From NCBI GenBank assembly GCA_938021675.1, contig CALIFY010000024.1:1-64000 (forward strand): DNA of 64,000 bases, in the 5' to 3' direction. Position numbers and translations under genes: made by a program. The notes below the pieces were generated by a model, which did not search any database, was not told the origin of the DNA, and saw only the letters and a program-made list of their open reading frames with translations. This DNA is from an uncultured Acidimicrobiales bacterium (lineage in GTDB: Bacteria; Actinomycetota; Acidimicrobiia; Acidimicrobiales; SZUA-35). Shown in pieces: positions 1 through 64,000 of the stretch; position 1 is the first letter of the stretch, and each line of letters starts with the position of its first letter.

Positions 1-417
1 GCCGACCACGGCATCCCGGCCAAAGATGTCGTCGTCGATCCACTGGTCATGCCGATCGGAGCCATGGCCACAGCCGGCCAACAGGTCTTCGCCCTGGTCA
101 ACCGGCTTCGCACCGAACTCGGTGTAAACACCACGTGTGGGGCCAGCAACGTCAGCTTCGGCCTACCGAACCGTCACGCGGTGACCGGCAGCTTCCTAGC
201 TATGGCCATCTCGCACGGTATGACCTCAGCCATCATGAACCCCATGCACGGCGAGGTAAAGGCCGCGGTGTTGGCAGCCGACGTTCTGGCCAACCAAGAC
301 CCCAACTGCACCACCTGGATCGCCGAGAACCGAGCCCCAACCGAGGGCGGGGAAGAAGGCGGTGGGCGCCGCCGTCGTGGCGGACGCCGGGCGCGCCGAC
401 CCGAGGGTGGCGAGTAA
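1..417 (+). CDS. Pterin-binding (MeTr-like) corrinoid methyltransferase, C-terminal part
   Basis: The reading frame is open from the first base, so the gene starts outside the window. The visible 138 residues carry the end of a DHPS/MeTr TIM barrel: a VVVDPLVMP strand, then TTCGASNVSFGLPNR, a typical pterin-binding loop of methyltetrahydrofolate:corrinoid methyltransferases, and then MNPMHGEV. Such enzymes move a methyl group between tetrahydrofolate and a cobalamin protein in the cytoplasm. The last about 25 residues are an unusual Gly/Arg/Glu tail (GGGRRRRGGRRARRPEGGE) outside the barrel. The gene for a corrinoid-protein activator follows 27 bp downstream, which supports a role in corrinoid-dependent methyl transfer. 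The methyl donor cannot be told from this fragment. Confidence 0.8.
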   Translation, partial: ADHGIPAKDVVVDPLVMPIGAMATAGQQVFALVNRLRTELGVNTTCGASNVSFGLPNRHAVTGSFLAMAISHGMTSAIMNPMHGEVKAAVLAADVLANQDPNCTTWIAENRAPTEGGEEGGGRRRRGGRRARRPEGGE

Positions 418-444
418 CACCGTGGACGATGCTCGGGTGACGTT

Positions 445-2511
445 ATGACCGGCGGAGACGGCCACTCCGTCGTATTCACACCGTCCGGTCTCAGCGGTGT
501 CGTCGAGCCCGGCGTTTCCGCGCTCGAAGCGGCAAGACAACTCGGTGTCGACCTCGATTCGGTCTGCGGTGGCCGCGGCGTTTGTGGTCGATGCCAGGTC
601 GTGCCAACGATCGGTGAGTTCTCGAAATGGGCGATCACCGCCGACGAGGAGAACGTCACACCATTCGGCCCGCTAGAGCAGGAGTATCAACGAAACGAAC
701 GACGAGGCAAACGACCGATCGCCGATGGCCGTCGGCTCGGTTGCGGCCTTCGGATTCAGGGCGACATGGTGTTCGACGTCCCAGCCGAAAGCCAAATCCA
801 CCGCCAGGTCATTCGAAAGGGCATCGACCTCGACGGACTCGTCGTCGATCCCATGCGCACCCTCCACTACCTCGAACTGGCTGAGCGCTCCGAAGACGAC
901 GGCACCAGCATTCACGAACAGTTGACGGCGCAGCTGGCCGCAGATTGGGGCATCGACCACGTCACCATCGAGCCCGCCGTGTTAGCCTCGCTCCACGCCG
1001 CAGTGGCAGCTGGAGGAGACGACCGAAGCATCACCGTCGCCCTCACCGCCGACGGCGGGGTTGGCGATGTTCGGCGGATGGTCGGCATCTGGCCCGGATT
1101 CGTTGATCGAATCACCGGCATCGCCATCGACATCGGATCGACGACGGTTGCCGGGCATCTGTGTGACCTAACGACCGGCGAGATTTTGGCCAGCGCAGGG
1201 CAAATGAATCCGCAGATCCGATTCGGCGAAGACCTCATGAGCCGGGTTTCCTACGTCATGCTCAACCCAGGCGGCGACGTCGAGCTGACAACCGCCATCC
1301 GAACCGCTCTCGACGAACTGACCTCAGAGCTCATCGAGACAGCAAACCATGAACTCAGCGAATCTGGCGATGGGTTGACCACCGACCATGTGCTCGACAT
1401 CGTGTTGGTCGGGAACCCGATCATGCACCATCTGGCACTCGGTATCGATCCGACACCACTCGGGCAATCGCCGTTCCCACTCGCCACCGATGCAGCAGTC
1501 CACACCAGCGCCGCCGACCTCAGCATCGACGCCCGCTGGTCTTCGGTCTACGTCGCCCCCTGTATCGCCGGTCACGTCGGTGCCGACACCGCAGCCGCCA
1601 TCCTGGCCGAAGCTCCCCACCATGGCACCTCGATCCAGCTCCTGGTCGACGTTGGCACAAACGCCGAGATCGTCCTCGGCAACAGCACACGGCTACTGGC
1701 GGCATCGAGCCCGACCGGGCCGGCCTTCGAGGGAGCACAGATCTCGTCGGGGCAACGGGCTACCGCCGGCGCCATCGAACGGGTCAAGGTCGACCGTGAC
1801 ACACTCGAGCCAACCTTCCGGGTCATCGGTTCCGAGCTGTGGTCTGACGAAGAAGGCTTTGGAGACGCCACGGCATCTACCGGAGTGACCGGCATCTGTG
1901 GCTCGGGAATCATCGAGATCATCAGCGAACTGTTTCTCTGCGGCCTGATCGACAGCCAAGGCGTCATCGTCGGGGCCGCAGCCGAGCGAACCGGCCGGAT
2001 CGAACCGGATGGGCGCACCTTCTCGTACCGCCTGACCGACTCGGTGGCGGTGACCCAAGCCGACGTTCGTGCGATCCAGCTGGCCAAGGCAGCATTGCGA
2101 GCCGGGATAGACCTCTTACTAGAACGGGCCGAGCTGCAGTCGGTCGATGAAGTCCGGCTGGCCGGTGCGTTCGGTGCCCACATAGACCCGCTCCATGCCA
2201 TGGTGCTGGGCCTGATACCCGATGCTCCGCTCGATCAGGTCCGCTCGGTGGGCAACGCCGCCGGCTCCGGCGCGGTCCGGGCCCTACTTTCACAAGCCCA
2301 GCGTCAGGACATGGAGCGGGCGGTTCACTCGGTAACTAAAATCGAGACGGCGATCGAACCCCGCTTTCAGGAACTGTTCGTTGCCGCGCTGGCCTTCCCC
2401 CATGCCAGCGCACCGACCCCCCACCTCAGCTCGATGGTTGCACTGCCCACACCAACAGAGGCGGCGAACAATCCGAGACAGCGGAGGCGGCGGGCCAGAG
2501 CACGGCCCTGA
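445..2511 (+). CDS. Ferredoxin-ASKHA reductive activator of corrinoid proteins (RACo/RamA-like)
   Basis: The 688-residue protein has an N-terminal [2Fe-2S] ferredoxin domain with Cys41, Cys47, Cys50 (CGGRGVCGRC) and Cys100, followed by a large ASKHA ATPase region (DUF4445-type). Phosphate-binding loops are visible at DIGSTTVAG (about residue 230) and VDVGTNAEI (about 400), with an adenosine-type VRLAGAFGAHID motif near 575. Proteins of this class use ATP to drive electron transfer that re-reduces inactive Co(II) corrinoid to Co(I). Position directly behind a MeTr-like gene fits that role. The C-terminus is Arg-rich (RQRRRRARARP) and is encoded by a short direct repeat around 2490-2525. Start ATG follows the upstream stop by 27 bp. 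The cognate corrinoid protein is not in the window. Confidence 0.85.
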   Translation: MTGGDGHSVVFTPSGLSGVVEPGVSALEAARQLGVDLDSVCGGRGVCGRCQVVPTIGEFSKWAITADEENVTPFGPLEQEYQRNERRGKRPIADGRRLGCGLRIQGDMVFDVPAESQIHRQVIRKGIDLDGLVVDPMRTLHYLELAERSEDDGTSIHEQLTAQLAADWGIDHVTIEPAVLASLHAAVAAGGDDRSITVALTADGGVGDVRRMVGIWPGFVDRITGIAIDIGSTTVAGHLCDLTTGEILASAGQMNPQIRFGEDLMSRVSYVMLNPGGDVELTTAIRTALDELTSELIETANHELSESGDGLTTDHVLDIVLVGNPIMHHLALGIDPTPLGQSPFPLATDAAVHTSAADLSIDARWSSVYVAPCIAGHVGADTAAAILAEAPHHGTSIQLLVDVGTNAEIVLGNSTRLLAASSPTGPAFEGAQISSGQRATAGAIERVKVDRDTLEPTFRVIGSELWSDEEGFGDATASTGVTGICGSGIIEIISELFLCGLIDSQGVIVGAAAERTGRIEPDGRTFSYRLTDSVAVTQADVRAIQLAKAALRAGIDLLLERAELQSVDEVRLAGAFGAHIDPLHAMVLGLIPDAPLDQVRSVGNAAGSGAVRALLSQAQRQDMERAVHSVTKIETAIEPRFQELFVAALAFPHASAPTPHLSSMVALPTPTEAANNPRQRRRRARARP

Positions 2512-2634
2512 GCACGGCCCTGAGCAGAGCGGGCCATTCATCGTAGGGAAAAGATGACGCCATCGTTGCCGAGCGTCAGGACAACGTAGCCGGCGGGCTG
2601 GACTTCCCGTCGGAGCGGCACGCGATGACCGGAC

Positions 2635-4482
2635 TCAGCTCTGTGGTCGTAGCTCGAGCTCCAACCGTCGATTCTGGGCCCGGCCCTCCACGGTGTCGTT
2701 GTCGGCGATAGGGGCGGTGTCGCCAGCCCCTTCGACACGGAGTGATTCGGCATCGACTCCGCCGGCTACCAGGGCATCTCGCAGCGCCGAGGCTCGCCGA
2801 AGCGAGAGTTCTAGGTTGGCGGTGGCCGAACCGGTGTTGTCGGTGTGGCCGACGATGGTCACCACCGAGTCGGGTTCGGCGTTAGCGACCGCGATGAGCA
2901 CGTCGACCAACGACTGGTCGGTGCCGGCGATCCGGTCGGAACCTACTTCGAACAGGATGGCGTCTTTCATCACTACTCGGCCGGATGGCGTCGGCGCACC
3001 CTCCTCGACGGTAAGCCCATCGAACACATCGATGCCGTCCAGGTCGAGAGCTTTGAACTTGGCGGCCAGTGCGTCGGCGGTCGCTCGGTCGACAACCTCA
3101 CCTTCCAACGCGATACGGCCCGGTTCGACGATGGCCCGCGCCCCGCCGCCGTCGGGATCGACGAAGGCTAGGTCGGTGGTATCAACCGGCGGTTCGTCGG
3201 CGATTTGGCCCCGAATAGTGAAATCGCCGCTGGGGTCGTGCAACTCGGCATAGTGGCTGCCTTTGTGGGCCAAGATGTCGTTCGTATCGATCGGGAGATT
3301 GTCGAGGCACCCGGTCGCCGGGTTGGTGAGCTCACCGAAGTCGACCACGATGCCGCCCCGGACGCCGTCGGCGCCGACGTGGATGTGGCCGGCAAATGGT
3401 GCGTCTATCTCGACCGCTTCGAACGAGTAGCAAATCTCGCCGGTTTCGGTATCGAAGGTCAAGTCGGCTGTACCCATCGACTGAGGGTTGACGCCTTTAA
3501 TATCACTCATCGGGATGGTGAAACTCTGGATCTTCTGATCGGCCACAGGGGTCGGCAACGCGTCGGAGCCCGAGCTTGTTTGGGAATCCGAACTCGTCTC
3601 GGACGGGTCGTCTTCGACTCCGGCGGTGTCGTCGTCGGCATCGCCTTGTGCCGCCGACTCGCTCTGGTCGGTGGTCGAGGTGTCGCCGCTCGCCTCGGTC
3701 TCGGAATCAGACGATCCTCCGACAGCGAACCCGATAGCGATGGCGGCAACCGCCACGGTCGCAACACCTCCGACTATCAGCGGCACTCGTGAACGCGAAC
3801 CTTCAGCGGTCGATCCGGCCCCGGCCACCGAGGGTGACTCATCCCCCGGTACGGTGGCCCCGCTGACGGTCTTTTGCGTCTCGGTTTTACCGTTTTCGTT
3901 CTTGGCGGGAAGAGTCTTGCCAGTACCGAGCGTGCCGAGCGGTTCTAACGGTACGGCGATTCCGTGACCGGCAACCGCGACGTCGCCGTTTCTGACCCCG
4001 GCGACCCACGGTCCCCAACCCGCCGCAGAGACCTCTTGATGCTCGGCCTGGATGATGGCGATGACGTCTTCGCCCTCCTCCACAGCCGTCGCCAACGCCG
4101 CCTGGCACAACCCGGTAGCATCACGCAGCAGGCCAGCGGCCTGAGACTCGGTGATGTCAGCCTCGACCTTGAGCGCCGTTCGAGCGGCGACGAGACCCTT
4201 ACCCAACAACCAGCGGGTGCGGTCGGTGGCCCCACGGTCATCTACCGGAAGATCGACGATGTTGTTGGCCCGATTGGCGTCCGCCGGTGTCTTTTTTAGG
4301 CCGGACACGAGAGCTGCGGGCGCGTCCAGACTCCAGTCATGGAGGGTTTCGACGATCAGAGGAAACGAAAGGTGCAGGGCACGCTTGGCCCGATCAACAG
4401 ACAATCCATGCTTGTCGGCAACACGATCGAGCACCGAGTATCGGCTGAGATCGCCGAGATATCTGTCGGTGAGGTTTGCCAT
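2635..4482 (-). CDS. Single-span membrane protein with CHRD, BON-like and OmpA-family domains
   Basis: I place the start at MANLTD (4482) because AAGGGAG lies 5 bases upstream; a longer ATG at 4503 lacks such a site. The 615-residue protein has an N-terminal helical domain (about 1-65, perhaps DUF937-like), one membrane span at about 233-255, and an acidic Ser/Thr-rich stalk to about 310. Then come a CHRD-like beta domain at about 317-428 (AGHIHVG..., GDFTIRGQI), a BON-like segment near 450-480, and an OmpA peptidoglycan-binding domain at about 508-613 (VTIVGHTDNTG, then NRRLEL). The OmpA domain suggests the extracellular part grips the cell wall. BON plus OmpA recalls mycobacterial ArfA, but the CHRD insertion differs. 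It converges on the corrinoid activator gene. Confidence 0.75.
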   Translation of the reverse strand: MANLTDRYLGDLSRYSVLDRVADKHGLSVDRAKRALHLSFPLIVETLHDWSLDAPAALVSGLKKTPADANRANNIVDLPVDDRGATDRTRWLLGKGLVAARTALKVEADITESQAAGLLRDATGLCQAALATAVEEGEDVIAIIQAEHQEVSAAGWGPWVAGVRNGDVAVAGHGIAVPLEPLGTLGTGKTLPAKNENGKTETQKTVSGATVPGDESPSVAGAGSTAEGSRSRVPLIVGGVATVAVAAIAIGFAVGGSSDSETEASGDTSTTDQSESAAQGDADDDTAGVEDDPSETSSDSQTSSGSDALPTPVADQKIQSFTIPMSDIKGVNPQSMGTADLTFDTETGEICYSFEAVEIDAPFAGHIHVGADGVRGGIVVDFGELTNPATGCLDNLPIDTNDILAHKGSHYAELHDPSGDFTIRGQIADEPPVDTTDLAFVDPDGGGARAIVEPGRIALEGEVVDRATADALAAKFKALDLDGIDVFDGLTVEEGAPTPSGRVVMKDAILFEVGSDRIAGTDQSLVDVLIAVANAEPDSVVTIVGHTDNTGSATANLELSLRRASALRDALVAGGVDAESLRVEGAGDTAPIADNDTVEGRAQNRRLELELRPQS

Positions 4483-4569
4483 GTCGCTCCCTTGTACGTC
4501 CACCCCGGCATCTGAATCCAGGGCGGCTGTATTCAGGTTGACGGCATCCCAGACACCAACTTTAGGAAG

Positions 4570-6495
4570 CTAGCATTGCGTTCTGGTGCCAGCCGCAGCT
4601 TCCCATTTGGAGAACAGGTCGGCGTAGTGGCGGCCGGCGACGACCAGTTCGTCGTGGGTGCCGAGCTCGATCAGTCTGCCATCGTCGATCACCGCGATCC
4701 GGTCGGCTCGCATTGCGGTGGCTAGACGATGAGCGATAATGACCGCCGTTCGCCCCTCCAACACCGTGTCGAGGGCACGTTCAATCAACGTCTCGGATGC
4801 GAGATCGAGATTGGATGTCGCTTCGTCGAGGATCAACACCCTCGGTTTGGCCAGGAACGCTCTGGCCAGCGCCAACAATTGCCGCTCCCCGGACGACAGC
4901 GACGCCCCCCGCTCGTGGACGAGCGAATCGACTCCGTCTGGCAACCGATCGAGTAGGGAGGCCAAGCCAATCTCTTCGCATGCCGCCTGCACGTCTTCCG
5001 ATGACGTATCCGGCTTGGCGAATGCCACGTTTGACCGAATAGAGCCATTGAACAGGAACGGCTCTTGTGGAACGACACCGAGCTGGCTGCGAAGCGAGTG
5101 AATCGTGACGTCTCGGAGGTTGTGACCATCGATGGACACCCCACCCCTGGACGGTTCATAGAATCGGCTAAGTAGCTTGGCCACCGTCGACTTGCCAGCC
5201 CCGGTCGGGCCAACGATCGCTAGTGTCTCACCGGGCTCGATGGTGAGATCCAAGCCGTGCAACACTTCGGTCTTGCCGTCGTAACTAAACGAGACCTGAT
5301 CGAACACGATGCGGCCATCGATCGGTGGTAGGTCGATGGCGTCCGGCGCTTCGACCACCGCCGGCGAGGTTGCCAGTAGGTCCCGTACCTTGGCCACCGC
5401 GGCCTGTCCTTGCTGATACGAATTGTAGAGCTGGACCAATTGTTGGATCGGCGCAAAAAAGGCGGTGAGGTAAAGCAGAAAAGCGAATAGCTCGCCGACC
5501 GTGAGCGTCCCGTTCAACACCATTCGACCGCCGACGAGCAGCAGCACCGCCTGGCCGATCACGCCGATGGTCTCACTGGTCGGCCCGTAGATGGCACCGA
5601 CGGTCGACGCGTAGACGTTGGCGTCGCGGTGCTCACCGACGACGTTGGCGTGCTGAATCACATTGTGCTGCCGGCGGTTGGTCGCCGAGATGACGCGCAT
5701 CCCAGCCAGGCTCTCGGACAGATCGGCCAGCACCTCGGCGATCCGCTCCCGGACCTGTCGATACCCTCGCTCCGAGGCGGAGCGGAACCAGAGGGTTAGT
5801 GCGACCATGGCCGGCACGATGATCATCAGCGTGATTGCCGCCAGCATCGGGTTGAGCGCCGTCAGCACCACCGTAATGACCACTAGGGTGAGGACCTGAA
5901 CCGCCAAGTTGACAAGCCCATCCTGGAATAGCGCTGAGAGGGCGTCGATATCGCTGGTCATCCTGGTTAACAGGACCCCCGATTTTTTGCTGGTGAATAG
6001 GTCGAGCGACTGCCGTTGAAGATGGGAAAAGACACGGACTCGTAGCTCCTCCATCAGGCGCTCACCGAGTCGGCCGGTATAGGCGACCCGGGCCGAGGAT
6101 GCTGCTGCGTTGATCACAACAGCTCCGAGGTATGCCAGAGCGACGACGATGAGCACCGACGGGTCGCGAGGGACGATAGCCCGATCGAGCCCGATCTGGG
6201 TCAACAGCGGACCGGCCTGCATAGCCAGCGTTTCGAGCACGACAAGTCCGACCGAACCAACGAGACCCCAGCGGTGAGGCCGCAGAAACCGGCGGAGCGT
6301 AAATGGTCGACGGTCGTAGTCGGTTTGCGAAAACGCCACGGCGGCCACCGGATGATCGGGCTCGGCCGCCAGAATCTGCTGCGCTAGTTCTGAGAGTTCT
6401 GATGGCATCCCGGCGAACGGCAAGCCGGAAGCGGCGCTCGTCTGGGCCGCTGACGGACCGGAGAACGGCGAGCCGGCCGGTGGACCGAAGCTCAT
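4570..6495 (-). CDS. ABC exporter subunit (fused permease/ATPase), canonical-Walker half
   Basis: The 641-residue half-transporter has an N-terminal six-helix ABC exporter domain (about 75-390) and a C-terminal nucleotide-binding domain. Walker A GPTGAGKST lies near residue 430, the signature LSSGERQ near 532, and Walker B VLILDEATS with the catalytic Glu near 550, followed by an H-loop (IIAHRL). The signature departs from LSGGQ. The gene follows its partner (6533-8497) by 37 bp on the same strand, so the pair most likely forms a heterodimer exporting a lipid, drug or peptide. Substrate is unknown. A Pro/Ser/Ala-rich N-terminal extension of about 50 residues precedes the membrane domain. Confidence 0.9.
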   Translation of the reverse strand: MSFGPPAGSPFSGPSAAQTSAASGLPFAGMPSELSELAQQILAAEPDHPVAAVAFSQTDYDRRPFTLRRFLRPHRWGLVGSVGLVVLETLAMQAGPLLTQIGLDRAIVPRDPSVLIVVALAYLGAVVINAAASSARVAYTGRLGERLMEELRVRVFSHLQRQSLDLFTSKKSGVLLTRMTSDIDALSALFQDGLVNLAVQVLTLVVITVVLTALNPMLAAITLMIIVPAMVALTLWFRSASERGYRQVRERIAEVLADLSESLAGMRVISATNRRQHNVIQHANVVGEHRDANVYASTVGAIYGPTSETIGVIGQAVLLLVGGRMVLNGTLTVGELFAFLLYLTAFFAPIQQLVQLYNSYQQGQAAVAKVRDLLATSPAVVEAPDAIDLPPIDGRIVFDQVSFSYDGKTEVLHGLDLTIEPGETLAIVGPTGAGKSTVAKLLSRFYEPSRGGVSIDGHNLRDVTIHSLRSQLGVVPQEPFLFNGSIRSNVAFAKPDTSSEDVQAACEEIGLASLLDRLPDGVDSLVHERGASLSSGERQLLALARAFLAKPRVLILDEATSNLDLASETLIERALDTVLEGRTAVIIAHRLATAMRADRIAVIDDGRLIELGTHDELVVAGRHYADLFSKWEAAAGTRTQC

Positions 6496-6532
6496 GAGCC
6501 GACCATCAAACGGTTGCCGGGAGGAATCGGGC

Positions 6533-8497
6533 TCATCGACGGTCCTCGGTTGTCAACCCCGCCATGGCCGGGTCGTCATCGGGCTCATCGTCATCGTGGG
6601 GCTCGTCGTCACCGAGGTTGGCAAGAACCTCGGCGTATACCGGCTCGGACGCCAGCAGCTGGTGGTGAAGACCGGAGGCCAATACCCGCCCGTTTTCTAC
6701 CAACACCACTCGATCGGCGGCGGCGATCGTGGACATCCGGTGGGCGATCAAGATGATGGTCGCCGCTCCAACCTCGCGCAGTCCATCGAGAATCCGTTGT
6801 TCGACTGCGACATCTAGCGCGCTGGTCGCATCGTCGAGAACCAGTATCCGCGGCTTGGTGAGAAACGCTCGGGCAAGGGTCACCCGTTGCCGTTGCCCAC
6901 CGGACAGCGTGTACCCTCGCTCCCCCACCACTTCGTCGTAGCCGGCGGGAAGCGACGAGATGAAATCATGAGCATCGGCGCGCTTGGCTGCCAGCTCTAT
7001 CTCCGGTCGTGGTGACCCCGGTGCGCCGTACGCGATATTTCCGGCAAGGCTGACCGAGAACAAGAATGGATCGTCGGCTACCACCCCGACAGCGTGGCGG
7101 AGGCTTAGCTGCGTCACATCCCGCACGTCGGCTCCATCGATTCGGATCGCGCCGTCGTCGACATCGTAAAAGCGAGCCAGGAGCCGGGCGATGGTCGACT
7201 TGCCACTCCCGGTCCGGCCGACGATGGCAACCGTTTCACCGGCCGAGATCTGGATTGAGAACCCGTCGAGGACGAGCGGTCCGTCGTCTCGGTAACGAAA
7301 CGAGACGTCGTCGAATTCGATCGATCCACTTGGTTCGACCAGTGGGACCGCATCGGGGCGATCAACCACCTCGGGCTCGGTATCAAATATTTCATAGATT
7401 CGATCGGCCGATGCTCGGGCCCGTTGACCGAGCATGAGGAAGAGACCGAACGTGCGGAAGGGGGCTTGGAGCATCGTGACATAGGCGGTAAAGGCAAAGA
7501 GGGAGCCCTCGGTAACCTGCCCGTCGATGACGAGCCACCCTCCATAGGTGAGCACGAGCAGCATGCCGAGACGAGGTAGATTCTCGATGATGGGATTGTG
7601 GCGGGCTCGGGCGTCGACGGTCCGAACCCCGGCCCACCGCAACCGCGTAGCCGCCTTTGCCATTTCGTTGATCTGAGCTCGTTCGGCAGCGAATGACCGG
7701 ACGACCCGCACACCGTTGATGTTTTCATCCACGACGGTCGACATGTCAGCCGTCCGGGCTTGAACGATCCACGACAACGGGAACACCTGATCTCGGAGCC
7801 GTTTCCCGACGAGGTACACACCGGGCAATGGCAGCACGGCGACGATGGTGAGGGGAACGTGAATCGAAAGCATGAACACGATCGATACAACGAACATCAC
7901 GCCGGTCACCGACATCAGCGGTGCGAACGTCAGAAACATCTGAACCGACCGGATATCGGAGTTGGCCCGGGAGATGACCTGACCGGATTGGGTCCGGTCG
8001 AAAAACGAGAACGACAGCGTGGTCAGATGCTCGTAGAGCAGCGTCCGAAGATCGGAATCGATATCGAACGCCGTCCGGTACAGGCCAAAGCGGTATGCGG
8101 CCGTGAGTACACCGCGAACGACGCCGATCGCCACAATGATGACGACAAAGAACCAGAGCCGATTGCTCAATCCGCCGTCCGGGGTCACCCCATCGACCGC
8201 CTGAGGGGCAAGCGCGCCATCGATGGCGGCTCGGACGAGTGCGGGGATCGCCACCTGTCCCAGCATTGCGATAAGGGCGAGGGCCATCGAGCCGAAGAAC
8301 AAGATTCGGTGGGCTAAGACCACCGGCGCAACTCGGCGAATCCACCCCTTTGTCGGATCGGGGTCGATTGTCGCAGACGGTCGCCGATATCGACGGGTGA
8401 CGCCGATCGGTGGCTGATGCGGGCCGCCGAGAGAGCGCTCGGCGTCACTACCGGTCGTCACCCGTCGGCGGTCGAGGATTGGATCATGGCGCGCCAC
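6533..8497 (-). CDS. ABC exporter subunit (fused permease/ATPase), degenerate Walker B half
   Basis: The 654-residue half-transporter has the same layout as its downstream neighbour: exporter membrane domain about 60-370, then an ATPase domain with Walker A GRTGSGKST (about 425), canonical signature LSGGQRQ, and Walker B ILVLDDATS. The residue after the Walker B Asp is Asp, not the catalytic Glu; I checked the codons, GAC GAT. In heterodimeric exporters this is the mark of the degenerate ATP site. Here the non-canonical signature (LSSGERQ) sits in the other subunit, and it faces this Walker site in the dimer. The C-terminus is acidic (DDEPHDDDEPDDDP). It is the upstream gene of the two. Confidence 0.9.
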   Translation of the reverse strand: MARHDPILDRRRVTTGSDAERSLGGPHQPPIGVTRRYRRPSATIDPDPTKGWIRRVAPVVLAHRILFFGSMALALIAMLGQVAIPALVRAAIDGALAPQAVDGVTPDGGLSNRLWFFVVIIVAIGVVRGVLTAAYRFGLYRTAFDIDSDLRTLLYEHLTTLSFSFFDRTQSGQVISRANSDIRSVQMFLTFAPLMSVTGVMFVVSIVFMLSIHVPLTIVAVLPLPGVYLVGKRLRDQVFPLSWIVQARTADMSTVVDENINGVRVVRSFAAERAQINEMAKAATRLRWAGVRTVDARARHNPIIENLPRLGMLLVLTYGGWLVIDGQVTEGSLFAFTAYVTMLQAPFRTFGLFLMLGQRARASADRIYEIFDTEPEVVDRPDAVPLVEPSGSIEFDDVSFRYRDDGPLVLDGFSIQISAGETVAIVGRTGSGKSTIARLLARFYDVDDGAIRIDGADVRDVTQLSLRHAVGVVADDPFLFSVSLAGNIAYGAPGSPRPEIELAAKRADAHDFISSLPAGYDEVVGERGYTLSGGQRQRVTLARAFLTKPRILVLDDATSALDVAVEQRILDGLREVGAATIILIAHRMSTIAAADRVVLVENGRVLASGLHHQLLASEPVYAEVLANLGDDEPHDDDEPDDDPAMAGLTTEDRR

Positions 8498-8520
8498 CTA
8501 ACAAGGCGGAGTCAGAACGG

Positions 8521-9192
8521 TCAGTTTCCACCGACGGTCTCGTCGTCGTTCCCGCCCGCGCCGCTGTTGCCGCCGGATCCACCTCCGTTGCCGGCGCCAG
8601 GGTCTTGATCTGGGTCGGGGTTTGGTGGATTCGGATCTTCGGGCGGCTGATCAGGCAGCGGAGCGTCTGGCGACGGATCACCCTCGCCGGGCGGGGCATC
8701 GACATCGGTTGGAGGCTCTCCGTCGACCGGTGGCTGCTCTGGTGACGGAGCGTCCGGCTCCGGTTCGTCCTCGCCGGGTGAATCGGAGTCGGGATCCGGC
8801 GTCGACTCATCCTCACCAGGAACTGGCTCGCCGTCGACCGGCTGTTGATCTTCGCCATCGTCGCGTTCCGGTTCGGTTTCGCCGTCGGGTTCCCCATCTC
8901 CACCGTCGGCTCCTTGGCTGTCATCACCTGTGTTGTCGTCACCGACGGTGGCGGTGGGGGCGGCCGGGCGCCGAGCGACGGTAATCGCTGGTTGTGACGG
9001 GATCGGGGCCAGCGAGGCAAAGGATCGTGGGGTTTCGGTGGTGGTGGTTTCCTGGCGGAGGTCCGCCTCGGACACCAACCCGCCAGCGTCGACACCGCTG
9101 CCACCCCGATTCGACCATATTTGCACGGCGGCGAGCAGGACGAGCAACCCGAGCACGAATGGCGCAAGCTTGTTCAAGGTGAACGATTCCAT
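8521..9192 (-). CDS. Single-span protein with long acidic Pro/Asp/Glu/Gly-rich tail
   Basis: I do not recognise a family. The start at MESFTLNK (9192) is chosen because AGGA lies just upstream and the membrane helix then falls near the N-terminus (about residues 8-26, LAPFVLGLLVLLAAVQIW). The remaining roughly 150 residues are low complexity: runs of P, D, E and G with PVDGEP-type near-repeats, ending Gly/Asn-rich. Such sequence is expected to be disordered and extracellular, acting as a spacer or surface tail. It lies 23 bp upstream of the ABC exporter pair on the same strand and may be co-transcribed. The biased composition makes similarity searches unreliable. Confidence 0.6.
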   Translation of the reverse strand: MESFTLNKLAPFVLGLLVLLAAVQIWSNRGGSGVDAGGLVSEADLRQETTTTETPRSFASLAPIPSQPAITVARRPAAPTATVGDDNTGDDSQGADGGDGEPDGETEPERDDGEDQQPVDGEPVPGEDESTPDPDSDSPGEDEPEPDAPSPEQPPVDGEPPTDVDAPPGEGDPSPDAPLPDQPPEDPNPPNPDPDQDPGAGNGGGSGGNSGAGGNDDETVGGN

Positions 9193-9297
9193 GCTTCCTG
9201 CGTTCGGTCCCCGCGACCGGCTCGCATACTGCGAACCTCGGAACGGTAGCGCAACAGCGCGCACTAATCGATCCGAGTCTATTTTGCCTGAGGACGG

Positions 9298-10014
9298 TCA
9301 TGCATCCACCCGCGAGACCACGAAGATCTCGCAGGTGACAGATTCGATCGGATCAGTGGCATCGATCGTGTTGAACACCGACTCGGTCCGGGTCTCACCC
9401 GGTTCCATATTCCGCAAGACGGCTAGTTCGGTACCCAACGGTTGTCCGTCAGCGTCGAGAACCTCGAAATCCAGCTGGTAGTGGGCCCGTCCGTCGTTGT
9501 CGGCGGTCAGCGTGGCCTCGATCTCGTAGTCCTCTCCAAAGTCAACACCAACGATGTCGCAAGATGCGAGACCAGGGTCGACGATCTCAGAGTCGCTGAA
9601 ATCGATAGCCGAATCGGCGATCTCTTCCCGAAAGGCCCAGACAAATACGCCGCACCCTCCGGCCGCCAGCAAAAATACCCCACCAAAAATGATGGCCAGG
9701 ACCTTACCGGTCGACCTCTTGGGCTTATTCGGCACCTGTGGGTACAAGCTGGGGCCCGCTGGCATTCCTACCGGCGACGAAGGAGCCGCTCCCGGGGAGG
9801 GGTAGGACGGTGGCCCATATCTGGGGTCGTCCACCCTTCCCGAAGGGAGCGGCGGTTCGAATTGTGTTGCCCCCGGCCACGGCGCCGAAGATGGCGGTTG
9901 TGCTGGGTGCTGTGGCGGTGGCCGCTGTTGCCGGCGGTCGGGGTGGAGTTCCGGTGCGTACCACTTGCCATCGGAGGCTTCCCACCAACCTGGACCGAGC
10001 GGCACGTCACTCAT
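9298..10014 (-). CDS. DUF2510-type single-span protein with extracellular FxLYD-like domain
   Basis: The 238-residue protein opens with a GWWEASDGKWYAPE motif, the short tryptophan-rich DUF2510 signature common in actinobacterial membrane proteins. A Pro/Gln-rich cytoplasmic linker follows to about residue 100, then one membrane helix at about 105-127 (VLAIIFGGVFLLAAGGCGVF). The extracellular domain of about 110 residues has a pattern like FxLYD/DUF4352 beta-sandwich proteins. There are no catalytic motifs. A role in envelope sensing or assembly is a guess from architecture only. It lies 105 bp upstream of the acidic single-span gene on the same strand. Confidence 0.65.
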   Translation of the reverse strand: MSDVPLGPGWWEASDGKWYAPELHPDRRQQRPPPQHPAQPPSSAPWPGATQFEPPLPSGRVDDPRYGPPSYPSPGAAPSSPVGMPAGPSLYPQVPNKPKRSTGKVLAIIFGGVFLLAAGGCGVFVWAFREEIADSAIDFSDSEIVDPGLASCDIVGVDFGEDYEIEATLTADNDGRAHYQLDFEVLDADGQPLGTELAVLRNMEPGETRTESVFNTIDATDPIESVTCEIFVVSRVDA

Positions 10015-10442
10015 GAGGGTCGATCAGAGTCGACTGATTGTAGGCACACAGGGCGAATGATAATCAAACGCCAGCCTCACCTCCATGCGATGAGCAAACG
10101 TGGCAATGGCCGCGACGAACCAGCGAATCTCGAACCTCATAAATTTCCCTCCGTGTCTTGGTTCGGCGGCGCCACCACTACCGACTAGATCGTCGGTCGG
10201 GTTCCTCCGGCGTTCGCCGATACCTCGACTGTGGGGCATAGAACGCCGGCCGACATCGGCTAGGTGACGTAGTTTCGGTCGCTCGACTCTTTAGATCGGT
10301 GCTGAGCCCGCCGACCCGGTGCCGATGGCGACCCGAAAACCGAGGTCTGACCCTTTGAAGCGGTCAGAGGCCGCTCGGTCAACTGAGATACAACAAAGAC
10401 TCTCCTATAGTCGCGGCGGCCCTATCGCGCTACTGTCGATAA
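10015..10442. other. Intergenic region between divergent genes
   Basis: This 428-bp gap separates the DUF2510-type gene from the LuxR-type regulator and should hold both promoters. A TATAGT hexamer at 10406-10411, 31 bases before the GTG start, is a plausible -10 for the regulator; no convincing -35 is visible. A short minus-strand frame at 10024-10239 has no recognisable features and I do not call it a gene. Confidence 0.4.
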
Positions 10443-13379
10443 GTGGGAATCCAGCCGTCGAAGGGTCGCCTATATGGACGCGGCGATGAACGCCGCCGGC
10501 TCGACGCCGCAGTTTCGGCAACCGGTGACGACCCTCGGGGTGTCATCCTCACCGGTGGGTCGGGAATAGGAAAAACGCGGCTGCTCACCGAGGTCGTCGC
10601 CGCGGCGCAACGAAACGGCTCGATCACCCTGTGGGGCTCCTGCCTCGACATCGGTGATGCCTGGCCCCTTCATCCGCTCAAAGAAGCGGCGCTTACGCTA
10701 CGAAACACCGAAGCCGTTCCCCAAGCCGACCGCTTGCTGGACATCCTGGAAGGTCGAGCGCCCCGACCCGAAGGACAAGACGTACTGGCTGCGGTCCACG
10801 CCGAGTTGACCCGGCTGATGACCTACCGCCATACCGTGTTCGTCCTCGACGATCTGCAATGGCTCGACAGCAGCACGAAACGGCTCATTCTCACCCTTTT
10901 CTCGGCGCTGAACTCCGGGTCGATGACGTTCCTAAGTGCGCTCCGGACCGGAGATACTCCCCGACCACTCACCCTGCTCGCCGATTTCCATCGCTCACCT
11001 CTGTTCGACGTAATCGAACTCGGCCCCCTTGACGAAGCGGCTTCGATCGACCTCGCTAGATCGGAGGCGTCAACACCGGTCAACAAGAAGATCGCCGTCG
11101 AGCTGTGGCGGCGGAGCGGCGGGGTTCCGTTGTTGGTCAAAGAGCTGGCAAAGCACACCGGCGCTGGCCCTCCCCCTGGCCTGCGAGATCTCCTCGGCGC
11201 CAGAATCGCGTCGCTACCCCCCGGCGCTCAGCAGGTCGTCAGGGTTGCCAGTCTCGGCCCTGGCGCTGTCGATCATGACGTGATCACAGCCGCGCTCGAT
11301 GTGTCAGACGATGAGCTGATCGCGTCGGCTCGGGTGGCGGTTGAGGCCGGCGTCTTACAAGCGACCGACACGGGGTACGGGCCGGTCCATGACCTGTTCA
11401 GGGAGGTGGCGGTAGGAGACCTGCTCGAACCGGAACGAGCGCTACTCCACGGCCGGATCGCCAATGCGCTCGAGGCACGAACAAACGGTGATGACACCGA
11501 CCCCATCGAACTTGCCCATCACTGGGCCGGAGCGGGACGCAATGAGCACGCACTTCGATCGTTCGTCGCCGCAGCCCGCCAAGCGACCAGCATCGGAGCC
11601 AACGTCGAAGCCTGGCGTCACTGGCAGTCGGCCATCGGCCTTCTCCCCCGATCTCCACAACGGGATCGAGCAACACTGCTGGCCGAAGCAGCCGAATCCG
11701 CACATCAGTGCGATGACCATGAGGAGGCCAACCGACTCATAACCGAAGCCGAACTGTTGGTTCGGACAGCTGAGAATATCGCTGCAGACGGTACGGACTG
11801 CACCGACGTCGATCGTCCGCACCGTACTCGATTGCAATTGGCCCGTTCCCGTTATCTGGCCGCCGGGGGAGAACTCGAAGCTGCTCAACGACTCGCCGCC
11901 TCGCTCTTCGAAGGTGGGGCGAAGACGACCGACGACACGATGGAGGCAGGCGCACGCTCGGCCGATCTCCTGGCCCGTATCGGCCGGTATGAAGACTCGG
12001 CGTCTGCGGCAGCATCGGTTCTCGCCCTCCGCGCCGACGCCCAATCCAATGACGCCGCCGTGTTACTCGCGACAGCCGCCCTCGGCTATAGCCAGGCGTG
12101 CCTCGGCGATCCCGAAGTGGGACGAAAAAGCCTGGCCGATGCCGTCGACCTGGCGGCACGCTCCGGGCGAGCTGAGCTCATCGAGGCCGCCGGACGCCAC
12201 TATGCAGACCTACTGATGGGTCCGCTAAACGAGTTAGAGGCTGGAATCGCCGTAGCGCAAGAACAGGCGGCCGCGCTCATGGAAAGCGGCGCAGACCCGA
12301 GGTTCACCACCTCGCTCCTGGCGGCGGCCACCACCGGGTTGTTTCGGCTCGGACGTTGGCAAGACGCGGCCAAAGCCGCCACGGCCGCGCTGGAAGCCGA
12401 CCCGACCGGAGCTGGCGCCGTCGACCTGCTGCTCGGTCGGGCTCGAGTCGTCCTTGGGCTCGGCGACTTCGTAACCGCAGAACAAGATCTCGACGCGGCG
12501 GCCATTCTCATCGGCACCGAACCGAACCTACGACAGTACTTGCAGTACGCAACCCTTCGGGCCGGACTTGCCATGTGGCGAAACCAACCCGCCATCGCCA
12601 GAGAAACCGTCGCGTCGGCCATCGACCGCATCGACACAGATCGGTTCGACGATCCATGGCTCCTGGCCCCGCTGGTCTGGCACGGGCTCCGTGCCGAGGC
12701 GATCGCAGCAGACCACGATGAACCGACCGAACCGGCGATCGCCGCCCGACTGGCGTCCATCATGACTCGGATTCGGATCGAAGCAAGCGTGACCGACCCC
12801 GGTCACGCCGATCTACTCAATGCCTACGAGCTGCTCTGCACCGGCGAACTCGACCGGGTAAACGGCACTCGGGACGCCGACGTGTGGGATCGGGCAGCGC
12901 AAAGCTGGGTCCGATGCGGCCACCCGTACCCTGCGGCGTACGCTCGCCTCCGGGAGGCGACCGTTCTCTTCGCCGAACGGACCCGGAATAGCCGGGCGAC
13001 CGCCTCCCTCCAAGAAGCGCATCGAACCGCCGAGGGTCTGTCGGCCGGGCCGCTGGTCGGTGAGATCGTCGACCTGGCCAGACGGGCCAAGGTCAACCTG
13101 CAGGTGAACCCCGATCCAGAACCGCACGACCCTGCCCCGTCCGGTCCGGCATCAGCACTGGATGATTTGACGAGTCGGGAGCGAGATGTCATCGCCGAGT
13201 TGGCCAAGGGTCTGAGCAATCGCCAAATCGGCGACAAGCTGTTCATCAGCGGCCGAACGGTCGGCGTTCATGTGTCCAATATCTTGACCAAGCTTGGGGT
13301 CCGCACCCGAGTCGAGGCGGCGGCTATCTATGCCAGGGCGGTGGAGTCAGACGCCGTGCCGATACCTGATGCCCACTAG
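10443..13379 (+). CDS. LuxR-family large ATP-binding transcriptional regulator (LAL type)
   Basis: The 978-residue protein starts at GTG. An AAA/NTPase domain comes first, with Walker A GGSGIGKT at residues 38-45 and Walker B VFVLDDLQW near 135. A long helical TPR-like middle follows (about 330-880). A C-terminal LuxR/NarL helix-turn-helix occupies about 905-965 (LTSRERDVIAELAKGLSNRQ...VGVHVSNIL). LAL proteins bind ATP and a ligand or partner protein and activate transcription. The length is typical of the family. No target is evident: the upstream neighbours are divergent, and its stop codon overlaps the convergent downstream gene by 4 bases (CTAG). Confidence 0.88.
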   Translation: MGIQPSKGRLYGRGDERRRLDAAVSATGDDPRGVILTGGSGIGKTRLLTEVVAAAQRNGSITLWGSCLDIGDAWPLHPLKEAALTLRNTEAVPQADRLLDILEGRAPRPEGQDVLAAVHAELTRLMTYRHTVFVLDDLQWLDSSTKRLILTLFSALNSGSMTFLSALRTGDTPRPLTLLADFHRSPLFDVIELGPLDEAASIDLARSEASTPVNKKIAVELWRRSGGVPLLVKELAKHTGAGPPPGLRDLLGARIASLPPGAQQVVRVASLGPGAVDHDVITAALDVSDDELIASARVAVEAGVLQATDTGYGPVHDLFREVAVGDLLEPERALLHGRIANALEARTNGDDTDPIELAHHWAGAGRNEHALRSFVAAARQATSIGANVEAWRHWQSAIGLLPRSPQRDRATLLAEAAESAHQCDDHEEANRLITEAELLVRTAENIAADGTDCTDVDRPHRTRLQLARSRYLAAGGELEAAQRLAASLFEGGAKTTDDTMEAGARSADLLARIGRYEDSASAAASVLALRADAQSNDAAVLLATAALGYSQACLGDPEVGRKSLADAVDLAARSGRAELIEAAGRHYADLLMGPLNELEAGIAVAQEQAAALMESGADPRFTTSLLAAATTGLFRLGRWQDAAKAATAALEADPTGAGAVDLLLGRARVVLGLGDFVTAEQDLDAAAILIGTEPNLRQYLQYATLRAGLAMWRNQPAIARETVASAIDRIDTDRFDDPWLLAPLVWHGLRAEAIAADHDEPTEPAIAARLASIMTRIRIEASVTDPGHADLLNAYELLCTGELDRVNGTRDADVWDRAAQSWVRCGHPYPAAYARLREATVLFAERTRNSRATASLQEAHRTAEGLSAGPLVGEIVDLARRAKVNLQVNPDPEPHDPAPSGPASALDDLTSRERDVIAELAKGLSNRQIGDKLFISGRTVGVHVSNILTKLGVRTRVEAAAIYARAVESDAVPIPDAH

Positions 13380-14146
13380 TCCGAGCAACCAGGCGGAGAT
13401 GGACCGGCCGCTCCGCTGGCCATGATCGCGTCCCCAGCAATGATGCTGCATCGATAGCGTTGGGCGCCATCGACACGCCATAGGAGTGAGACGAGACGAT
13501 GGTCGGTCGGAATTGCGAGCGCCAGGTGGCGTCCTCCGACGTAGATCTCCGCTTCGGTACGTTGGCCGAGCTGATCGGTGACGTCGACGTCGATCTGATC
13601 GACGTCACCTCCGAACGTCAGGAAGTACCACGTCTGGGCCCCCGCCACCGAGGTATGCACGACGGTGATTCCCTCTCGGGCGATCGACCCACCCGACGGC
13701 TCAACACACCGGGCCACGGTCGGCCGCCGTGTCTCTTCTGGCCAGTCGGGCCGGCCGAAGCCGACACATGATGGGTCCCCGCTGCTCGCCATCGGAAGAC
13801 GGTCGCTGGCGCTGTTCGGTTGAGGTCGAAGCGGTATCCAGTGGCGGTTGAATGGGTCGCCAAACCGTGTGGTGGCCCAGGTCAGTTCGCCGCTCGACGG
13901 CGGCTCGGCCGTCGACAACAAACGGAGGCCTGCCCCTACCCCCAACGCCGCGACGAGGGCTAACGCGTAGCGCCCGGCGGCGCCAGACGGGCCATTGTTC
14001 CGGTTGGAGATAGTGCCCTGGTTGGAGATACCGCTCTGGTTGGAAACATCGCTCTGGTGAGCGGTGCGGTGACGGTCGGAGGGTGGTTCGGCGTCAACGG
14101 CTTGATCGAGGAGTTCGACCGTGACCGCGCCAGGAGGATCAACCAC
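13376..14146 (-). CDS. Hypothetical single-span protein with short SNQ repeat
   Basis: I do not recognise the family. The 256-residue protein has a hydrophilic N-terminus carrying a short serine/asparagine repeat (SNQSGISNQGTISNRN, about residues 35-52), then one membrane helix at about 58-77, then a globular extracellular domain with four cysteines that could form disulfides. The repeat is encoded by an 18-bp unit repeated about 3.5 times (13995-14055), so its length may vary between strains. The stop overlaps the convergent LuxR-type regulator by 4 bases. The start codon is not certain; ATG at 14144-14146 was kept because no better site is visible. Confidence 0.55.
   Translation of the reverse strand: MVDPPGAVTVELLDQAVDAEPPSDRHRTAHQSDVSNQSGISNQGTISNRNNGPSGAAGRYALALVAALGVGAGLRLLSTAEPPSSGELTWATTRFGDPFNRHWIPLRPQPNSASDRLPMASSGDPSCVGFGRPDWPEETRRPTVARCVEPSGGSIAREGITVVHTSVAGAQTWYFLTFGGDVDQIDVDVTDQLGQRTEAEIYVGGRHLALAIPTDHRLVSLLWRVDGAQRYRCSIIAGDAIMASGAAGPSPPGCSD
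13995..14055. repeat. 18-bp tandem repeat inside a coding sequence
   Basis: About three and a half copies of an 18-bp unit containing CTGGTTGGA sit in frame within the hypothetical single-span gene and encode the SNQ/SNR repeats. The copies differ at several positions, so the array is not recent, but in-frame expansion or loss is possible. Confidence 0.6.
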
Positions 14147-14282
14147 CCCGCCACCTCACTCGCCGGTGGGTCACGTCCACTCCCTAATGGTAGATCACGC
14201 TCGTCGAACCGAAAAGACCGGCGACGCGTCAACCGGGGGGTTATGGCATCGACGACCGGGGGTTGGGCCCTAAGGTGATGCA

Positions 14283-15800
14283 GTGCCGCTGACTGCATCG
14301 CAGACTCCGATAGGGCGCGCTGTCGTACCACTGGCCGGCTTGGTTTGCCTCACCGCATACACGGCCATGGCGGTACTCGATCGACAACACGACACTCTTC
14401 GGGCTGGCATCACTCCTCAAACGGTTGGATGGTTTTTCGTCGCCTTTGTCGGATTCATGGTGGCGCTGTGGTGGAACGAGAGGCGACCGTTCGAGCCCAG
14501 GTGGCTGTGGGTCGGCGCCATCGCCTTCCGCCTCATTCTTCTGGCCACCGAGCCGACCCTGAGCGACGATGTCTATCGATATCTCTGGGACGGGCATCTT
14601 CTCTCCGAGGGCGTCAACCCATACAGCTACCCGATCGACGATGCGTCCCTCGACCGCTATGAAATCCCAGCCCGGGCGCTGGCAAACAACCGGGATTTGG
14701 CGTCGCCATATCTCCCGACGGCGCAGGTCGTGTTCGGCGCGGTCGCCGTCGTTCTCCCATCGGTACCGCTCAGCATGCAGCTGGCCATGACCGGCTTCGA
14801 CCTGGTAGCGGCAACCCTTCTGGGCCACCTTCTTTCGCTGGCCGAGCTTCCCCGTCACCGCCTCATGATCTACCTGTGGAATCCGTTGGTCATCGTCGAG
14901 ACGGCCCACGGTGCTCACCTCGATGCCCTCATGGTCATGCTGTGCGTGGCGGCATTGGTAACCGGCCTCCGTCAATCGTCGACGGCCAGCACAACCAGGC
15001 TCGGAGCTTTTACGTCTCCAACCTTGCTGGCATTGGCAACGTTGACTCGACCGGTTCCGCTTCTGCTAACGCCGGTGTTATCGACCCGATGGCGATGGCC
15101 AGGCCGGCTGGGTTTTGTCGTGGTGTCGGTTGTGCCGGTGCTCGCCTTCGGTACCGGACCGGCCGGTCTTGGGCTCTCCGGCGAGCCCACCGGACGGGGG
15201 GTGTTCGGGTCAGCCCGGGTTTTTGAGCGTCAGTTTCGGTTCAACGCTGTCGGTTACCGGTGGATCGAGGAAGACATCGCACCGGGCATCGCCCGCCTCG
15301 GAGGCGTCGACCGGCGGGTGGTGACCTCGGCCATCATCGGCGCATTTATGGTTTCGGTTCTCGTCGCCGTGGCGTGGGCGGCATCGCGGCACCCGGCGGA
15401 GACGACCGCCGACCGGATACGACGATCGGTCCGGCTGGCGGTGATTCCCTTAGGGGCATTCATCGTGGCCACGCCGGTGTTTCATCCCTGGTATTTGCTG
15501 CTCCTCTTGGCGCTGCTTCCCGTTCTGGCGCCAACCCCTGATGAGCACCGGGCCCGATGGCTCTACCTCGCGCCGTGGCTGTACCTGGCGGCGTCGTCAT
15601 CGCTCTCCTATCTCACCTACCTCGATCCTGATGCCTTCGCCGAACTCGACTGGGTCCGCCGGGTCGAGTGGTATCCAACGCTGGGTCTTCTGGGCTGTAT
15701 CGCTGTGCGCTTCATCTGGACCACCTGGCGATCTTCGACCCCTCGACCCGACGTTGTGACCACCGCTACGGTTATCGCCGGTCGGGATACCGAAGACTGA
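14283..15800 (+). CDS. Polytopic GT-C type glycosyltransferase (mannosyltransferase-like)
   Basis: The 505-residue membrane protein has about 11-13 hydrophobic segments. It carries the acidic loop motif EPTLSDDVYRYLWDG near residue 95, typical of GT-C / DUF2029 polyprenol-phosphate-dependent mannosyltransferases of Actinobacteria (MptA/MptB-like), followed by a GVNPYSYP segment also seen in that group. Such enzymes add sugars to lipoglycans or glycoconjugates on the outer face of the membrane using polyprenyl-phosphate sugars. The start is GTG at 14283. The glycosyltransferase genes at 18.9-22 kb make a shared surface-glycan role plausible. The exact sugar and acceptor cannot be assigned. Confidence 0.75.
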   Translation: MPLTASQTPIGRAVVPLAGLVCLTAYTAMAVLDRQHDTLRAGITPQTVGWFFVAFVGFMVALWWNERRPFEPRWLWVGAIAFRLILLATEPTLSDDVYRYLWDGHLLSEGVNPYSYPIDDASLDRYEIPARALANNRDLASPYLPTAQVVFGAVAVVLPSVPLSMQLAMTGFDLVAATLLGHLLSLAELPRHRLMIYLWNPLVIVETAHGAHLDALMVMLCVAALVTGLRQSSTASTTRLGAFTSPTLLALATLTRPVPLLLTPVLSTRWRWPGRLGFVVVSVVPVLAFGTGPAGLGLSGEPTGRGVFGSARVFERQFRFNAVGYRWIEEDIAPGIARLGGVDRRVVTSAIIGAFMVSVLVAVAWAASRHPAETTADRIRRSVRLAVIPLGAFIVATPVFHPWYLLLLLALLPVLAPTPDEHRARWLYLAPWLYLAASSSLSYLTYLDPDAFAELDWVRRVEWYPTLGLLGCIAVRFIWTTWRSSTPRPDVVTTATVIAGRDTED

Positions 15801-15855
15801 GATCGCCGACCGAGCCAAATTCGAGGATGGAACGTGGTCTGGTAGATTCGACAGC

Positions 15856-16752
15856 GTGGCTACGATTCTGTTCGTCCACCCGGTCTTCTTGGCCACGGAT
15901 CAGGTTGAGCGCGAGTTGGCCCAACCGTACTTCCCGCTCGGTTTGTTGTACCTCGCGGGCTACGTCCGCCAGGCCGGCCATACCGTTGCCGTCTTCGATG
16001 GAACCTTCGAGCCTGATGAGGCGACGTTTGATGACGCGCTGGTCGAGCATCGACCGGATGTGGTTGGCATTTCGGCCCTCCAACCGAGCAGAGGGGCCGC
16101 ACTTCGGCTGGCGACTCGCGCCGCCTCAGCAGGGGGTACCGTCATCCTCGGCGGGCCAGACCCAACCCGCGATCCCGCTACCTATCTCGCCGACCCGTCG
16201 GTCGATCTCGTCGTGCACCACGAGGGTGAGGAGACGGTCGTTGCCCTTGCCGACCGAGTCGACGCCGGAACGATGACCCTCGATGCCCTCACCCACGAAC
16301 CGGGTATCGCGTATCGTCAGAACGGCCAGATAGTGATCACCCCACCTCGACCTCCGATCGAGGACCTCGATGCCCTGCCACTCCCCGCCCGTGACCTGAT
16401 CGATTTTGATCGATATCTCGACACCTGGGAAGACAACGTCGGATACTCATCGGCTCCGATCGCCACCTCGCGAGGTTGTCCGTTCGGATGTAGCTGGTGC
16501 AAAGACTCTGTCCATGGTGAGGGGTTCCGGCAACGGTCGCCGGAGAGCGTGGCCGCCGAGGTCCACGCCCTATCGACCGAGTACGGCATCGGCCGGTTGC
16601 GGCTCGTCGACGACGTGGACGGCATCGACCGTCGCTGGTTCGAGCGGTGGGCCGACGCGTCGGCGAAGAGCGGAACCATCATTCCGTTCGAACCGCTGAA
16701 CGACGTCACCATCGAAGATCTACCCATGCTCGACGTTCAAGACAGTCTGTGA
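15856..16752 (+). CDS. Short B12-binding/radical-SAM protein, C-terminally incomplete barrel
   Basis: Residues 1-145 form a B12-binding-like Rossmann domain (PLGLLYLAGYVRQAGH, GGPDPT, then HHEGEETV), and residues about 200-298 begin a radical-SAM domain with the cluster motif Cys208-x3-Cys212-x2-Cys215 (CPFGCSWC). Family members usually run to 450-600 residues. This one stops after roughly the first third of the TIM barrel, and the other two frames downstream do not continue it. The start GTG fits upstream spacing. The protein could be an eroded gene, or a short version whose barrel is completed by a partner. The cobalamin-binding DxHxxG motif is absent, as in many members of this superfamily. 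Confidence 0.7.
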   Translation: MATILFVHPVFLATDQVERELAQPYFPLGLLYLAGYVRQAGHTVAVFDGTFEPDEATFDDALVEHRPDVVGISALQPSRGAALRLATRAASAGGTVILGGPDPTRDPATYLADPSVDLVVHHEGEETVVALADRVDAGTMTLDALTHEPGIAYRQNGQIVITPPRPPIEDLDALPLPARDLIDFDRYLDTWEDNVGYSSAPIATSRGCPFGCSWCKDSVHGEGFRQRSPESVAAEVHALSTEYGIGRLRLVDDVDGIDRRWFERWADASAKSGTIIPFEPLNDVTIEDLPMLDVQDSL

Positions 16753-16938
16753 CGAAAGAGAAACGCCACACTCCCCACCGTGAGTGGAGATCTACACGCA
16801 CCGCCAGCGACGAAGGACGAGTCCGCCCGCTAGAAGCGACGCCACCAGCATCCCGAGGCGGACGAAAACGAGAAACAACATACGCTGAACGTGGACGACG
16901 AGAGCCAGCCAGTTTGACCCCACGAAGGATCACGTCAG

Positions 16939-17694
16939 ATGCCAAATTTCTTCACGGCACACTCGCCGTTTCTTCAACATCGGCTCTTGACGAGTGAGCG
17001 AACCGAGTCCGAAGTCGACCACGTTGAGGTCATTCTCGATCTACCTCCCGGGGCTCGGGTACTCGATGTCGGATGCGGATTCGGGCGGCATTGCATCGAG
17101 CTTGCCCGCCGGGGGTACAACGTCACCGGGGTCGACGTCGCCCCGACGATGATCGATGCCGCCGCTCAGCGGGCCAGCCACGCCGACGTCACGATCGAGT
17201 TGTCGACCGAACTACCAACCGACGGGCCGCCATTCGATGGTGCCTTGTGTTTGTTCACCACGTTGGGCCAGGTCGACGATGACGGGGATGACAATCGGCA
17301 GATTCTCCGCCACATCGGCCACCTCCTCGGGCCGGGAGCGTCGCTCGTCATCGAAGTTCCTCAACGCGCCATCACCGTGAACAACCTGGCAACCGCCGAG
17401 ACGATTGGTGCCGGCGGTGACCGAACCGAAATAACCCGGTCGTTTGATCCAGCGTCGTGCCGGATCGAGGAGCGGTTCGTCGTGGTCGGTAACGGACACG
17501 AACGACACTTCGACCTTGAGTACCGGCTCTTCAGCGCCGACGAGCTCACCACCCTACTCACCGACGGAGGCTGGGAAGATGTGCGGCTAGGACCGGGGCT
17601 CGATGGACTGGCTCACGGCGCCGAACTTACCGCAGAAGATCCGACCATGGTCGCGGTCGCCCGATCACCGAGCCATCAGAACAGCGGCGCCTAA
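16939..17694 (+). CDS. SAM-dependent class I methyltransferase
   Basis: The 251-residue protein has the class I fold signature: motif I VLDVGCGFGRH at about residues 40-50, acidic residue of motif II in VTGVDVAP, and a motif IV-like segment near GALCLFTTLGQV. The C-terminal half (FSADELTTLLTDGGW) matches methyltransferase-11/25 type enzymes. The substrate is unknown. It follows the short radical-SAM gene by 186 bp on the same strand, an arrangement often seen with small-molecule methylation or modification, but no pathway can be named. The start is ATG. Confidence 0.8.
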   Translation: MPNFFTAHSPFLQHRLLTSERTESEVDHVEVILDLPPGARVLDVGCGFGRHCIELARRGYNVTGVDVAPTMIDAAAQRASHADVTIELSTELPTDGPPFDGALCLFTTLGQVDDDGDDNRQILRHIGHLLGPGASLVIEVPQRAITVNNLATAETIGAGGDRTEITRSFDPASCRIEERFVVVGNGHERHFDLEYRLFSADELTTLLTDGGWEDVRLGPGLDGLAHGAELTAEDPTMVAVARSPSHQNSGA

Positions 17695-17756
17695 ACCTTC
17701 GTTCACAAGTCGATGTCGGGGAAGAATGGTGGGCACCGCCGGGTTGTGATGCTGGA

Positions 17757-18284
17757 ATGAACTTTGGTCCCAAAATCCAAACCCGACTTCGTTCGCTGGC
17801 ACCGACCCCCGTAGCATCGCTGTGGTCGATCGCCATCGCCCGAATCGTCATCGGCGTTTTGTGGCTTTTCTCCCTTCGCTGGAAGCTTCCACCAGATTTC
17901 GATGGCGGGTCGGAACGGTCGCTTCGCCAGTGGCTACAGCTCGAAGTCGAGCACCCGACCTTCGCTCCCTATGGCCGATTCGTCGAGACGGTGATCCAAC
18001 CCAATTTCACCCTGTTCGCCTGGTTGCTGTTTTTCTGCGAACTGGTGGTCGGGATCTCGTTACTCCTCGGCCTCTTCACGAGAGGCGGCGCACTGCTGGG
18101 GTTCGGGCTCTCCTTAAATCTGGGCATCGGACTGGCCAACGTGCCCGGCGAGTGGCCGTGGGCCTACGTCATGCTGGCCATGTGGCACGGGGTTTTCTTC
18201 GCTACCGGCGCTGGGCGAGCGTTCGGAATCGATGGTCGTCTCCGAGGCAACGTTCTCAATACTCCACTGAGGCTGCTCACCTGA
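17757..18284 (+). CDS. DoxX-family membrane protein
   Basis: This 175-residue protein has four hydrophobic helices and the DoxX/DoxD layout: a first helix with ARIVIGVLWLFSLRWKLP, a long loop (about 45-75), then three helices including ELVVGISLLLGLFTRGGALLG. DoxX proteins are membrane components associated with quinone or thiol redox chemistry, and many have no assigned role. A second DoxX gene follows 75 bp downstream, so they may form a pair in the membrane. The start ATG overlaps no other gene. Confidence 0.75.
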   Translation: MNFGPKIQTRLRSLAPTPVASLWSIAIARIVIGVLWLFSLRWKLPPDFDGGSERSLRQWLQLEVEHPTFAPYGRFVETVIQPNFTLFAWLLFFCELVVGISLLLGLFTRGGALLGFGLSLNLGIGLANVPGEWPWAYVMLAMWHGVFFATGAGRAFGIDGRLRGNVLNTPLRLLT

Positions 18285-18359
18285 AGGTCATGACCGATTG
18301 GCCGGAGGCTACGCTAGCGCTGCTGACCGACGGTCCGAATCATTACGAAAGGACATCCC

Positions 18360-18917
18360 GTGTCTGCGAATTCACCGGCCACCCCGTCGGCCCAGGATCC
18401 GGACGTCGCTGCGGCGCCGTTCATGCCGGCCAGAACCGGTTCCATCGCCATCTCGCTACTCCGGATCACGCTAGGAGTGATCATCTTGGCCACCTGGTGG
18501 GACAATCTCCAAGACGAGCTGTACACCGGTGATGGTCTCTCGGGGCTGATCGATTGGCTCTTCACCCCATCGGCCGAAGGAGGCAACGGCTCGACGCTTT
18601 CGCTCTATGAACGTTTGCTGGATACCGTCGTCGTGCCAAACGCCGGTGTATTCGCTATCGGCCAACTGATCATAGAAGGCCTGTTCGGTCTCGGCCTTCT
18701 GGTCGGAGCGTCAACTCGAGCGGCCAGCATCGGGGCCATGGTGTTCTTCTCCAGTTTGTTTCTTGCCTACTATGGCGGCGACGAGTGGATTTGGACCTAC
18801 GTGTTGCTCTTCGTGGCGTCCCTCACCGTCTTCCTCGGTTGGGGCGGCAGAACGCTTGGGGTCGACCGCTTTGTGGCCAACGCACGCGGCGAGTCACCAC
18901 GATCCCTGTTCTGGTAA
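18360..18917 (+). CDS. DoxX-family membrane protein, second copy
   Basis: The 185-residue paralogue of the preceding gene has a hydrophilic N-terminus (about 25 residues) and four predicted helices with a matching RITLGVIILATWWDNL first helix and the LFGLGLLVGASTRAASIGAM element of DoxX proteins. A loop after helix 1 (GLSGLIDWLFTPSAEGG) is longer than in its neighbour. The two genes are only distantly similar, so the pair is not a recent duplication. The start is GTG at 18360. The function is probably a membrane redox or thiol-related role, known only at family level. Confidence 0.75.
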   Translation: MSANSPATPSAQDPDVAAAPFMPARTGSIAISLLRITLGVIILATWWDNLQDELYTGDGLSGLIDWLFTPSAEGGNGSTLSLYERLLDTVVVPNAGVFAIGQLIIEGLFGLGLLVGASTRAASIGAMVFFSSLFLAYYGGDEWIWTYVLLFVASLTVFLGWGGRTLGVDRFVANARGESPRSLFW

Positions 18918-18947
18918 GGCGATAGGTGCGGAATGGCAGGTTCCTGA

Positions 18948-20549
18948 GTGGTGGTAGATGGGGCGCTGATGTTGGCCGGCGCGGCCTACATCGTGATCAC
19001 TGGCTTGCTGTTCGTATTTGGCGCCAACCTTCTCGTGTTGTCGATTCTGGTGTGGCGCCGAGGTGCCCGCCCCGGCCGGCCGGACGCTCAGCCCGACGTC
19101 GACCCACCGGTGCCGCTCGACTTGCCGACCGTTACGGTCCAGCTCCCGATCTACAACGAGCTCTACGTGGCGCAACGGGTCATCGAGGCAGCCTGCGCTC
19201 TCGACTACCCGAGGGACCGCCTCCAGATCCAGGTTCTCGATGACAGCACCGACGAGACCGTCGAGCTGGTAGCCACCGCCGTAGGGGTCGCTCGGAGGAA
19301 CGGCGTCGACATCGTGCACCTCCACCGCCGTAACCGTTCCGGTTACAAGGCCGGAGCACTGCGGGCGGGGTTGGAAGTCGCTACGGGCGAGTTGGTCGCG
19401 TTGTTCGATGCCGACTTCGTGCCTCCGCCCGATTTTCTGACCAGGACCGTCGGCCACTTCGCCGACCCCGATCTCGCCTTTGTTCAGGCCCGATGGGGAC
19501 ACCTCAATCGTGGCTTCTCGACGATCACCCGCCTCCAGTCGTTGGCCATCGACGGGCATTTCCTCGTCGAGCAGGCGGCGCGAGGCCTTGGCGGATATTG
19601 GTTTAACTTCAACGGAACCGCCGGGATCTGGCGAGCGGCGGCCATCACCGATGCCGGCGGCTGGACGGCCGACACCCTTACCGAAGACCTCGACTTGTCG
19701 TACCGGGCGACCCTGCGCGGTTGGCATGGTGTCTACAAAGCCGATCTCGTGGTCCCCGGTGAAATTCCAGCCCACATCTCCGGGTTCCGTAGGCAACAGC
19801 ATCGTTGGGCTCGGGGTTCGTTGGAATGCGCCAGAAAACTACTGCCAACGATCTGGCGATCCGGGGCCAGGACCGCCATAAAGTTCCAGGCGACGACCCA
19901 CCTATTGTCGTACACCATCCACCTGCTCCTCGCCGCCCTGGTTGCCGTATACCCGGCCGTGGTGCTGGCCGGCAGTCGATTTCCCGGTCTCACCACGTTG
20001 TACGGCGTTGGATACGCATTCGGCGTGACTTCATTTGCCCCTGCGATATTTTTGATCTCATCGCAGCGGCAGCTCCGAGCCGATTGGTGGCGAGAGCTAC
20101 CCCGTATCGCTGCGGTCGCCGTGCTCGGTTCGGGACTGATGATCAACACGGTGCGAGCGACCATCCAGATCGCCACACGGCCCGATCCTGCGTTCGAGCG
20201 CACCGCCAAGTTCGGTCTCGACGCCGTCGACCACGACCGAGGTCCGAGGCGGCGGAGTTCGCCGGCGCTTTGGTCTGCCGACCGGTACCATCTCGACCTC
20301 GATTGGATCGTGGCGGTGGAGGTCTTGGTCGGGGGCTACGCCATCGGAGCCGCTGCGCTGGCAGCGACTCAAGGAAACTGGGGTGTGCTGGTGTTCGCAA
20401 CCATGTTCGGACTCGGGTTACTCAGCATCGCCGGGCTGTCGATGCTGCAGGCGGTGAGTCAAGTTCGAGGTCGGGGTCGTGGAGCGGGTGCCGGCGTCAA
20501 CGTCGACCCGTCGAACTCCGATCTCTCTTCGGCAATGCCACCGCCGTGA
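18948..20549 (+). CDS. Cellulose-synthase-like family 2 glycosyltransferase
   Basis: The 533-residue processive GT2 enzyme has an N-terminal membrane helix (about 5-28), a cytoplasmic GT-A domain and four or more C-terminal helices. The D,D,D,QxxRW signature is complete: DDST near residue 90, FDADF near 150, TEDLD near 245 and QQHRW near 284. The last two define a polymerising (cellulose synthase/glucomannan synthase-like) enzyme. The substrate is a nucleotide sugar, with export through its own membrane channel. Its TGA overlaps the GTG of the next gene (GTGA), so translation is coupled. With the two genes that follow it suggests a small surface-polysaccharide operon. Confidence 0.85.
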   Translation: MVVDGALMLAGAAYIVITGLLFVFGANLLVLSILVWRRGARPGRPDAQPDVDPPVPLDLPTVTVQLPIYNELYVAQRVIEAACALDYPRDRLQIQVLDDSTDETVELVATAVGVARRNGVDIVHLHRRNRSGYKAGALRAGLEVATGELVALFDADFVPPPDFLTRTVGHFADPDLAFVQARWGHLNRGFSTITRLQSLAIDGHFLVEQAARGLGGYWFNFNGTAGIWRAAAITDAGGWTADTLTEDLDLSYRATLRGWHGVYKADLVVPGEIPAHISGFRRQQHRWARGSLECARKLLPTIWRSGARTAIKFQATTHLLSYTIHLLLAALVAVYPAVVLAGSRFPGLTTLYGVGYAFGVTSFAPAIFLISSQRQLRADWWRELPRIAAVAVLGSGLMINTVRATIQIATRPDPAFERTAKFGLDAVDHDRGPRRRSSPALWSADRYHLDLDWIVAVEVLVGGYAIGAAALAATQGNWGVLVFATMFGLGLLSIAGLSMLQAVSQVRGRGRGAGAGVNVDPSNSDLSSAMPPP

Positions 20550-21277
20550 CCGACCGCTCCCGCCCAGTAACCGATCGGGCTGTACTCGTCATGGCCAAGG
20601 CCCCGACACCGGGGGCAAGCAAGACCAGGCTCACGCCGACACTGTCTCCGCTCCGGGCTGCCGCGCTCGCCGCTTGCTTTATCCAGGACGCCGTGGCGTT
20701 GGCCGCCACCGTCGAGGATGCGGAGACCGTCGTGGCATTCGCTCCGGTGGAAGCCGAAGACCTGTTCCGTCGCCTCACTCCCGACGTCGATCTCGTAGCC
20801 CAGCAGGGCGGTTCGCTTGGCCACCGACTGTCACATGTACTTGCCACCGCGCTCGACAGGGGCCACCGCCTGGTCATCGCTATCAACAGCGACAGTCCGA
20901 CCCTTCCGGCCGATCGGCTTGGAGCGGCCTTCGCCGAACTCGACCGCCCGGACATCGACGTCGTGCTGGGGCCCGCCGATGACGGCGGGTATTACCTGAT
21001 CGGCTGGAAGCAGCCTCATCGGCGGATCGTCGAGACGGTGACCATGTCGACGCCGAACGTCCTGGCCGACACGCTTGCGATCGCCGACGAGGATGGGCTC
21101 CACGTCTCGCTGCTCGACCGTTGGTATGACATCGACAACCCAGAGGACCTCGAACGGCTCCGAGCCGAGGTGGCCGCCGGTGTGCCCTGCGGGTCGCACA
21201 CCCGTCGGTTCTTGGCCAGCCCACCGTCGACGGATCAGCCGTCGACTGATCAGCCGTCGAGGGCGAGATCGCAATGA
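20546..21277 (+). CDS. TIGR04282/DUF2064-family glycosyltransferase-like protein
   Basis: I place the start at GTG 20546, inside the preceding stop (GTGA), giving 243 residues. The N-terminal VMAKAPTPGASKTRL motif is the hallmark of TIGR04282 proteins, which have a CofC/MobA-like nucleotidyltransferase fold. NSDSPTLP and GPADDGGYYLIG provide the conserved acidic loop and the family GYYLIG motif. Members occur beside radical-SAM and GT2 genes and have been linked by annotation to arsenosugar biosynthesis, but the reaction in this setting is not established. The C-terminal STDQPSTDQPS is a small duplication. Its last codons overlap the next gene by 4 bases. Confidence 0.82.
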   Translation: MTDRSRPVTDRAVLVMAKAPTPGASKTRLTPTLSPLRAAALAACFIQDAVALAATVEDAETVVAFAPVEAEDLFRRLTPDVDLVAQQGGSLGHRLSHVLATALDRGHRLVIAINSDSPTLPADRLGAAFAELDRPDIDVVLGPADDGGYYLIGWKQPHRRIVETVTMSTPNVLADTLAIADEDGLHVSLLDRWYDIDNPEDLERLRAEVAAGVPCGSHTRRFLASPPSTDQPSTDQPSRARSQ

Positions 21278-22005
21278 AGATCGTCGCGGTGATACCGGCA
21301 TTGGACGAAGCGGGCAACATCGGTCCCGTGGTTCGATCTCTGTTGGCTAAAGGCCTCGACGAGGTCATCGTTGCCGACAATGATTCGGCGGACGATACCG
21401 CGGCGGAGGCCGAGGTAGCCGGCGCGGTCGTCGTCACCGCTACCCGGCGAGGCTACGGCTCCGCCTGTGCCGTAGGAAGCTCGGCAGCCATCGATCGAGG
21501 GGCGGATGTGGTCGTCTACATCGACGGCGATGGCAGCTCACGGCCGGACGAGGTCAACAGAATCCTCGATCCGATTCGTCACCACCAGGCCGACCTCGTA
21601 CTCGGTTCACGGGTGCTCGGCACGATCAAACGGGGCGCCATGGGACCACACCAACGGTTTGGAAACTGGTTCTCAGCCTTGGTGATAAGTCGCCTCTACC
21701 GCCAGCGATTCACCGACCTCGGGCCGTATCGTGCCATTCGGGTCGAGCTGCTCGACACGTTGGATATGGAAGAGATGACGTTTGGGTGGCCGACCGAGAT
21801 GACGGTGAAGTCGGCGGCCGGCGGGGCATCGATCGTGGAGGTTCCTGTCACCTGGGAACCGCGCCAAGCTGGATCATCGAAGATAAGTGGAACCCTGGTC
21901 GGCACCATTTTGGCGGCCTGGCATATCCTGACGATCGCTGTCAGATACCGGAGCCGCCGGAACCTCACGACCTCAGCCGTGACGGCGAAGCCAGGTCAGG
22001 ATTGA
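21274..22005 (+). CDS. Family 2 glycosyltransferase (polyprenyl-phosphate sugar synthase-like)
   Basis: The 243-residue GT-A enzyme starts at ATG inside the upstream stop (ATGA). It has IPALDEAGNIGPVV, DNDSADDT and the catalytic DGDGSSRP motif near residue 85, followed by GSRVLG and FTDLGPYRAIR, typical of dolichyl/polyprenyl-phosphate mannose or glucose synthases. There is no membrane domain, apart from a hydrophobic stretch near the C-terminus (LVGTILAAWHILTIAV). It may supply a lipid-linked sugar to the GT-C enzyme at 14.3 kb. The 3' end overlaps the convergent hydrolase gene by 33 bases. Confidence 0.82.
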   Translation: MKIVAVIPALDEAGNIGPVVRSLLAKGLDEVIVADNDSADDTAAEAEVAGAVVVTATRRGYGSACAVGSSAAIDRGADVVVYIDGDGSSRPDEVNRILDPIRHHQADLVLGSRVLGTIKRGAMGPHQRFGNWFSALVISRLYRQRFTDLGPYRAIRVELLDTLDMEEMTFGWPTEMTVKSAAGGASIVEVPVTWEPRQAGSSKISGTLVGTILAAWHILTIAVRYRSRRNLTTSAVTAKPGQD

Positions 22006-23667
22006 GATGGCCACCGCTTCTGGCTGCTCGGGAAGCGCGGCATGGCCGGCGCCCGGCAATTCGATCACCGACACCTTGCCGCCAAGTTCGTTTGCCAGCA
22101 AACGTGTGCTTTCCGCTGAGACCATCTGATCCTCGGCTGGTCGGACGATGAGGGTCTCGACCGTGCCGCCGGAGGCCCAGGCCTCGGTCGGTGTGCGTTG
22201 CTGCGCTTCGAGTTGGGCCGACGCCAACAACGGATTCCAGCCATCAACCCAGACGACGGGATCGTTGCCGGAGGCAAAGAATGCGAGCGCTAACGCCTCC
22301 AGGTGTTCCTCCATGGACAGTTCGGGTATGAACGTCCGGCGGTGGGCTGTCGCCGGCTCCGGCTTTGGGGGAATGGGACCTGGCGTGGCCAACAGCACCA
22401 TATTCTTGACCAGTTCGGAGTATCGAGTTGCCGTAGTCCGTGCGATCTGACCGCCGAAATCATGGCCGACGATGGCCGCCGCGCCGGCATCGTTGGCCCG
22501 AATCACCGCTGCGACATCGTCGGCCAGGTCGATCAGCGTGATGTCGGCCAGCGACCGAGATGACCCTTCCCACCCTCGCGGTTCGAGAGCCAACGCCCGA
22601 AATCCCGACTCGGCGAGACGGTCTGCGAGGTGGGCGAAGTCGCCAGCACCTCGGCCGAGCGATGGCAACAGCACGACCGGCGGACCCTCGCCCTGGACGT
22701 TAACGGTGAGCGAGGAACTCGGCCCCGCCACGGACTCTGTTCGTCGGTAGCCGGATTTCTCCTCCAGCGCCCGTACCTGCCCGGCGAATGCGTCGAGTTC
22801 AACCATGCTGTCTACGGAGGTGTCTCCGTTGTATGTCTTCAATAGCAGTCGTCCAATGAAGCGGAACGCCTCGACCAACCGGGGGCCAATAGATGGTCCG
22901 ACGTGGTTTCCCCCTTGTGTCAGCCGGTATTCATGCGACACACCGATATCGAATAGGCATCGATGGAGAAGCTCGGCTCCGTACTGCACGTGTAGCAGGT
23001 CGGCATCTCCTGACTCGAGGTAGATCGATAGGCCACTGGCCGCGATCGCTGTCGAGTTAGCAACGGCCAGCGCCGTCGGGTGGTTGGCCTTCCAATACTG
23101 ATGGTCGAGAGGATCGCCGAACAATCTGGTCCGCACATTGTCCGGTAGGTAAATCTTGTCTCTGTTCGGGACGCGATCCCAGGTGAGAGCGGCCTCGACG
23201 GTCGGTTCGACGGCTACCACCGCTCGGAACAGGTCTGGCCGCTTGAACGCCATCCGCAGCGCCCCCAGAGCACCGACCGAAATTCCGCCAATCATGAGCG
23301 GTCCATCGACGGCTCCGGTCCGGCGACGAACCTCGGGGATGAACTCTTCGAGCAAGAAGGTTTCCCACAGCTCTTGACCATCGTGGCGGTCGAGGTAGAA
23401 CGACCATCCGGCGCTAGGGGTTGCCACCACCAGGGCGGGTAGTGAACGGTCTGCCCAACAGGTGACGAACTGCGCCTTACAGGTGTCGAGGAAGTTACGA
23501 GAGCCCCCTCCACCGTGAAGCCAAATCAAGACCGGCAACTTTGCCGGGGGGGCATCGGTGGCGACAAGCATCGAAAACTCGACCGGGCCCGGCACGAGGT
23601 CGGTTTCGAGCGCGCCGCGGTGAAGACCGACACCATCGCTGCGCTGCTTGCCTCCCATGCTCGACAT
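21973..23667 (-). CDS. Two-domain alpha/beta hydrolase: esterase fused to Asp-nucleophile hydrolase
   Basis: The 564-residue chain contains two complete alpha/beta-hydrolase domains. The first (about 25-275) resembles esterase D/feruloyl-esterase enzymes: oxyanion motif WLHGGGG, nucleophile Ser130 in GGISVGALG, and His255 in GGNHVGPS. The second (about 318-564) has the HG-less oxyanion strand VVLLPSLGRG and an elbow GHDFGGQ in which Asp403 takes the nucleophile place, as in epoxide hydrolases and dehalogenases, with a late His in GAGHAALPE. No stop or frameshift separates them. No signal peptide is visible. Substrates are unknown. The start at ATG 23667 could shift by a few codons, as a second ATG lies three codons later. 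Confidence 0.75.
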   Translation of the reverse strand: MSSMGGKQRSDGVGLHRGALETDLVPGPVEFSMLVATDAPPAKLPVLIWLHGGGGSRNFLDTCKAQFVTCWADRSLPALVVATPSAGWSFYLDRHDGQELWETFLLEEFIPEVRRRTGAVDGPLMIGGISVGALGALRMAFKRPDLFRAVVAVEPTVEAALTWDRVPNRDKIYLPDNVRTRLFGDPLDHQYWKANHPTALAVANSTAIAASGLSIYLESGDADLLHVQYGAELLHRCLFDIGVSHEYRLTQGGNHVGPSIGPRLVEAFRFIGRLLLKTYNGDTSVDSMVELDAFAGQVRALEEKSGYRRTESVAGPSSSLTVNVQGEGPPVVLLPSLGRGAGDFAHLADRLAESGFRALALEPRGWEGSSRSLADITLIDLADDVAAVIRANDAGAAAIVGHDFGGQIARTTATRYSELVKNMVLLATPGPIPPKPEPATAHRRTFIPELSMEEHLEALALAFFASGNDPVVWVDGWNPLLASAQLEAQQRTPTEAWASGGTVETLIVRPAEDQMVSAESTRLLANELGGKVSVIELPGAGHAALPEQPEAVAISILTWLRRHG

Positions 23668-24200
23668 AGATGCGCATTACTGTAGAAGCAATAGCCACGG
23701 TCGCCCAGACCACAGGTCATTTACTCTCTCACCAACTCGGATCCAGGGACCGATCGAGGCTGAACAGATCCAGTCCCCACCCGCACCGGTAACGGCCATC
23801 GGACAAGACGCCAACAGCACTCGACTACCGACGGCCTCATGACCACGCGGCCCGGGAGTCACGACGAAGGAGGGTTCTCAACGAAGTCGTAAAAAAGGTA
23901 CGCCACCGAAGCAGATTCCAAACTCACTATTGAACGCAAGAAATCGCCTGACGCTACCCGGTCGGTTGGCCCCAAGATGAGCTGTCCGTCGGTTCGCGCC
24001 TATCGAATAGGCGATCCGGCGAGATCGTGGCTCGAGCGTCGGAGAGATGTGTTCGGTAGGCATCCTTCGCAGGACCCTCTTCGTCCCAATTGGCTGCAAA
24101 CCTTGCCTGAAGACGACCGGAAACAGCGACCGATGAGCGGGTGGAATCCCGTCCAAATTTTCGTGGACGGGATTCCACCTCAGGTGACCGTAGATTTCGG
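23668..24200. other. Intergenic region with no gene I can support
   Basis: About 530 bp separate the hydrolase start from the end of the MMPL exporter. Several short frames occur on both strands, but none has a start, composition or motif that supports a gene. The notable content is a perfect inverted repeat at 24140-24179, listed separately. Confidence 0.4.
24140..24179. terminator. Perfect 16-bp inverted repeat, terminator-like
   Basis: GGTGGAATCCCGTCCA at 24140-24155 is followed after 8 bases (AATTTTCG) by its exact reverse complement at 24164-24179. It lies 22 bp beyond the stop of the MMPL exporter gene (minus strand), where a transcription terminator is expected. No run of T follows on either side, so it is a hairpin-only terminator or another structural element. 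I see no second copy in the window. Confidence 0.6.
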
Positions 24201-26435
24201 TTACTCAGTCATCGGCGCCTGAACGGCGTCAACCAACACATCAACCACGGGCTCCAGTTCGTCATTGAGTTCGTACTCCCGTGGGGGAAGCGCGGCTTCA
24301 CCTTCGATGTCGATGGTCGGCAAGATGCGATCAAGCCATCCCGGCAACCACCAGTTGGCATCGCCCATCAGCTTCATCGACGCCGGAACAAGCACGATCC
24401 GAACGATCGTTGCGTCCACAAAGATCGCCGTAGCGAGGCCGAGACCAAACATCTTCGTGACGGGGTCGGAACCCAAAACGAATCCGCCGAACACCGAGAT
24501 CATGATCAGGGCGGCCGAGGTGATGACCCGGGCCGTCCCCGCTATGCCATCGATGACCGACGCCTGCGAATCGGCGGTGGCCAAGAAGTGCTCGCGCACT
24601 CGAGACAAGAGGAAGACCTCGTAGTCCATCGACAGCCCGAACAAGATGGCGAACATGAACATCGGGATGAACGACACGATCGGCACGGTCGAATCGAGAC
24701 CGATGAGGCTGAGACCCCAGCCCCACTGGAACACCGCAACCAAGACACCGTAGGCGGCCCCGATGCTGAGCAGGTTGAGGATGGCGGCCTTGAGCGGCAC
24801 CAGCACCGAGCGGAACACCATCATCAGGAGCAGGAACGACAGCACGACAACGGCGGCGATGAATGCCGGCAACCGATCTTTGACCTGCCCGGCAACGTCG
24901 GCAAACGTGGCCGTTTGACCACCGACGTGGGCCGAGGCGGCACTCGTGTCGAGCACCGTTGGCAACACCTCGGCCCGCAGACGTTCGATGGTCTCCACGG
25001 TTTCGCCGTCTTGTGGTGAGGTCGACGGCGTGGCCACGATCGTGGCGATTCCCGCATCGATGTTCACATCAACCACTTCGACACCGACGATTCCAACGTC
25101 ATCGGAGATCGCCGCTCGCAACGGTTCGATGACACCGTCGTCGCCGTTGATGTCGACGGCGACCAACAACGGTCCGTTCGCTCCGGGCCCAAAACCCTGG
25201 GTGACGAGGTCATAGGCCCGTCGCTCCGTCGTCAGTTCCGACTTCGTTCCTTCGTCGGGAAATCCGAGCTCAAGGGCAAAGACCGGAGCGGTCAGGAGCA
25301 GAAGAAGCCCGGTGACGCCAATGGCGTACGGCCAGGCGTGGCGTGATACGTGCCGGCCCCACAGATGCCAACGATGGCTCGGCTGAATCGCCACGATCGA
25401 CGAATCCGCCTGCGTCCGTGACCTCCGCCCGACGCTGAGGCGATTGATCCAATGGCCACTAAGACCAAGAAAGGCGGGAACGAGGGTCATCGTGGCCACA
25501 ACCATGATGGCCACGATGATCGAGGTGGCGACACCGGCGCCGGTCATCGACGGGACGCCGGCGACGGCGAGACCGAGAATGGCAACCACGACCGTCCCAC
25601 CGGCAAAGACCACCGCTTGTCCTGCCGTCGCACAGGCACGTCCGACGGAGTCGGAGACCGACAACCCATCAGCCAAGAACTCCCGATGGCGTGTGACCAG
25701 AAACAACGCATAGTCGATACCGACACCGAGGCCGACCATCGCACCGACCTGAGGGGCCCATGCCGGAATCTCGATGAGGCGGGTCACGAGGGTCATCGAG
25801 CTCACGCCGAGCGCCAACCCGAACAGCGCAACACCGACCGGCAATCCCATGGCGATGACCGAGCCGAACGCCACCAACAGCACGAACACGGCCGTGATCA
25901 AACCGATCGCTTCGCCTACCCCGGACTCGGGCTCGTCAAAGGCGAAGAACAACTCTCCACCCGCTTCCACCTGCATGCCACTACTCTCGGCGAGGACGGG
26001 CAACGACTCCTCGAGCTGTTCCAGGTCGGCTGGATTCAGTTCGCTCAGAAGCCGGTATTGGATCTGAATCAGCGCGACCTCGCCGTCGGGCGACACAACG
26101 GGTGGCGCCACTCCAACAACGTTTGGCAACTCGGCGAGCGCCACCCCGATCCCGTCGAGCGCGGTTGCCGAGTCGGGCCGATCGGCGAAGGTCTCACCGT
26201 TGGATGGACTCACGACCACTCGGGCGGAGACGCCGGCCTGTGCCGATTGCGCCTCGGTGAGGAGCTCGGCGGCTTGGTGGGAGTCCAACCCGGGAACGGT
26301 GAAGGAGTCGTCGAGATCTTGACCGACGGCGCCCGAGAGCGAAATCACCAGACCTCCTGCCACGATCCAAATGGCGATGACGAGCCAAGGTTTGCCGGCC
26401 GAGAATCGGCCGAGGCGATAGAGCAGGTGAGACAT
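24201..26435 (-). CDS. MMPL-family RND exporter
   Basis: The start at MSHLLYRLGRFSAGKPW (26435) is preferred over an upstream frame because AAAGGAA lies 7 bases before it and family members begin this way. The 744-residue protein has the MMPL two-repeat plan: a helix at the N-terminus, an extracellular porter domain (about 45-160), then five helices with GLGVGIDYALFLVTR, and the same plan again with FGLSMDYEVFLLSRVREH near residue 610. The Asp-Tyr pairs in those two motifs are the proton relay of this family. MMPL proteins export lipids, siderophores or drugs. A divergent kinase/regulator pair lies 224 bp upstream and is a likely control system. Confidence 0.9.
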   Translation of the reverse strand: MSHLLYRLGRFSAGKPWLVIAIWIVAGGLVISLSGAVGQDLDDSFTVPGLDSHQAAELLTEAQSAQAGVSARVVVSPSNGETFADRPDSATALDGIGVALAELPNVVGVAPPVVSPDGEVALIQIQYRLLSELNPADLEQLEESLPVLAESSGMQVEAGGELFFAFDEPESGVGEAIGLITAVFVLLVAFGSVIAMGLPVGVALFGLALGVSSMTLVTRLIEIPAWAPQVGAMVGLGVGIDYALFLVTRHREFLADGLSVSDSVGRACATAGQAVVFAGGTVVVAILGLAVAGVPSMTGAGVATSIIVAIMVVATMTLVPAFLGLSGHWINRLSVGRRSRTQADSSIVAIQPSHRWHLWGRHVSRHAWPYAIGVTGLLLLLTAPVFALELGFPDEGTKSELTTERRAYDLVTQGFGPGANGPLLVAVDINGDDGVIEPLRAAISDDVGIVGVEVVDVNIDAGIATIVATPSTSPQDGETVETIERLRAEVLPTVLDTSAASAHVGGQTATFADVAGQVKDRLPAFIAAVVVLSFLLLMMVFRSVLVPLKAAILNLLSIGAAYGVLVAVFQWGWGLSLIGLDSTVPIVSFIPMFMFAILFGLSMDYEVFLLSRVREHFLATADSQASVIDGIAGTARVITSAALIMISVFGGFVLGSDPVTKMFGLGLATAIFVDATIVRIVLVPASMKLMGDANWWLPGWLDRILPTIDIEGEAALPPREYELNDELEPVVDVLVDAVQAPMTE

Positions 26436-26494
26436 CGGAGTTCCTTTCACGAGGTGTCTTTGTGTGTTGACACCCATCGTGAGCGACTCCCGAT

Positions 26495-26541
26495 GTTGCG
26501 TCACCGGCGCAACGGTCAAAGCGTCCTGGCCGTTCGGCCAG
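26495..26541. promoter_or_regulatory. Two inverted repeats in the MMPL / two-component divergent promoter
   Basis: GTTGCG-7-CGCAAC spans 26495-26513 and CTGGCC-GTTC-GGCCAG spans 26526-26541, both between the MMPL exporter start and the histidine kinase start. Inverted repeats in such a place are candidate operators for the NarL-type response regulator encoded next door. A perfect TTGACA lies at 26467-26472 on the plus strand but no good -10 is paired with it. Confidence 0.4.
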
Positions 26542-26659
26542 TTCGACAACCGTCCTTTCGATCCTTCTCACGGGAACGCCGCCGGGTCTACGCTTATCGA
26601 ATGGTGACAAAGCCCGACACGCTGCCTCTCCGGCCGCGACCTACCGCACAGGTGCGGCT

Positions 26660-27853
26660 GTGACCCGGCCAAGTTGGCTTTCGTGGATCCTCGCCGAGCC
26701 TCGGGTCACCGACGTGCCGCCTCGCCGCTGGTGGGATTATGCCCTTGTCGCGGCGCTCGTCGCCACCATCACCATTGAGGCGATCGCCCGCGATGATCTC
26801 GTCTTTCCGTGGTTCTCGGTGCCCATCGTCATGGTCCTCGCCACACTGCTCCTGTGGCGTCGCACCCATTCACTGCCGGTGTTTCTGGTGACCGTCGGCG
26901 CGTTCATCCTCATGGACGTCGCAGCGACACTGCGCGACGAACCCCCTGTCGAGATCTACTCGATGGCGCTCATCCTGGCCCTGATGTACGCCGTCGCTCG
27001 CTGGGCCAGCGGGCCCGAGGTGTTCATCGGAGTAGGAGCAGCACTCACGCTCTGGGTCGCGGTCGGGGTCCTCGACTACTCCGGCGTTGGTGATCTGATC
27101 GGTAGTTTGATCGTCATGCTGTTGCCGTTCGAGGCCGGCGGGTTGGTGCGCTACCAGAAGTCCGCCCGTCTCCAAGCCGTCGAACGGGCCAAAGTCGAAG
27201 AACGGGCCGAGTTGGCAAGAGAGCTGCATGACACCGTCGCTCACCGCGTGTCGGCGATCGCCATCCAGGCCCAGGTGGGGCGAATGCTGGCCGAGAACTC
27301 GGCGACCGGTGGCGACAACGACAAACTCAACGACGCACTCGTCACCATCGAAGAAGAGGCGTCTCGCACACTGGCTGAAATGCGACACATGGTCGGATCG
27401 CTCCGAGAACCATCGCCCGGTGTTCAAATGAGCCCCCAGCAAGGATTGGATGACATACCAACGCTGGCAACCGCTGGAACATGGCCGGGTATCGAGGTGC
27501 GAGTCGACCTCGAACCCGGCTTGGATGTGGATGCCATCACGGGCGCTTCGCTGTATCGAATCGCGCAGGAGTCCGTGACCAACGCAGCCAGACACGCACG
27601 AGCAGCGACTCGGGTCGATGTGACCGTCAGCCGAATCGAACACCACATCGAGCTTGTTGTCACCGACGACGGCACCCCGGGCGCCACGCGGGAAGGCAAC
27701 GGGTTTGGACTGCTCGGTTTGGAAGAACGGGCGGAACGACTCGGCGGAACCTTCAGAGCAGGCTCAACCGCATCGGGATGGCAAGTTGTCGCAACGCTTC
27801 CCGACACCCACACCTCGGAGGGCTCTCCCCTCACTCCGGCGGCATCACCGTGA
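26660..27853 (+). CDS. NarL/DesK-type sensor histidine kinase
   Basis: The 397-residue kinase starts at GTG. It has four or five N-terminal membrane helices (about 25-165), a HisKA_3 dimerisation domain with the phospho-accepting His in ELARELHDTVAHR near residue 193, and a HATPase domain with VVTDDGTPG and GNGFGLLGLEER G-boxes near 335-355. There is no extracellular sensing domain, so the signal is probably sensed in or at the membrane. The response regulator gene overlaps its stop by 4 bases (GTGA). The divergent MMPL exporter suggests the pair responds to envelope stress or to the export substrate. Confidence 0.9.
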   Translation: MTRPSWLSWILAEPRVTDVPPRRWWDYALVAALVATITIEAIARDDLVFPWFSVPIVMVLATLLLWRRTHSLPVFLVTVGAFILMDVAATLRDEPPVEIYSMALILALMYAVARWASGPEVFIGVGAALTLWVAVGVLDYSGVGDLIGSLIVMLLPFEAGGLVRYQKSARLQAVERAKVEERAELARELHDTVAHRVSAIAIQAQVGRMLAENSATGGDNDKLNDALVTIEEEASRTLAEMRHMVGSLREPSPGVQMSPQQGLDDIPTLATAGTWPGIEVRVDLEPGLDVDAITGASLYRIAQESVTNAARHARAATRVDVTVSRIEHHIELVVTDDGTPGATREGNGFGLLGLEERAERLGGTFRAGSTASGWQVVATLPDTHTSEGSPLTPAASP

Positions 27854-28515
27854 CCATTCGAGTACTCATCGCAGACGACCAGGAGATCGTGCGCATCGGC
27901 CTCGCAGCGTTGATCGACAACCATGACGACCTCGAGGTGATCGGACAAGCCACCAACGGTGCGGAAGCCGTTCGCATGTCGAGAGAGCTGCAACCCGACG
28001 TCGGGCTCTTCGACATTCGGATGCCGGAGCTCAACGGCGTCGCCGCGACCGAAGCCCTGGCGGGCCCGACGGTTGCCAACCCTCTGCCCATCGTGATCAT
28101 CACTACCTTCGACACCGATGAATACGTGCATCAAGCACTCAAGGCCGGCGCCCGAGGGTTTCTGTTGAAAGACGCCGGCCCGCAGCTTCTCGCCCAGGCG
28201 ATTCGAGCCGCCGCATCAGGCGATGCCCTCATCGCGCCCAGCATCACCGCCCGGCTGCTTGAGACCTTTGCCGTTGGCGATCCGTTTCGCACGGATGATC
28301 CGATCCAACCGATCGATGCTCTCACCGAACGAGAAGAAGAAGTGCTGCTCACCGTGGCCAAAGGACGGACGAACGCCGAGATAGCCGACGAGCTTCACAT
28401 CTCGCTGAGCACCGCAAAGTTTCACCTCGCGGCGCTGATGCAGAAGATCGGGGCCCGCAACCGAGTCGAGATTGCGATGTGGGCCTATGAAACCGGCCGG
28501 GTCGCCCGGGGTTGA
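27850..28515 (+). CDS. NarL/FixJ-type response regulator
   Basis: Start GTG at 27850 lies inside the kinase stop codon, giving 221 residues and coupled translation. The receiver domain has the acidic pair DDQE near residues 9-10, the phospho-Asp in VGLFDIRMPELNG near residue 54, a Thr in ITTFDT and the Lys in LLKDAG. A LuxR-type helix-turn-helix occupies about 152-210 (LTEREEEVLLTVAKGRTNAE...STAKFHLAALMQ). It is the cognate partner of the kinase upstream and the probable regulator of the divergent exporter. Confidence 0.92.
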   Translation: MTIRVLIADDQEIVRIGLAALIDNHDDLEVIGQATNGAEAVRMSRELQPDVGLFDIRMPELNGVAATEALAGPTVANPLPIVIITTFDTDEYVHQALKAGARGFLLKDAGPQLLAQAIRAAASGDALIAPSITARLLETFAVGDPFRTDDPIQPIDALTEREEEVLLTVAKGRTNAEIADELHISLSTAKFHLAALMQKIGARNRVEIAMWAYETGRVARG

Positions 28516-28738
28516 GTCCCAACGCTCGATCCACCTCGGGATGGCGATCTCACGCGTCGCCGTGTCGAGATCCGACAGGCCGCATGACCGAATCCCTCAA
28601 TGCGGTCGTCCAATGCCGCTAAACGTAGAAGTCCTCCGAGTTCGAGCGCCGAAGACGCTGGGCTTCCCGAGGTCATCGCCGTTTCTGAGGTTCGGGTCAC
28701 CAAGGCGCTGACCGGCTTCAACCCGACGGCGGCGCGCC

Positions 28739-29191
28739 TCACCGGACTTTGGATGGGAAATGTTCATCTACCAATGGGACCGGAACCCACGCCTCACTAT
28801 CACTATTAGTGAAATAGTGTTTGATCCAATTCTGATACTCGTAGCTTTCACCGATCTTCATATAGTCGCAAAAATCACCATAATTGAGAGTAAGGTTTTC
28901 GTTTACAGCAAACCGAGAACAATACTTGTTGTCTTCTTTAAGCGGAGAAACCCATGTCAGGCCATCGACATTTAGAAGGTCACAATGAGTATGAACTCGC
29001 ATGTCACGCAGAGTGAAAAAGTTTCCGCTACTTGGCTCCGACCGACACAATCGGTAGTCACCTTCTTCAGCATCCACGGCTGGCAGGTACACCGCCAGGA
29101 CAGCAGCAGAGACGAGAATCGCCATGATGATACGACTCGTGACATTGCGCTTCGTGACATTGCGCTTCGTGCTCCAGTTTGATTTCGACAT
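28739..29191 (-). CDS. Small secreted protein, lower-GC, unknown family
   Basis: I do not recognise this 150-residue protein. It begins with a basic stretch and a signal peptide (core IIMAILVSAAVLAVYLPAV, cleavage probably after AVDA near residue 41). The mature part has four cysteines and is rich in aromatic residues and Asn. GAGGTG 5 bases before the ATG supports the start. Base composition is visibly more AT-rich than the flanking genes, and codon use differs, suggesting transfer. The N-terminal RNVTKRNVT is encoded by a 15-bp direct duplication at about 29140-29172. It resembles in style the other small secreted genes at 29859 and 32868. Confidence 0.6.
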   Translation of the reverse strand: MSKSNWSTKRNVTKRNVTSRIIMAILVSAAVLAVYLPAVDAEEGDYRLCRSEPSSGNFFTLRDMRVHTHCDLLNVDGLTWVSPLKEDNKYCSRFAVNENLTLNYGDFCDYMKIGESYEYQNWIKHYFTNSDSEAWVPVPLVDEHFPSKVR

Positions 29192-29383
29192 CCTTTCACC
29201 TCAACAAAGTAGTTTTCATTATGATTACCCCCTCAAGCGCACTTCCAAACAAGTGACATCGACCCGGCGGCGAGGACGACGGCCACCGACGCTCAAGCTC
29301 GCCCGGCATGACGCACCTGACGACTACGGCCCGTCGGAACGCGCGACCGACATCACCCCTGGCCCGCCGCCGGCGTGGCCACC

Positions 29384-29548
29384 CACACCGTGCAGAGCGA
29401 ACACGACAACGAGCGCCCAGTATTGGTGACTTACGAGCAGGGTCATCCAAGCCAGTACGTCAACGCCAGTCGCGACGGCAAGCACCCGTCGACGGCCGAT
29501 CGAGCCTGCAAGCCCACCGGTTGGTACGGACACCGCTAGGAACTCGCA
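29384..29548 (-). pseudogene. Remnant of an MFS transporter gene
   Basis: In one minus-strand frame the translation reads like a piece of a major facilitator protein: GGLAGSIGRRRVLAVAT matches the loop 2-3 motif G-x-LaDriGRRrvl, followed by two hydrophobic stretches (WMTLLVSHQYWALVVVFALHG). No complete transporter frame can be built around it: the frame is short and upstream and downstream parts do not continue as MFS. I take it as a decayed gene fragment within the 29.2-29.8 kb gap, where otherwise I see no gene. Confidence 0.4.
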
Positions 29549-29858
29549 ACGAATCCTGCCGGTGATCTCACCGTTGGGATCGGTTTGGTCGCCCGGACAC
29601 CCAAGCCATGCCAACCAGCTTGGCGGAATAGGCGAAATCCGTCCTCTTGAGCGATGCATCAGCGTCTGGCCGACGTCACCCTAAACCCGACCGACGGTGA
29701 CCGATTTCATGCCGGAAGGACGCAAGAGTATCTCGTTCCGGCGCGCCGATTACCTGACCGCAAGTCGTCATAGAGAACCATACGAGTTGAGCCGTTCATG
29801 TTAAGGGTGAGTAAAGGTCGCCCTGGAGAAGGCGCTCAACCACCACAAGGAGAATCCA

Positions 29859-30338
29859 GTGAAATCTGTCTACTCTCGAATAGCTCTTGCCTCGGCGGTC
29901 ACAGTCGCTGCAGCCGTCGGCTACCTATCGGCACCCTCTTCGGCCGATGTTGCCGAAGAGGAAATCATGGAAACCGATGTTCGTTGCATAGCGGAGCAGT
30001 ACCAGAACCCAGATGGATACACACACCAGATTGGCGACCTGATGTTCGACATCATTATTGGCCACTGGGTAGATGAAAACCTTGGCTGCGAATCGTTCGG
30101 CGTATTAGGCATAACTTTCGAGAGAGCGGGCGACTGCAATTCAAACCCTGGCTCTGGAGGCACGAACATGATGTCTTGCGAATTTTCACAAGAGCGGGGC
30201 GCCAAACGAATTATTCGAAAGCCCGAAATTGAAAGCGCGGGGGTCAATACAGAGTGCGTCGCGACCGTCGAGGGGCAAGACTACGACTTTCAGCCGAGGT
30301 ATATACATTCCTGCGCAGCAAGGTGGGATATAGGGTAG
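29859..30338 (+). CDS. Small secreted cysteine-containing protein, unknown family
   Basis: The 159-residue protein starts at GTG with an excellent AAGGAG 6 bases upstream. It has a signal peptide (about 1-29, core LASAVTVAAAVGYLSAPSSA, cleavage near SSADVA). The mature domain has six or seven cysteines and many Asp/Glu/Asn, so it is probably a disulfide-bonded extracellular protein. I recognise no family. The GC content is lower than that of the core genes around it, as in the secreted gene at 28739. It faces alanine dehydrogenase, with a long inverted repeat in the gap between them. Confidence 0.65.
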   Translation: MKSVYSRIALASAVTVAAAVGYLSAPSSADVAEEEIMETDVRCIAEQYQNPDGYTHQIGDLMFDIIIGHWVDENLGCESFGVLGITFERAGDCNSNPGSGGTNMMSCEFSQERGAKRIIRKPEIESAGVNTECVATVEGQDYDFQPRYIHSCAARWDIG

Positions 30339-30370
30339 GACTCAAACGACGGGACTACCACCGCATTCTT

Positions 30371-30434
30371 GGTGGTCATCGTGCGGTTCTCAGAACCAAC
30401 CACACAAATGAGAAGAAACCCGCACGATGACCAC
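30371..30434. repeat. 15-bp inverted repeat with 34-bp spacer
   Basis: GTGGTCATCGTGCGG at 30371-30385 is repeated exactly in inverted orientation at 30420-30434, and the flanking TTCTC/GAGAA partly extends the match. It lies between the convergent secreted-protein gene and alanine dehydrogenase. It could be a long hairpin terminator or a trace of a small mobile element. No transposase is recognisable nearby. Confidence 0.5.
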
Positions 30435-30544
30435 ACATGATCTGCTCTGAACACGCCCGCTGCGACGTGACCACCAATAGCACACCGGGAGCGGCGAAAT
30501 CCCACGTCGATTCCCACCAACCCGATTTCAGACACTGGCTACAG

Positions 30545-31666
30545 TTACAGCCCGGCCAGAACCTCTGTTGGATCGACGTACTCGAGCCCGAGTGCCTCGG
30601 CCACCGCAAGCTCGGTGATCGAACCGTTGGCGACATTCAAACCGTTTCTCAGATGGACGTCTTCGGCCATGGCGGTCCATGGGCCCTTGTCGGCCAATGC
30701 CAACACGAAGGGAAGCGTCGAGTTGTTGAGGGCATAGGTCGACGTTTTGGGTACCGCGCCCGGCATGTTGGCCACGCAGTAGTGAACGACGTCGTCGACC
30801 ACAAAGGTCGGTTCGCTGTGGGTCGTCGGCCGAGAGGTTTCCATACTCCCTCCCTGGTCGATGGCCACATCGACCAGCACCGAACCGGGACGCATCGCGG
30901 TCACCATGTCGGCGGTGATCAGCTTCGGCGCTCGGGCACCCTTGACCAGCACAGCGCCAACGACGAGGTCGGCGTCGAGAACGAGCTCCTCCAATGCCGC
31001 GGTGGTGGAATACACGGTATGGAGCGATGATCCGAATCGGGCCGCCAGTTCATCCAACACGTCGACTTTACGGTCGACCACGGTGACCTGGGCGCCGAGA
31101 CCGACCGCCATCTCCACCGCGTTCTCACCGACGACGCCGCCGCCGATAACGACAACCTTGGCCGGGGCCACCCCGGGCACACCACCGAGCAATAGCCCGG
31201 CGCCACCTTGGGGGCCCTCGAGCGTGTGGGCGCCGGCCTGGATCGACATACGGCCCGCTACCTTCGACATCGGGGCGAGCAGTGGCAGTTGATCGTCGTC
31301 ATCGGTGACCGTCTCATAGGCGATACAGACCGCCCCGCTGGCGACCAGTTCCTTCGCTTGCTGGGGATCCGGTGCCAAGTGGAGGTAGGTGAACAGGATC
31401 TGGCCTTCGCGAAGCATGGCGCGCTCTTCGGCCTGAGGTTCCTTTACTTTCACGATCATTTCCGCCTGCTCGAACACATCCGCCGCGGTTTCGACCACCG
31501 ACGCCCCTTGCGTCTGATAGTCGGCATCGGTCGCGCCGATGGCGTTGCCGGCGTTGCGCTGGACGACGACATCGTGACCTCGAGTCGTGAGTTCCCTAAC
31601 GCTGCTCGGGGTCAACCCGACCCGCTGCTCTGCGTCTTTGATCTCGGCCGGAATTCCGATTCTCAT
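30545..31666 (-). CDS. ald: Alanine dehydrogenase
   Basis: The start at [10 protein letters not shown] (31666) has AAAGGGG 7 bases upstream and matches family starts; an in-frame ATG 13 codons earlier does not. The 373-residue enzyme catalyses NAD-dependent interconversion of alanine and pyruvate plus ammonia. Visible hallmarks: the N-terminal [17 protein letters not shown] with substrate Arg, Lys74-region KVKEPQ, catalytic His in YLHLAPD, the NAD-binding [13 protein letters not shown] near 170-182, and [14 protein letters not shown] near 300. Divergent from an Lrp-type regulator 192 bp away, the classic arrangement for alanine-responsive control of ald. It can also handle alanine released by kynureninase, encoded elsewhere in this window. 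Confidence 0.95.
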
Positions 31667-31845
31667 GGCACAACCCCTTTGTCTGTGTAGTGACGGCACT
31701 GTCACCTGGCATCGGGGCTCAAGCGTCTCGCGCCCGTCAGGCCGGGTACCACTATACGACGATCCCCACTACCGATGATTGCGACTTCTGCCGTGCAAAC
31801 ACCTTCGGCCACAAGCTTCTGCCGATTCGTGGCATAGTTGCGCAC

Positions 31846-31851
31846 TAATAT
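31846..31851 (+). promoter_or_regulatory. -10 element of a probable leaderless promoter for the Lrp-type gene
   Basis: TAATAT is followed by exactly 7 bases and then the ATG at 31859, so transcription is expected to start at or next to the start codon. No ribosome-binding site is present, which fits a leaderless message. No clear -35 is seen. Confidence 0.5.
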
Positions 31852-31858
31852 TGTCTCC

Positions 31859-32317
31859 ATGGAACTCGACGTCGTTGATCGTGCGATACTCATGGAACTC
31901 CAGGAGCACGGGCGGGTCACCAACGCCGAACTGGCCACATCGGTTGGATTGTCGCCTTCGGCATGCCTTCGCCGAGTTCGATCCCTGGAGCAATCCGGCG
32001 TCATCGACGGCTACCACGCACTGATCAACGGCGCGACGATCGATCGGGCCACGACCGTGTTCGTCGAGCTGTCTCTCGATACTCAGTCCGGCGGTCAACT
32101 CGACGCGTTCGAAGCGGCGATCGAACGCTGCCCCGAGGTGATGGGCTGCCACCTCATGTCCGGCGATGCCGACTACCTCGTTCAGGTCGTCTGCGCCGAC
32201 GTTCGAGACTTCGAACGAATCCATCGAGATCAGCTCGCCAAGCTTCCCGGTGTCACCAAAATCAAGTCGAACTTCGCCCTCCGTGTCGTGTGCCAGCGGA
32301 CCTCGTTCGACCTGTAG
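31859..32317 (+). CDS. Lrp/AsnC-family transcriptional regulator (probable ald regulator)
   Basis: The start ATG 31859 gives 152 residues, the usual Lrp length; an upstream TTG would add seven unlikely residues. An N-terminal winged helix-turn-helix (about 1-55; VTNAELATSVGLSPSACLRRV) is followed by the RAM/AsnC ligand-binding domain (FVELSLDT, MGCHLMSGDADYLVQVVC). Lrp proteins form octamers or dimers that sense amino acids. Divergence from alanine dehydrogenase strongly suggests control of ald in response to alanine, as for mycobacterial AldR. The start looks leaderless. Confidence 0.9.
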   Translation: MELDVVDRAILMELQEHGRVTNAELATSVGLSPSACLRRVRSLEQSGVIDGYHALINGATIDRATTVFVELSLDTQSGGQLDAFEAAIERCPEVMGCHLMSGDADYLVQVVCADVRDFERIHRDQLAKLPGVTKIKSNFALRVVCQRTSFDL

Positions 32318-32350
32318 CGGCCATCCGTCGACCGCATCCGATCGCACGCG

Positions 32351-32382
32351 ACTAGAGCAGGGGCCGAAGCCCCTGCTCTAGT
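32351..32382. terminator. Bidirectional hairpin terminator (14-bp perfect stem)
   Basis: ACTAGAGCAGGGGC, loop CGAA, and the exact reverse complement form a 14-bp stem between the convergent Lrp-type gene and the first Flp pilin gene. The stable tetraloop and its position between converging genes indicate a terminator for both. A second small hairpin (CGGCGG...CCGCCG, about 32402-32421) lies nearer the pilin stop. Confidence 0.7.
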
Positions 32383-32434
32383 CTCTCACAGTGCCGCTAC
32401 CGGCGGCGGCTCTCAAACCGCCGAGCGGCGCCGA

Positions 32435-32617
32435 TTAGTTGATCGAGTTACCGACCGTGCTGAAGTTATCGGCGGCTTCACGACCGAGGAAGGTCACGGC
32501 ACCGATACAAACAACTGCGATCAGGGCAACCAGAAGCGCATACTCAACCAGTGACGCACCACGCTCAGAATCGACCCTTGCCTTCAACCAAGCGCTAATA
32601 AATTCGTACTGAACCAT
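32435..32617 (-). CDS. Flp/Fap-type pilin, copy 1
   Basis: The 60-residue class IVb (Flp) prepilin has leader MVQYEFISAWLKARVDSERG, predicted cleavage after Gly20, Glu at +5 and the hydrophobic N-terminus ASLVEYALLVALIAVVCIG. The mature chain is only 40 residues. Flp pilins are cleaved by a TadV-type peptidase and polymerised by Tad machinery into adhesive fibres, but no tad or peptidase gene lies in this window. GGAG 8 bases before the ATG is conserved in all three copies. It is almost identical to copy 3 (34655-34837), including about 120 bp upstream. Confidence 0.9.
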   Translation of the reverse strand: MVQYEFISAWLKARVDSERGASLVEYALLVALIAVVCIGAVTFLGREAADNFSTVGNSIN

Positions 32618-32737
32618 AGTTCTATCTCCAACTCACTCTGTTGTTCCATCCCGTGTGGGCTTGTACAAACAACATCGTCGGAACCCCGAAAGAGCTAGAT
32701 GGGCCCCACTACCCATCGACCGTCAACAAAAACACCC
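32618..32737 (-). repeat. Duplicated 5' leader of Flp pilin copy 1
   Basis: This leader is nearly identical to that of copy 3 (34838-34957) and clearly related to that of copy 2 (33777-33890). All contain a small hairpin GATGGG-8-CCCATC (here 32698-32717) and a CCCACACGGG element before the ribosome-binding site. Conservation of a non-coding block beyond promoter length suggests a structured untranslated leader or recent duplication. Confidence 0.65.
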
Positions 32738-32867
32738 TGACAATCTGGGTTATCCCAGTGTTGACCCCGGCCGTGAGTTGCGGGTTAGCGTCCCGTACGG
32801 CGGAGTGACCCGGTCGAGGAGACTCCGCAGCCAGCCATCTCCAGCCCTGGCTCAATCCATGGTCGAA

Positions 32868-33374
32868 CTAGCTCCTTACCGTACTGGTGATGTGAATAAA
32901 CCCAGAGCAGCGGGTCGACGCGACAGCAAAGACCAATACGACACTCCGACTGTTGGTGCAGTTCGTATAGCCGTACTGAACCACTCGCTCTTGGTACCGG
33001 CTGCTCGACACCAAATCGCCTTCCCTTCGGGGCGGATTGGTGACAAACGAGTCGTGGGTTGCGTAGCAGTTCTTTAGCTTGGTATTGATCGTGGTCTTCT
33101 TCAGTAGTTTTCGGTACTTCTCGCCTGAATTTACGATAAGCGATCTACTCAGGTGACTGCCCTGATAGCGGGTAGTCCAAATGTTATATGGCTTGAAGCT
33201 ACTGTCACCGCTAGTCGCCACCACTCGAGTACTACATCGAAGACCACTGGAGTCTGCAGACGCTGAGTGCGTCGTAGTGAACGTGGTGGTCAGAAGTGTC
33301 AGAGCCAGGACAACCAATTGCACCTTTCGCCTCACTCTTTTCTTGGCCAACACTGCAAGCATTCTTTCTTTCAT
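32868..33374 (-). CDS. Small secreted basic protein, unknown family
   Basis: I choose ATG 33374 (168 residues) because GGGA precedes it and the signal peptide is then of normal length; an upstream GTG at 33407 would add 11 residues. The signal peptide (about 1-41) has a basic n-region (KKRVRRK), a core LVVLALTLLTTTF and likely cleavage after HSASA. The mature part is Ser/Thr/Arg-rich with five cysteines and ends in a beta-like segment. No family is recognised. It lies between pilin copies 2 and 1 on the same strand and has the low-GC, Thr/Ser-rich style of the other secreted genes of this island, so a minor fibre or adhesion protein is possible but unproven. Confidence 0.55.
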   Translation of the reverse strand: MKERMLAVLAKKRVRRKVQLVVLALTLLTTTFTTTHSASADSSGLRCSTRVVATSGDSSFKPYNIWTTRYQGSHLSRSLIVNSGEKYRKLLKKTTINTKLKNCYATHDSFVTNPPRREGDLVSSSRYQERVVQYGYTNCTNSRSVVLVFAVASTRCSGFIHITSTVRS

Positions 33375-33471
33375 GATTCCCACTCTCTCTCGATTGAGCT
33401 TGTTCACCCCGATTCTCGATCCGTATCCGAAATAGACAACCTAATCCTGGATACGGACGCCCAAAAAGAGA

Positions 33472-33515
33472 AACGCGGAAGAGGAGCGCCACGGGGGACG
33501 CTCCTCTTCCGCGTT
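33472..33515 (-). terminator. Intrinsic terminator after Flp pilin copy 2 (17-bp stem)
   Basis: A 17-bp perfect stem (33472-33488 with 33499-33515; 10-base loop) is followed on the minus strand by TCTTTTTGGG, giving a normal rho-independent terminator downstream of pilin copy 2 and ahead of the secreted-protein gene. Confidence 0.8.
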
Positions 33516-33544
33516 GGACCGAAACCGGCCACAACCTCGCCCGG

Positions 33545-33582
33545 CCACCCGATCGGCGCCAGAAGTGGGCCCGATCGGGTGG
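33545..33582 (-). other. Post-coding hairpin of pilin copy 2, shared with copy 3
   Basis: CCACCCGATCGG at 33545-33556 pairs perfectly with 33571-33582 just after the stop of pilin copy 2. The corresponding place after copy 3 (34608-34618 with 34632-34642) has CACCCGATCGA paired with TCGATCGGGTG: one stem pair has changed on both sides, so pairing is kept. This is a small case of covariation supporting a real RNA hairpin. Confidence 0.6.
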
Positions 33583-33593
33583 CGGACGATCGA

Positions 33594-33776
33594 CTAGTTG
33601 ATCGAGTTACCGACGGCGCTGAAGTTATCGGCGGCTTCACGACCGAGGAAGGTCACGGCACCGATACAAACAACCGCGATCAAGGCGACCAGAAGCGCAT
33701 ACTCAACCAGCGACGCACCACGCTCAGAATCGACCCGAGCCTTCAACCAAGCGCCAATAAATTCGTACTGAACCAT
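33594..33776 (-). CDS. Flp/Fap-type pilin, copy 2
   Basis: This is a 60-residue Flp prepilin differing from copy 1 at only two residues (Ser8 to Gly in the leader; Thr54 to Ala near the C-terminus). The processing site Gly20, Glu +5 and the hydrophobic core are intact, so it should be functional. The coding region is followed by its own hairpin and intrinsic terminator, and preceded by a diverged version of the shared leader. Each copy therefore looks like an independently transcribed unit. Confidence 0.9.
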   Translation of the reverse strand: MVQYEFIGAWLKARVDSERGASLVEYALLVALIAVVCIGAVTFLGREAADNFSAVGNSIN

Positions 33777-33890
33777 ATTTATATCTCCAACTCACTCTGT
33801 TGTTCCATCCCGTGTGGGCTCACATACCTCATATCGTCGCAATAACGAATGAGCTGGATGGGCCCCGCTACCCATCGACCGCCCACCAAG
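33777..33890 (-). repeat. Diverged duplicated leader of Flp pilin copy 2
   Basis: The leader is related to those of copies 1 and 3: identical over the ribosome-binding region and the CCCACACGGG element, and keeping the GATGGG...CCCATC hairpin (33857-33876) with one loop change. The intervening bases have diverged, so copy 2 is older than the copy 1/copy 3 duplication. Confidence 0.6.
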
Positions 33891-34038
33891 ACATCGACCA
33901 TTCGCAACGACGGGCAACCCCAGCGTGTCACCGCCGTTCACTACAGTGACACCAAAGCAACACCACAGTGATCTCACCGACGCGGTGACCACATCCGGCG
34001 CTTGCCTACTTCGGCCAGCCCGACAATGGGAGCGCATC

Positions 34039-34500
34039 ATGCGTGCAGCACCCACCATTACCTGCTTTCGAGACGCTCTCGGGCTCGCCATGGAGCTCAG
34101 CGACGATTACGCCTTCGCCAACGCCGGCATCATGCTCAATTCGCAGGGCCGAGTCGTCGATGGTGTTATCACCGACGACGTCGGAATCTCGATTCGCCCT
34201 GTTGTCCAACAGATCGTTGACCGTCAACGCCACCGAGGGCTCTCGCCACCGTATGTGGCCAATTCAGCCGTACTACTCTCGATACGACCGGTCGATGGCC
34301 CAATCGTCCGGGAGCACCACCTCGCCGACTTTCGCTGGGCGTCAGGGCAGATTGCCGCCGTCGGCGGTCGGCTGGCCGACTGGATCGAGACCGATGGCGA
34401 TGTGTTCCGATCGTATGCCTACCTCGTGTACCCGGCGTCAGCCTGGGTGGACGATTCGCCAAGCGCCCGCGCAGCCGACGGTCAACCGCCAGAGATATAA
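34039..34500 (+). CDS. Hypothetical protein embedded in the pilin array
   Basis: I place the start at ATG 34039, with GGGAG 7 bases upstream, giving 153 residues; a longer frame to 33925 would run into the pilin leader. I recognise no family. The sequence is soluble, without signal peptide or membrane helix, with a possible mixed alpha/beta fold (LAMELSDDYAFANAGIMLN, then DFRWASGQIAAVGGRLADWIE). It is the only plus-strand gene within the triplicated pilin region, and its codon use is like the core genome. The gene shares the hairpin at 34523-34557 as a downstream terminator. Confidence 0.6.
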   Translation: MRAAPTITCFRDALGLAMELSDDYAFANAGIMLNSQGRVVDGVITDDVGISIRPVVQQIVDRQRHRGLSPPYVANSAVLLSIRPVDGPIVREHHLADFRWASGQIAAVGGRLADWIETDGDVFRSYAYLVYPASAWVDDSPSARAADGQPPEI

Positions 34501-34522
34501 CATCTCCAACACCACAAAACCG

Positions 34523-34557
34523 AGAAAGAGGAGCGCCGGCATGGCGCTCCTCTTTCT
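34523..34557 (-). terminator. Hairpin terminator between hypothetical gene and pilin copy 3 (15-bp stem)
   Basis: AGAAAGAGGAGCGCC, loop GGCAT, and the exact reverse complement form a 15-bp stem. On the minus strand it is followed by CGGTTTTG, so it can end transcripts of pilin copy 3; as it also lies 22 bp after the plus-strand stop it may serve both. Its core resembles the copy 2 terminator (GAGGAGCGCC). Confidence 0.75.
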
Positions 34558-34607
34558 ACCGGGTACTACGACACACGACGTGGTCGTCGTATGGCCTTGC
34601 GCCCAAT

Positions 34608-34642
34608 CACCCGATCGACGCCAGGAGTGGGTCGATCGGGTG
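34608..34642 (-). other. Post-coding hairpin of pilin copy 3
   Basis: CACCCGATCGA at 34608-34618 pairs perfectly with TCGATCGGGTG at 34632-34642, in the same place as the hairpin after pilin copy 2. The two copies differ by a compensated pair, so the fold appears to be preserved. Confidence 0.6.
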
Positions 34643-34654
34643 TTGAACGATCGA

Positions 34655-34837
34655 CTAGTTGATCGAGTTACCGATGGTGCTGAACTCGTCGGCGGCTTCA
34701 CGACCGAGGAAGGTCACGGCACCGATACAAACAACTGCGATCAGGGCAACCAGAAGCGCATACTCAACCAGTGACGCACCACGCTCAGAATCGACCCGAG
34801 CCTTCAACCAAGCGCTAATAAATTCGTACTGAACCAT
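34655..34837 (-). CDS. Flp/Fap-type pilin, copy 3
   Basis: This third 60-residue Flp prepilin has a leader and hydrophobic segment identical to copy 1, with changes only near the C-terminus (ADEFSTIGNSIN instead of ADNFSTVGNSIN). It shares about 300 bp of nearly identical DNA with copy 1 (34655-34957 against 32435-32737), including the whole leader. With copies 1 and 2 it forms an array of three monocistronic pilin cassettes on the minus strand, separated by unrelated small genes. Tad assembly genes must be elsewhere. Confidence 0.9.
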   Translation of the reverse strand: MVQYEFISAWLKARVDSERGASLVEYALLVALIAVVCIGAVTFLGREAADEFSTIGNSIN

Positions 34838-34957
34838 AGTTCTATCTCCAACTCACTCTGTTGTTCCATCCCGTGTGGGCTTGTACAAACAACATCGTCG
34901 GAACAACGAAAGAGCTAGATGGGCCCCACTACCCATCGACCGTCAACAAAAACACCC
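34838..34957 (-). repeat. Duplicated 5' leader of Flp pilin copy 3
   Basis: The leader is nearly identical to that of copy 1 (32618-32737), with the same hairpin GATGGG...CCCATC at 34918-34937. The similarity ends sharply at about 34957, within about 50 bp of the next gene. Confidence 0.65.
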
Positions 34958-35010
34958 GGGCAACCGTTCAGGAGTCCCATGACGAGCACGGTGGGCCAAT
35001 GCGTTCATGG

Positions 35011-36465
35011 TCATCCCGCCGGCCCCCAGGAACGCAAACACTGAGCCGGAGCGGAGAGGTCAACGGCGCGACGAAACCCGAGCTTGTAGCGAACGGGCGC
35101 CAGTATCCCACCGGTACCCGACGGCTGCCCGGACACCGCGGCGGCTACCGATACCACCTCACCGTCGATTTCGACAGTGGCGAGATCGCTCGGCCGGTCG
35201 ACGTGGTACCGGCTGAGATTGCGAATCGGAACCGCGAGTTCACGCTCAACATAGAAGTCGAGCGGGCTATCCGCTGGGGCCTCGACCACCGACACCAGAG
35301 GCTCGGTCGACCGGGTGAGCGGTCGACGAACGAGGAGATGATTCGACACTCCGTCCGCTACCTGTAGGTTCGAATACATATTGAACGCGGCGGCCGAACG
35401 ACTTTCGGTGTACGGGGCGATCCCGATCATCGACGCTAGGCCAACCACGACGGCGGCCGGACCAACCGGCCTCCACCACCGGATAGCCAAAGGTTCACCG
35501 AGAGAGCCAAATCGACCGGGGCGGGTCGCAACGGCTAACACCGGCCATAACACGAATCCGCCGATGAGAAGCCAGATCGGGGAGGCAACCAGCCAGGCCG
35601 GCCAACCGGCCACCACGACCACACATTGGGCGGCGATAGACAGCGCGACGATCAACAACCGCTCATCTCGCGATCGAGCCAACCAACCATCCCACCAACG
35701 GTCAAGGCGACGATGGACAGCCGGCGATGCAAAAAGCAGGATCAGCGGCTGAAGCACACTTGAGAAATCCCATACGTGACCGACCGGCTCCAACGCCAAA
35801 AAGAAGTGGAAGCCGAGGGCGAGCGCGACCCCGTATCGCCGTGTCCACCGCACGACCAACAACACCGGGATAGCCAGTTCCACGGTGGCCGTTGCGTATA
35901 TCACCAATCCCTGAAGAATCGTCCGTCCCGAGACCCGAAGCCCAAACCAGCGGCCGAATTCATCACCGAACACGACGGCGCAACTCACGGACGGATCGAA
36001 GAACGCTGAGTTCAACTTTGAAAACGCAATGAAGCCATAGGAAAACAGGAGCACCAGACGGGCCGCCGGCACGGCATCACCGATCCACGACCCACGGCGC
36101 CGGCCGACGGCGATGAGTATCGACAGGTTGACCAGACCGAGAATGATCTCGTGGTTGCCCACTACCGGCAGTTTGAGCCACAGCACCAGCAAACTCACCG
36201 AAGCCAACCCCCCGGCCACCGGCCAACAGGGACGAACGAGCATGAGGCCGGCACCCACAACCATGCCGATCTGGAGCAATCCGATGCCGCTTACGGCCAG
36301 AAGGTGTTGAGAGTTGGCCGCCAGGTGAAAAAAGGTCGACAACGCCCAGAGCGCACCGAACCACCCAAGGAACTCCGGGAGCTCATGGTTCGGTTGGTCA
36401 CGCCGGTCGGCCGAAGCAGTCGCTGATATCTCGCCGACCGAAGTGGATCTGACCACGTGCTCCAC
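35011..36465 (-). CDS. HTTM/vitamin-K-carboxylase-like multi-span membrane protein
   Basis: The 484-residue protein has about 10 hydrophobic helices. The arrangement and motifs (LLFSYGFIAFSKLNSAFFDP; ATATVELAIPVLLVV; ALGFHFFLALEPVGHVWDFS) fit the HTTM domain, the membrane part of vitamin-K-dependent gamma-carboxylase-like proteins. Bacterial members are usually uncharacterised. The C-terminal roughly 130 residues form a soluble domain beginning ESRSAAAFNMYSNLQV, which recurs in actinobacterial HTTM proteins. There is no active-site evidence for carboxylation. The gene stands alone, downstream of TerC on the same strand with a 93-bp gap. Confidence 0.65.
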   Translation of the reverse strand: MEHVVRSTSVGEISATASADRRDQPNHELPEFLGWFGALWALSTFFHLAANSQHLLAVSGIGLLQIGMVVGAGLMLVRPCWPVAGGLASVSLLVLWLKLPVVGNHEIILGLVNLSILIAVGRRRGSWIGDAVPAARLVLLFSYGFIAFSKLNSAFFDPSVSCAVVFGDEFGRWFGLRVSGRTILQGLVIYATATVELAIPVLLVVRWTRRYGVALALGFHFFLALEPVGHVWDFSSVLQPLILLFASPAVHRRLDRWWDGWLARSRDERLLIVALSIAAQCVVVVAGWPAWLVASPIWLLIGGFVLWPVLAVATRPGRFGSLGEPLAIRWWRPVGPAAVVVGLASMIGIAPYTESRSAAAFNMYSNLQVADGVSNHLLVRRPLTRSTEPLVSVVEAPADSPLDFYVERELAVPIRNLSRYHVDRPSDLATVEIDGEVVSVAAAVSGQPSGTGGILAPVRYKLGFRRAVDLSAPAQCLRSWGPAG

Positions 36466-36558
36466 AGAGGACCATCGGCCTGAACGGTGGGTGACATGAG
36501 ACGCGACGGGAAACGAATTACCTCACCGACCGGGCCGACGATTCAGCCGATGACCGAC

Positions 36559-37644
36559 TTACGCCCGAGGGGGTCGCTCATCATGCCCGGCGGCAACGTC
36601 GCCCCTGCCGGCCAGGCGATCCATCTCACTTTGGGGGGCGGTCTGGGCGTCGGCCGAGGGTGACGGTGGCGAACCAGCCACCTCAGCAGCCAACTGGCGA
36701 TTCTTGTACTGGGAGAAGACGACGGCGGCGACGAGCAAGGCCCCGATAACCCCGAGGGAAATCCATACGTTGAGGTGGAACACCGGGGCGGCGATCATCT
36801 TCCCACCAACGAACAGCAGGATGGCCCCCAGAGCGTGGTTGAGGTAGTGAAACCGCTCCCGAGCACCGGCCAGCAAGAAGTACATCGCTCGTAGCCCCAA
36901 GATGGCAAAGGCGTTCGAGGAGAAAATGATGAACTCCTCGCGGGACAAACCAAGAATCGCCGGTACCGAGTCAACGGCAAAAACCACATCGGTCGCCTCT
37001 ACGACGACCAACGCCGCCAACAACGGAGTGGCGGTCCGTTTACCATTCTCGATCGTAATAAATTTCTGCCCGTCGAATCGTTCGGTGACCGGCATGAACC
37101 GACTGAGGAGGCCAAGACCACGGGTGGACGCCACATCGCCTTCATCAGCTCGGTGACGAATAATCTTGATTCCGGTGTAGACCAGGAACAGCCCAAACAC
37201 GATCAACAAGATCTCGAACTGTTCAAGCAGCGCTGCTCCGAGGAAAATGAACACCGCCCGCAACACGAGGGCGCCGAAGATACCGAGGAACAACACCCGA
37301 TGCTGGTACTTGATGGGAATCCGCATCGAGGTAAACAACATCGACCATACGAAGACGTTGTCGACGCTGAGCGCCTTCTCCGTCAGGTAGCCGCTCAGGT
37401 ACTCGCCGAACGCTGGGCCACCGAACGCCACCAGGACGTAGACAGCGAACGCCAGCCCGCAAAAGACCCAAAACATGGATTCGAGCAATGCTTCTTTCGG
37501 CGAAGGCTCGTGCGCCTTCCGATGCCGCCACAAATCAGCGGCGAGCAACACAACCACGATGACCGCTAGCGAGATCCACGGCCCGACACCGATATCGCCG
37601 AGATCGACGAAATTCTCACGTTCCTCTGAGCCCAACAGCACCAC
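36559..37644 (-). CDS. TerC-family integral membrane protein
   Basis: The 361-residue protein has about nine helices and the TerC/Alx hallmarks: LTEKALSVDNVFVWSMLF near residue 90 and VVEATDVVFAVDSVPAIL near 205, with the conserved acidic residues inside membrane segments that mark metal-ion exporters of this family. TerC proteins are linked to tellurite resistance and, more generally, to manganese efflux. The C-terminal 45 residues are hydrophilic and variable. The start is GTG at 37644. I looked upstream for a manganese (yybP-ykoY) riboswitch and did not see its conserved core. Confidence 0.88.
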   Translation of the reverse strand: MVLLGSEERENFVDLGDIGVGPWISLAVIVVVLLAADLWRHRKAHEPSPKEALLESMFWVFCGLAFAVYVLVAFGGPAFGEYLSGYLTEKALSVDNVFVWSMLFTSMRIPIKYQHRVLFLGIFGALVLRAVFIFLGAALLEQFEILLIVFGLFLVYTGIKIIRHRADEGDVASTRGLGLLSRFMPVTERFDGQKFITIENGKRTATPLLAALVVVEATDVVFAVDSVPAILGLSREEFIIFSSNAFAILGLRAMYFLLAGARERFHYLNHALGAILLFVGGKMIAAPVFHLNVWISLGVIGALLVAAVVFSQYKNRQLAAEVAGSPPSPSADAQTAPQSEMDRLAGRGDVAAGHDERPPRA

Positions 37645-37866
37645 CCGATACTACCGGTACACCCGAGTTGTCGGTGCGCCGACGATCGTATGTTGGCCCG
37701 CCTACCGGCCAGCGACCGTGATCGCTCGACGTACTTAGACGAGAGCCCGTCCCGGCCCGTATCCTCATCTCGACATTCCCTTCCCCGGATCGGGCATCGC
37801 CACCGGTCGACGGGAATTCCAACACGAAACGGCCGCAGGCTGCTGGGGCCCGAGAAGAGGACATCC

Positions 37867-38646
37867 ATGCCACGAATGAATCTCGACGGAGCATCAGCGC
37901 TGGTCACAGGTGGCGCATCGGGCATCGGGGAGGCGGCGGCCGAGCAGCTTGCCGCCCTCGGCGCTCGGGTCGTCGTCGCCGACCTAAACGACGAGAGGGG
38001 CCAGGCCGTAGCCTCACGGCTCAATGGACTATTCGTTCACTGCGACGTGTCGAGTGAAGAGGATGGGGCCGCCGCAGTAGCTGCCGCTTCGGAGATGGGG
38101 CCGCTCCGTGCCCTCGTCAACTCCGCCGGTCTCGCTCGTGCCGGCCGAACCGTCGACCGCAACAACGACCCGATGGCTCAATCGGACTTCGAGCTTGTGA
38201 TCAAGGTCAACCTCCTCGGCTCGTTCAACATGCTGCGACTTTCCGCCGCAGCGATGGCCGCCACCGAACCGACAGATGACGACGGAACCCGCGGAGCCAT
38301 CGTCAACATGGCGTCGGTCGCAGCCTTCGACGGACAGGTCGGTCAGGCCGCATACGCCGCCTCAAAAGGTGGCATCGTCGGATTGACGCTCCCAACGGCA
38401 CGCGATCTGTCGGCCATTGGGGTCCGGGTCAACACCATCGCCCCCGGACTGATCGACACTCCGATCTACGGGGAAGGCGAAGCGTCGGAACAGTTCAAAT
38501 CCCACCTCGGTCAATCGGTGTTGTTCCCAAAGCGACTCGGCACCGCCGAGGAGTTAGCGTTCATGGTTACCGACCTCATCACGAACCCCTACGTGAACGG
38601 CGAGGTTGTTCGGGTCGACGGTGGCATCCGCATGCCACCAAAGTAA
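37867..38646 (+). CDS. HSD10-like 3-hydroxyacyl-CoA dehydrogenase (SDR family)
   Basis: The start ATG 37867 has AGAGGA 6 bases upstream and gives 259 residues. It is a classical short-chain dehydrogenase: cofactor loop TGGASGIG near residue 13, NSAG near 86, the catalytic Ser-Tyr-Lys in NMASVAAFDGQVGQAAYAASK, then TIAPGLIDTP. The AAFDGQVGQAAY and GIVGLTLPTARDL segments match mitochondrial HSD17B10 and bacterial 2-methyl-3-hydroxybutyryl/3-hydroxyacyl-CoA dehydrogenases, so a role in branched-chain amino acid or fatty acid breakdown is likely. Its stop faces the FHA gene 9 bp away. Confidence 0.88.
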   Translation: MPRMNLDGASALVTGGASGIGEAAAEQLAALGARVVVADLNDERGQAVASRLNGLFVHCDVSSEEDGAAAVAAASEMGPLRALVNSAGLARAGRTVDRNNDPMAQSDFELVIKVNLLGSFNMLRLSAAAMAATEPTDDDGTRGAIVNMASVAAFDGQVGQAAYAASKGGIVGLTLPTARDLSAIGVRVNTIAPGLIDTPIYGEGEASEQFKSHLGQSVLFPKRLGTAEELAFMVTDLITNPYVNGEVVRVDGGIRMPPK

Positions 38647-38655
38647 GACGCCGAG

Positions 38656-39315
38656 CTAGCCCAAGATCGTGAGCTTGGTCCACGCGCCGAGAAAAATCGG
38701 TGCCCCGACTTTGACCTCGATCGGCACCCCTTGGCTAATAGCTTTCGAATCTGGCGTCGCAACGAACGTTCCGTTGGTCGACCCAACGTCCACGACGGTG
38801 TGAACACCATCAACGGTGACCCGTATCACAGCGTGACGACTCGACACCGCCTGGTCACCGGTCAGATCGGCGACATCGATATCGGGGTGGATGGCCCGGC
38901 TTTCACTGGTTCGACCCACGTGAATCTCGGTACCGGCCAGTTCCAGCTCGAGAACCGCCGGAGGAGGATCCGGGTACTCGATTTCACCGTCGTTGACCAC
39001 CTCATCGAAGTAGGCACGGTCTACGGCGACGGCGATTCGGAATCGAGGCACCTCGGCCACCGGCACCTCGGCTGAGGCCGACGGGCCAGAGACCGGGTCG
39101 GCATCGAGCACCGACGGGGCGACTGCTTGCTGACCGAGATCAGCGGGTTGATCCGATTCCGGAGCCGGGGTCGACGGAGTTGGTGGAGCGGCGACCCCTA
39201 ACTCTCCGCCGGTATCGGGTGGCAGCGACCCGGTTATGAAGTCATAGCCGCAGTTCTCGCAGAACATGTCGTCTGGGCCATGACCCACTCCGCAGTTGTC
39301 ACACGTACTGTCCAT
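38656..39315 (-). CDS. Zinc-ribbon FHA-domain protein
   Basis: The 219-residue protein has an N-terminal zinc ribbon (Cys5, Cys8, Cys19, Cys22), a Pro/Ala-rich linker to about residue 95, and a C-terminal FHA domain (about 110-219). The pThr-binding residues are present: HVGRTSE, SSRHAVI and STNGTFV. FHA domains bind phosphothreonine peptides. It is the last gene of a same-strand run with VWA, PP2C and a PknG-type kinase, so it is a good candidate reader of that kinase's output, comparable in position in the pathway to mycobacterial GarA. It lacks GarA's N-terminal ETTS-type phosphorylation motif. Confidence 0.85.
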   Translation of the reverse strand: MDSTCDNCGVGHGPDDMFCENCGYDFITGSLPPDTGGELGVAAPPTPSTPAPESDQPADLGQQAVAPSVLDADPVSGPSASAEVPVAEVPRFRIAVAVDRAYFDEVVNDGEIEYPDPPPAVLELELAGTEIHVGRTSESRAIHPDIDVADLTGDQAVSSRHAVIRVTVDGVHTVVDVGSTNGTFVATPDSKAISQGVPIEVKVGAPIFLGAWTKLTILG

Positions 39316-39421
39316 CTACCTCACCGATTCCTGTGGACCGCAATGGTAGCGGCCTTGCCAGACCGCATCCGACTGGACCGATCATCGCTACTTCAGACCT
39401 GATCGAGCTGTAGCTCGGCGA

Positions 39422-40699
39422 TTATCCCCGGTTCACCCGCACCGTCCTGGTGGAGCGGACGTCGAGCGCCATCTCATCGGCTTTGTCGACACCTCGGCGG
39501 AGCCGAACGGTACCGGTGGCCGGGTTATCAACGTCGACAACCTTTTGCAGCAGCCGCACCGTATCGCCATTGCCAGCCTCATGGGCAATCTGGACGGCAC
39601 GACCGAGCTTTACAGTCGCCGTCTCCTGATCTCCGACGTCTCGGGCCGCCAGTCCTTCGGCGATGGCATCGGCCAGTTCTGCCTGACCGGTGTAGTGCGC
39701 AACTTCACGGTTGATCCTTGTCGTGAGCCGCTCGTCGTCGGTCCAGATCGCCCGCACCAAGGCCGCCGGCTGATCGACTCCATCGATCACCAGCATGACG
39801 CGAGCAGCTAGTCGTTCATCGCTAATGTTGCCGACCGGGATATGGATCCGAACGTGGTAATCACGCTCTTCTTCACCGGCCCAGGCGCCGAGCGGATAGT
39901 CATTGGTCAGGGGGTTGACGGCTTGAGCTGAGCCCGTCAGGTCTTCCAATGTTGGCGCCACCTGCTTCACGAACTGGCTCGACGATCCTTTCGGCGTCCA
40001 CAACCGCAGAGCGACACTTCCTACCTGTTTCCCCATGGCTGCTTCGGTGAGGCGGGTGAATTCCGCTTCCATGTCCTCGGGGCGGGGAATGATGTCAACG
40101 GTGCCGAGAAGCGAGGAGGACACACGTCGCATCTCATCGATATCCCAATCGGATCCAAGGCCTCGGGCATCGCACTGAAACAACCCAACACAGTTAGAGA
40201 TGGCCGAATCGAGAACCCAATCTTCCTCGTGCTGGTTCTTCCCATCGGTCAACAACAAACAGTGGGCGATAGCATCTGGGCGAAGCCCGGCCAGATAGGC
40301 GGCAGCTTTGAGCCACGTCCCGATGGCCGTGCCACCGTTGGCCTGGGTTCTGGCCACCATTTGCTTTGCTTCTTCGCGGGTCCGGGGATCGGAGATCGCC
40401 AGCCCCTCGTGAGGGTAGATCATGTACGCACCGGCGTTGCCACCGACGATGGCGAAGTAGACACCATCGTCGATGGTGTCTATGGCGGCCTGGGTTGCCG
40501 CCTTGGCCGCCCGCATCTTCCGGCCACCTTCCTCCTGCATCGAACCAGACGTGTCGATGACGATCATCTCGACCGCATCCCGGACCGAGGCCCCAGCCGT
40601 ACCATCGCCCGATGATCGCACCGTGACGACCGCGTCGATCGTGTCGGCCCCAGCGGGGAGGAACTCGTTCTGGAACACCTCGGCAACAAAATCAGTCAC
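39422..40699 (-). CDS. VWA-domain protein of the PknG-type cluster
   Basis: The 425-residue protein has a von Willebrand factor A domain at about 42-215 with a complete MIDAS motif (Asp49-x-Ser51-x-Ser53 in IDTSGSM, a Thr in GGTAIG, and Asp in LLLTDGK). A beta-rich middle and a helical region (about 335-395) follow. No signal peptide or membrane span, so it acts in the cytoplasm. VWA domains are metal-dependent protein-binding modules. The C-terminus is Thr/Arg-rich (STRTVRVNRG) and could be a phosphorylation site read by the neighbouring FHA protein; that is inference from the pattern. It is preceded by PP2C 40 bp upstream. Confidence 0.82.
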   Translation of the reverse strand: MTDFVAEVFQNEFLPAGADTIDAVVTVRSSGDGTAGASVRDAVEMIVIDTSGSMQEEGGRKMRAAKAATQAAIDTIDDGVYFAIVGGNAGAYMIYPHEGLAISDPRTREEAKQMVARTQANGGTAIGTWLKAAAYLAGLRPDAIAHCLLLTDGKNQHEEDWVLDSAISNCVGLFQCDARGLGSDWDIDEMRRVSSSLLGTVDIIPRPEDMEAEFTRLTEAAMGKQVGSVALRLWTPKGSSSQFVKQVAPTLEDLTGSAQAVNPLTNDYPLGAWAGEEERDYHVRIHIPVGNISDERLAARVMLVIDGVDQPAALVRAIWTDDERLTTRINREVAHYTGQAELADAIAEGLAARDVGDQETATVKLGRAVQIAHEAGNGDTVRLLQKVVDVDNPATGTVRLRRGVDKADEMALDVRSTRTVRVNRG

Positions 40700-40739
40700 T
40701 GTCTCTTCCTCGTTTCGCCCTCAGTCTGTGCGTTGGCGC

Positions 40740-41822
40740 TCATGACTCATCGCTTTGCGATGGCATCGCCGGAGGTGCGGGGTCGCCCTCGTCGGTGAAG
40801 GCGACCGCCGAGGCGATCGATGTCGCCGCATCGCCTCCCGACAACTCACCATCGGCATCGAGCCGCTCTGGGTGATTGCTCCACAACACCACGCTGATGT
40901 TGTCGTGGCCCCCCTGCTCGTTCGCGAAATCGACGAGAGCTTTCGCCATTCCAAGCCCACGCTCCCCTTCATTGGCCAGCCGGCCTAACAGTCCTTGCAT
41001 CTCGGCCGGCTCGGCCGCATACCGCCAGAGACCATCGCTACAGACGACGACCCACCCCGGTCCTTCGACCTGCGTCGTCGTCACATCCGGGGTGGGGTCG
41101 ACGCTGTCAGCCCCAAGCCATCGAACCAAGCTTCCGTTCAGTTCATGGTCGACCGGCGAGAGCCGCAACGCGCCAGCATCGGCGTCGACACCGGCGGCGG
41201 CAATATCGCCCACCCAATAGGCGCGGCTATCGCCGACCCAGGCGGTGGACAGCTCGGTGGTTACCGAATCGACCGACCTGACGACGACGGCGACAAACGT
41301 CGATGACGGCGGGCCACCAGCATCGTCGTCATAGGTGACGGGCCGACCATCAGCTTCAAGCTCGGTCGATGCCGATGCCTCGGCCTGGGCCGCCTCAACT
41401 GCTTTCGCGAGCAGCGTGTCGACGTCGACCACCGAGTCATCTAGACCCGACAACAGCAGATCACAGGCGGTGGCAGCAGCCCGCTTCGATGCTTCGGCGG
41501 ACCCCGGGGTCGACGACACGCCGTCGCAGACGACGAGCACTGCGTCGCCAGCGTTGGTTTGGCCAAGAGCCACTGCGTCCTCGTTGTGCCGATGCCGCTT
41601 GCCGCGGTCGGTGACCGCAACCGTCGAACCGGCGCGGAACTCCATATGGTCCCGCTCCTCGGGTTGCTTGTACCCACAAGAGAGGCAGTACCCCTCATCG
41701 CCAACCTCTCGCTCGCCACAGGATACACACATTGGGGACGGCTCGATGTTGAGGTCTTGACCGCATGCCTCGCAAAACTTGGCCTCTTCAGGGGCCTCCT
41801 CGGAGCAATTTGGACAGATCAT
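40740..41822 (-). CDS. PP2C-type protein phosphatase with two N-terminal zinc ribbons
   Basis: The 360-residue protein has two zinc ribbons (Cys3/6/17/20 and Cys32/35/46/49) and then a PP2C/PPM domain (about 64-335). The metal-binding motifs are intact: HRHNEDAV, VVCDGVSS, AWVGDSRAYWV, VCSDGLW and GHDNISVV. It should dephosphorylate Ser/Thr substrates of the kinase encoded immediately upstream. Its ATG shares one base with the kinase stop (TGATG), so kinase and phosphatase are translationally coupled. A cytoplasmic location is expected. Confidence 0.92.
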   Translation of the reverse strand: MICPNCSEEAPEEAKFCEACGQDLNIEPSPMCVSCGEREVGDEGYCLSCGYKQPEERDHMEFRAGSTVAVTDRGKRHRHNEDAVALGQTNAGDAVLVVCDGVSSTPGSAEASKRAAATACDLLLSGLDDSVVDVDTLLAKAVEAAQAEASASTELEADGRPVTYDDDAGGPPSSTFVAVVVRSVDSVTTELSTAWVGDSRAYWVGDIAAAGVDADAGALRLSPVDHELNGSLVRWLGADSVDPTPDVTTTQVEGPGWVVVCSDGLWRYAAEPAEMQGLLGRLANEGERGLGMAKALVDFANEQGGHDNISVVLWSNHPERLDADGELSGGDAATSIASAVAFTDEGDPAPPAMPSQSDES

Positions 41823-44422
41823 CAGAACAGGCTCCGGGGTCGGACGGCGTTGGCGCGATCAACCAGGCGGATTCGTTCCGCTTCGGTAGTAGCAAGACGG
41901 GCTTGGGTACGGTAGGTCTCCTCCAGGCCTTCGCGCAATGACTTCTCGGACAACTCCCGCCCCAACATCGCACGACCATTTATTGGAATCCGACCGGAAG
42001 CGATCCCGTCGAGTCCTTGTTCAAAGATCTCGGCCGACAGCGCGGCCCGCTCCGCGGCGTCGAGTTGCAACCTCTCGATCGTCGCCGCAGCCGATGCCAG
42101 GTCTTCGAACTGTGGCTCACCGTCCGGCCCCCCAGACACAAGTGCTCTGGCCGCCGCCACCTGGGCGTCGTAGTGGGCGGCCGAGCTGGTCGGAACCCGG
42201 TTGAATGCAGCGACCACTCCATCGTGGTCGCTCACCTGCCAGCTACACCGAGCGAGGCCGAACGCCGCCGACACGAACGACGAGTCGGAGCTGATGACCA
42301 TGTCATACAGTTCCAGAGCGCGCTCGTACTCTCCAGCCAATTCCGCGGCAAGAGCGACGGCTATCTTTGGCGCGGTTTCCCCCGGAAGTTCCGTCCACAC
42401 CCGACTAAAACCTTCGGCCGCCGGCGCAGCGAGCCCAGTCTGCAGTTGCTGAATCGACCGATACCAATTGACCCGCCATTCCCAGGGGTTCGACAGCTCG
42501 ACCTGACGAAGAATTTGTGTCGGTTGACCAATATCTTCACCCAAAGGTTCTCGAAGTTGGATCAGCTCCCAGACCAACCTGAGTAACACCTCATCGGAGG
42601 CCACGACCTGGCCGGCTTCTATCCCATTCTGTATCGATTGGACCGCCCGTGCCGGATTACCCTCGGGAAGTCCCAGCAGAAATGGGGCCGCGGGGTCGGC
42701 TTCATTTACCCTGGCGCCGGGAAGAACACGCCAGTCGGCAGCGGTCACGTCGTAAGTCTCCGAGCTTGCGACCAGCATGTTTGCCAACTGGTCGCCTTCG
42801 AACAGGGTCGAGGCCACCGGTCGGGGACGGCGCTCGGTGACGGCCACAACCTCTCGTAACACGCCGGTCAGCTGCTCCGCCATCTCTTCTGCACTCTGGA
42901 ATCGATCGTCTGGGTGGAAGGCGGTGGCTCGTAAAAGGAATCGATAGAGAGATTCCCAATTGGCAAACAGAGGTTCTTCGGTTGGCGAAGGCAAAGAATA
43001 TAGAAAGGTGCCTTCATGGAACATGAATCGTATTATTAATACCGCCAGGGTTCGACCGACGGTGTACAAGTCCGAGGCGACCGAAGGCCCCTCCTTCGCA
43101 ACCTCCGGCGCCTGAAATCCTTGCGTGCCGAAAATAGCGGCCTGCTCATCACCTATCCGCATTACCGCACCAACGTCGATGAGCTTTACGTCATCACCAA
43201 CCGCCATGAGGTTGGCCGGCTTCAGGTCGTTGTATACAAGGCCAAGGTCGTGCAGATAAGCGAACGCCGGTAATGCACCCAGCACATAGGCGATCGCTTC
43301 GGCCACAGGCAACGGATCGGGCACACCGCCGTTCACCCTCCGACGAGCTTTCAACTTTGCGTTTAATGACTCGCCTCCAACCATCTCCATAACGATGTAC
43401 CCGGAGCCCCGATGGGTCACAAAGTTGTAGATGTTCACGATGTTGGCGTGTTCGATCTGAGCCAAGAACTGGCGCTCGGCCACAGCGGCAGCAACGGCGT
43501 CAGGGTCATCCTCGTTCAGCAGGCCCTTCAGCACCACCCAGCGGTTTGAAACCGCTCGATCACGACCGAGGTAGATCCAGCCCATACCACCGTGGGCTAG
43601 TGGACCCAAGATCTCGTATTGGCCGGCCACTATTTCGCCCCGCCGCAGCGACGGTTCGTTTGTCACGAAGTCGAACGCGGTCCGACATGTCCCACAAAAC
43701 CCTTTGACCCGACCCGGTTTTCCTCCGTGTTCCCGACCGACCGGCTTCCCACACGCCGCGCAGTTTCGATCTTCCTCCAAGACGATGCCGAGTTCGGCTT
43801 TGATCCGCTCGTCGGTCATGACCGCAGCGGCTGGATCACCTACCAACGTTGGCGGGACCGACACCAACCCGATCCCGATCCCCGTGCGAACCGAGCCGGT
43901 GCGTCGCGACGCGGTCGTCGTGGTACGACTGCGAGCGGTAGCGGTTCCAGCCCCGGGGATCCGGTTCGAGATATCGGGTGGCTGGGGAACAGCGATCGAC
44001 GGCACGTCTTCTGAGTCGGGATCTATCCGAGCCAGGACCGGCGTCGTCACCCGGACCGGTCCGCCATGACTGGTGGCGGCAAGCCCGCACGTGTCGCAGT
44101 AGCCGTCGTTGGCGATCGTACCGACACAGCCATCCCGCCCACACGGCGACCCGGTAGGGCGAACGGTACCGTCCGAGCCGCCGGCCGATGGTTGTCCGCC
44201 GTAGGCACCACCTCCGTCTCGGTGATCGGCTGGGGTTCCGTGGTCGTTGACGAATCCGCTGTCGGCCCACACCGCCTGTGCCGCCGACAACGGCACGTCG
44301 TGACCGACCGCTGAAACGGTCGGATCGGCCGACGCAGCCGGCGTTGGCTTGGCACCACAGGTATCGCAATACCCGTCGTTGGCGATCGTGCCGGCACACC
44401 CCGCCTCACCGCACGGGGTCAT
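41822..44422 (-). CDS. pknG: PknG-type serine/threonine protein kinase with duplicated zinc ribbons
   Basis: I prefer ATG 44422 (866 residues) because the first zinc ribbon begins there, though an in-frame ATG 14 codons upstream is possible. Two near-identical ribbons (Cys4/9/19/22 and Cys94/99/109/112; GTIANDGYCDTCG) are followed by a Thr-rich basic segment. A rubredoxin-like site (Cys221/224/243/246) comes next, then a kinase domain (about 265-520) with Lys299, YNDLKP (Asp399) and LIDVGA (Asp416), and a C-terminal TPR region. The rubredoxin-kinase-TPR order and IVAGQYE, HGGMGWIYL, LVYNDLKPANLM and GFQAPE closely match mycobacterial PknG, which controls TCA cycle flux through FHA protein GarA. 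Coupled downstream to PP2C. Confidence 0.93.
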   Translation of the reverse strand: MTPCGEAGCAGTIANDGYCDTCGAKPTPAASADPTVSAVGHDVPLSAAQAVWADSGFVNDHGTPADHRDGGGAYGGQPSAGGSDGTVRPTGSPCGRDGCVGTIANDGYCDTCGLAATSHGGPVRVTTPVLARIDPDSEDVPSIAVPQPPDISNRIPGAGTATARSRTTTTASRRTGSVRTGIGIGLVSVPPTLVGDPAAAVMTDERIKAELGIVLEEDRNCAACGKPVGREHGGKPGRVKGFCGTCRTAFDFVTNEPSLRRGEIVAGQYEILGPLAHGGMGWIYLGRDRAVSNRWVVLKGLLNEDDPDAVAAAVAERQFLAQIEHANIVNIYNFVTHRGSGYIVMEMVGGESLNAKLKARRRVNGGVPDPLPVAEAIAYVLGALPAFAYLHDLGLVYNDLKPANLMAVGDDVKLIDVGAVMRIGDEQAAIFGTQGFQAPEVAKEGPSVASDLYTVGRTLAVLIIRFMFHEGTFLYSLPSPTEEPLFANWESLYRFLLRATAFHPDDRFQSAEEMAEQLTGVLREVVAVTERRPRPVASTLFEGDQLANMLVASSETYDVTAADWRVLPGARVNEADPAAPFLLGLPEGNPARAVQSIQNGIEAGQVVASDEVLLRLVWELIQLREPLGEDIGQPTQILRQVELSNPWEWRVNWYRSIQQLQTGLAAPAAEGFSRVWTELPGETAPKIAVALAAELAGEYERALELYDMVISSDSSFVSAAFGLARCSWQVSDHDGVVAAFNRVPTSSAAHYDAQVAAARALVSGGPDGEPQFEDLASAAATIERLQLDAAERAALSAEIFEQGLDGIASGRIPINGRAMLGRELSEKSLREGLEETYRTQARLATTEAERIRLVDRANAVRPRSLF

Positions 44423-44495
44423 CGGACCAATGCTCCGAACCGCTCGACACGACTCGAGTCGCATCGGTCGATAGGGTTACCAGGGCCCGTGGCGC

Positions 44496-45734
44496 TCATG
44501 TTCGAAGCCTCTCTGCCAGGTTGGTGATTACCGATTCGGCGGCTGCCAGGTCGGTCGGCGCACTGTAGAGCTGCGATCGAGCCCGGTCCACCAGTTCGGC
44601 AAGGTCCATATCTTCGGCCCGGCCCGAGGCAGCAATTTTGGCTGAGTAGGCCTGAAGCCGGCCGCGCAGCTCATCACGGCGATGGAGCGGTCGCCGATTG
44701 GTTTCCTCTGCCCTCGTTAGCTGATTCTCCAACTTCCTCGCCGAACTCAACCACGAATCGAGCAACGCTCGCTTTTGCGTCCAGGCCTTCGTCGCCGCGT
44801 TTTCAAACAATGCATCAAGGCGAGCCGCCATGCCGTCGGGCCCATCGAGCAGTGCCGGTCCGGGGACCCGAGCCAGACCTTGCGGGTTGTCGATCTTGGC
44901 TCCCGACTCGACGAATGCGGCCTCGGCTCTGGCCCGCAGCACCCGCAGCGACGCCAACAGTTCCTCGGTCGCATTCAGGTCGGCATCGAGGTTGTCGTGG
45001 CCGGTACGAAGCGCAGCCATCTGGCTTGCCGCCTTCGCTACCTGGGCGTCGAGATTCGGCCCGTCCTCGACCTTGACGCTGGCTGGATCCGACATCAGCC
45101 TGTCGGCCAAGTCATCGGCCAACGCTGCGGCCCGGCCGATCAACGGTTCGATGACGCCGAGCTGGCGGGCCTCTTCCTCCAACCGCGCAATCGTGGTTCT
45201 CGCCGCGTCGACCCGAGGAAGGACCGATACCCACAGTTGATCGACTTCGGCCACCGCGCTGCGAATGGCGTCATATCGGCGGCGAATGTGGTCGAGGGTT
45301 TCACCGATCGAGTAATTGCGGGGCGTGCCTCCGGCCAGTGCCGTCACTGCGAACCATCTGTCGGTCAAAAGCCGATGTAACTCCGCTCCGGCCGCGCCGG
45401 TTGTCCCCTTTGTGTCGGCGTGATTCCGGATGACCCCAAGATGGGCCTCAGCGGCCTGGATAAGCGGCCAAAGATCGCCGGCCTGGCGGGCAGCCTCGCC
45501 GTACCGCCTCGCCGTGTCGCCGGTGAGCGTCGCATCCTTCAACATCAGGTAGGAGGGAGATTGCTCGATCTCCGATACCCCGAGCTGAAACCCGTCGAGC
45601 GACAACTCGTAGTGGTCGAGCGTGCTGATCAGGTCGGGAGACCCCCGACCGACGCCGGCGGTTCTCGTCTGGCCCCCGTCAGGTGGTGGACCAGAAGACG
45701 GAGGAAAATGAGGTGGGGGAAGATGAGACGGCAC
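44496..45734 (-). CDS. Helical/coiled-coil protein of the PknG-type cluster
   Basis: The 412-residue soluble protein has a Pro-rich N-terminus (HLPPPHFPPSSGPPP) and is otherwise almost entirely helical with long heptad-like stretches (about 130-200 and 220-400). No enzymatic motifs are seen. It lies 73 bp upstream of the kinase on the same strand and starts the kinase-phosphatase-VWA-FHA run. Its position suggests a scaffold or substrate of the kinase, and comparable helical proteins accompany PknG-type kinases in other actinobacteria as I recall. The start ATG 45734 lies at the edge of the divergent promoter region. Confidence 0.7.
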   Translation of the reverse strand: MPSHLPPPHFPPSSGPPPDGGQTRTAGVGRGSPDLISTLDHYELSLDGFQLGVSEIEQSPSYLMLKDATLTGDTARRYGEAARQAGDLWPLIQAAEAHLGVIRNHADTKGTTGAAGAELHRLLTDRWFAVTALAGGTPRNYSIGETLDHIRRRYDAIRSAVAEVDQLWVSVLPRVDAARTTIARLEEEARQLGVIEPLIGRAAALADDLADRLMSDPASVKVEDGPNLDAQVAKAASQMAALRTGHDNLDADLNATEELLASLRVLRARAEAAFVESGAKIDNPQGLARVPGPALLDGPDGMAARLDALFENAATKAWTQKRALLDSWLSSARKLENQLTRAEETNRRPLHRRDELRGRLQAYSAKIAASGRAEDMDLAELVDRARSQLYSAPTDLAAAESVITNLAERLRT

Positions 45735-45874
45735 TGACCGTCGAGCTTAGCTCCGTTCTTTCAACTGATAACCGACGGAGCGCCGCCCTTCACTTCTTTC
45801 CCGACCCCCCGTCGCCCGTCTCGGGTGGTCGCAGGTACCAGCTGGCGTTACCAGACCAGCGAACCTCTCCCCGC

Positions 45875-45918
45875 TCGTTGCAGTGCTGATACCCGTTCGT
45901 TGCAGTGCTGATACCCGT
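45875..45918. repeat. Two adjacent 22-bp direct repeats in the divergent promoter region
   Basis: The 22 bases at 45875-45896 are repeated exactly at 45897-45918 (core GCAGTGCTGATACCCGT), and a degenerate third copy begins at 45919. They lie between the coiled-coil gene (minus) and the GlnX-like gene (plus), 64 bases before the latter's ATG. Tandem sites at such a place could bind a regulator of both arms of the cluster. Confidence 0.6.
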
Positions 45919-45981
45919 TCATTGCGGTGCTCGTCACCTGGTGATTGTCTCATCGTAGTTTCCACTATCGTGATCATCGAT

Positions 45982-47316
45982 ATGACCGCGGTCTCAAAAC
46001 CTCCGCTCCCACCGGCCGACATCAATCCGCCGGCGGCAGCGCCTACCCCATTGAAGTCGCGAGCCCTTCGCCCCCGAAGCTCTTCGCCCGCCAAAGGGAC
46101 CACCCCAAGCTTCCTTCGACGGTGGAATGTCGTCTTGCTGGCCCTGGTCGCCGCCTTTGCCGTCGTCGGATCGGCCGCCAGTCTTGTCATGCGCTCAGCG
46201 TCTGAGACGACGGCAAACAATACGGCGCCAGCGCTCATCGGGATCCAAAGCCTGTTCGCCAGCGTGGCCGAGGCCAACACTGCCTCGACCGCGGCGTTCT
46301 TGGCTCAACGCACCGATTCGACCGACCGGGTAAACCGCAATCTCTACTACGACGCCATCCGTCGAGCGAGCGAACAGACCGAAGAGGTCTCCGCCATCTT
46401 TGGCGACGACCCAGCCGCCCACCGGGCCTTAAAGAACACCGGGATCTCACTCAATACATACAGCGGCCAGATCGAGGCAGCCAGGGTGGCAAACGCCAAC
46501 GACCTTCCCGGTGCCGACGAACAACTACGACAAGCGCTCAGCGTTGTCCAAAACGACGTCGGCCAGTCGGTAGCAACCGTGAACGCCCGCGGCCAGCTTC
46601 ACCTCGACGAAGAACGCAACACCGGTCTCATTCTCACCATCTTGGCCATCATCCTTGGGGTGATCACGGTTTTGGCTTTACTTCGGGCCCAGATTGGTCT
46701 GCTGCAGCGAACCAACCGGATCCTTAACCCACTTCTGGTGTTGGCCACCGCGCTGATCTTGATCGTTCTCGGCTACCTGATCATCGGGCCAGCGACCCGA
46801 TCGAGAGCACTCGACGACGCAGCGTCCGGAGGGCTTACCGCAATAGAGACCACGTCCGATATTCAGACCGCGGCGTTCGAACTCCAGTCGGAACTCAGCC
46901 TGCGATTACTCGAAGAAGACCGGGCCGATCTCACATCGCTGTTCGCCCAAGTCGATGCCGATCTCGATCGCCTGGCCAACGGCGCAGACTCCGATCGTGA
47001 GCGGGCGGCGGCCGAAACACTCCGAATCCGTTGGGTGCGGTACCAGAACGTGGCCAGATCGATCGAGGACCAAGCCGATCGAGGCGACCTCGACGCGGCC
47101 ATCGAACAGTTCCGAGGCGAGGGCCTCGCTGCGTTTAACGGGTTGAACACCGCGATCGAAAGTGTGTTGTCCGACAACCGAACCCAGTTCATCTCCGGTG
47201 TCGACCGGGCAGCCAGCGCCGTCGGCACCACCCCATTCCTCACCATCATCCTTCCCGTGCTCGCCGCCCTCGCTATCCTTCTCGCAATTCAGCGCAGACT
47301 CGGGGAATACCGTTGA
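45982..47316 (+). CDS. GlnX-like four-span membrane sensor/transducer
   Basis: I choose ATG 45982 (444 residues). After a Pro/Ser/Arg-rich cytoplasmic N-terminus come a helix at about 49-70, an extracellular helical domain (about 71-213), helices at about 214-235 and 248-270, a second extracellular helical domain (about 271-418), and a last helix at about 420-440. There is no catalytic domain. Mycobacterial GlnX, encoded beside PknG and GlnH, has the same four-span plan and passes the signal from the binding lipoprotein to the kinase. The next gene, a binding lipoprotein, overlaps the stop (TTGA), so the two are coupled. I infer a sensory pair acting on the divergent kinase. Confidence 0.75.
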   Translation: MTAVSKPPLPPADINPPAAAPTPLKSRALRPRSSSPAKGTTPSFLRRWNVVLLALVAAFAVVGSAASLVMRSASETTANNTAPALIGIQSLFASVAEANTASTAAFLAQRTDSTDRVNRNLYYDAIRRASEQTEEVSAIFGDDPAAHRALKNTGISLNTYSGQIEAARVANANDLPGADEQLRQALSVVQNDVGQSVATVNARGQLHLDEERNTGLILTILAIILGVITVLALLRAQIGLLQRTNRILNPLLVLATALILIVLGYLIIGPATRSRALDDAASGGLTAIETTSDIQTAAFELQSELSLRLLEEDRADLTSLFAQVDADLDRLANGADSDRERAAAETLRIRWVRYQNVARSIEDQADRGDLDAAIEQFRGEGLAAFNGLNTAIESVLSDNRTQFISGVDRAASAVGTTPFLTIILPVLAALAILLAIQRRLGEYR

Positions 47317-48485
47317 TCGGACGTCGCATCAACAACCGAAACGATCGACAGCTCAGCCGTCGACGCTTTTTGGCACTAGCTGGCGCCGCCGGATTGGCTG
47401 CCTGCACCGATACCAGCCGTCCGACCCAGTTCGACCTTGGGGGCAGCTTCCAAGCCCGAGTTCTCAATTGGGACAAGTACATCGATGTCGGCGCCGATGA
47501 TGACCTCTTCTATCCGGGGGGAACGCTGGACAGCATCCGTTCGCTCGGCGTCACCATCGACTACAGCGAGTCATACGAGGACAACTACTCCGGTTTCGAT
47601 TTGATCGTGTCACAGGCGGTCAATACCTCCCCACCGGAATACGACATCGTCGTCCCCACCAACTGGCGAGCGGCTCAAATGATCGAAAACGGGTGGGCGG
47701 AACCCCTTCCCATCGAGGTCATCCCAAACCACGCCAACATCGACCCCGCCTTCCTCACGAACGCCTGGGACCGTGGCAGCCGATTCCAGATGCCATGGCA
47801 GGCCGGCATCACCGGCATCGCATACGACCCGATGCTGACTGGACGACCGCTCAATTCCGTCGAAGACCTATTCGCCGCCGATCTAGCCGGCAAGGTGGGC
47901 TTCATCGGCGAAATGCGGGAAGCCGTTGGACTCACGATGCTGGCCAACGGCGCTGACCCGTCGCGGCCAACATTGGCGACGGCAGAGGCCGGGCTCGAAC
48001 GGGTCATCGACGCCATCGAGAGCGGGCAGGTCGGAGCCGTAACATTCGAGGACTTTGCCGAAAAGCTCCGCACCGGTGAATTGGCTGCGGCCATGGCCTG
48101 GTCTGGCGACACCGCACTTCTTCAAGCGGACAGACCCGACATTGAATTCATCGTTCCCGACGAGGGCGCTATCCAGTGGTTCGACACCATGGTTATCCCA
48201 GCAGGAGCGGAGAACGTGGCGGCGGCTGGCGCGTTCATGGATTTCGTCTACGACCCGACGAACGCGGCCAGGATCACCGAATTCGTCCAGTTCATGTCAC
48301 CGGTGATGGGGGTGCAGGAAATCCTGGCCGGCCGAGGGGGCGCCAGCGCCGAACTAGCGAGCAACCCGGTGTTGTTCCCCGATGACACAGCACGAGCCCG
48401 TCTCTTCACCTGGGGCGGCTTGTCGGCCGAGGAGGAAACGGCGCTCGATGATCGGTACCTTCCCTTCGTACCTTCAGATCCGTAG
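47313..48485 (+). CDS. PotD-like (polyamine-type) substrate-binding Tat lipoprotein
   Basis: Start TTG at 47313 lies in the preceding stop (TTGA). The 390-residue protein has a twin-arginine signal (SRRRFLALAGAAGLAAC) with lipobox Cys31, so it is a lipid-anchored extracellular protein. It has a class D periplasmic-binding fold like PotD/PotF: LNWDKYI at the start, DIVVPTNW near 111, and MREAVGLTML near 201. The pocket residues of PotD seem to be kept or conservatively changed: Trp53, Glu203, Trp263, Trp289 and Asp291. No permease or ATPase gene is nearby, which argues for sensing rather than transport, in the place held by GlnH in the mycobacterial pathway. Confidence 0.83.
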   Translation: MIGRRINNRNDRQLSRRRFLALAGAAGLAACTDTSRPTQFDLGGSFQARVLNWDKYIDVGADDDLFYPGGTLDSIRSLGVTIDYSESYEDNYSGFDLIVSQAVNTSPPEYDIVVPTNWRAAQMIENGWAEPLPIEVIPNHANIDPAFLTNAWDRGSRFQMPWQAGITGIAYDPMLTGRPLNSVEDLFAADLAGKVGFIGEMREAVGLTMLANGADPSRPTLATAEAGLERVIDAIESGQVGAVTFEDFAEKLRTGELAAAMAWSGDTALLQADRPDIEFIVPDEGAIQWFDTMVIPAGAENVAAAGAFMDFVYDPTNAARITEFVQFMSPVMGVQEILAGRGGASAELASNPVLFPDDTARARLFTWGGLSAEEETALDDRYLPFVPSDP

Positions 48486-48560
48486 GCTCTCCTGCTGATC
48501 CGCAGGCTTTCCTGCTGATCCGCAGGCTTTCCTGGTGATCCGCAGGCTTTCCTTCTGAGG
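48481..48560. repeat. Four tandem copies of a 20-bp unit
   Basis: Copies at 48481-48500, 48501-48520, 48521-48540 and 48541-48560 share CGCAGGCTTTCCTGCTGATC, with two changes in the first copy, one in the third and a diverged end in the fourth. The array begins in the last codons of the binding-lipoprotein gene and ends 1 base before the GTG of the decarboxylase, so it fills the whole spacer. Confidence 0.8.
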
Positions 48561-48561
48561 G

Positions 48562-50010
48562 GTGCCGAACGACCGATGGGTGAATCCCGACCCGGGCTAC
48601 ACGACTCTTACCGGACCGAGCCATAACGTAAACGGGGCCGATTACGCCATGATGCACGACTACACCGACGATACCGACCGGTTGGCCGACGAGATCGTGG
48701 AGCTCGCCCGTTGGCGGACCCGTCTCGACCCCATCCCGCTCGGCACGGCCAGGACCGCCGATGAACTCGTGGAACTCGTCGGAGCGACGATTACCGCTGA
48801 AGGAATCGGTGGCCATCAGGCTCTCGCCATCTTTCGCGATGTGTTGGCCCCTTCCTGCCTGTCGGTCGACTACACGAAATACCTGTCGTTCGTTCCCGCG
48901 GCACCAACCGAGGCTGCGGTGTTGTTCGACCTCGTGGTCGGCGCATTCTCCATCTACGGCGGTTCGTGGATCGAAGGAGCGGGTTCGACCCATGCCGAGA
49001 ACGAGGCGATCAGGTGGTTAGCCGATCTCGCCGGGTTGTCGAGCACCGCCGGCGGCGTGTTCGTTCCCGGAGGCACGATCGGCAATCTGTCGGCGATGGT
49101 CGGCGCCAGAGGCGCGGCCGAACAACGACTGGCCGAGGCCGGCCACCCTCGGCCAGATCGGTGGGCCTTCGTCGTTTCGGCCACCGCTCATTCGTCGATC
49201 CCGTCGGCGGCCGCGGTCATGGATGCCGATCTCATCGCCGTCCAAACCGATGAGCAGCGGCGACTCACCGGAGACGGCGTCGCCGCTGCGTTAGAGGAGC
49301 ACGGTCACCGGGTGGCCGGTGTCGTAGCCACCGCCGGCGCAACGAATCTCGGAGTCATCGACGACCTCCAGTCGATCGGCGTCGTGTGCAGAGAACGTGG
49401 CGTGTTTTTCCATGTCGACGCGGCCTATGGCGGCGCAGCCCTGGCCGCACCATCGGTCCGACCGCAGTTCGACGGTATCGAGCACGCCGACTCCATCATC
49501 ATCGACCCCCATAAATGGCTGTTCGCCCCGTTCGATTGTTGCGCCCTTCTGTGGCGAGATCCAGACCAGGCGAGGGCGGTCCACGCCCAACATGCTGGCT
49601 ACCTCTCGTTTCTCGACGCCTACGGCGATTGGAACCCGAGCGATTTCGCTATCCATTTGACCCGCAGAGCCCGTGGCTTACCGTTTTGGTTCTCCCTCGC
49701 CACCTATGGAACGGACGCATACGCCGAGGCGATCCAGATCACCCTCGACCTCGCCATCGAGGCCGGTCGACGTATCGAGGCCGCACCCCACCTCGAACTG
49801 GTGTGGGAACCGACGCTGAGCATCGTGGTGTTTCGCCGGATCGGTTGGGACCCCGATCAGTACCAGGCGTGGACCGAAGCCATGTTGGCCGACGGGGCGG
49901 CGTTCGTCGTCCCCAGCCGGCATGACGGCGAGCCGGTCTTTCGATTCTGCTTCGTCAATCCCCGAACGACCGTCGACCAGATCGACGAAATCATCGACGC
50001 GCTGGCCTGA
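48562..50010 (+). CDS. PLP-dependent group II amino-acid decarboxylase
   Basis: The 482-residue enzyme belongs to the aromatic-L-amino-acid/glutamate decarboxylase group: GVFVPGGTIGNLSAM near 170, HVDAAYGG near 290 (Asp for the pyridine nitrogen) and the Schiff-base Lys in IDPHKWLF near 318. These enzymes decarboxylate tyrosine, tryptophan, DOPA, glutamate, aspartate or 2,4-diaminobutyrate. The substrate cannot be fixed from sequence. Start GTG 48562 overlaps a GAGGGG site; a later ATG pair at 48649 is the alternative. It follows the polyamine-type binding protein across a 20-bp tandem repeat, so a link between the decarboxylation product and the sensor is worth considering. Confidence 0.85.
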   Translation: MPNDRWVNPDPGYTTLTGPSHNVNGADYAMMHDYTDDTDRLADEIVELARWRTRLDPIPLGTARTADELVELVGATITAEGIGGHQALAIFRDVLAPSCLSVDYTKYLSFVPAAPTEAAVLFDLVVGAFSIYGGSWIEGAGSTHAENEAIRWLADLAGLSSTAGGVFVPGGTIGNLSAMVGARGAAEQRLAEAGHPRPDRWAFVVSATAHSSIPSAAAVMDADLIAVQTDEQRRLTGDGVAAALEEHGHRVAGVVATAGATNLGVIDDLQSIGVVCRERGVFFHVDAAYGGAALAAPSVRPQFDGIEHADSIIIDPHKWLFAPFDCCALLWRDPDQARAVHAQHAGYLSFLDAYGDWNPSDFAIHLTRRARGLPFWFSLATYGTDAYAEAIQITLDLAIEAGRRIEAAPHLELVWEPTLSIVVFRRIGWDPDQYQAWTEAMLADGAAFVVPSRHDGEPVFRFCFVNPRTTVDQIDEIIDALA

Positions 50011-50083
50011 CCAAACCCTGACCGGCCACGGCCCGATCTCAGGGGCAGCTCAGGGTTCGCCCCCATTGTCCGCCCGCGTCGTT

Positions 50084-50099
50084 TCGAAGTACGTTTCGA
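50084..50099. promoter_or_regulatory. SOS-box-like palindrome before a membrane protein gene
   Basis: TCGAAGTACGTTTCGA matches the actinobacterial LexA box TCGAAC-4-GTTCGA at 10 of 12 defined positions and ends 2 bases before the ATG at 50102. A repressor bound here would block transcription or initiation. The match is imperfect and single, so this is tentative. Confidence 0.35.
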
Positions 50100-50101
50100 A
50101 A

Positions 50102-51193
50102 ATGACCCGATCGACGCGGCGAGAAGATGGCATCACACTGGTATTGGCCTTGTGGACGCTGGTCGGTCTTCTGGTCGACGCGTACTTTCACTCCACCGAC
50201 CCTGGCCTTGAATCGTTCTGGACTCCATGGCACGCCTTGTTCTACTCGGGCTTTACCGCGACGGCAGCATGGATCGGATGGATGGCGCTGTCCCGTCAAA
50301 AGGGGGTTGGAAACTGGTTCGATTGGGCGCCGGTCGGCTACCGACCAGCCATGGTTGGCCTGGTCATCTTCGCCGCCGGCGGCATTGGCGACGCTATCTG
50401 GCACTCTATATATGGGGTTGAAACCAGCATCGATGCCCTCCTGAGTCCTACCCACCTCCTGCTGTTCGCCGGGCTGCTTCTGATTCTCTCCGCACCGTTC
50501 CGGTCGGCCTGGCTCCAGTTCGAGGTCACCCGACCAAGCCTGGGCTGGTTCCTCGTCCCGTTGCTGTCGTTGTCGCTCACCACGTCGGTGATTGCGTTCG
50601 TATTCTTCTACGCCTGGGCACCGTCGCTCTCTGGACTCATGTCGTTTCCCTATGACCCGAATGGCGACGAGTTCCCGGCCGAACACGCGGTGATAACCAT
50701 CATGCTGTCGACGTTCATCGCCTTCGTGCCCCTGATGCTGGCATCTCGTCGCTGGCGCCTTCCCTTCGGCACGGCCTCCATCTTCCTGCCCTTCATCGGG
50801 CTCACCATCTCGCTCGGATTCGACGAAGACTTCATCGGCATCCCGGCCCTTCTCGCCGCAGGACTGGCAGCTGACGGCCTCATTTCGATAGGGGCTCCAC
50901 GGTCTGTCGTTACCGCCGCCCCGCCTTTGGTCTTGTGGTCGGCATTCTTCGCCGTCGTGTCGACCACCGACGCTGGTCTCGGGTTGACCCCGGAGATCTG
51001 GGGTGGCTCGATCGTGCTGTCTTCCATGGTGATGCTGGGAATCGAAGTCGTGCAGCGCTGCAGTGAACAGACAGCTCGACTCGTCGATCTGTCGCTACAC
51101 GACATCTCCCCCATCGAACCCGGCATCGATACCGTCGGGGCGAGAGCTGGAAGGGAAGCCGATCAGCTCACCGGACACCCAATCGATAGCTGA
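50102..51193 (+). CDS. Multi-span membrane protein, unknown function
   Basis: Start ATG 50102 gives 363 residues. There are about 9-10 hydrophobic helices and conserved-looking acidic and histidine residues in or near membrane segments (VDAYFHSTDPGLESFWTPWHALFYS; GGIGDAIWHSIYG; PTHLLLFAG). His/Asp/Glu in such places suggest a metal or quinone site, but I know no family with certainty; similar uncharacterised proteins occur in actinobacteria as I recall. The gene has an SOS-box-like palindrome immediately upstream and converges on meaB, 3 bp away. It follows the decarboxylase by 91 bp. Confidence 0.6.
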   Translation: MTRSTRREDGITLVLALWTLVGLLVDAYFHSTDPGLESFWTPWHALFYSGFTATAAWIGWMALSRQKGVGNWFDWAPVGYRPAMVGLVIFAAGGIGDAIWHSIYGVETSIDALLSPTHLLLFAGLLLILSAPFRSAWLQFEVTRPSLGWFLVPLLSLSLTTSVIAFVFFYAWAPSLSGLMSFPYDPNGDEFPAEHAVITIMLSTFIAFVPLMLASRRWRLPFGTASIFLPFIGLTISLGFDEDFIGIPALLAAGLAADGLISIGAPRSVVTAAPPLVLWSAFFAVVSTTDAGLGLTPEIWGGSIVLSSMVMLGIEVVQRCSEQTARLVDLSLHDISPIEPGIDTVGARAGREADQLTGHPIDS

Positions 51194-51196
51194 GGG

Positions 51197-52201
51197 TCAC
51201 CGACGGCCGAGAAGGTGGTCGAGCACCGCAGCGGCAGCTGATGACGGCGACCGGGACGCGTTCTGGGCGTCGGAGACGAGGCGTTCGCCCACTTCGGAAT
51301 AGATGAGGTCGTCGATGCGGGAGTCGAGTGCCTGGTTGAGCGTGGCCCGGATCTCGGCCCGAATGCGGTGACGGCGACGGATGTGGCGCCGACCGAGTTT
51401 CCCCAGGATCTCTAAGTGGTCTGCCACGGCCTGCCAAACGTCTGTCGTGCCATCGCCGTCGATGGCCGAGCACATGACGATGGGGGGACGGTACCCCGAT
51501 CCATCCTCTTGTCCCGTCACGTGGCTCAGATCGAGCATCAGGTCGAGATCGCGCCGGACATCGTCTGCCCCCGGCCGGTCGGCTTTGTTCACCACGAATA
51601 CGTCGGCGACTTCGAGTAAGCCGGCCTTGTTGGCCTGAACGGCATCACCCATCCCCGGCGTCATGACGACAACCGCGGTGTCTGCGGCGCCGACGACGTC
51701 CACCTCGACCTGGCCAACGCCGACGGTCTCGATGATGATCGGGTCATACCCGACCGCATCGAACAACCGAACGGCCTGCGGCACAGCTACCGCAAGACCT
51801 CCAGAGTGACCTCGGGTCGCCATCGAACGAATGAATACGTCATTGGTAGATCTCGTGCCAGAGGGTTCGGTGGACGGAGTGCCTTCCATCCGGATTCTGT
51901 CACCGAGAATGGCACCACCGGTCAGTGGAGACGATGGGTCGACGGCGAGCACCGCGGGCCGCACATCGTTGTCTCGCAAAAGTTCGACCAGCCGACCGGT
52001 CAACGTCGACTTGCCGGAACCCGGCGCACCGGTAATCCCAATCACGTGGGCGGAACCAGCATCTACGTGAGCCAGTTCCCCGATCTCATCGGCCGGCGGC
52101 CCTCCTCGTTCGATGCGGGTGAGCAGCCGGCCAAGAGCCCGACGATCCCCGCCTTTGGCTTCGCGGTACATCTCCTGCACCGGCTGCAGCTGTCGACCCA
52201 T
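51197..52201 (-). CDS. meaB: MeaB/ArgK-type GTPase chaperone of B12-dependent mutase
   Basis: The 334-residue G3E-family GTPase has Walker A GAPGSGKST near residue 57, ILGDRIRM and PSGTRSTNDVFIRSM switch segments, the ETVGVGQ motif near 158 and the base-recognition NKAD near 206. MeaB loads and protects acyl-CoA mutases by gating cobalamin transfer and removing damaged cofactor. It is the third gene of mutase large subunit - B12 subunit - meaB, 6 bp after the B12 subunit stop, which fits this role exactly. Confidence 0.95.
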   Translation of the reverse strand: MGRQLQPVQEMYREAKGGDRRALGRLLTRIERGGPPADEIGELAHVDAGSAHVIGITGAPGSGKSTLTGRLVELLRDNDVRPAVLAVDPSSPLTGGAILGDRIRMEGTPSTEPSGTRSTNDVFIRSMATRGHSGGLAVAVPQAVRLFDAVGYDPIIIETVGVGQVEVDVVGAADTAVVVMTPGMGDAVQANKAGLLEVADVFVVNKADRPGADDVRRDLDLMLDLSHVTGQEDGSGYRPPIVMCSAIDGDGTTDVWQAVADHLEILGKLGRRHIRRRHRIRAEIRATLNQALDSRIDDLIYSEVGERLVSDAQNASRSPSSAAAAVLDHLLGRR

Positions 52202-52207
52202 CTACGC

Positions 52208-52645
52208 TCAGACGCTCGCCGAGACGGCGTCTCGAACGATGGCCGCCACCTCTTCGGCCGACGCACCAGGGCCGATCACCGCCGCAACACCAGCGTCGAG
52301 CATCGGCTGTACGTCGTCTTTTGGCACGATCCCTCCGACGATGATCGGAACTGGCAGCTCGGCCTGGCGAAGCGCCTTGACCATGTTCGGGGCGAGCGTC
52401 ATGTGACCAGCGTTGTGCATGGAAAGCCCGATGGCATCGGCATCTTCTTCCATCACCGCGGTGACGATCGAGTCGGTCGTTTGCCGAAGGCCGAGGTAGA
52501 TCACTTCCATTCCCGCATCCCGAAGAATACGAGCGACGACCTTGATGCCGCGATCATGTCCGTCGAGCCCCAACTTTGCCAGTACCACGCGAAGGGGTAC
52601 GTCGCCTCCGCTCATCGGTTCTTTCGATGGTGTGCGGTCGACCAT
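52208..52645 (-). CDS. Cobalamin-binding small subunit of acyl-CoA mutase
   Basis: The 145-residue stand-alone B12 domain has the base-off ligand motif DGHDRG (Asp-x-His-x-x-Gly; GLDGHDRGIKV), then IGLSMHNAGHM and VGGIVP, the conserved loops that hold the nucleotide tail. It supplies the lower His ligand for adenosylcobalamin in a two-subunit mutase. The start may be ATG 52645 or ATG 52615; the latter is closer to family starts. Gene order, with the large subunit 41 bp upstream and meaB 6 bp downstream, indicates one complex. Confidence 0.92.
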   Translation of the reverse strand: MVDRTPSKEPMSGGDVPLRVVLAKLGLDGHDRGIKVVARILRDAGMEVIYLGLRQTTDSIVTAVMEEDADAIGLSMHNAGHMTLAPNMVKALRQAELPVPIIVGGIVPKDDVQPMLDAGVAAVIGPGASAEEVAAIVRDAVSASV

Positions 52646-52686
52646 GTCGGAAGTCTATGCCAACCGGTTAGCCGCACACCCGACGG

Positions 52687-54372
52687 CTAGACGATCGCTT
52701 TCTCAACATAGGTGCCGAACACCGTCTCCATGGCCGCCACCACTTCCTCGAGGGTGGCGTAGGCCCGCACGGCGTCGAGGATCGGTTCCATCATGTTCAC
52801 ACTCGAGTCGGAAGCGGCTGCCGTCACCGCGGCAAGGGCCGAAGCCACCGCATCCCCATCGCGTTGCGACTTCACGTTCTCCAACCGTTTGAGCTGATAA
52901 TCCTCGACATCGCTCCCGATTCGGAGGAGGTCCTGTTCACCGTCGTCGCCGTCGGTGAAGTCGTTCACCCCGACGATGATGCGCCGGCCAGCGTTGACCT
53001 CTCGTTCGAACCGATATGCGGACTCGGCAATATCTCCGACGAAGTATCCGTTTTCGATCCCGGCGTACACGCCCTCCAGAATGGAACCGTCGCCGATCTG
53101 GTCAAGGTGGGCGAAGACTGCCTCGGCTTGACGCTCCATCTCGTCGGTCATCCACTCCACGTAGGGGGCGCCGCCTAGCGGGTCGGCCACGTTTGCCGCC
53201 CCCGACTCATGAGCCACGATCTGCTGGGTCCGCAATGCGATCCTGGCCGCCTTCTCGGTTGGAAGGGCCAACGCCTCATCGTAGGAGTCGGTGTGGAGGC
53301 TCTGTGTACCACCGAGCGCGCCGGCCAGGGCCTGGATAGCGACCCGGGCGATGTTGATCTCCGGCTGCTGAGCGGTGAGCGAAACGCCGGCGGTTTGGGT
53401 GTGGAAGCGACACAACATCGATCGCTCGTTTTTGGCCCCGTATCGTTCTTTCATCCACCGGGCCCAGATTCGGCGGGCCGCTCGGAACTTGCCTATCTCC
53501 TCGAAGAAATCGATGTGTGAGTTGAAAAAGAAGCTGAGGCGAGGAGCGAACACATCGACGTCAACCCCCGCCGCCATGGCCGCTTCCACGTAGGCGAAGC
53601 CGTTGGCCAATGTAAATGCCAGTTCTTGGGCGGCCGTGCTGCCGGCTTCACGGATGTGGTAACCGGAGATCGAGATCGGGTGCCACTTCGGCATCTCGGC
53701 GGCGGCAAACCTGACCATGTCGGTGATGATCCGCACCGAAGGCCGGGGAGGATAGATGTACTCCTTCTGGGCCTGGTACTCCTTGAAGATGTCGTTCTGG
53801 ATGGTGCCGGCCAGTTTGTCTCGGGGCACGCCGTTTTTCTCGGCCACCGCGATGTACATGGCAAAGACGATGGCGGCCGGACCGTTGATCGTCATCGATG
53901 TCGACACCGACCCGAGGTCGATGCCGGCGTACAGGTCTTCCATGTCGGCCAGGCTGTCGACGGCGACGCCGGCCCGACCGACTTCGCCGACCGACCACGG
54001 TGAGTCGGAGTCCCGACCCATCAGCGTTGGCATGTCGAAGGCGGTCGAAAGGCCACCGCCACCGTTGCGAAGGATGTCGTGGAACCGAGCATTGGTGTCT
54101 TCGGCTGTGCCGAAACCGGCGAACATCCGCATCGTCCACAACCGTGACCGGTACATCGAGGAATAGACGCCACGGGTGTAGGGGTATTGACCGGGATAGG
54201 GGCCGTCGCCGTACACCGGTTCGACCGGCACCCCCGACATCGTCTCAAACGGCACATCCCGGAGGGGCGATGCCTCATATGCTTCCCGGAACGCTTGGTA
54301 CTCCGGCGACTCGGTCGCTGTATAACGTTCGTCGTCTTTGTCAGAGTGTTCTGGTTCTATCCCAACGACCAT
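52687..54372 (-). CDS. B12-dependent acyl-CoA mutase large subunit
   Basis: Start ATG 54372 gives 561 residues and avoids overlap with tryptophan dioxygenase; the longer frame is unlikely. It is the catalytic TIM-barrel subunit of the methylmalonyl/isobutyryl-CoA mutase family: YPYTRGVYSSMY, TIQNDIFKEY, ISISGYHIREAGS, GGTQSLHTDSYDEAL. The two-subunit split resembles isobutyryl- and 2-hydroxyisobutyryl-CoA mutases. By alignment from memory, Tyr70 corresponds to the methylmalonyl-CoA mutase Tyr89, but Gln202 stands where that enzyme has Arg207, the residue that holds the substrate carboxylate. A substrate other than methylmalonyl-CoA is therefore possible. It follows tryptophan dioxygenase by 88 bp. 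Confidence 0.9.
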   Translation of the reverse strand: MVVGIEPEHSDKDDERYTATESPEYQAFREAYEASPLRDVPFETMSGVPVEPVYGDGPYPGQYPYTRGVYSSMYRSRLWTMRMFAGFGTAEDTNARFHDILRNGGGGLSTAFDMPTLMGRDSDSPWSVGEVGRAGVAVDSLADMEDLYAGIDLGSVSTSMTINGPAAIVFAMYIAVAEKNGVPRDKLAGTIQNDIFKEYQAQKEYIYPPRPSVRIITDMVRFAAAEMPKWHPISISGYHIREAGSTAAQELAFTLANGFAYVEAAMAAGVDVDVFAPRLSFFFNSHIDFFEEIGKFRAARRIWARWMKERYGAKNERSMLCRFHTQTAGVSLTAQQPEINIARVAIQALAGALGGTQSLHTDSYDEALALPTEKAARIALRTQQIVAHESGAANVADPLGGAPYVEWMTDEMERQAEAVFAHLDQIGDGSILEGVYAGIENGYFVGDIAESAYRFEREVNAGRRIIVGVNDFTDGDDGEQDLLRIGSDVEDYQLKRLENVKSQRDGDAVASALAAVTAAASDSSVNMMEPILDAVRAYATLEEVVAAMETVFGTYVEKAIV

Positions 54373-54460
54373 AGCGATGATTGTCTCATAGGTGCCAAAC
54401 GACAAACGAGCCGAGACCAACCGGGGCCGACCGGGGCAAACCAGGTGACCTCGGCAGCGC

Positions 54461-55246
54461 TCACAGGACGGCCCGAATGGCCCACAGGTCGGGGAATACC
54501 GGCCGAAACAGTGTGGACCGGAGATACTCAACGCCGCTGGAGCCGCCGGTCCCGACTTTGCCGCCAATGGTGCGCTGGACCATCATCACGTGCCGGTACC
54601 GCCACTCTTGCATGCCCTCGTCGAGGTCGGTGAGAGCTTCGCACAACCGCATGAGCGGCGGGTCTCCCCGATACACCTCGATGAGCGCAGCCTGTACTCC
54701 TGTCGACGGCTCGGTCGGCGCTGTCACCTGGCGTTCGAGGAACTCGTCGGGGATGTCGTATCCCTGCCGGCACACGTAGGAGATAAAGGAGTCCCACAGG
54801 CACGGTCGCTCGAATCGGCGTTTGAGGTTGGCATGCTCACGAGGGTTGTCGACGAACCGCTCGAGGTGGGCCGACGATTTCTGGCCGAGCACGAACTCAA
54901 CCTCCCGGAACTGGGCGGACTGAAAGCCGGACGCGTTTGCCAAGAAACGCCGAAACGACTCAAACTCGAGCGGCGTCATCGTTTCGAGAACATCGAGTTG
55001 GGTGATCATCGTCTTTAGGATCTTCAGAACCCGCTGCAGCTGATGACCGCTGAGCGCTGGCCGATCGTCGTCGAGGTGCTCGACAAGCTCATCGATCTCG
55101 TGGAGCACCTGTTTGAACCAGAGCTCATAGATCTGGTGGATGATGATAAACAGCGTCTCGTCGTGCTCTTCTGGCTCGGACTTCGGCCGCTGCAACGACA
55201 GCAGCTCGTCTATCTTGAGGTAACTCCCATATGTGAGCTCCTGCAT
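54461..55246 (-). CDS. kynA: Tryptophan 2,3-dioxygenase
   Basis: The 261-residue haem enzyme opens the indole ring of tryptophan to N-formylkynurenine, the first step of the kynurenine pathway. Hallmarks: LTYGSYLKIDELLSLQ at the N-terminus, distal-side His37 in FIIIHQIYELWFKQ, substrate Arg114 in QFREVE, and proximal haem ligand His219 in WRYRHVMMV. GTGG near 232-235 is the substrate-binding loop. A GAGGAG site lies 6 bases before the ATG. It follows kynurenine monooxygenase by 9 bp. Length is at the short bacterial end of the family. Confidence 0.96.
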   Translation of the reverse strand: MQELTYGSYLKIDELLSLQRPKSEPEEHDETLFIIIHQIYELWFKQVLHEIDELVEHLDDDRPALSGHQLQRVLKILKTMITQLDVLETMTPLEFESFRRFLANASGFQSAQFREVEFVLGQKSSAHLERFVDNPREHANLKRRFERPCLWDSFISYVCRQGYDIPDEFLERQVTAPTEPSTGVQAALIEVYRGDPPLMRLCEALTDLDEGMQEWRYRHVMMVQRTIGGKVGTGGSSGVEYLRSTLFRPVFPDLWAIRAVL

Positions 55247-55255
55247 GAGTTCTCC

Positions 55256-56674
55256 TCAGATGGGGGTGGGAAGGGGCGACAGGTCTGACACCAGCTCCGA
55301 TGCCAACTCCCAATCAACTTGTGAGAGTTCGGTGACGCCGTCGGTCAATGTGGCAAAGATGGCGTTCTGACGTTGGGCCCGTTTTCGGACTTCGGCGTAA
55401 CGCATGGTGGTAAACATCACCATGCCGTATCGGGCCGCCACCTTGCTGGGAAACCGTCGCTCAAGCTCTAACGCCAGCTCACGGCGGATCAGATATTCCG
55501 GGTCGACAACGCTCGACCGCATCTCGACGTAGTTGTCGAGCGCCATATCGGCTATCGCATCGGCATCGGGTTTTCGATCGATTTCGTACTTCGAAAACGC
55601 CAATGACCGATCGTCTGGGTGCTGGCGAATGAGCCGGTCGAGTAGCCGACACGACTCCATCCCCAGGTTCATGCCTTGCCCATGGAACGGGACGATGGCG
55701 TGGGCCGCATCGCCGACCAGCACCGCGTCCCCGCCGACCGTCCACCCCTCGGTTCGAATGGTCGCCAGATCGCCGACCGGGTTGGCGAAGAACTGCTCGG
55801 TCACATCGGGTACGAGCGGAACGAAATCGGGGAATTGCCGTTCGAAGAATTGCATCACCGCTTCCGGCCGGTCGAGCGACTCGAAGCTGTCGACCGCTCC
55901 TCGTTTTGGCATGAACAACGTCACGGTGAAGTTGCCCTCCGGATTGGCCAACGCGATCAGCATGAACTCGTTTCTGGGCCAGACATGCAGAGCTTCAGGT
56001 TCCATGAGAAACCCGCCGCCCGGCGCGGCGGGAATGGTGAGTTCGGTGTACCCATGTTCGAGCTCATCTTCGACCGATGTCCCCCCGTTGGCCGCCAGCA
56101 CGGCTCGGCGGACGTTCGAGTCCGCTCCATCGCAGCCGAACAGCGTTCCGAACGACACCTCCTGTGGTTCGAGGGCGTCGTCGTAGTCGGTGAACGTGGC
56201 GGTCTTGGCCTCAAAGTCGACCTCACGACAGTAACGATCAAAATGCACCGTGACGAGACCGGTGGCCTCACAGGCGTCGAGCAAGATGGCGTTGAGGTCG
56301 CTACGGGAGACGGAATAGATGACATCGTCTGGGTCTAGACCGTATGGCTGGAGCTCTGGCGCCGAGGCTTTGGCCCCCGATGGAACGTCGGGGTGGACCA
56401 TACGCCCGGCCATCGGTACCAGAATGTTGGCCAGATCACCGAACAGCCCGAGATCGGTCAGCGCGGCGATTCCCCGGGCGGCCAGGGCGAGATTGATGGA
56501 CCTTCCGGCATCGATGTCGACCCGGCGGAGATCGGGTCGGCTCTCGTAGACAGACACCCGATGCCCTTGCCGGGCGAGGAACAGGGCCATCAGAGACCCG
56601 ACCTGTCCGCCCCCGACCACGACAACCGGCCCGTCCTCACCGAGAGCTAACGGAGATGAGGGTTGGCTGTTCAC
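55256..56674 (-). CDS. kmo: Kynurenine 3-monooxygenase
   Basis: Start GTG 56674 lies inside the kynureninase stop (GTGA), giving 472 residues; a longer frame would overlap kynureninase by over 100 bp. The flavoprotein uses NADPH and O2 to make 3-hydroxykynurenine. It has the FAD dinucleotide fold VVVVGGGQVGSLMALFLARQG, the DIDAGRSINLALAARG segment typical of KMO, and the second FAD motif VLVGDAAHAIVPFHGQGMNLG. A hydrophobic C-terminal membrane anchor, found in eukaryotic KMO, is absent as in bacterial forms. Coupled to kynureninase upstream and tryptophan dioxygenase downstream. Confidence 0.95.
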   Translation of the reverse strand: MNSQPSSPLALGEDGPVVVVGGGQVGSLMALFLARQGHRVSVYESRPDLRRVDIDAGRSINLALAARGIAALTDLGLFGDLANILVPMAGRMVHPDVPSGAKASAPELQPYGLDPDDVIYSVSRSDLNAILLDACEATGLVTVHFDRYCREVDFEAKTATFTDYDDALEPQEVSFGTLFGCDGADSNVRRAVLAANGGTSVEDELEHGYTELTIPAAPGGGFLMEPEALHVWPRNEFMLIALANPEGNFTVTLFMPKRGAVDSFESLDRPEAVMQFFERQFPDFVPLVPDVTEQFFANPVGDLATIRTEGWTVGGDAVLVGDAAHAIVPFHGQGMNLGMESCRLLDRLIRQHPDDRSLAFSKYEIDRKPDADAIADMALDNYVEMRSSVVDPEYLIRRELALELERRFPSKVAARYGMVMFTTMRYAEVRKRAQRQNAIFATLTDGVTELSQVDWELASELVSDLSPLPTPI

Positions 56675-57966
56675 ACCACGCCATCCAGAATCTCGACGAA
56701 CCGGTGGATCTCGACAAACGAGGTGTAGAGCGGCACCGGCGCCACCCGAATGACCCGCGGCTCCCGCCAATCGCACATCACTCCAGCGGCCTTGAGCGAC
56801 TCATAGACCTGTCGCCCATCCCGACCTTTGTCGGTGACCTTGATGGCATATTGGCACCCCCGCTCGGCCAACGATCGGGGCGTGATGACCTCGACCCGTT
56901 CACCGATGACCTCGTCGAGTAGCTGGTCGAGGAACGCGATCTGACGCTCGGATTTGCGGCGGAGGGTCGGCATTCCTCCCGCCCGTTCGAAAACGTCGAG
57001 CGACGCCCGACAGGCGGCCATCGACAAGATGGGAGCGTTGCTCAGCTGCCATGACTCGACCGTATCGATCGGATCGAAGGTGGTGGACATTTCGAACCGT
57101 GTCGCTTTGTTGGTCCCCCACCACCCAAGGAACTTCGGTAGCGTTTGGTCGGCTATGTGCCGCTGGTGTACGAAGCATCCGCCGACGCCACCCGGTCCGC
57201 TGTTGAGATACTTGTAGCTGCACCAGGCAGCGAAATCGGCGGCCCACCCATGGAGGTCGAGCTCGATATTGCCCGCGGCGTGGGCCAGGTCGAACCCGAC
57301 GACCGCCCCGACCGCGTGACCGGCGGCGACAAGATCGGCTATTGGCAACACCTGACCGGTGTAGTACTGCACGCCGGGCAGAAGCACCAGGGCCAACTCT
57401 TCGCCGTGCTCGGCGATTGCAGCCAGGACGTCGTCGACGTCGAGCAGCTCCTGGCCGGGCCTTGGGCCAACGGTGACCAGGGAGGATGTCGGATCGAGAC
57501 CGCGCTGACGGATCTGTGATTCGACGGCGAAGTGGTCGGAGGGAAAGGCGTGTTCCTCGATCAGGATCTTGTGGCGAGTGGGGGTCGGCCGGTAGAAGCT
57601 GACCATCAGCAGGTGCAGGTTGACCGTGAGGCTGTTCATGACGACGACCTCGGACGGCAAACCGCCGACGATGGCCGCCATTTGCGCCGTCAGCAGCTCG
57701 TGATACGACTCCCACGGTGCGTCACCACTGAAGTGACCCTCTACACCGAGCGTGGCCCACCGGTCGAGCTCGGCGCCAACGTGCCGAGCGGTCGACATCG
57801 TCGGCAACCCCAATGAGTTCCCGACGAGATACACGACTTCGGCACCGTCGGGCCGACGCGGTCGATGAAAGGCGGAGCGAAACTCGGCCAGGGGATCTTC
57901 GGCGTCCAGGGTGACCGCCTCGGAGCGGGCGGCGACCAGCGACGCGGTCGCCTGCGATCCGGTCAC
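56671..57966 (-). CDS. kynU: Kynureninase
   Basis: The 431-residue PLP enzyme splits kynurenine or 3-hydroxykynurenine to (3-hydroxy)anthranilate plus alanine. Visible: YLVGNSLGLP near 46, Asp226 and His229 in GFDLAHAAGN, and Schiff-base Lys252 in CSYKYLNSGPGG. Start GTG 57966 lies inside the stop of the preceding binding-fold gene (GTGA), and its own stop overlaps kmo in the same way, so three genes are translated as a chain. Beside kmo and 3-hydroxyanthranilate dioxygenase it should act mainly on 3-hydroxykynurenine. Confidence 0.96.
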   Translation of the reverse strand: MTGSQATASLVAARSEAVTLDAEDPLAEFRSAFHRPRRPDGAEVVYLVGNSLGLPTMSTARHVGAELDRWATLGVEGHFSGDAPWESYHELLTAQMAAIVGGLPSEVVVMNSLTVNLHLLMVSFYRPTPTRHKILIEEHAFPSDHFAVESQIRQRGLDPTSSLVTVGPRPGQELLDVDDVLAAIAEHGEELALVLLPGVQYYTGQVLPIADLVAAGHAVGAVVGFDLAHAAGNIELDLHGWAADFAAWCSYKYLNSGPGGVGGCFVHQRHIADQTLPKFLGWWGTNKATRFEMSTTFDPIDTVESWQLSNAPILSMAACRASLDVFERAGGMPTLRRKSERQIAFLDQLLDEVIGERVEVITPRSLAERGCQYAIKVTDKGRDGRQVYESLKAAGVMCDWREPRVIRVAPVPLYTSFVEIHRFVEILDGVV

Positions 57967-58778
57967 GCAACCCCAGCTCGGTCAAGCGTCTCGAGTACGT
58001 TCGACGCGATCGTCGGGTCCATGGCCGATCGGGGGGCGAACGTGGTGGTCGACAACCAGGACTCGACCGTCTCGGTGTCTAGGTCGTACCGCTCGGCGAG
58101 CTCGTCGGCGACACCGGGGCGGGCATGAAGACGTCCCGCTTCGGCCACTACCGCGTCGACGACGCGGCCGACGTCGGTGGTTCGCCCGTTGAGAACCTCA
58201 TCTCGTGCCGCTATCACAAACGAGGGCCATGGCGTGGTTTGGACGCCGAGCTGCCGGAACCGGCCAGCGGTGACCAGCGGCCGGGTCATGTGCTGCTCCC
58301 AGAGAAACAGGTCCGATTCACCGGCAGCAAAGGACTTCACCGCGCCATCGAGGTTCTTTACCACCACGAACTGGGTCGGTTCTACGTCAAAGCCGTGGCG
58401 TTCGGCGTGGACGAAGGCCATGAGGTGAGAACCGGAATTGAAGCGGGAGATGGCAATTCTTGCGCCTTGCAGTTGCTCCTCGCGTTCGACCGTAGAGCAG
58501 GCCGGCACGAACACGCCCCACTGCAACGGAGTCTCGACGTACACCTGTAGGACGGTGATGGGCAGCCCGTTGGAGATGGCGGTCACCGTGCCTTCGGTCA
58601 GGGCGCTGACGACGTCGAGCTCGCCCCGCTCGAGTTTTGCCATCATTTCGCCGGTACCGCCGTGTTGATCTTCCCAGGTGACCACCACATCAGTCAGTTC
58701 CTCGGAGGCCATCGCAAGGTGCCAGGGCAGGTTGAAGTGTTCCGGCACGCCACCGAGACGAAGCGGGGAATGGCTCAT
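57963..58778 (-). CDS. Cytosolic periplasmic-binding-fold protein leading the kynurenine operon
   Basis: The 271-residue protein has an NMT1/SsuA-type type II periplasmic-binding fold: LRLGGVPEHFNLPWHLA as first strand and helix, WEDQHGGTGEMMAKLERGELDV, then SRFNSGSHLMAF. It has no signal peptide, lipobox or membrane segment; the fold begins at residue 5, so it is cytosolic. It looks like the signal-less family typified by Candida Ca3427, whose function is unknown as far as I recall. No permease or ATPase gene is near. It is the first gene of the operon and its stop overlaps the kynureninase GTG. A ligand-binding, carrier or enzyme role in tryptophan breakdown is inferred from that coupling only. 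Confidence 0.8.
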   Translation of the reverse strand: MSHSPLRLGGVPEHFNLPWHLAMASEELTDVVVTWEDQHGGTGEMMAKLERGELDVVSALTEGTVTAISNGLPITVLQVYVETPLQWGVFVPACSTVEREEQLQGARIAISRFNSGSHLMAFVHAERHGFDVEPTQFVVVKNLDGAVKSFAAGESDLFLWEQHMTRPLVTAGRFRQLGVQTTPWPSFVIAARDEVLNGRTTDVGRVVDAVVAEAGRLHARPGVADELAERYDLDTETVESWLSTTTFAPRSAMDPTIASNVLETLDRAGVA

Positions 58779-58784
58779 TGGTCG

Positions 58785-58790
58785 AGCCTA
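58785..58790 (-). promoter_or_regulatory. -10 element for the kynurenine operon, probably leaderless
   Basis: On the minus strand TAGGCT is followed by 6 bases and the ATG at 58778, the spacing of a leaderless start. No Shine-Dalgarno site is present and no clear -35 was found. Confidence 0.4.
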
Positions 58791-58860
58791 ACCTTGGACG
58801 TCGGCACGGAATCCTTCTTGTCACCGGATTTATGTCACCTCGACTAGTATTGGGCCTACT

Positions 58861-59655
58861 GTGGATTCTCCTTCGTCCGATCGGCCTGATAGGCGAGCAA
58901 TCGACAATGAACGACCGGACCGACGAGCCACCGTCGCCGGTTCGGTCGACGATGGTGATGGTTTGGCCACGGGGTTGACGTCTCTGCGGTCTGCGGCCCG
59001 AGCGTTTATGGGCTACCGCTCGCCTCAAGTCATCGTTTTGGGGGTGGTGATGGCTGTCGGGGCTCGCGTCTTGGTTTCCGCGGCCACCGAGACGGCTTGG
59101 TGGTCCCGGTGGGATGTGCTGGCCGTGGCCGTCGTCGTGTCGCTCATCCCGTTGTTCGAGTGGATGGTCCATCTGCTGGTACTCCACGCCGAACCGCGAC
59201 GAATAGGCGGACTTACGATCGACACCGGATTCGGTCACCGGCAGCACCACCTGAATCCGGCCATCATTGACTCCGTACTTCTCCGCGGCCTCGAAGCGGG
59301 TCTTTTTCAAGCCATCAATGCCTCGGTGGTGGTCGCCATCATCGGTGTTCCGTTGTCGATACTGGAGGCACCGGTGGTCGGACCCGTCCTCACCGGGGTT
59401 GTGGCCGCCGTCGTCGGTCTGGCCCACTATGAGTGGTCCCACTTCCTGTTTCACGTCTCCTATCGGCCAAAGACTCGCTACTACCGGCGTCTGAAGGCCA
59501 ACCACCGGCTGCACCATTGGCGCAATGAGCGGTATTGGCTCGGGGTAACGACCAATCTCGGCGACCGACTGCTTCGGACCTACCCGGCAAAAGGCGATGT
59601 CCCCCGATCTCCGACAGCCAAGACGCTGGGCATCGAGCCCGAGGTCGGTCGGTAG
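58861..59655 (+). CDS. Fatty-acid hydroxylase/sterol-desaturase superfamily membrane enzyme
   Basis: The 264-residue protein starts at GTG. A Ser/Asp/Arg-rich N-terminus of about 45 residues precedes about four helices. The di-iron histidine clusters are present: HRQHH near 127, HYEWSHFLFH near 185 and HRLHHW near 217. This is the FA_hydroxylase pattern shared by sterol desaturases, carotene hydroxylases and fatty-acid 2-hydroxylases, which oxidise lipids at the membrane using O2. The exact lipid is unknown. It is divergent from the kynurenine operon and 110 bp upstream of the MarR gene. Confidence 0.8.
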   Translation: MDSPSSDRPDRRAIDNERPDRRATVAGSVDDGDGLATGLTSLRSAARAFMGYRSPQVIVLGVVMAVGARVLVSAATETAWWSRWDVLAVAVVVSLIPLFEWMVHLLVLHAEPRRIGGLTIDTGFGHRQHHLNPAIIDSVLLRGLEAGLFQAINASVVVAIIGVPLSILEAPVVGPVLTGVVAAVVGLAHYEWSHFLFHVSYRPKTRYYRRLKANHRLHHWRNERYWLGVTTNLGDRLLRTYPAKGDVPRSPTAKTLGIEPEVGR

Positions 59656-59716
59656 CACCGCCTCTTCCGTGGCCGATCGGGGTTGGTCGGAGCCACCCGG
59701 ACCCTGCCCGGAGGTC

Positions 59717-59759
59717 CATTCGTATGAATATTGACGCTCCATTGAGATGAATGTAGTTT
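59717..59759 (+). promoter_or_regulatory. Leaderless promoter with repeat operators before the MarR gene
   Basis: TTGACG at 59731-59736, a 17-bp spacer, TAGTTT at 59754-59759 and 6 bases to the ATG at 59766 form a near-textbook promoter for a leaderless message. Two similar 13-base sites, CATTCGTATGAAT (59717-59729) and CATTGAGATGAAT (59740-59752), lie 23 bases apart, the second filling most of the spacer. They are partly palindromic and are good candidates for autoregulation by the MarR protein. Confidence 0.6.
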
Positions 59760-59765
59760 GTCGCC

Positions 59766-60263
59766 ATGCCAGACGGCAAGTTTCTCGACCAGTACCTTCC
59801 GTATCTTCTCCGGCGGGCGGACCAAGCGCTCTCGGCTCGGTTCTACGAAGAACTGAACACTCGAGGCATCGCCCGTTCGGAGTGGCGGGTGCTGGCCGTT
59901 CTCTTCGAACACCGCTCGCTTTCGATTCGAGAACTCACCGAGAGATCGCTGTCCCCTCAGCCCACGGTCACCCACGCCGTGACCCGCCTAGAAGCCCGGG
60001 GATTGGTGGTTCGTTGCAAGGGAACCGACGATCGCCGTCAGCGGTTTGTCTCCACAACACCCGATGGCGATGACCTCGCATCGTCGCTGTTCGTCGAGGC
60101 CAGACGACTCGAAGAGGCGGTGCTGGTCAACGCAGGCGTCGACGACCCTCACGGCCTGCTCGCCGAACTCTCGCGGCTCATCGACAACCTCGAACGAACC
60201 GAGAAGCTAGACACAACCCCCGGCAAAACCCCTGCCACGGCCCACGAAACGGTGGATTCATGA
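59766..60263 (+). CDS. MarR-family transcriptional regulator
   Basis: The 165-residue protein has the winged helix-turn-helix of MarR: LSIRELTERSLSPQPTVTHAVTRLEARGLV (about 58-86) and the wing DDRRQRFVSTTPDG (about 92-106), between N- and C-terminal dimerisation helices. It is coupled (ATGA overlap) to 3-hydroxyanthranilate dioxygenase and lies next to the kynurenine operon, so a kynurenine-pathway metabolite is the likely effector and the divergent operon a likely target. The message appears to be leaderless. The C-terminal 20 residues are Thr/Pro/Ala-rich and probably flexible. Confidence 0.9.
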   Translation: MPDGKFLDQYLPYLLRRADQALSARFYEELNTRGIARSEWRVLAVLFEHRSLSIRELTERSLSPQPTVTHAVTRLEARGLVVRCKGTDDRRQRFVSTTPDGDDLASSLFVEARRLEEAVLVNAGVDDPHGLLAELSRLIDNLERTEKLDTTPGKTPATAHETVDS

Positions 60264-60841
60264 ATTCAAACACCAGCGGCGAGGCCGCCACAACCGATCC
60301 GTCAAACCCCAAAGATCGCCGCCCCTTCAACCTCTGGGGGTGGATCGATGCCCACCGCCATGAACTGAAACCACCCGTATCCAACAAACAGGTGTGGCGC
60401 GAAGCGGACATGATCGTGATGATCGTCGGCGGCGGAAATCAGCGGAACGATTTCCACGACGATCCACGGGAGGAGTTCTTCTATCAGATCAAGGGCGACA
60501 TGATCTTGCAGATCTGGCCCGCCGAAGGCACCGAACCATACGATATGCCGATCTGTGAGGGCGAGATCTACCTTCTCCCTCCCCATCTGCGGCACTCGCC
60601 CCAACGACCTGACCCAGACTCGATCGGCCTCGTGGTCGAGTATCAACGCCGGCCCGGCGAGCTGGACGGATTCGAGTGGGCGTGCCCCAATTGCGCACAC
60701 GTCGTGCACCGAGTCGACGTTCAGGTGCAACAAATCGACAAAGATTTGCCTCCGCTGTTCGCCGCGTTCCACGAAGACCCCGAGGCCAGACGGTGCCAGA
60801 ACTGCGGCACGGTTCACCCCGGCAAGCTCGTCACCGAGTGA
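60260..60841 (+). CDS. nbaC: 3-Hydroxyanthranilate 3,4-dioxygenase
   Basis: The 193-residue cupin converts 3-hydroxyanthranilate to 2-amino-3-carboxymuconate semialdehyde, which cyclises to quinolinate for NAD synthesis. Iron ligands appear as His66 and Glu72 (HDDPREEFFYQ) and His112 (LRHSPQRP). The second, rubredoxin-like iron site of bacterial enzymes is present as Cys142/Cys145 and Cys179/Cys182. Start ATG 60260 overlaps the MarR stop (ATGA), with an N-terminal extension of about 20 residues. It completes the pathway encoded by the minus-strand operon at 54-58 kb. Confidence 0.95.
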   Translation: MNSNTSGEAATTDPSNPKDRRPFNLWGWIDAHRHELKPPVSNKQVWREADMIVMIVGGGNQRNDFHDDPREEFFYQIKGDMILQIWPAEGTEPYDMPICEGEIYLLPPHLRHSPQRPDPDSIGLVVEYQRRPGELDGFEWACPNCAHVVHRVDVQVQQIDKDLPPLFAAFHEDPEARRCQNCGTVHPGKLVTE

Positions 60842-60954
60842 GGCAAGTAGTTCGAATCACCAAAAAAGATGGGCGGACCAGGAACAAACGGTTCCTAATC
60901 GGACACCAAACGTCATAAGGCTGACAAGTCGCCGGGTAGTGCGATGGCCTGCGT

Positions 60955-60988
60955 TGGATCGGGTGTCGTCATGACATCACCCGATCCA
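60955..60988. promoter_or_regulatory. 11-bp inverted repeat before the LPMO-cellulase gene
   Basis: TGGATCGGGTG at 60955-60965 is repeated in exact inverted orientation at 60978-60988, with a 12-base spacer that itself holds the palindrome GTCATGAC. It ends 29 bases before the ATG. It could be the operator of a cellulose-responsive repressor or a leader hairpin. Confidence 0.5.
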
Positions 60989-61017
60989 GCCACAGCGACG
61001 AAGGGGAATTGACAACG

Positions 61018-63570
61018 ATGTCCAGTGTTCCATCCGGCAACCGTCCACCGAGCAGGCGACCTCGGTGGAAGCGCGCCGTCATCGCCTGCGGTCTCACCAT
61101 GTTCATGATCGCATCGATCCAGGTCGGTTCGCTGTCGGTCGCCGATGCGCACGGCGCTGCGACCAACCCTGGAAGCCGAACCTACTTGTGTCGACTCGAC
61201 GGCACCGGTGCCGGAGGCGACATCGAACCCAAGAATCCGGCCTGCGCCGCGGCGGTGGCTCAGGGCGGCAAACAGCCTCTGTGGGACTGGTTTGGCGTGC
61301 TTCGGGGCGATGGACAGGGAAGAACCGAGGGTTTCATTCCCGATGGACAACTTTGTAGCGGCGGCGAGCCGAAGTTTGGTGGCTTTGACCGTCCAGGCGA
61401 CGATTGGCCCCACACCCGGCTGACCGCCGGCGGCACCATCAACTTCCGTTACAACGCCTGGGCCGCTCACCCCGGGCAGTTTCGGATGTACATCACCGAC
61501 GACGACTACGATCCGTCGAGCCCTCTCGCCTGGAGCGACCTGGAGTCGGAACCATTCTCGACGTACGATCAGACCCAACCAAACGGTACCGATACCGCCA
61601 ATGGCTCCCCCGACTACCGGTGGGACGCAACGCTGCCCGACAAGTCCGGCAGGCACATCATTTACTCGGTCTGGGAACGCTCCGATAGTGCCGAGACCTT
61701 TTACGGCTGCTCCGATGTGGTGTTCGACGGGGGCAACGGCGAAGTTGTAGGTATCGGAGGCGGAGACGGACCTCCTCCTCCCCCTCCGCCGGACACCACC
61801 ACCCCAGACACCACAACCCCGGAGACGACGACTACCTCGACCGGCACGACGGACCCATACCCAACCACTACCGACACCTCCGATCCGGGCTCGACGGCTC
61901 CTGGAACCTCGAACCCCGACGACCCGAGCCCGGTCGACGACGGACTCGGCAGCGGGTATTGGTCGACCCAAGGCCCTGACCTCGTCGACGGAAACGGCGA
62001 CGAGGTAAAGATCCGAGGGGTCAACTGGTTCGGTTTCGAAACCGCGGCCAGCATGCCCCACGGGTTGTGGGAGAGAAATTGGCGCTCGATGATCGACCAG
62101 ATCGCCGATCTCAAATTCAACACCCTCCGGCTGCCCTTTTCATCTGCGCTGCTCGATCCTGGCGTCATGCCAAACGGCCTGAACGCGGCGGTTAACACCG
62201 ACGTCGCCGACTACAGCAGCCTCGAACTGATGGACGCCATCATCGACTACGCCGGTGAGCGTGGGGTCAAGGTCATTCTCGACCGGCACGCACTCGGGCC
62301 AGACAATAGAAACAAGCTCTGGTACGACGACCAGTATCCCGAGGACCGGTTCATATCCGATTGGCAGCTGCTGGCCGAGCGATACCAAGGCAACACCACG
62401 GTTATCGGCGCAGACATCTACAACGAACCCCACGACGAAGCCTGCTGGGGTTGTGGCGATCCGGCCGTCGACTGGCATATGGCCGCAGAAGAAGCGGGCA
62501 ACGCTATTCACGCCATCAACCCGGGCTGGTTGATCTTCGTCGAAGGCGTCGAGCACGCCGATGGCGCAGACTGCGAAATCCTTGACGATGGCTGCAACTG
62601 GTGGGGCGGAAACCTACTAGGTGCCGAAGATACGCCGGTCGAATTGAACGAACCAAACAAGGTCGTGTACTCGCCACACGAGTACGCCACCTCGGTCCAC
62701 CGCCAACCCTGGTTCGACGATCCAGCGTTCCCCTCAAACCTGCCCAGCATCTGGGACCGGTACTGGGGATACCTCGAACAGGCGGGCACCGCTCCTGTGA
62801 TGGTCGGCGAGTTCGGCTCAACGCTTGAAGCTCAAGAGGACCAGGTCTGGCTGGAGGATCTCCTGGCCTACATGGATCAGAACGGGATTGGGTTCACCTT
62901 CTGGACATTCAACCCGAACTCCGGTGACACCGGCGGCGTCCTCAATGACGACTGGAACTCGGTGAACCAGGATCGCTATGGACTGCTGGAGCCGTATCTC
63001 CTCGGCCCGTTCGGTAGCCAAGACCCACCGCCACCGAACGACCCAACGACAACCGACCCGCCAACCACCGACACATCATCAACCGACACATCGACAACCG
63101 ACACAACATCAACCGACACGTCGTCAACCAACCCAACGACAGACCCGTTCACCCCCGACCCGACAGATCCAACCGGTTCGACAACATCCACGTCATCAGC
63201 GCCTACCTCGACCGATTCAACGACCACGACCCAACCCGGTCCTCCGGGGACGGAAACCCCGTGTGCGGTTGAGATCGACATTCATTCGTGGGATTCGGCG
63301 TACGTTGCCCAGGTCAAGATCACAAATACCGGGGCGGCGACCATCGACGGATGGGCCCTTAGCTGGGACTTCGGCGACGGTGAGGAACTTCGCCAGTCGT
63401 GGGGCGCAGACATCATGCAGAGCGGCGAGAAGGCGAACGCCATGAACCGCACCTGGAATTCAGTACTGGCACCCGGCGAGTCGGCAGCGATCGGCTTCAT
63501 CGCTTCTCATGACGGATCGCCAGACAATCCGCCGTCGACGATGACCCTCAACGGGGTGACCTGCCTGTAG
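61018..63570 (+). CDS. Secreted trimodular cellulose enzyme: AA10 LPMO - GH5 - CBM2
   Basis: Start ATG 61018 (850 residues) is preferred to TTG 61009 because AAGGGG lies 11 bases before it. The signal peptide ends VADA, leaving His45 as mature N-terminus. The AA10 lytic polysaccharide monooxygenase (about 45-240) has copper-brace His45 and His151 (WAAHPG) and axial Phe228 (TFYGCSDVVF), and resembles cellulose-active enzymes such as Streptomyces CelS2. A Pro/Thr linker leads to a GH5 glucanase (about 312-664) with acid/base Glu470 (YNEP) and nucleophile Glu598 (VGEFGS). A Thr/Ser/Asp linker then leads to a CBM2 (about 748-850). It should oxidise and hydrolyse cellulose outside the cell. Confidence 0.93.
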   Translation: MSSVPSGNRPPSRRPRWKRAVIACGLTMFMIASIQVGSLSVADAHGAATNPGSRTYLCRLDGTGAGGDIEPKNPACAAAVAQGGKQPLWDWFGVLRGDGQGRTEGFIPDGQLCSGGEPKFGGFDRPGDDWPHTRLTAGGTINFRYNAWAAHPGQFRMYITDDDYDPSSPLAWSDLESEPFSTYDQTQPNGTDTANGSPDYRWDATLPDKSGRHIIYSVWERSDSAETFYGCSDVVFDGGNGEVVGIGGGDGPPPPPPPDTTTPDTTTPETTTTSTGTTDPYPTTTDTSDPGSTAPGTSNPDDPSPVDDGLGSGYWSTQGPDLVDGNGDEVKIRGVNWFGFETAASMPHGLWERNWRSMIDQIADLKFNTLRLPFSSALLDPGVMPNGLNAAVNTDVADYSSLELMDAIIDYAGERGVKVILDRHALGPDNRNKLWYDDQYPEDRFISDWQLLAERYQGNTTVIGADIYNEPHDEACWGCGDPAVDWHMAAEEAGNAIHAINPGWLIFVEGVEHADGADCEILDDGCNWWGGNLLGAEDTPVELNEPNKVVYSPHEYATSVHRQPWFDDPAFPSNLPSIWDRYWGYLEQAGTAPVMVGEFGSTLEAQEDQVWLEDLLAYMDQNGIGFTFWTFNPNSGDTGGVLNDDWNSVNQDRYGLLEPYLLGPFGSQDPPPPNDPTTTDPPTTDTSSTDTSTTDTTSTDTSSTNPTTDPFTPDPTDPTGSTTSTSSAPTSTDSTTTTQPGPPGTETPCAVEIDIHSWDSAYVAQVKITNTGAATIDGWALSWDFGDGEELRQSWGADIMQSGEKANAMNRTWNSVLAPGESAAIGFIASHDGSPDNPPSTMTLNGVTCL

Positions 63571-63593
63571 GGCAGAAGTCGTCGGCGTCGTTC

Positions 63594-63636
63594 AGCGGCG
63601 GGTGGAATGGCTGCGGCAGTCGTTCCGCCCGCCGCT
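63594..63636 (+). terminator. Hairpin terminator after the LPMO-cellulase gene
   Basis: A 16-bp stem with two G-U pairs (63594-63609 with 63621-63636, 11-base loop) begins 24 bases after the stop and is followed by TCTTCTCC. The strength and place fit an intrinsic-type terminator with a weak T tract. Confidence 0.65.
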
Positions 63637-63744
63637 TCTTCTCCGCCACAAGCTGACCGCTGGGAATTCAGCACCACAGCGAACCGCAACGCCCGAACGG
63701 CGACCCGATGGATTGCTGCCCAGGCTCGCCGGCGGCAGCAGTTA

Positions 63745-63999
63745 CTAGGAAATGGTCAACGAGTCGACCATGGCGGTGGCGGTGGCCAGCGTCAACTCGT
63801 AGTCCAAGTCGCTCGGCGCCTCGCCGGGCCCGTCGGTGGCAGCGAGAAATACCGTGCCCGGAGTTGCATCGACGACATAGATTCGTCTGACGAACCGCTG
63901 ACCGTTCTCCTCGACCATGGTGTCAAGACGTGTCGCCTGCCGGTTGGCAATCACCGCGGCTACCTGATTCTCGATCGTCCACGTCGAAGATCCTTCGAT
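63745..63999 (-). CDS. C-terminal end of an unidentified protein
   Basis: The minus-strand frame is open from the window edge to TAG at 63745, so this is the last 84 residues of a gene that begins outside. The visible part reads WTIENQVAAVIANRQATRL, a basic FVRRIYVVD strand, then ATPGTVFLAATDGPGEAP and ends MVDSLTIS, an alpha/beta pattern like the C-terminal part of secreted or lipoprotein PsbP/LpqN-type domains. That likeness is weak and I do not assign a family. An internal GTG at 63954 is not needed as a start. Confidence 0.5.
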   Translation of the reverse strand: MEGSSTWTIENQVAAVIANRQATRLDTMVEENGQRFVRRIYVVDATPGTVFLAATDGPGEAPSDLDYELTLATATAMVDSLTIS

Positions 64000-64000
64000 C

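Follow-up and report, generated by a model that had tools for sequence, protein, structure and literature searches.

We consider it likely that the locus described here is a GlnH-GlnX-PknG-type module in which GlnH was replaced once by a lipoprotein related to PotD, and that the new protein is best read as a sensor of a di- or polycationic amine. The window, a stretch of 64,000 nucleotides, lies on contig C24 of an uncultured bacterium's draft genome (G000; 4.45 Mb, 95% complete) whose genus-mates are Acidimicrobiales MAGs. The case is computational. It draws on gene content, gene order and gene overlap, on co-occurrence across genomes, on the single-clade origin of the sensor, on the lack of transporter genes beside it, on a retained binding pocket, and on GarA-like and OdhA-type genes elsewhere in the genome. 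The GlnH-GlnX-PknG model itself is set out in the available text of PMC6069109 and PMC9769921; the former, in the same portion, lists the stimuli that activate bacterial protein kinases as an outstanding question.

The PknG operon and the divergent operon of the proposed sensor

On the minus strand the genes run CC412-PknG-PP2C-VWA-FHA; divergently, on the plus strand, they run GlnX-like transducer, PotD-like lipoprotein (SBP), decarboxylase. The features are as follows.

38656..39315 (-): FHA-domain protein with an N-terminal zinc ribbon, last gene of the PknG operon (Pfam FHA, E 9.6e-10; ribbon below the Pfam cut-off)
39422..40699 (-): VWA protein with a VWA_3_C domain (Pfam, E 3.6e-23), kept in the PknG operon
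40740..41822 (-): PP2C phosphatase with a double zinc ribbon (Pfam PP2C_2, E 1.3e-10; DZR, E 7.4e-8)
41822..44464 (-): PknG kinase (Pfam PknG_TPR, E 3.2e-62; PknG_rubred, E 2.2e-14; Pkinase, E 9.5e-27)
44496..45734 (-): CC412, conserved protein, first gene of the PknG operon, between PknG and GlnX
45870..45931 (no strand): direct repeat of 22 bp (2.8 copies), ahead of the probable GlnX start
45982..47316 (+): P-type GlnX-like transducer with four membrane spans and two periplasmic four-helix bundles
47313..48485 (+): PotD-like Tat lipoprotein, the proposed sensor (Pfam SBP_bac_8, E 4.6e-24)
48477..48558 (no strand): direct repeat of 20 bp (4.1 copies), reaching from the SBP gene's end in the direction of the decarboxylase
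48649..50010 (+): amino-acid decarboxylase, PLP-dependent and of group II, encoded third in the sensor operon (Pfam PF00282, E 1.8e-59)

An earlier note on this DNA, made from the sequence alone, had described a rubredoxin-kinase-TPR kinase in a run with PP2C, VWA and FHA proteins. Pfam domains and the minus-strand gene order agree with that description. The three PknG domains stand in that order, all above Pfam cut-offs; residues 196-880 match 2pzi (phmmer, E 1.6e-127), and two N-terminal cysteine motifs can be seen by eye. No sigma-70 promoter was found when the intergenic region was scanned.

Two genes had been overlooked in that note, CC412 (44496-45734) and the PLP-dependent decarboxylase (48649-50010). 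CC412 matches no Pfam family at E 0.01, and it is recognised ahead of PknG in both GlnH-type and PotD-type genomes. Within the class, GlnH-type genomes also have the full set CC412-PknG-PP2C-VWA-FHA, to the extent that their contigs show it, and the five-gene operon therefore probably predates the sensor swap. Two large-genome relatives of family f73, possibly Streptomyces, have the same gene set (the FHA frame was not called in L197, and CC412 was not separately resolved in L198). At four loci of family f78 (L199-L201 and L203), possibly from Mycobacteriaceae and relatives, GlnX is followed by PknG and adjoined by GlnH, and none of CC412, PP2C, VWA or FHA was called. In the window, kinase, phosphatase and possible readers are encoded together, as had been pointed out, but the FHA and VWA proteins belong to the PknG operon whichever sensor is present and so are uninformative about polyamines.

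The decarboxylase has the diaminobutyrate decarboxylase model as its best NCBIfam match, with a score of 175.6 against a cut-off of 900. Its best PDB matches are DOPA decarboxylase (7xin, the top match), a PLP-dependent decarboxylase domain protein (4obu) and a decarboxylase of the desferrioxamine pathway (5o5c), and aromatic-type enzymes are frequent among the matches. The lysine of its HK motif and a loop tyrosine, which we take to be functional residues, are invariant in 13 aligned sequences. At E 1e-100, related decarboxylases turn up in 68 of the 296 class genomes, including those of the window and G223, and neither SBP nor GlnX was found in the 11 other contexts examined (L236-L246). For these reasons we rejected the idea that the enzyme is confined to the sensor module.

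The PotD-like lipoprotein and its pocket

By eye, the lipoprotein carries a Tat signal (SRRRF) and a lipobox (LAAC). It matches the Pfam families SBP_bac_8, SBP_bac_6, SBP_bac_1 and, weakly, SBP_bac_11, and does not match the GlnH-type family SBP_bac_3; by contrast, the best models for five proteins of GlnH type in relatives are those of amino-acid SBPs. Against the NCBIfam equivalogs it scores 76 bits for PotD (cut-off 582) and 61 bits for PotF (cut-off 636), below the cut-off in both cases. No transporter family was found among the scanned genes neighbouring it in the window. The earlier description of a Tat lipoprotein of PotD type without transporter genes is therefore upheld.

A scan of named genomes with the SBP alignment gave 65 loci, of which 37 were actinobacterial; the scan used two peptide patterns of the clade and so favours close relatives. 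The clade comprises 31 of the 37 (identity at least 47%), 14 of them in genomes already met in the other scans and hence not additional genomes. Six looser relatives (38-45% identity) have PotABC-type genes; all three are recognised in L162-L165 and two in L160 and L161. None of the six has GlnX or the decarboxylase. In a tree of 68 rows, the 32 clade rows, including the window's and two cut loci, fall on one branch with support of 100/100, and the six transporter-linked rows lie just outside it. Alignment A1 excludes the partial SBPs of G296, G325 and G223. Residues specific to the clade include R154, R157, T149 and E135.

Structure prediction, one of the checks put forward earlier, gave a model of pLDDT 79.2 that Foldseek and VIA place among polyamine receptors. 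In VIA, the top 26 rows all hold receptors of this kind or engineered forms of them (Z 27.9-31.0), many being variants of E. coli PotF.

Pocket residues were taken from the available portions of PMC8666671 and PMC11414716, mapped from PotD numbering to the window protein, and counted over the 32 clade rows. The five residues highlighted in the earlier note, W53, E203, W263, W289 and D291, do align with PotD W34, E171, W229, W255 and D257. The tryptophans are kept in 31 (W53) or all 32 rows (W263 and W289), and E200 (PotD D168), E203 and D291 are each present in 32/32. PotD S232 (PotF D247) corresponds to D266 in 25 rows, with Gln or Asn in the other seven, and PotD Y85 to W118 in 31/32. At the position of PotD E36 (PotF D39) the window protein has Lys55, where 29 of the 32 rows have Asp or Glu. 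Three more PotD residues, Y37, S83 and Y293, which in part we presume to line the pocket, correspond to Y56 (31/32), T116 (29/32) and F327, the last being Tyr in 30/32 rows. The column of PotD Q327, where the surrounding alignment is unsure, was left out.

The pocket combines the proximal Asp of PotF with the distal acid and Trp of PotD. Of the 13 pocket columns, eight are kept in 31 or all of the 32 rows, compared with 79/390 overall (P 0.001). The clade and its transporter-linked sisters have the same consensus residue at 10 of the 13 pocket sites, compared with 173/373 overall (P 0.024). This conservation, together with the consensus shared with the sisters, supports a shared cationic ligand class without naming the ligand. 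Judged by sequence and model, the ligand is probably best read as a di- or polycationic amine. A pocket incompatible with polyamines, an objection anticipated in the earlier note, was not what we found, since the aromatic box and most of the acidic residues are kept. Its suggestion that polyamines or another cation are sensed gains from these same residues and loses from Lys55.

It is also conceivable, if unlikely, that the swap is real and that the ligand is GABA, an aromatic or other monoamine, or a quaternary amine. PotD-like folds bind GABA (Atu4243, SAR11 PotD) and opines, and these receptors reach VIA Z scores of about 24-26 (24.3-26.3 for the GABA receptors). The extra Trp in place of PotD Y85 could form part of an aromatic cage, Lys55 removes one acid from the window protein, and the neighbouring decarboxylase, among whose matches aromatic-type enzymes are frequent, would then hint at GABA or an arylamine. 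However, polyamine receptors lead both the sequence and the structure neighbours, with GABA and opine receptors ranking after them, and the invariant E200, E203 and D291 supply more acids than a monoamine needs.

Probable coupling of the proposed sensor to GlnX and PknG

The GlnX reading frame spans 45883-47316 (477 aa), and our residue numbers count from its start; comparison with relatives points to an ATG at 45982 as the probable true start. Hydropathy gives four spans (residues 84-102, 249-267, 284-302 and 451-469), as well as a fifth, 20-38, mostly ahead of the probable start. The gene overlaps the lipoprotein gene by 4 bp at TTGA (47313-47316), so that a four-span protein joined in this way to the lipoprotein, as had been proposed, is what the sequence encodes. 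The NCBIfam GlnX family, NF058618, is matched over model positions 2-413 of 413 (E 1.2e-58). Its 199 bits fall under the curated cut-off of 250, and we therefore call the protein GlnX-like, P-type; P-type relatives score 158-225 bits, except for the split or cut G298 and G223. An AF2 model (pLDDT 83.6) is all helical, with two periplasmic four-helix bundles. In Foldseek, a single four-helix-bundle domain matches the sensors 8bsa and 3va9 (E about 0.2, TMt 0.84), and the whole chain gives only low-TM top matches (TTYH proteins, TM about 0.2), with four-helix-bundle matches ranking lower.

A tree of GlnX proteins separates 32 PotD-type (P-type) from 35 GlnH-type (C-type) rows with support of 100/100. 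It holds 67 rows, 66 of them different, and 25 of the GlnH-type rows were drawn from a scan across the phylum, which gave matches in 46 of 396 genomes, 25 of them above the cut-off. The cut matches of G111 (L014), G223 (L018) and G665 (L126) and weak partial matches of the class and phylum scans were excluded; family matches also found in the named-genome scan were entered once (the L130 series), and G330 appears twice (L148 and L099). GlnH lies within 1.5 kb of 34 of the 35 C-type genes, one of which, L111, also has an ABC-ATPase match; the sole C-type gene without a recognised partner, L017, has only 0.9 kb of downstream sequence. GlnX type and sensor type thus switch together, and on this sample they did so once. 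The swap apparently took place in a clade of Acidimicrobiales-type, mostly uncultured bacteria.

GlnX is present at 29 of the 31 SBP-clade loci, adjacent at 28 and displaced at L140; the contigs of L142 and L147 are cut upstream. The decarboxylase stands beside SBP or GlnX at 30 of the 31 (L139 is cut). At 20 of 30 loci examined, the end of GlnX and the next start overlap by 4 bp; the start belongs to the SBP at 19 and to the decarboxylase at L140. PknG or CC412 is divergent at 25 of 31 loci. These findings bear out the proposal that the sensor has been replaced by a PotD-like protein, as the clade sits with GlnX and mostly beside the PknG operon.

Gene-order conservation, also suggested as a check, points the same way. 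The arrangement decarboxylase-SBP-GlnX / CC412-PknG-(PP2C-VWA-FHA) is repeated in 10 of 12 genomes of genus g1 and in G298 (g151), as far as contigs extend. G322 (g1) has an extra 428-codon frame between GlnX and CC412, and G330 (g2) also has frames there. In G324 (g1; L135) the sensor and kinase operons are apart, in G297 (L140) the SBP is displaced by a few kb from the P-type GlnX and the decarboxylase, and in G223 pieces of the module lie at two contig ends. G265, another member of the family, carries a GlnX-GlnH pair and no other, located on a different contig from its PknG operon. A chance neighbourhood was rejected, as the arrangement recurs in dozens of genomes.

A doubtful alternative is that the SBP-GlnX pair signals elsewhere than to PknG, for example to the decarboxylase or to an unlinked target. 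The pair is not beside PknG in G324 (L135), in G297 (L140) or at L144. Apart from these, PknG or CC412 is missing from the divergent position only at three contig-cut loci (L142, L143 and L147), and GlnX and PknG co-occur across genomes. In the class, NF058618 matches 16 of 296 genomes at E 0.001, ten with at least 87 bits and the other six with at most 23. PknG_TPR matches 14 of 296, and the ten above its cut-off are the same ten. In the family, GlnX occurs in 18 of 39 genomes and PknG_TPR in 17 of these 18 but in 0 of the 21 others; in the eighteenth, G325, the PknG frame is cut by the contig end.

We rejected, as very improbable, the view of the protein as an ordinary SBP for transport, separated from its permease genes by loss of local synteny and beside GlnX by genomic coincidence: the SBP_bac_8/PotD superfamily is familiar mainly from ABC importers and the nearest outside relatives lie beside transporter genes, but PotA/B/C occur at 0 of the 31 clade loci, the window's own 95%-complete genome has no recognisable PotB (best 22.9 bits), and the SBP is tied to GlnX by the 4-bp overlap described above. 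Permease and ATPase genes in relatives had been named as evidence that would count against a sensor; they accompany the six relatives outside the clade.

A model for the pathway and its relation to known systems

We return to the reading of the locus as an amine sensor acting through GlnX and PknG. We infer for it a ligand, a docking site, a direction of signalling, targets and a role for the decarboxylase. Outside the membrane, the lipoprotein would close on a small polycationic amine of the putrescine/spermidine class and dock on the second four-helix bundle of the paired GlnX, at its H3'/H4' face. The helices of GlnX would relay the change to PknG, at its TPR domain. PknG may then phosphorylate FHA targets, namely the operon FHA protein and/or a GarA-like protein encoded elsewhere, and the PP2C phosphatase of the operon would provide the reset. 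The decarboxylase probably makes or removes an amine related to the one sensed.

The docking proposal comes from comparing the two GlnX types. Among sites conserved in P-type proteins and rare in GlnH-type ones, 8 of 14 lie on H3'/H4' of the second bundle at an 85% cut, 10 of 18 at 80% and 6 of 9 at 90%, with helix limits from the AF2 model. The enrichment at 8/14 is a modest statistic (P 0.001 relative to all residues and 0.045 relative to conserved sites). The best-conserved stretches of P-type GlnX are 126-140 and 418-432, with a mean identity of about 0.8 against 0.50 overall. According to the available Discussion of PMC9769921, XylFII sits on such an H3/H4 face in LytS, and GlnH was placed nearby by superposition. 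For C. glutamicum, the available legend to Fig. 10 of that paper leaves the GlnH-GlnX and GlnX-PknG contacts undemonstrated even there.

On the output side, the genome encodes on contig C39 a GarA-like FHA protein of 139.7 bits, below the OdhI cut-off of 200, whose gene by eye follows a gcvH-like reading frame. It also encodes a 2-oxoglutarate dehydrogenase E1 (1291-aa frame, 1120.5 bits). The operon FHA protein as the GarA orthologue is unsupported, at 30.1 bits against the same NCBIfam OdhI cut-off. GarA-like matches occur in 37 of 39 family genomes, with and without PknG. The family's GarA-like proteins have no clear ETTSVF sequence, which we take to be the double-threonine motif of GarA, and we saw no N-terminal motif separating PknG-positive (15) from PknG-negative (10) proteins at the 25 of 30 compared loci that were readable.

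More tentatively, the PknG pathway may have been turned from an Asp/Glu gauge into an amine-responsive circuit throughout this clade. In it the lipoprotein and a co-diverged GlnX would report polyamine-class amines from outside, and the decarboxylase would make or tune amines of that class, joining synthesis and sensing in one feedback unit. G297 has two further GlnX genes, each followed by GlnH, in addition to its PotD-type one, and a single PknG match; there, PknG would integrate several sensors.

The GlnH-GlnX-PknG-GarA/OdhI systems of M. tuberculosis, M. smegmatis and C. glutamicum share with the window the rubredoxin/kinase/TPR architecture of PknG, a four-span transducer with tandem four-helix bundles, a lipoprotein SBP gene adjoining the transducer without a transporter, and GarA-like and 2-oxoglutarate dehydrogenase E1 genes. 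They differ in that the window's sensor is SBP_bac_8/PotD-like and not SBP_bac_3/GlnH and that the sensor pair is divergent from PknG. The window also adds CC412, PP2C, VWA and FHA, as GlnH-type loci do, and a decarboxylase in the sensor operon. At the level of fold and pocket, this clade breaks the published prediction of amino-acid binding by every sensor linked to PknG. The sensor appears to be an exchangeable part of the PknG pathway, and what this machinery reports is probably another nutrient, most likely an amine. The PotD-paired and GlnH-paired GlnX proteins form two matched sets, and the ways in which they differ point to the SBP-GlnX contact, itself still undemonstrated.

The PotABCD and PotFGHI transporters share the SBP fold and most pocket residues with the window protein, which has no ATPase or permease genes, belongs to a distinct clade and carries clade-specific residues such as R154. 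In the LytS-XylFII system, as presented in the sections of PMC9769921 available, an SBP likewise has a proposed docking site on a four-helix bundle, at H3/H4, but the partners are a histidine kinase and a sugar SBP, and the contact in the window is predicted only. Among the papers listed from the literature covered, with most subscription papers outside it, we found none describing a sensor of PotD-like type, or one for polyamines, that serves PknG or GlnX.

As a precedent for PotD-like sensors, NspS-MbaA of V. cholerae and S. meliloti comes closest. As far as the available text of PMC9993111 goes, NspS is a PotD-like periplasmic signalling sensor, and its gene overlaps the one for its membrane partner, MbaA. 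The latter has GGDEF-EAL domains, whereas the window's transducer has no recognised enzymatic domain (no GGDEF-EAL domain was matched in the GlnX reading frame by Pfam or NCBIfam profiles) and is paired with a Ser/Thr kinase; in addition, the window's system is in a different phylum and its sensor is a Tat lipoprotein. If its ligand is a polyamine, Ser/Thr kinase signalling would join the outputs of PotD-like sensors.

Sensor number and pocket variation

One relative, genome G297, carries three GlnX transducer genes (L083, L085 and L092), two of which are paired with GlnH and one of which is PotD-type. PknG_TPR was matched just once in this genome, so a single kinase may receive input from several sensors.

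The pocket of the PotD-like lipoprotein is not uniform across its clade. Asp266 (window numbering) is replaced by Gln or Asn in a subset of loci (L152, L153, L155, L156, L158, L159 and L166), and ligand preference may be different in this subset. Genome G263 encodes a diverged GlnX together with a diverged PknG (L051/L052), and no binding-protein partner of this GlnX was recognized at these loci. L051/L052 could be home to a further sensor type.

The decarboxylase and the flanks of the sensor pair

The following features lie around the sensor pair in the window:

45870-45931, tandem repeat, 22 bp x 2.8, on one side of the pair
48477-48558, tandem repeat, 20 bp x 4.1, on the other side
48649-50010, + strand, PLP-dependent decarboxylase
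51197-54567, MeaB and methylmalonyl-CoA mutase genes, past the decarboxylase

A PLP-dependent decarboxylase accompanies the GlnX-lipoprotein pair at 30 of the 31 actinobacterial loci of the clade. Relatives of this enzyme are also common across the class at sites away from GlnX. In the examined pieces of the corresponding gaps of three relatives (L130, L131 and L138), these two repeats were not seen by eye. Also by eye, frames resembling MeaB and methylmalonyl-CoA mutase were found at the same place in several relatives, and an amidohydrolase-like gene adjoins the decarboxylase relative in several genomes of family f2.

CC412 and the N-terminal cysteine motifs

44496-45734, - strand, CC412, a conserved protein that matches no Pfam family

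CC412 was identified ahead of PknG in those class loci for which the upstream side is present (L041, L042, L044, L047, L049, L050 and L053). Zinc-ribbon-type Cys motifs occur N-terminally in PknG, PP2C and the operon FHA protein (window 38656-44464), and in the GarA-like protein encoded elsewhere in the genome (L214:1387-1878). The zinc ribbon of PP2C scored over the Pfam cut-off and that of the FHA protein under it; the motifs of PknG and the GarA-like protein were judged by eye.
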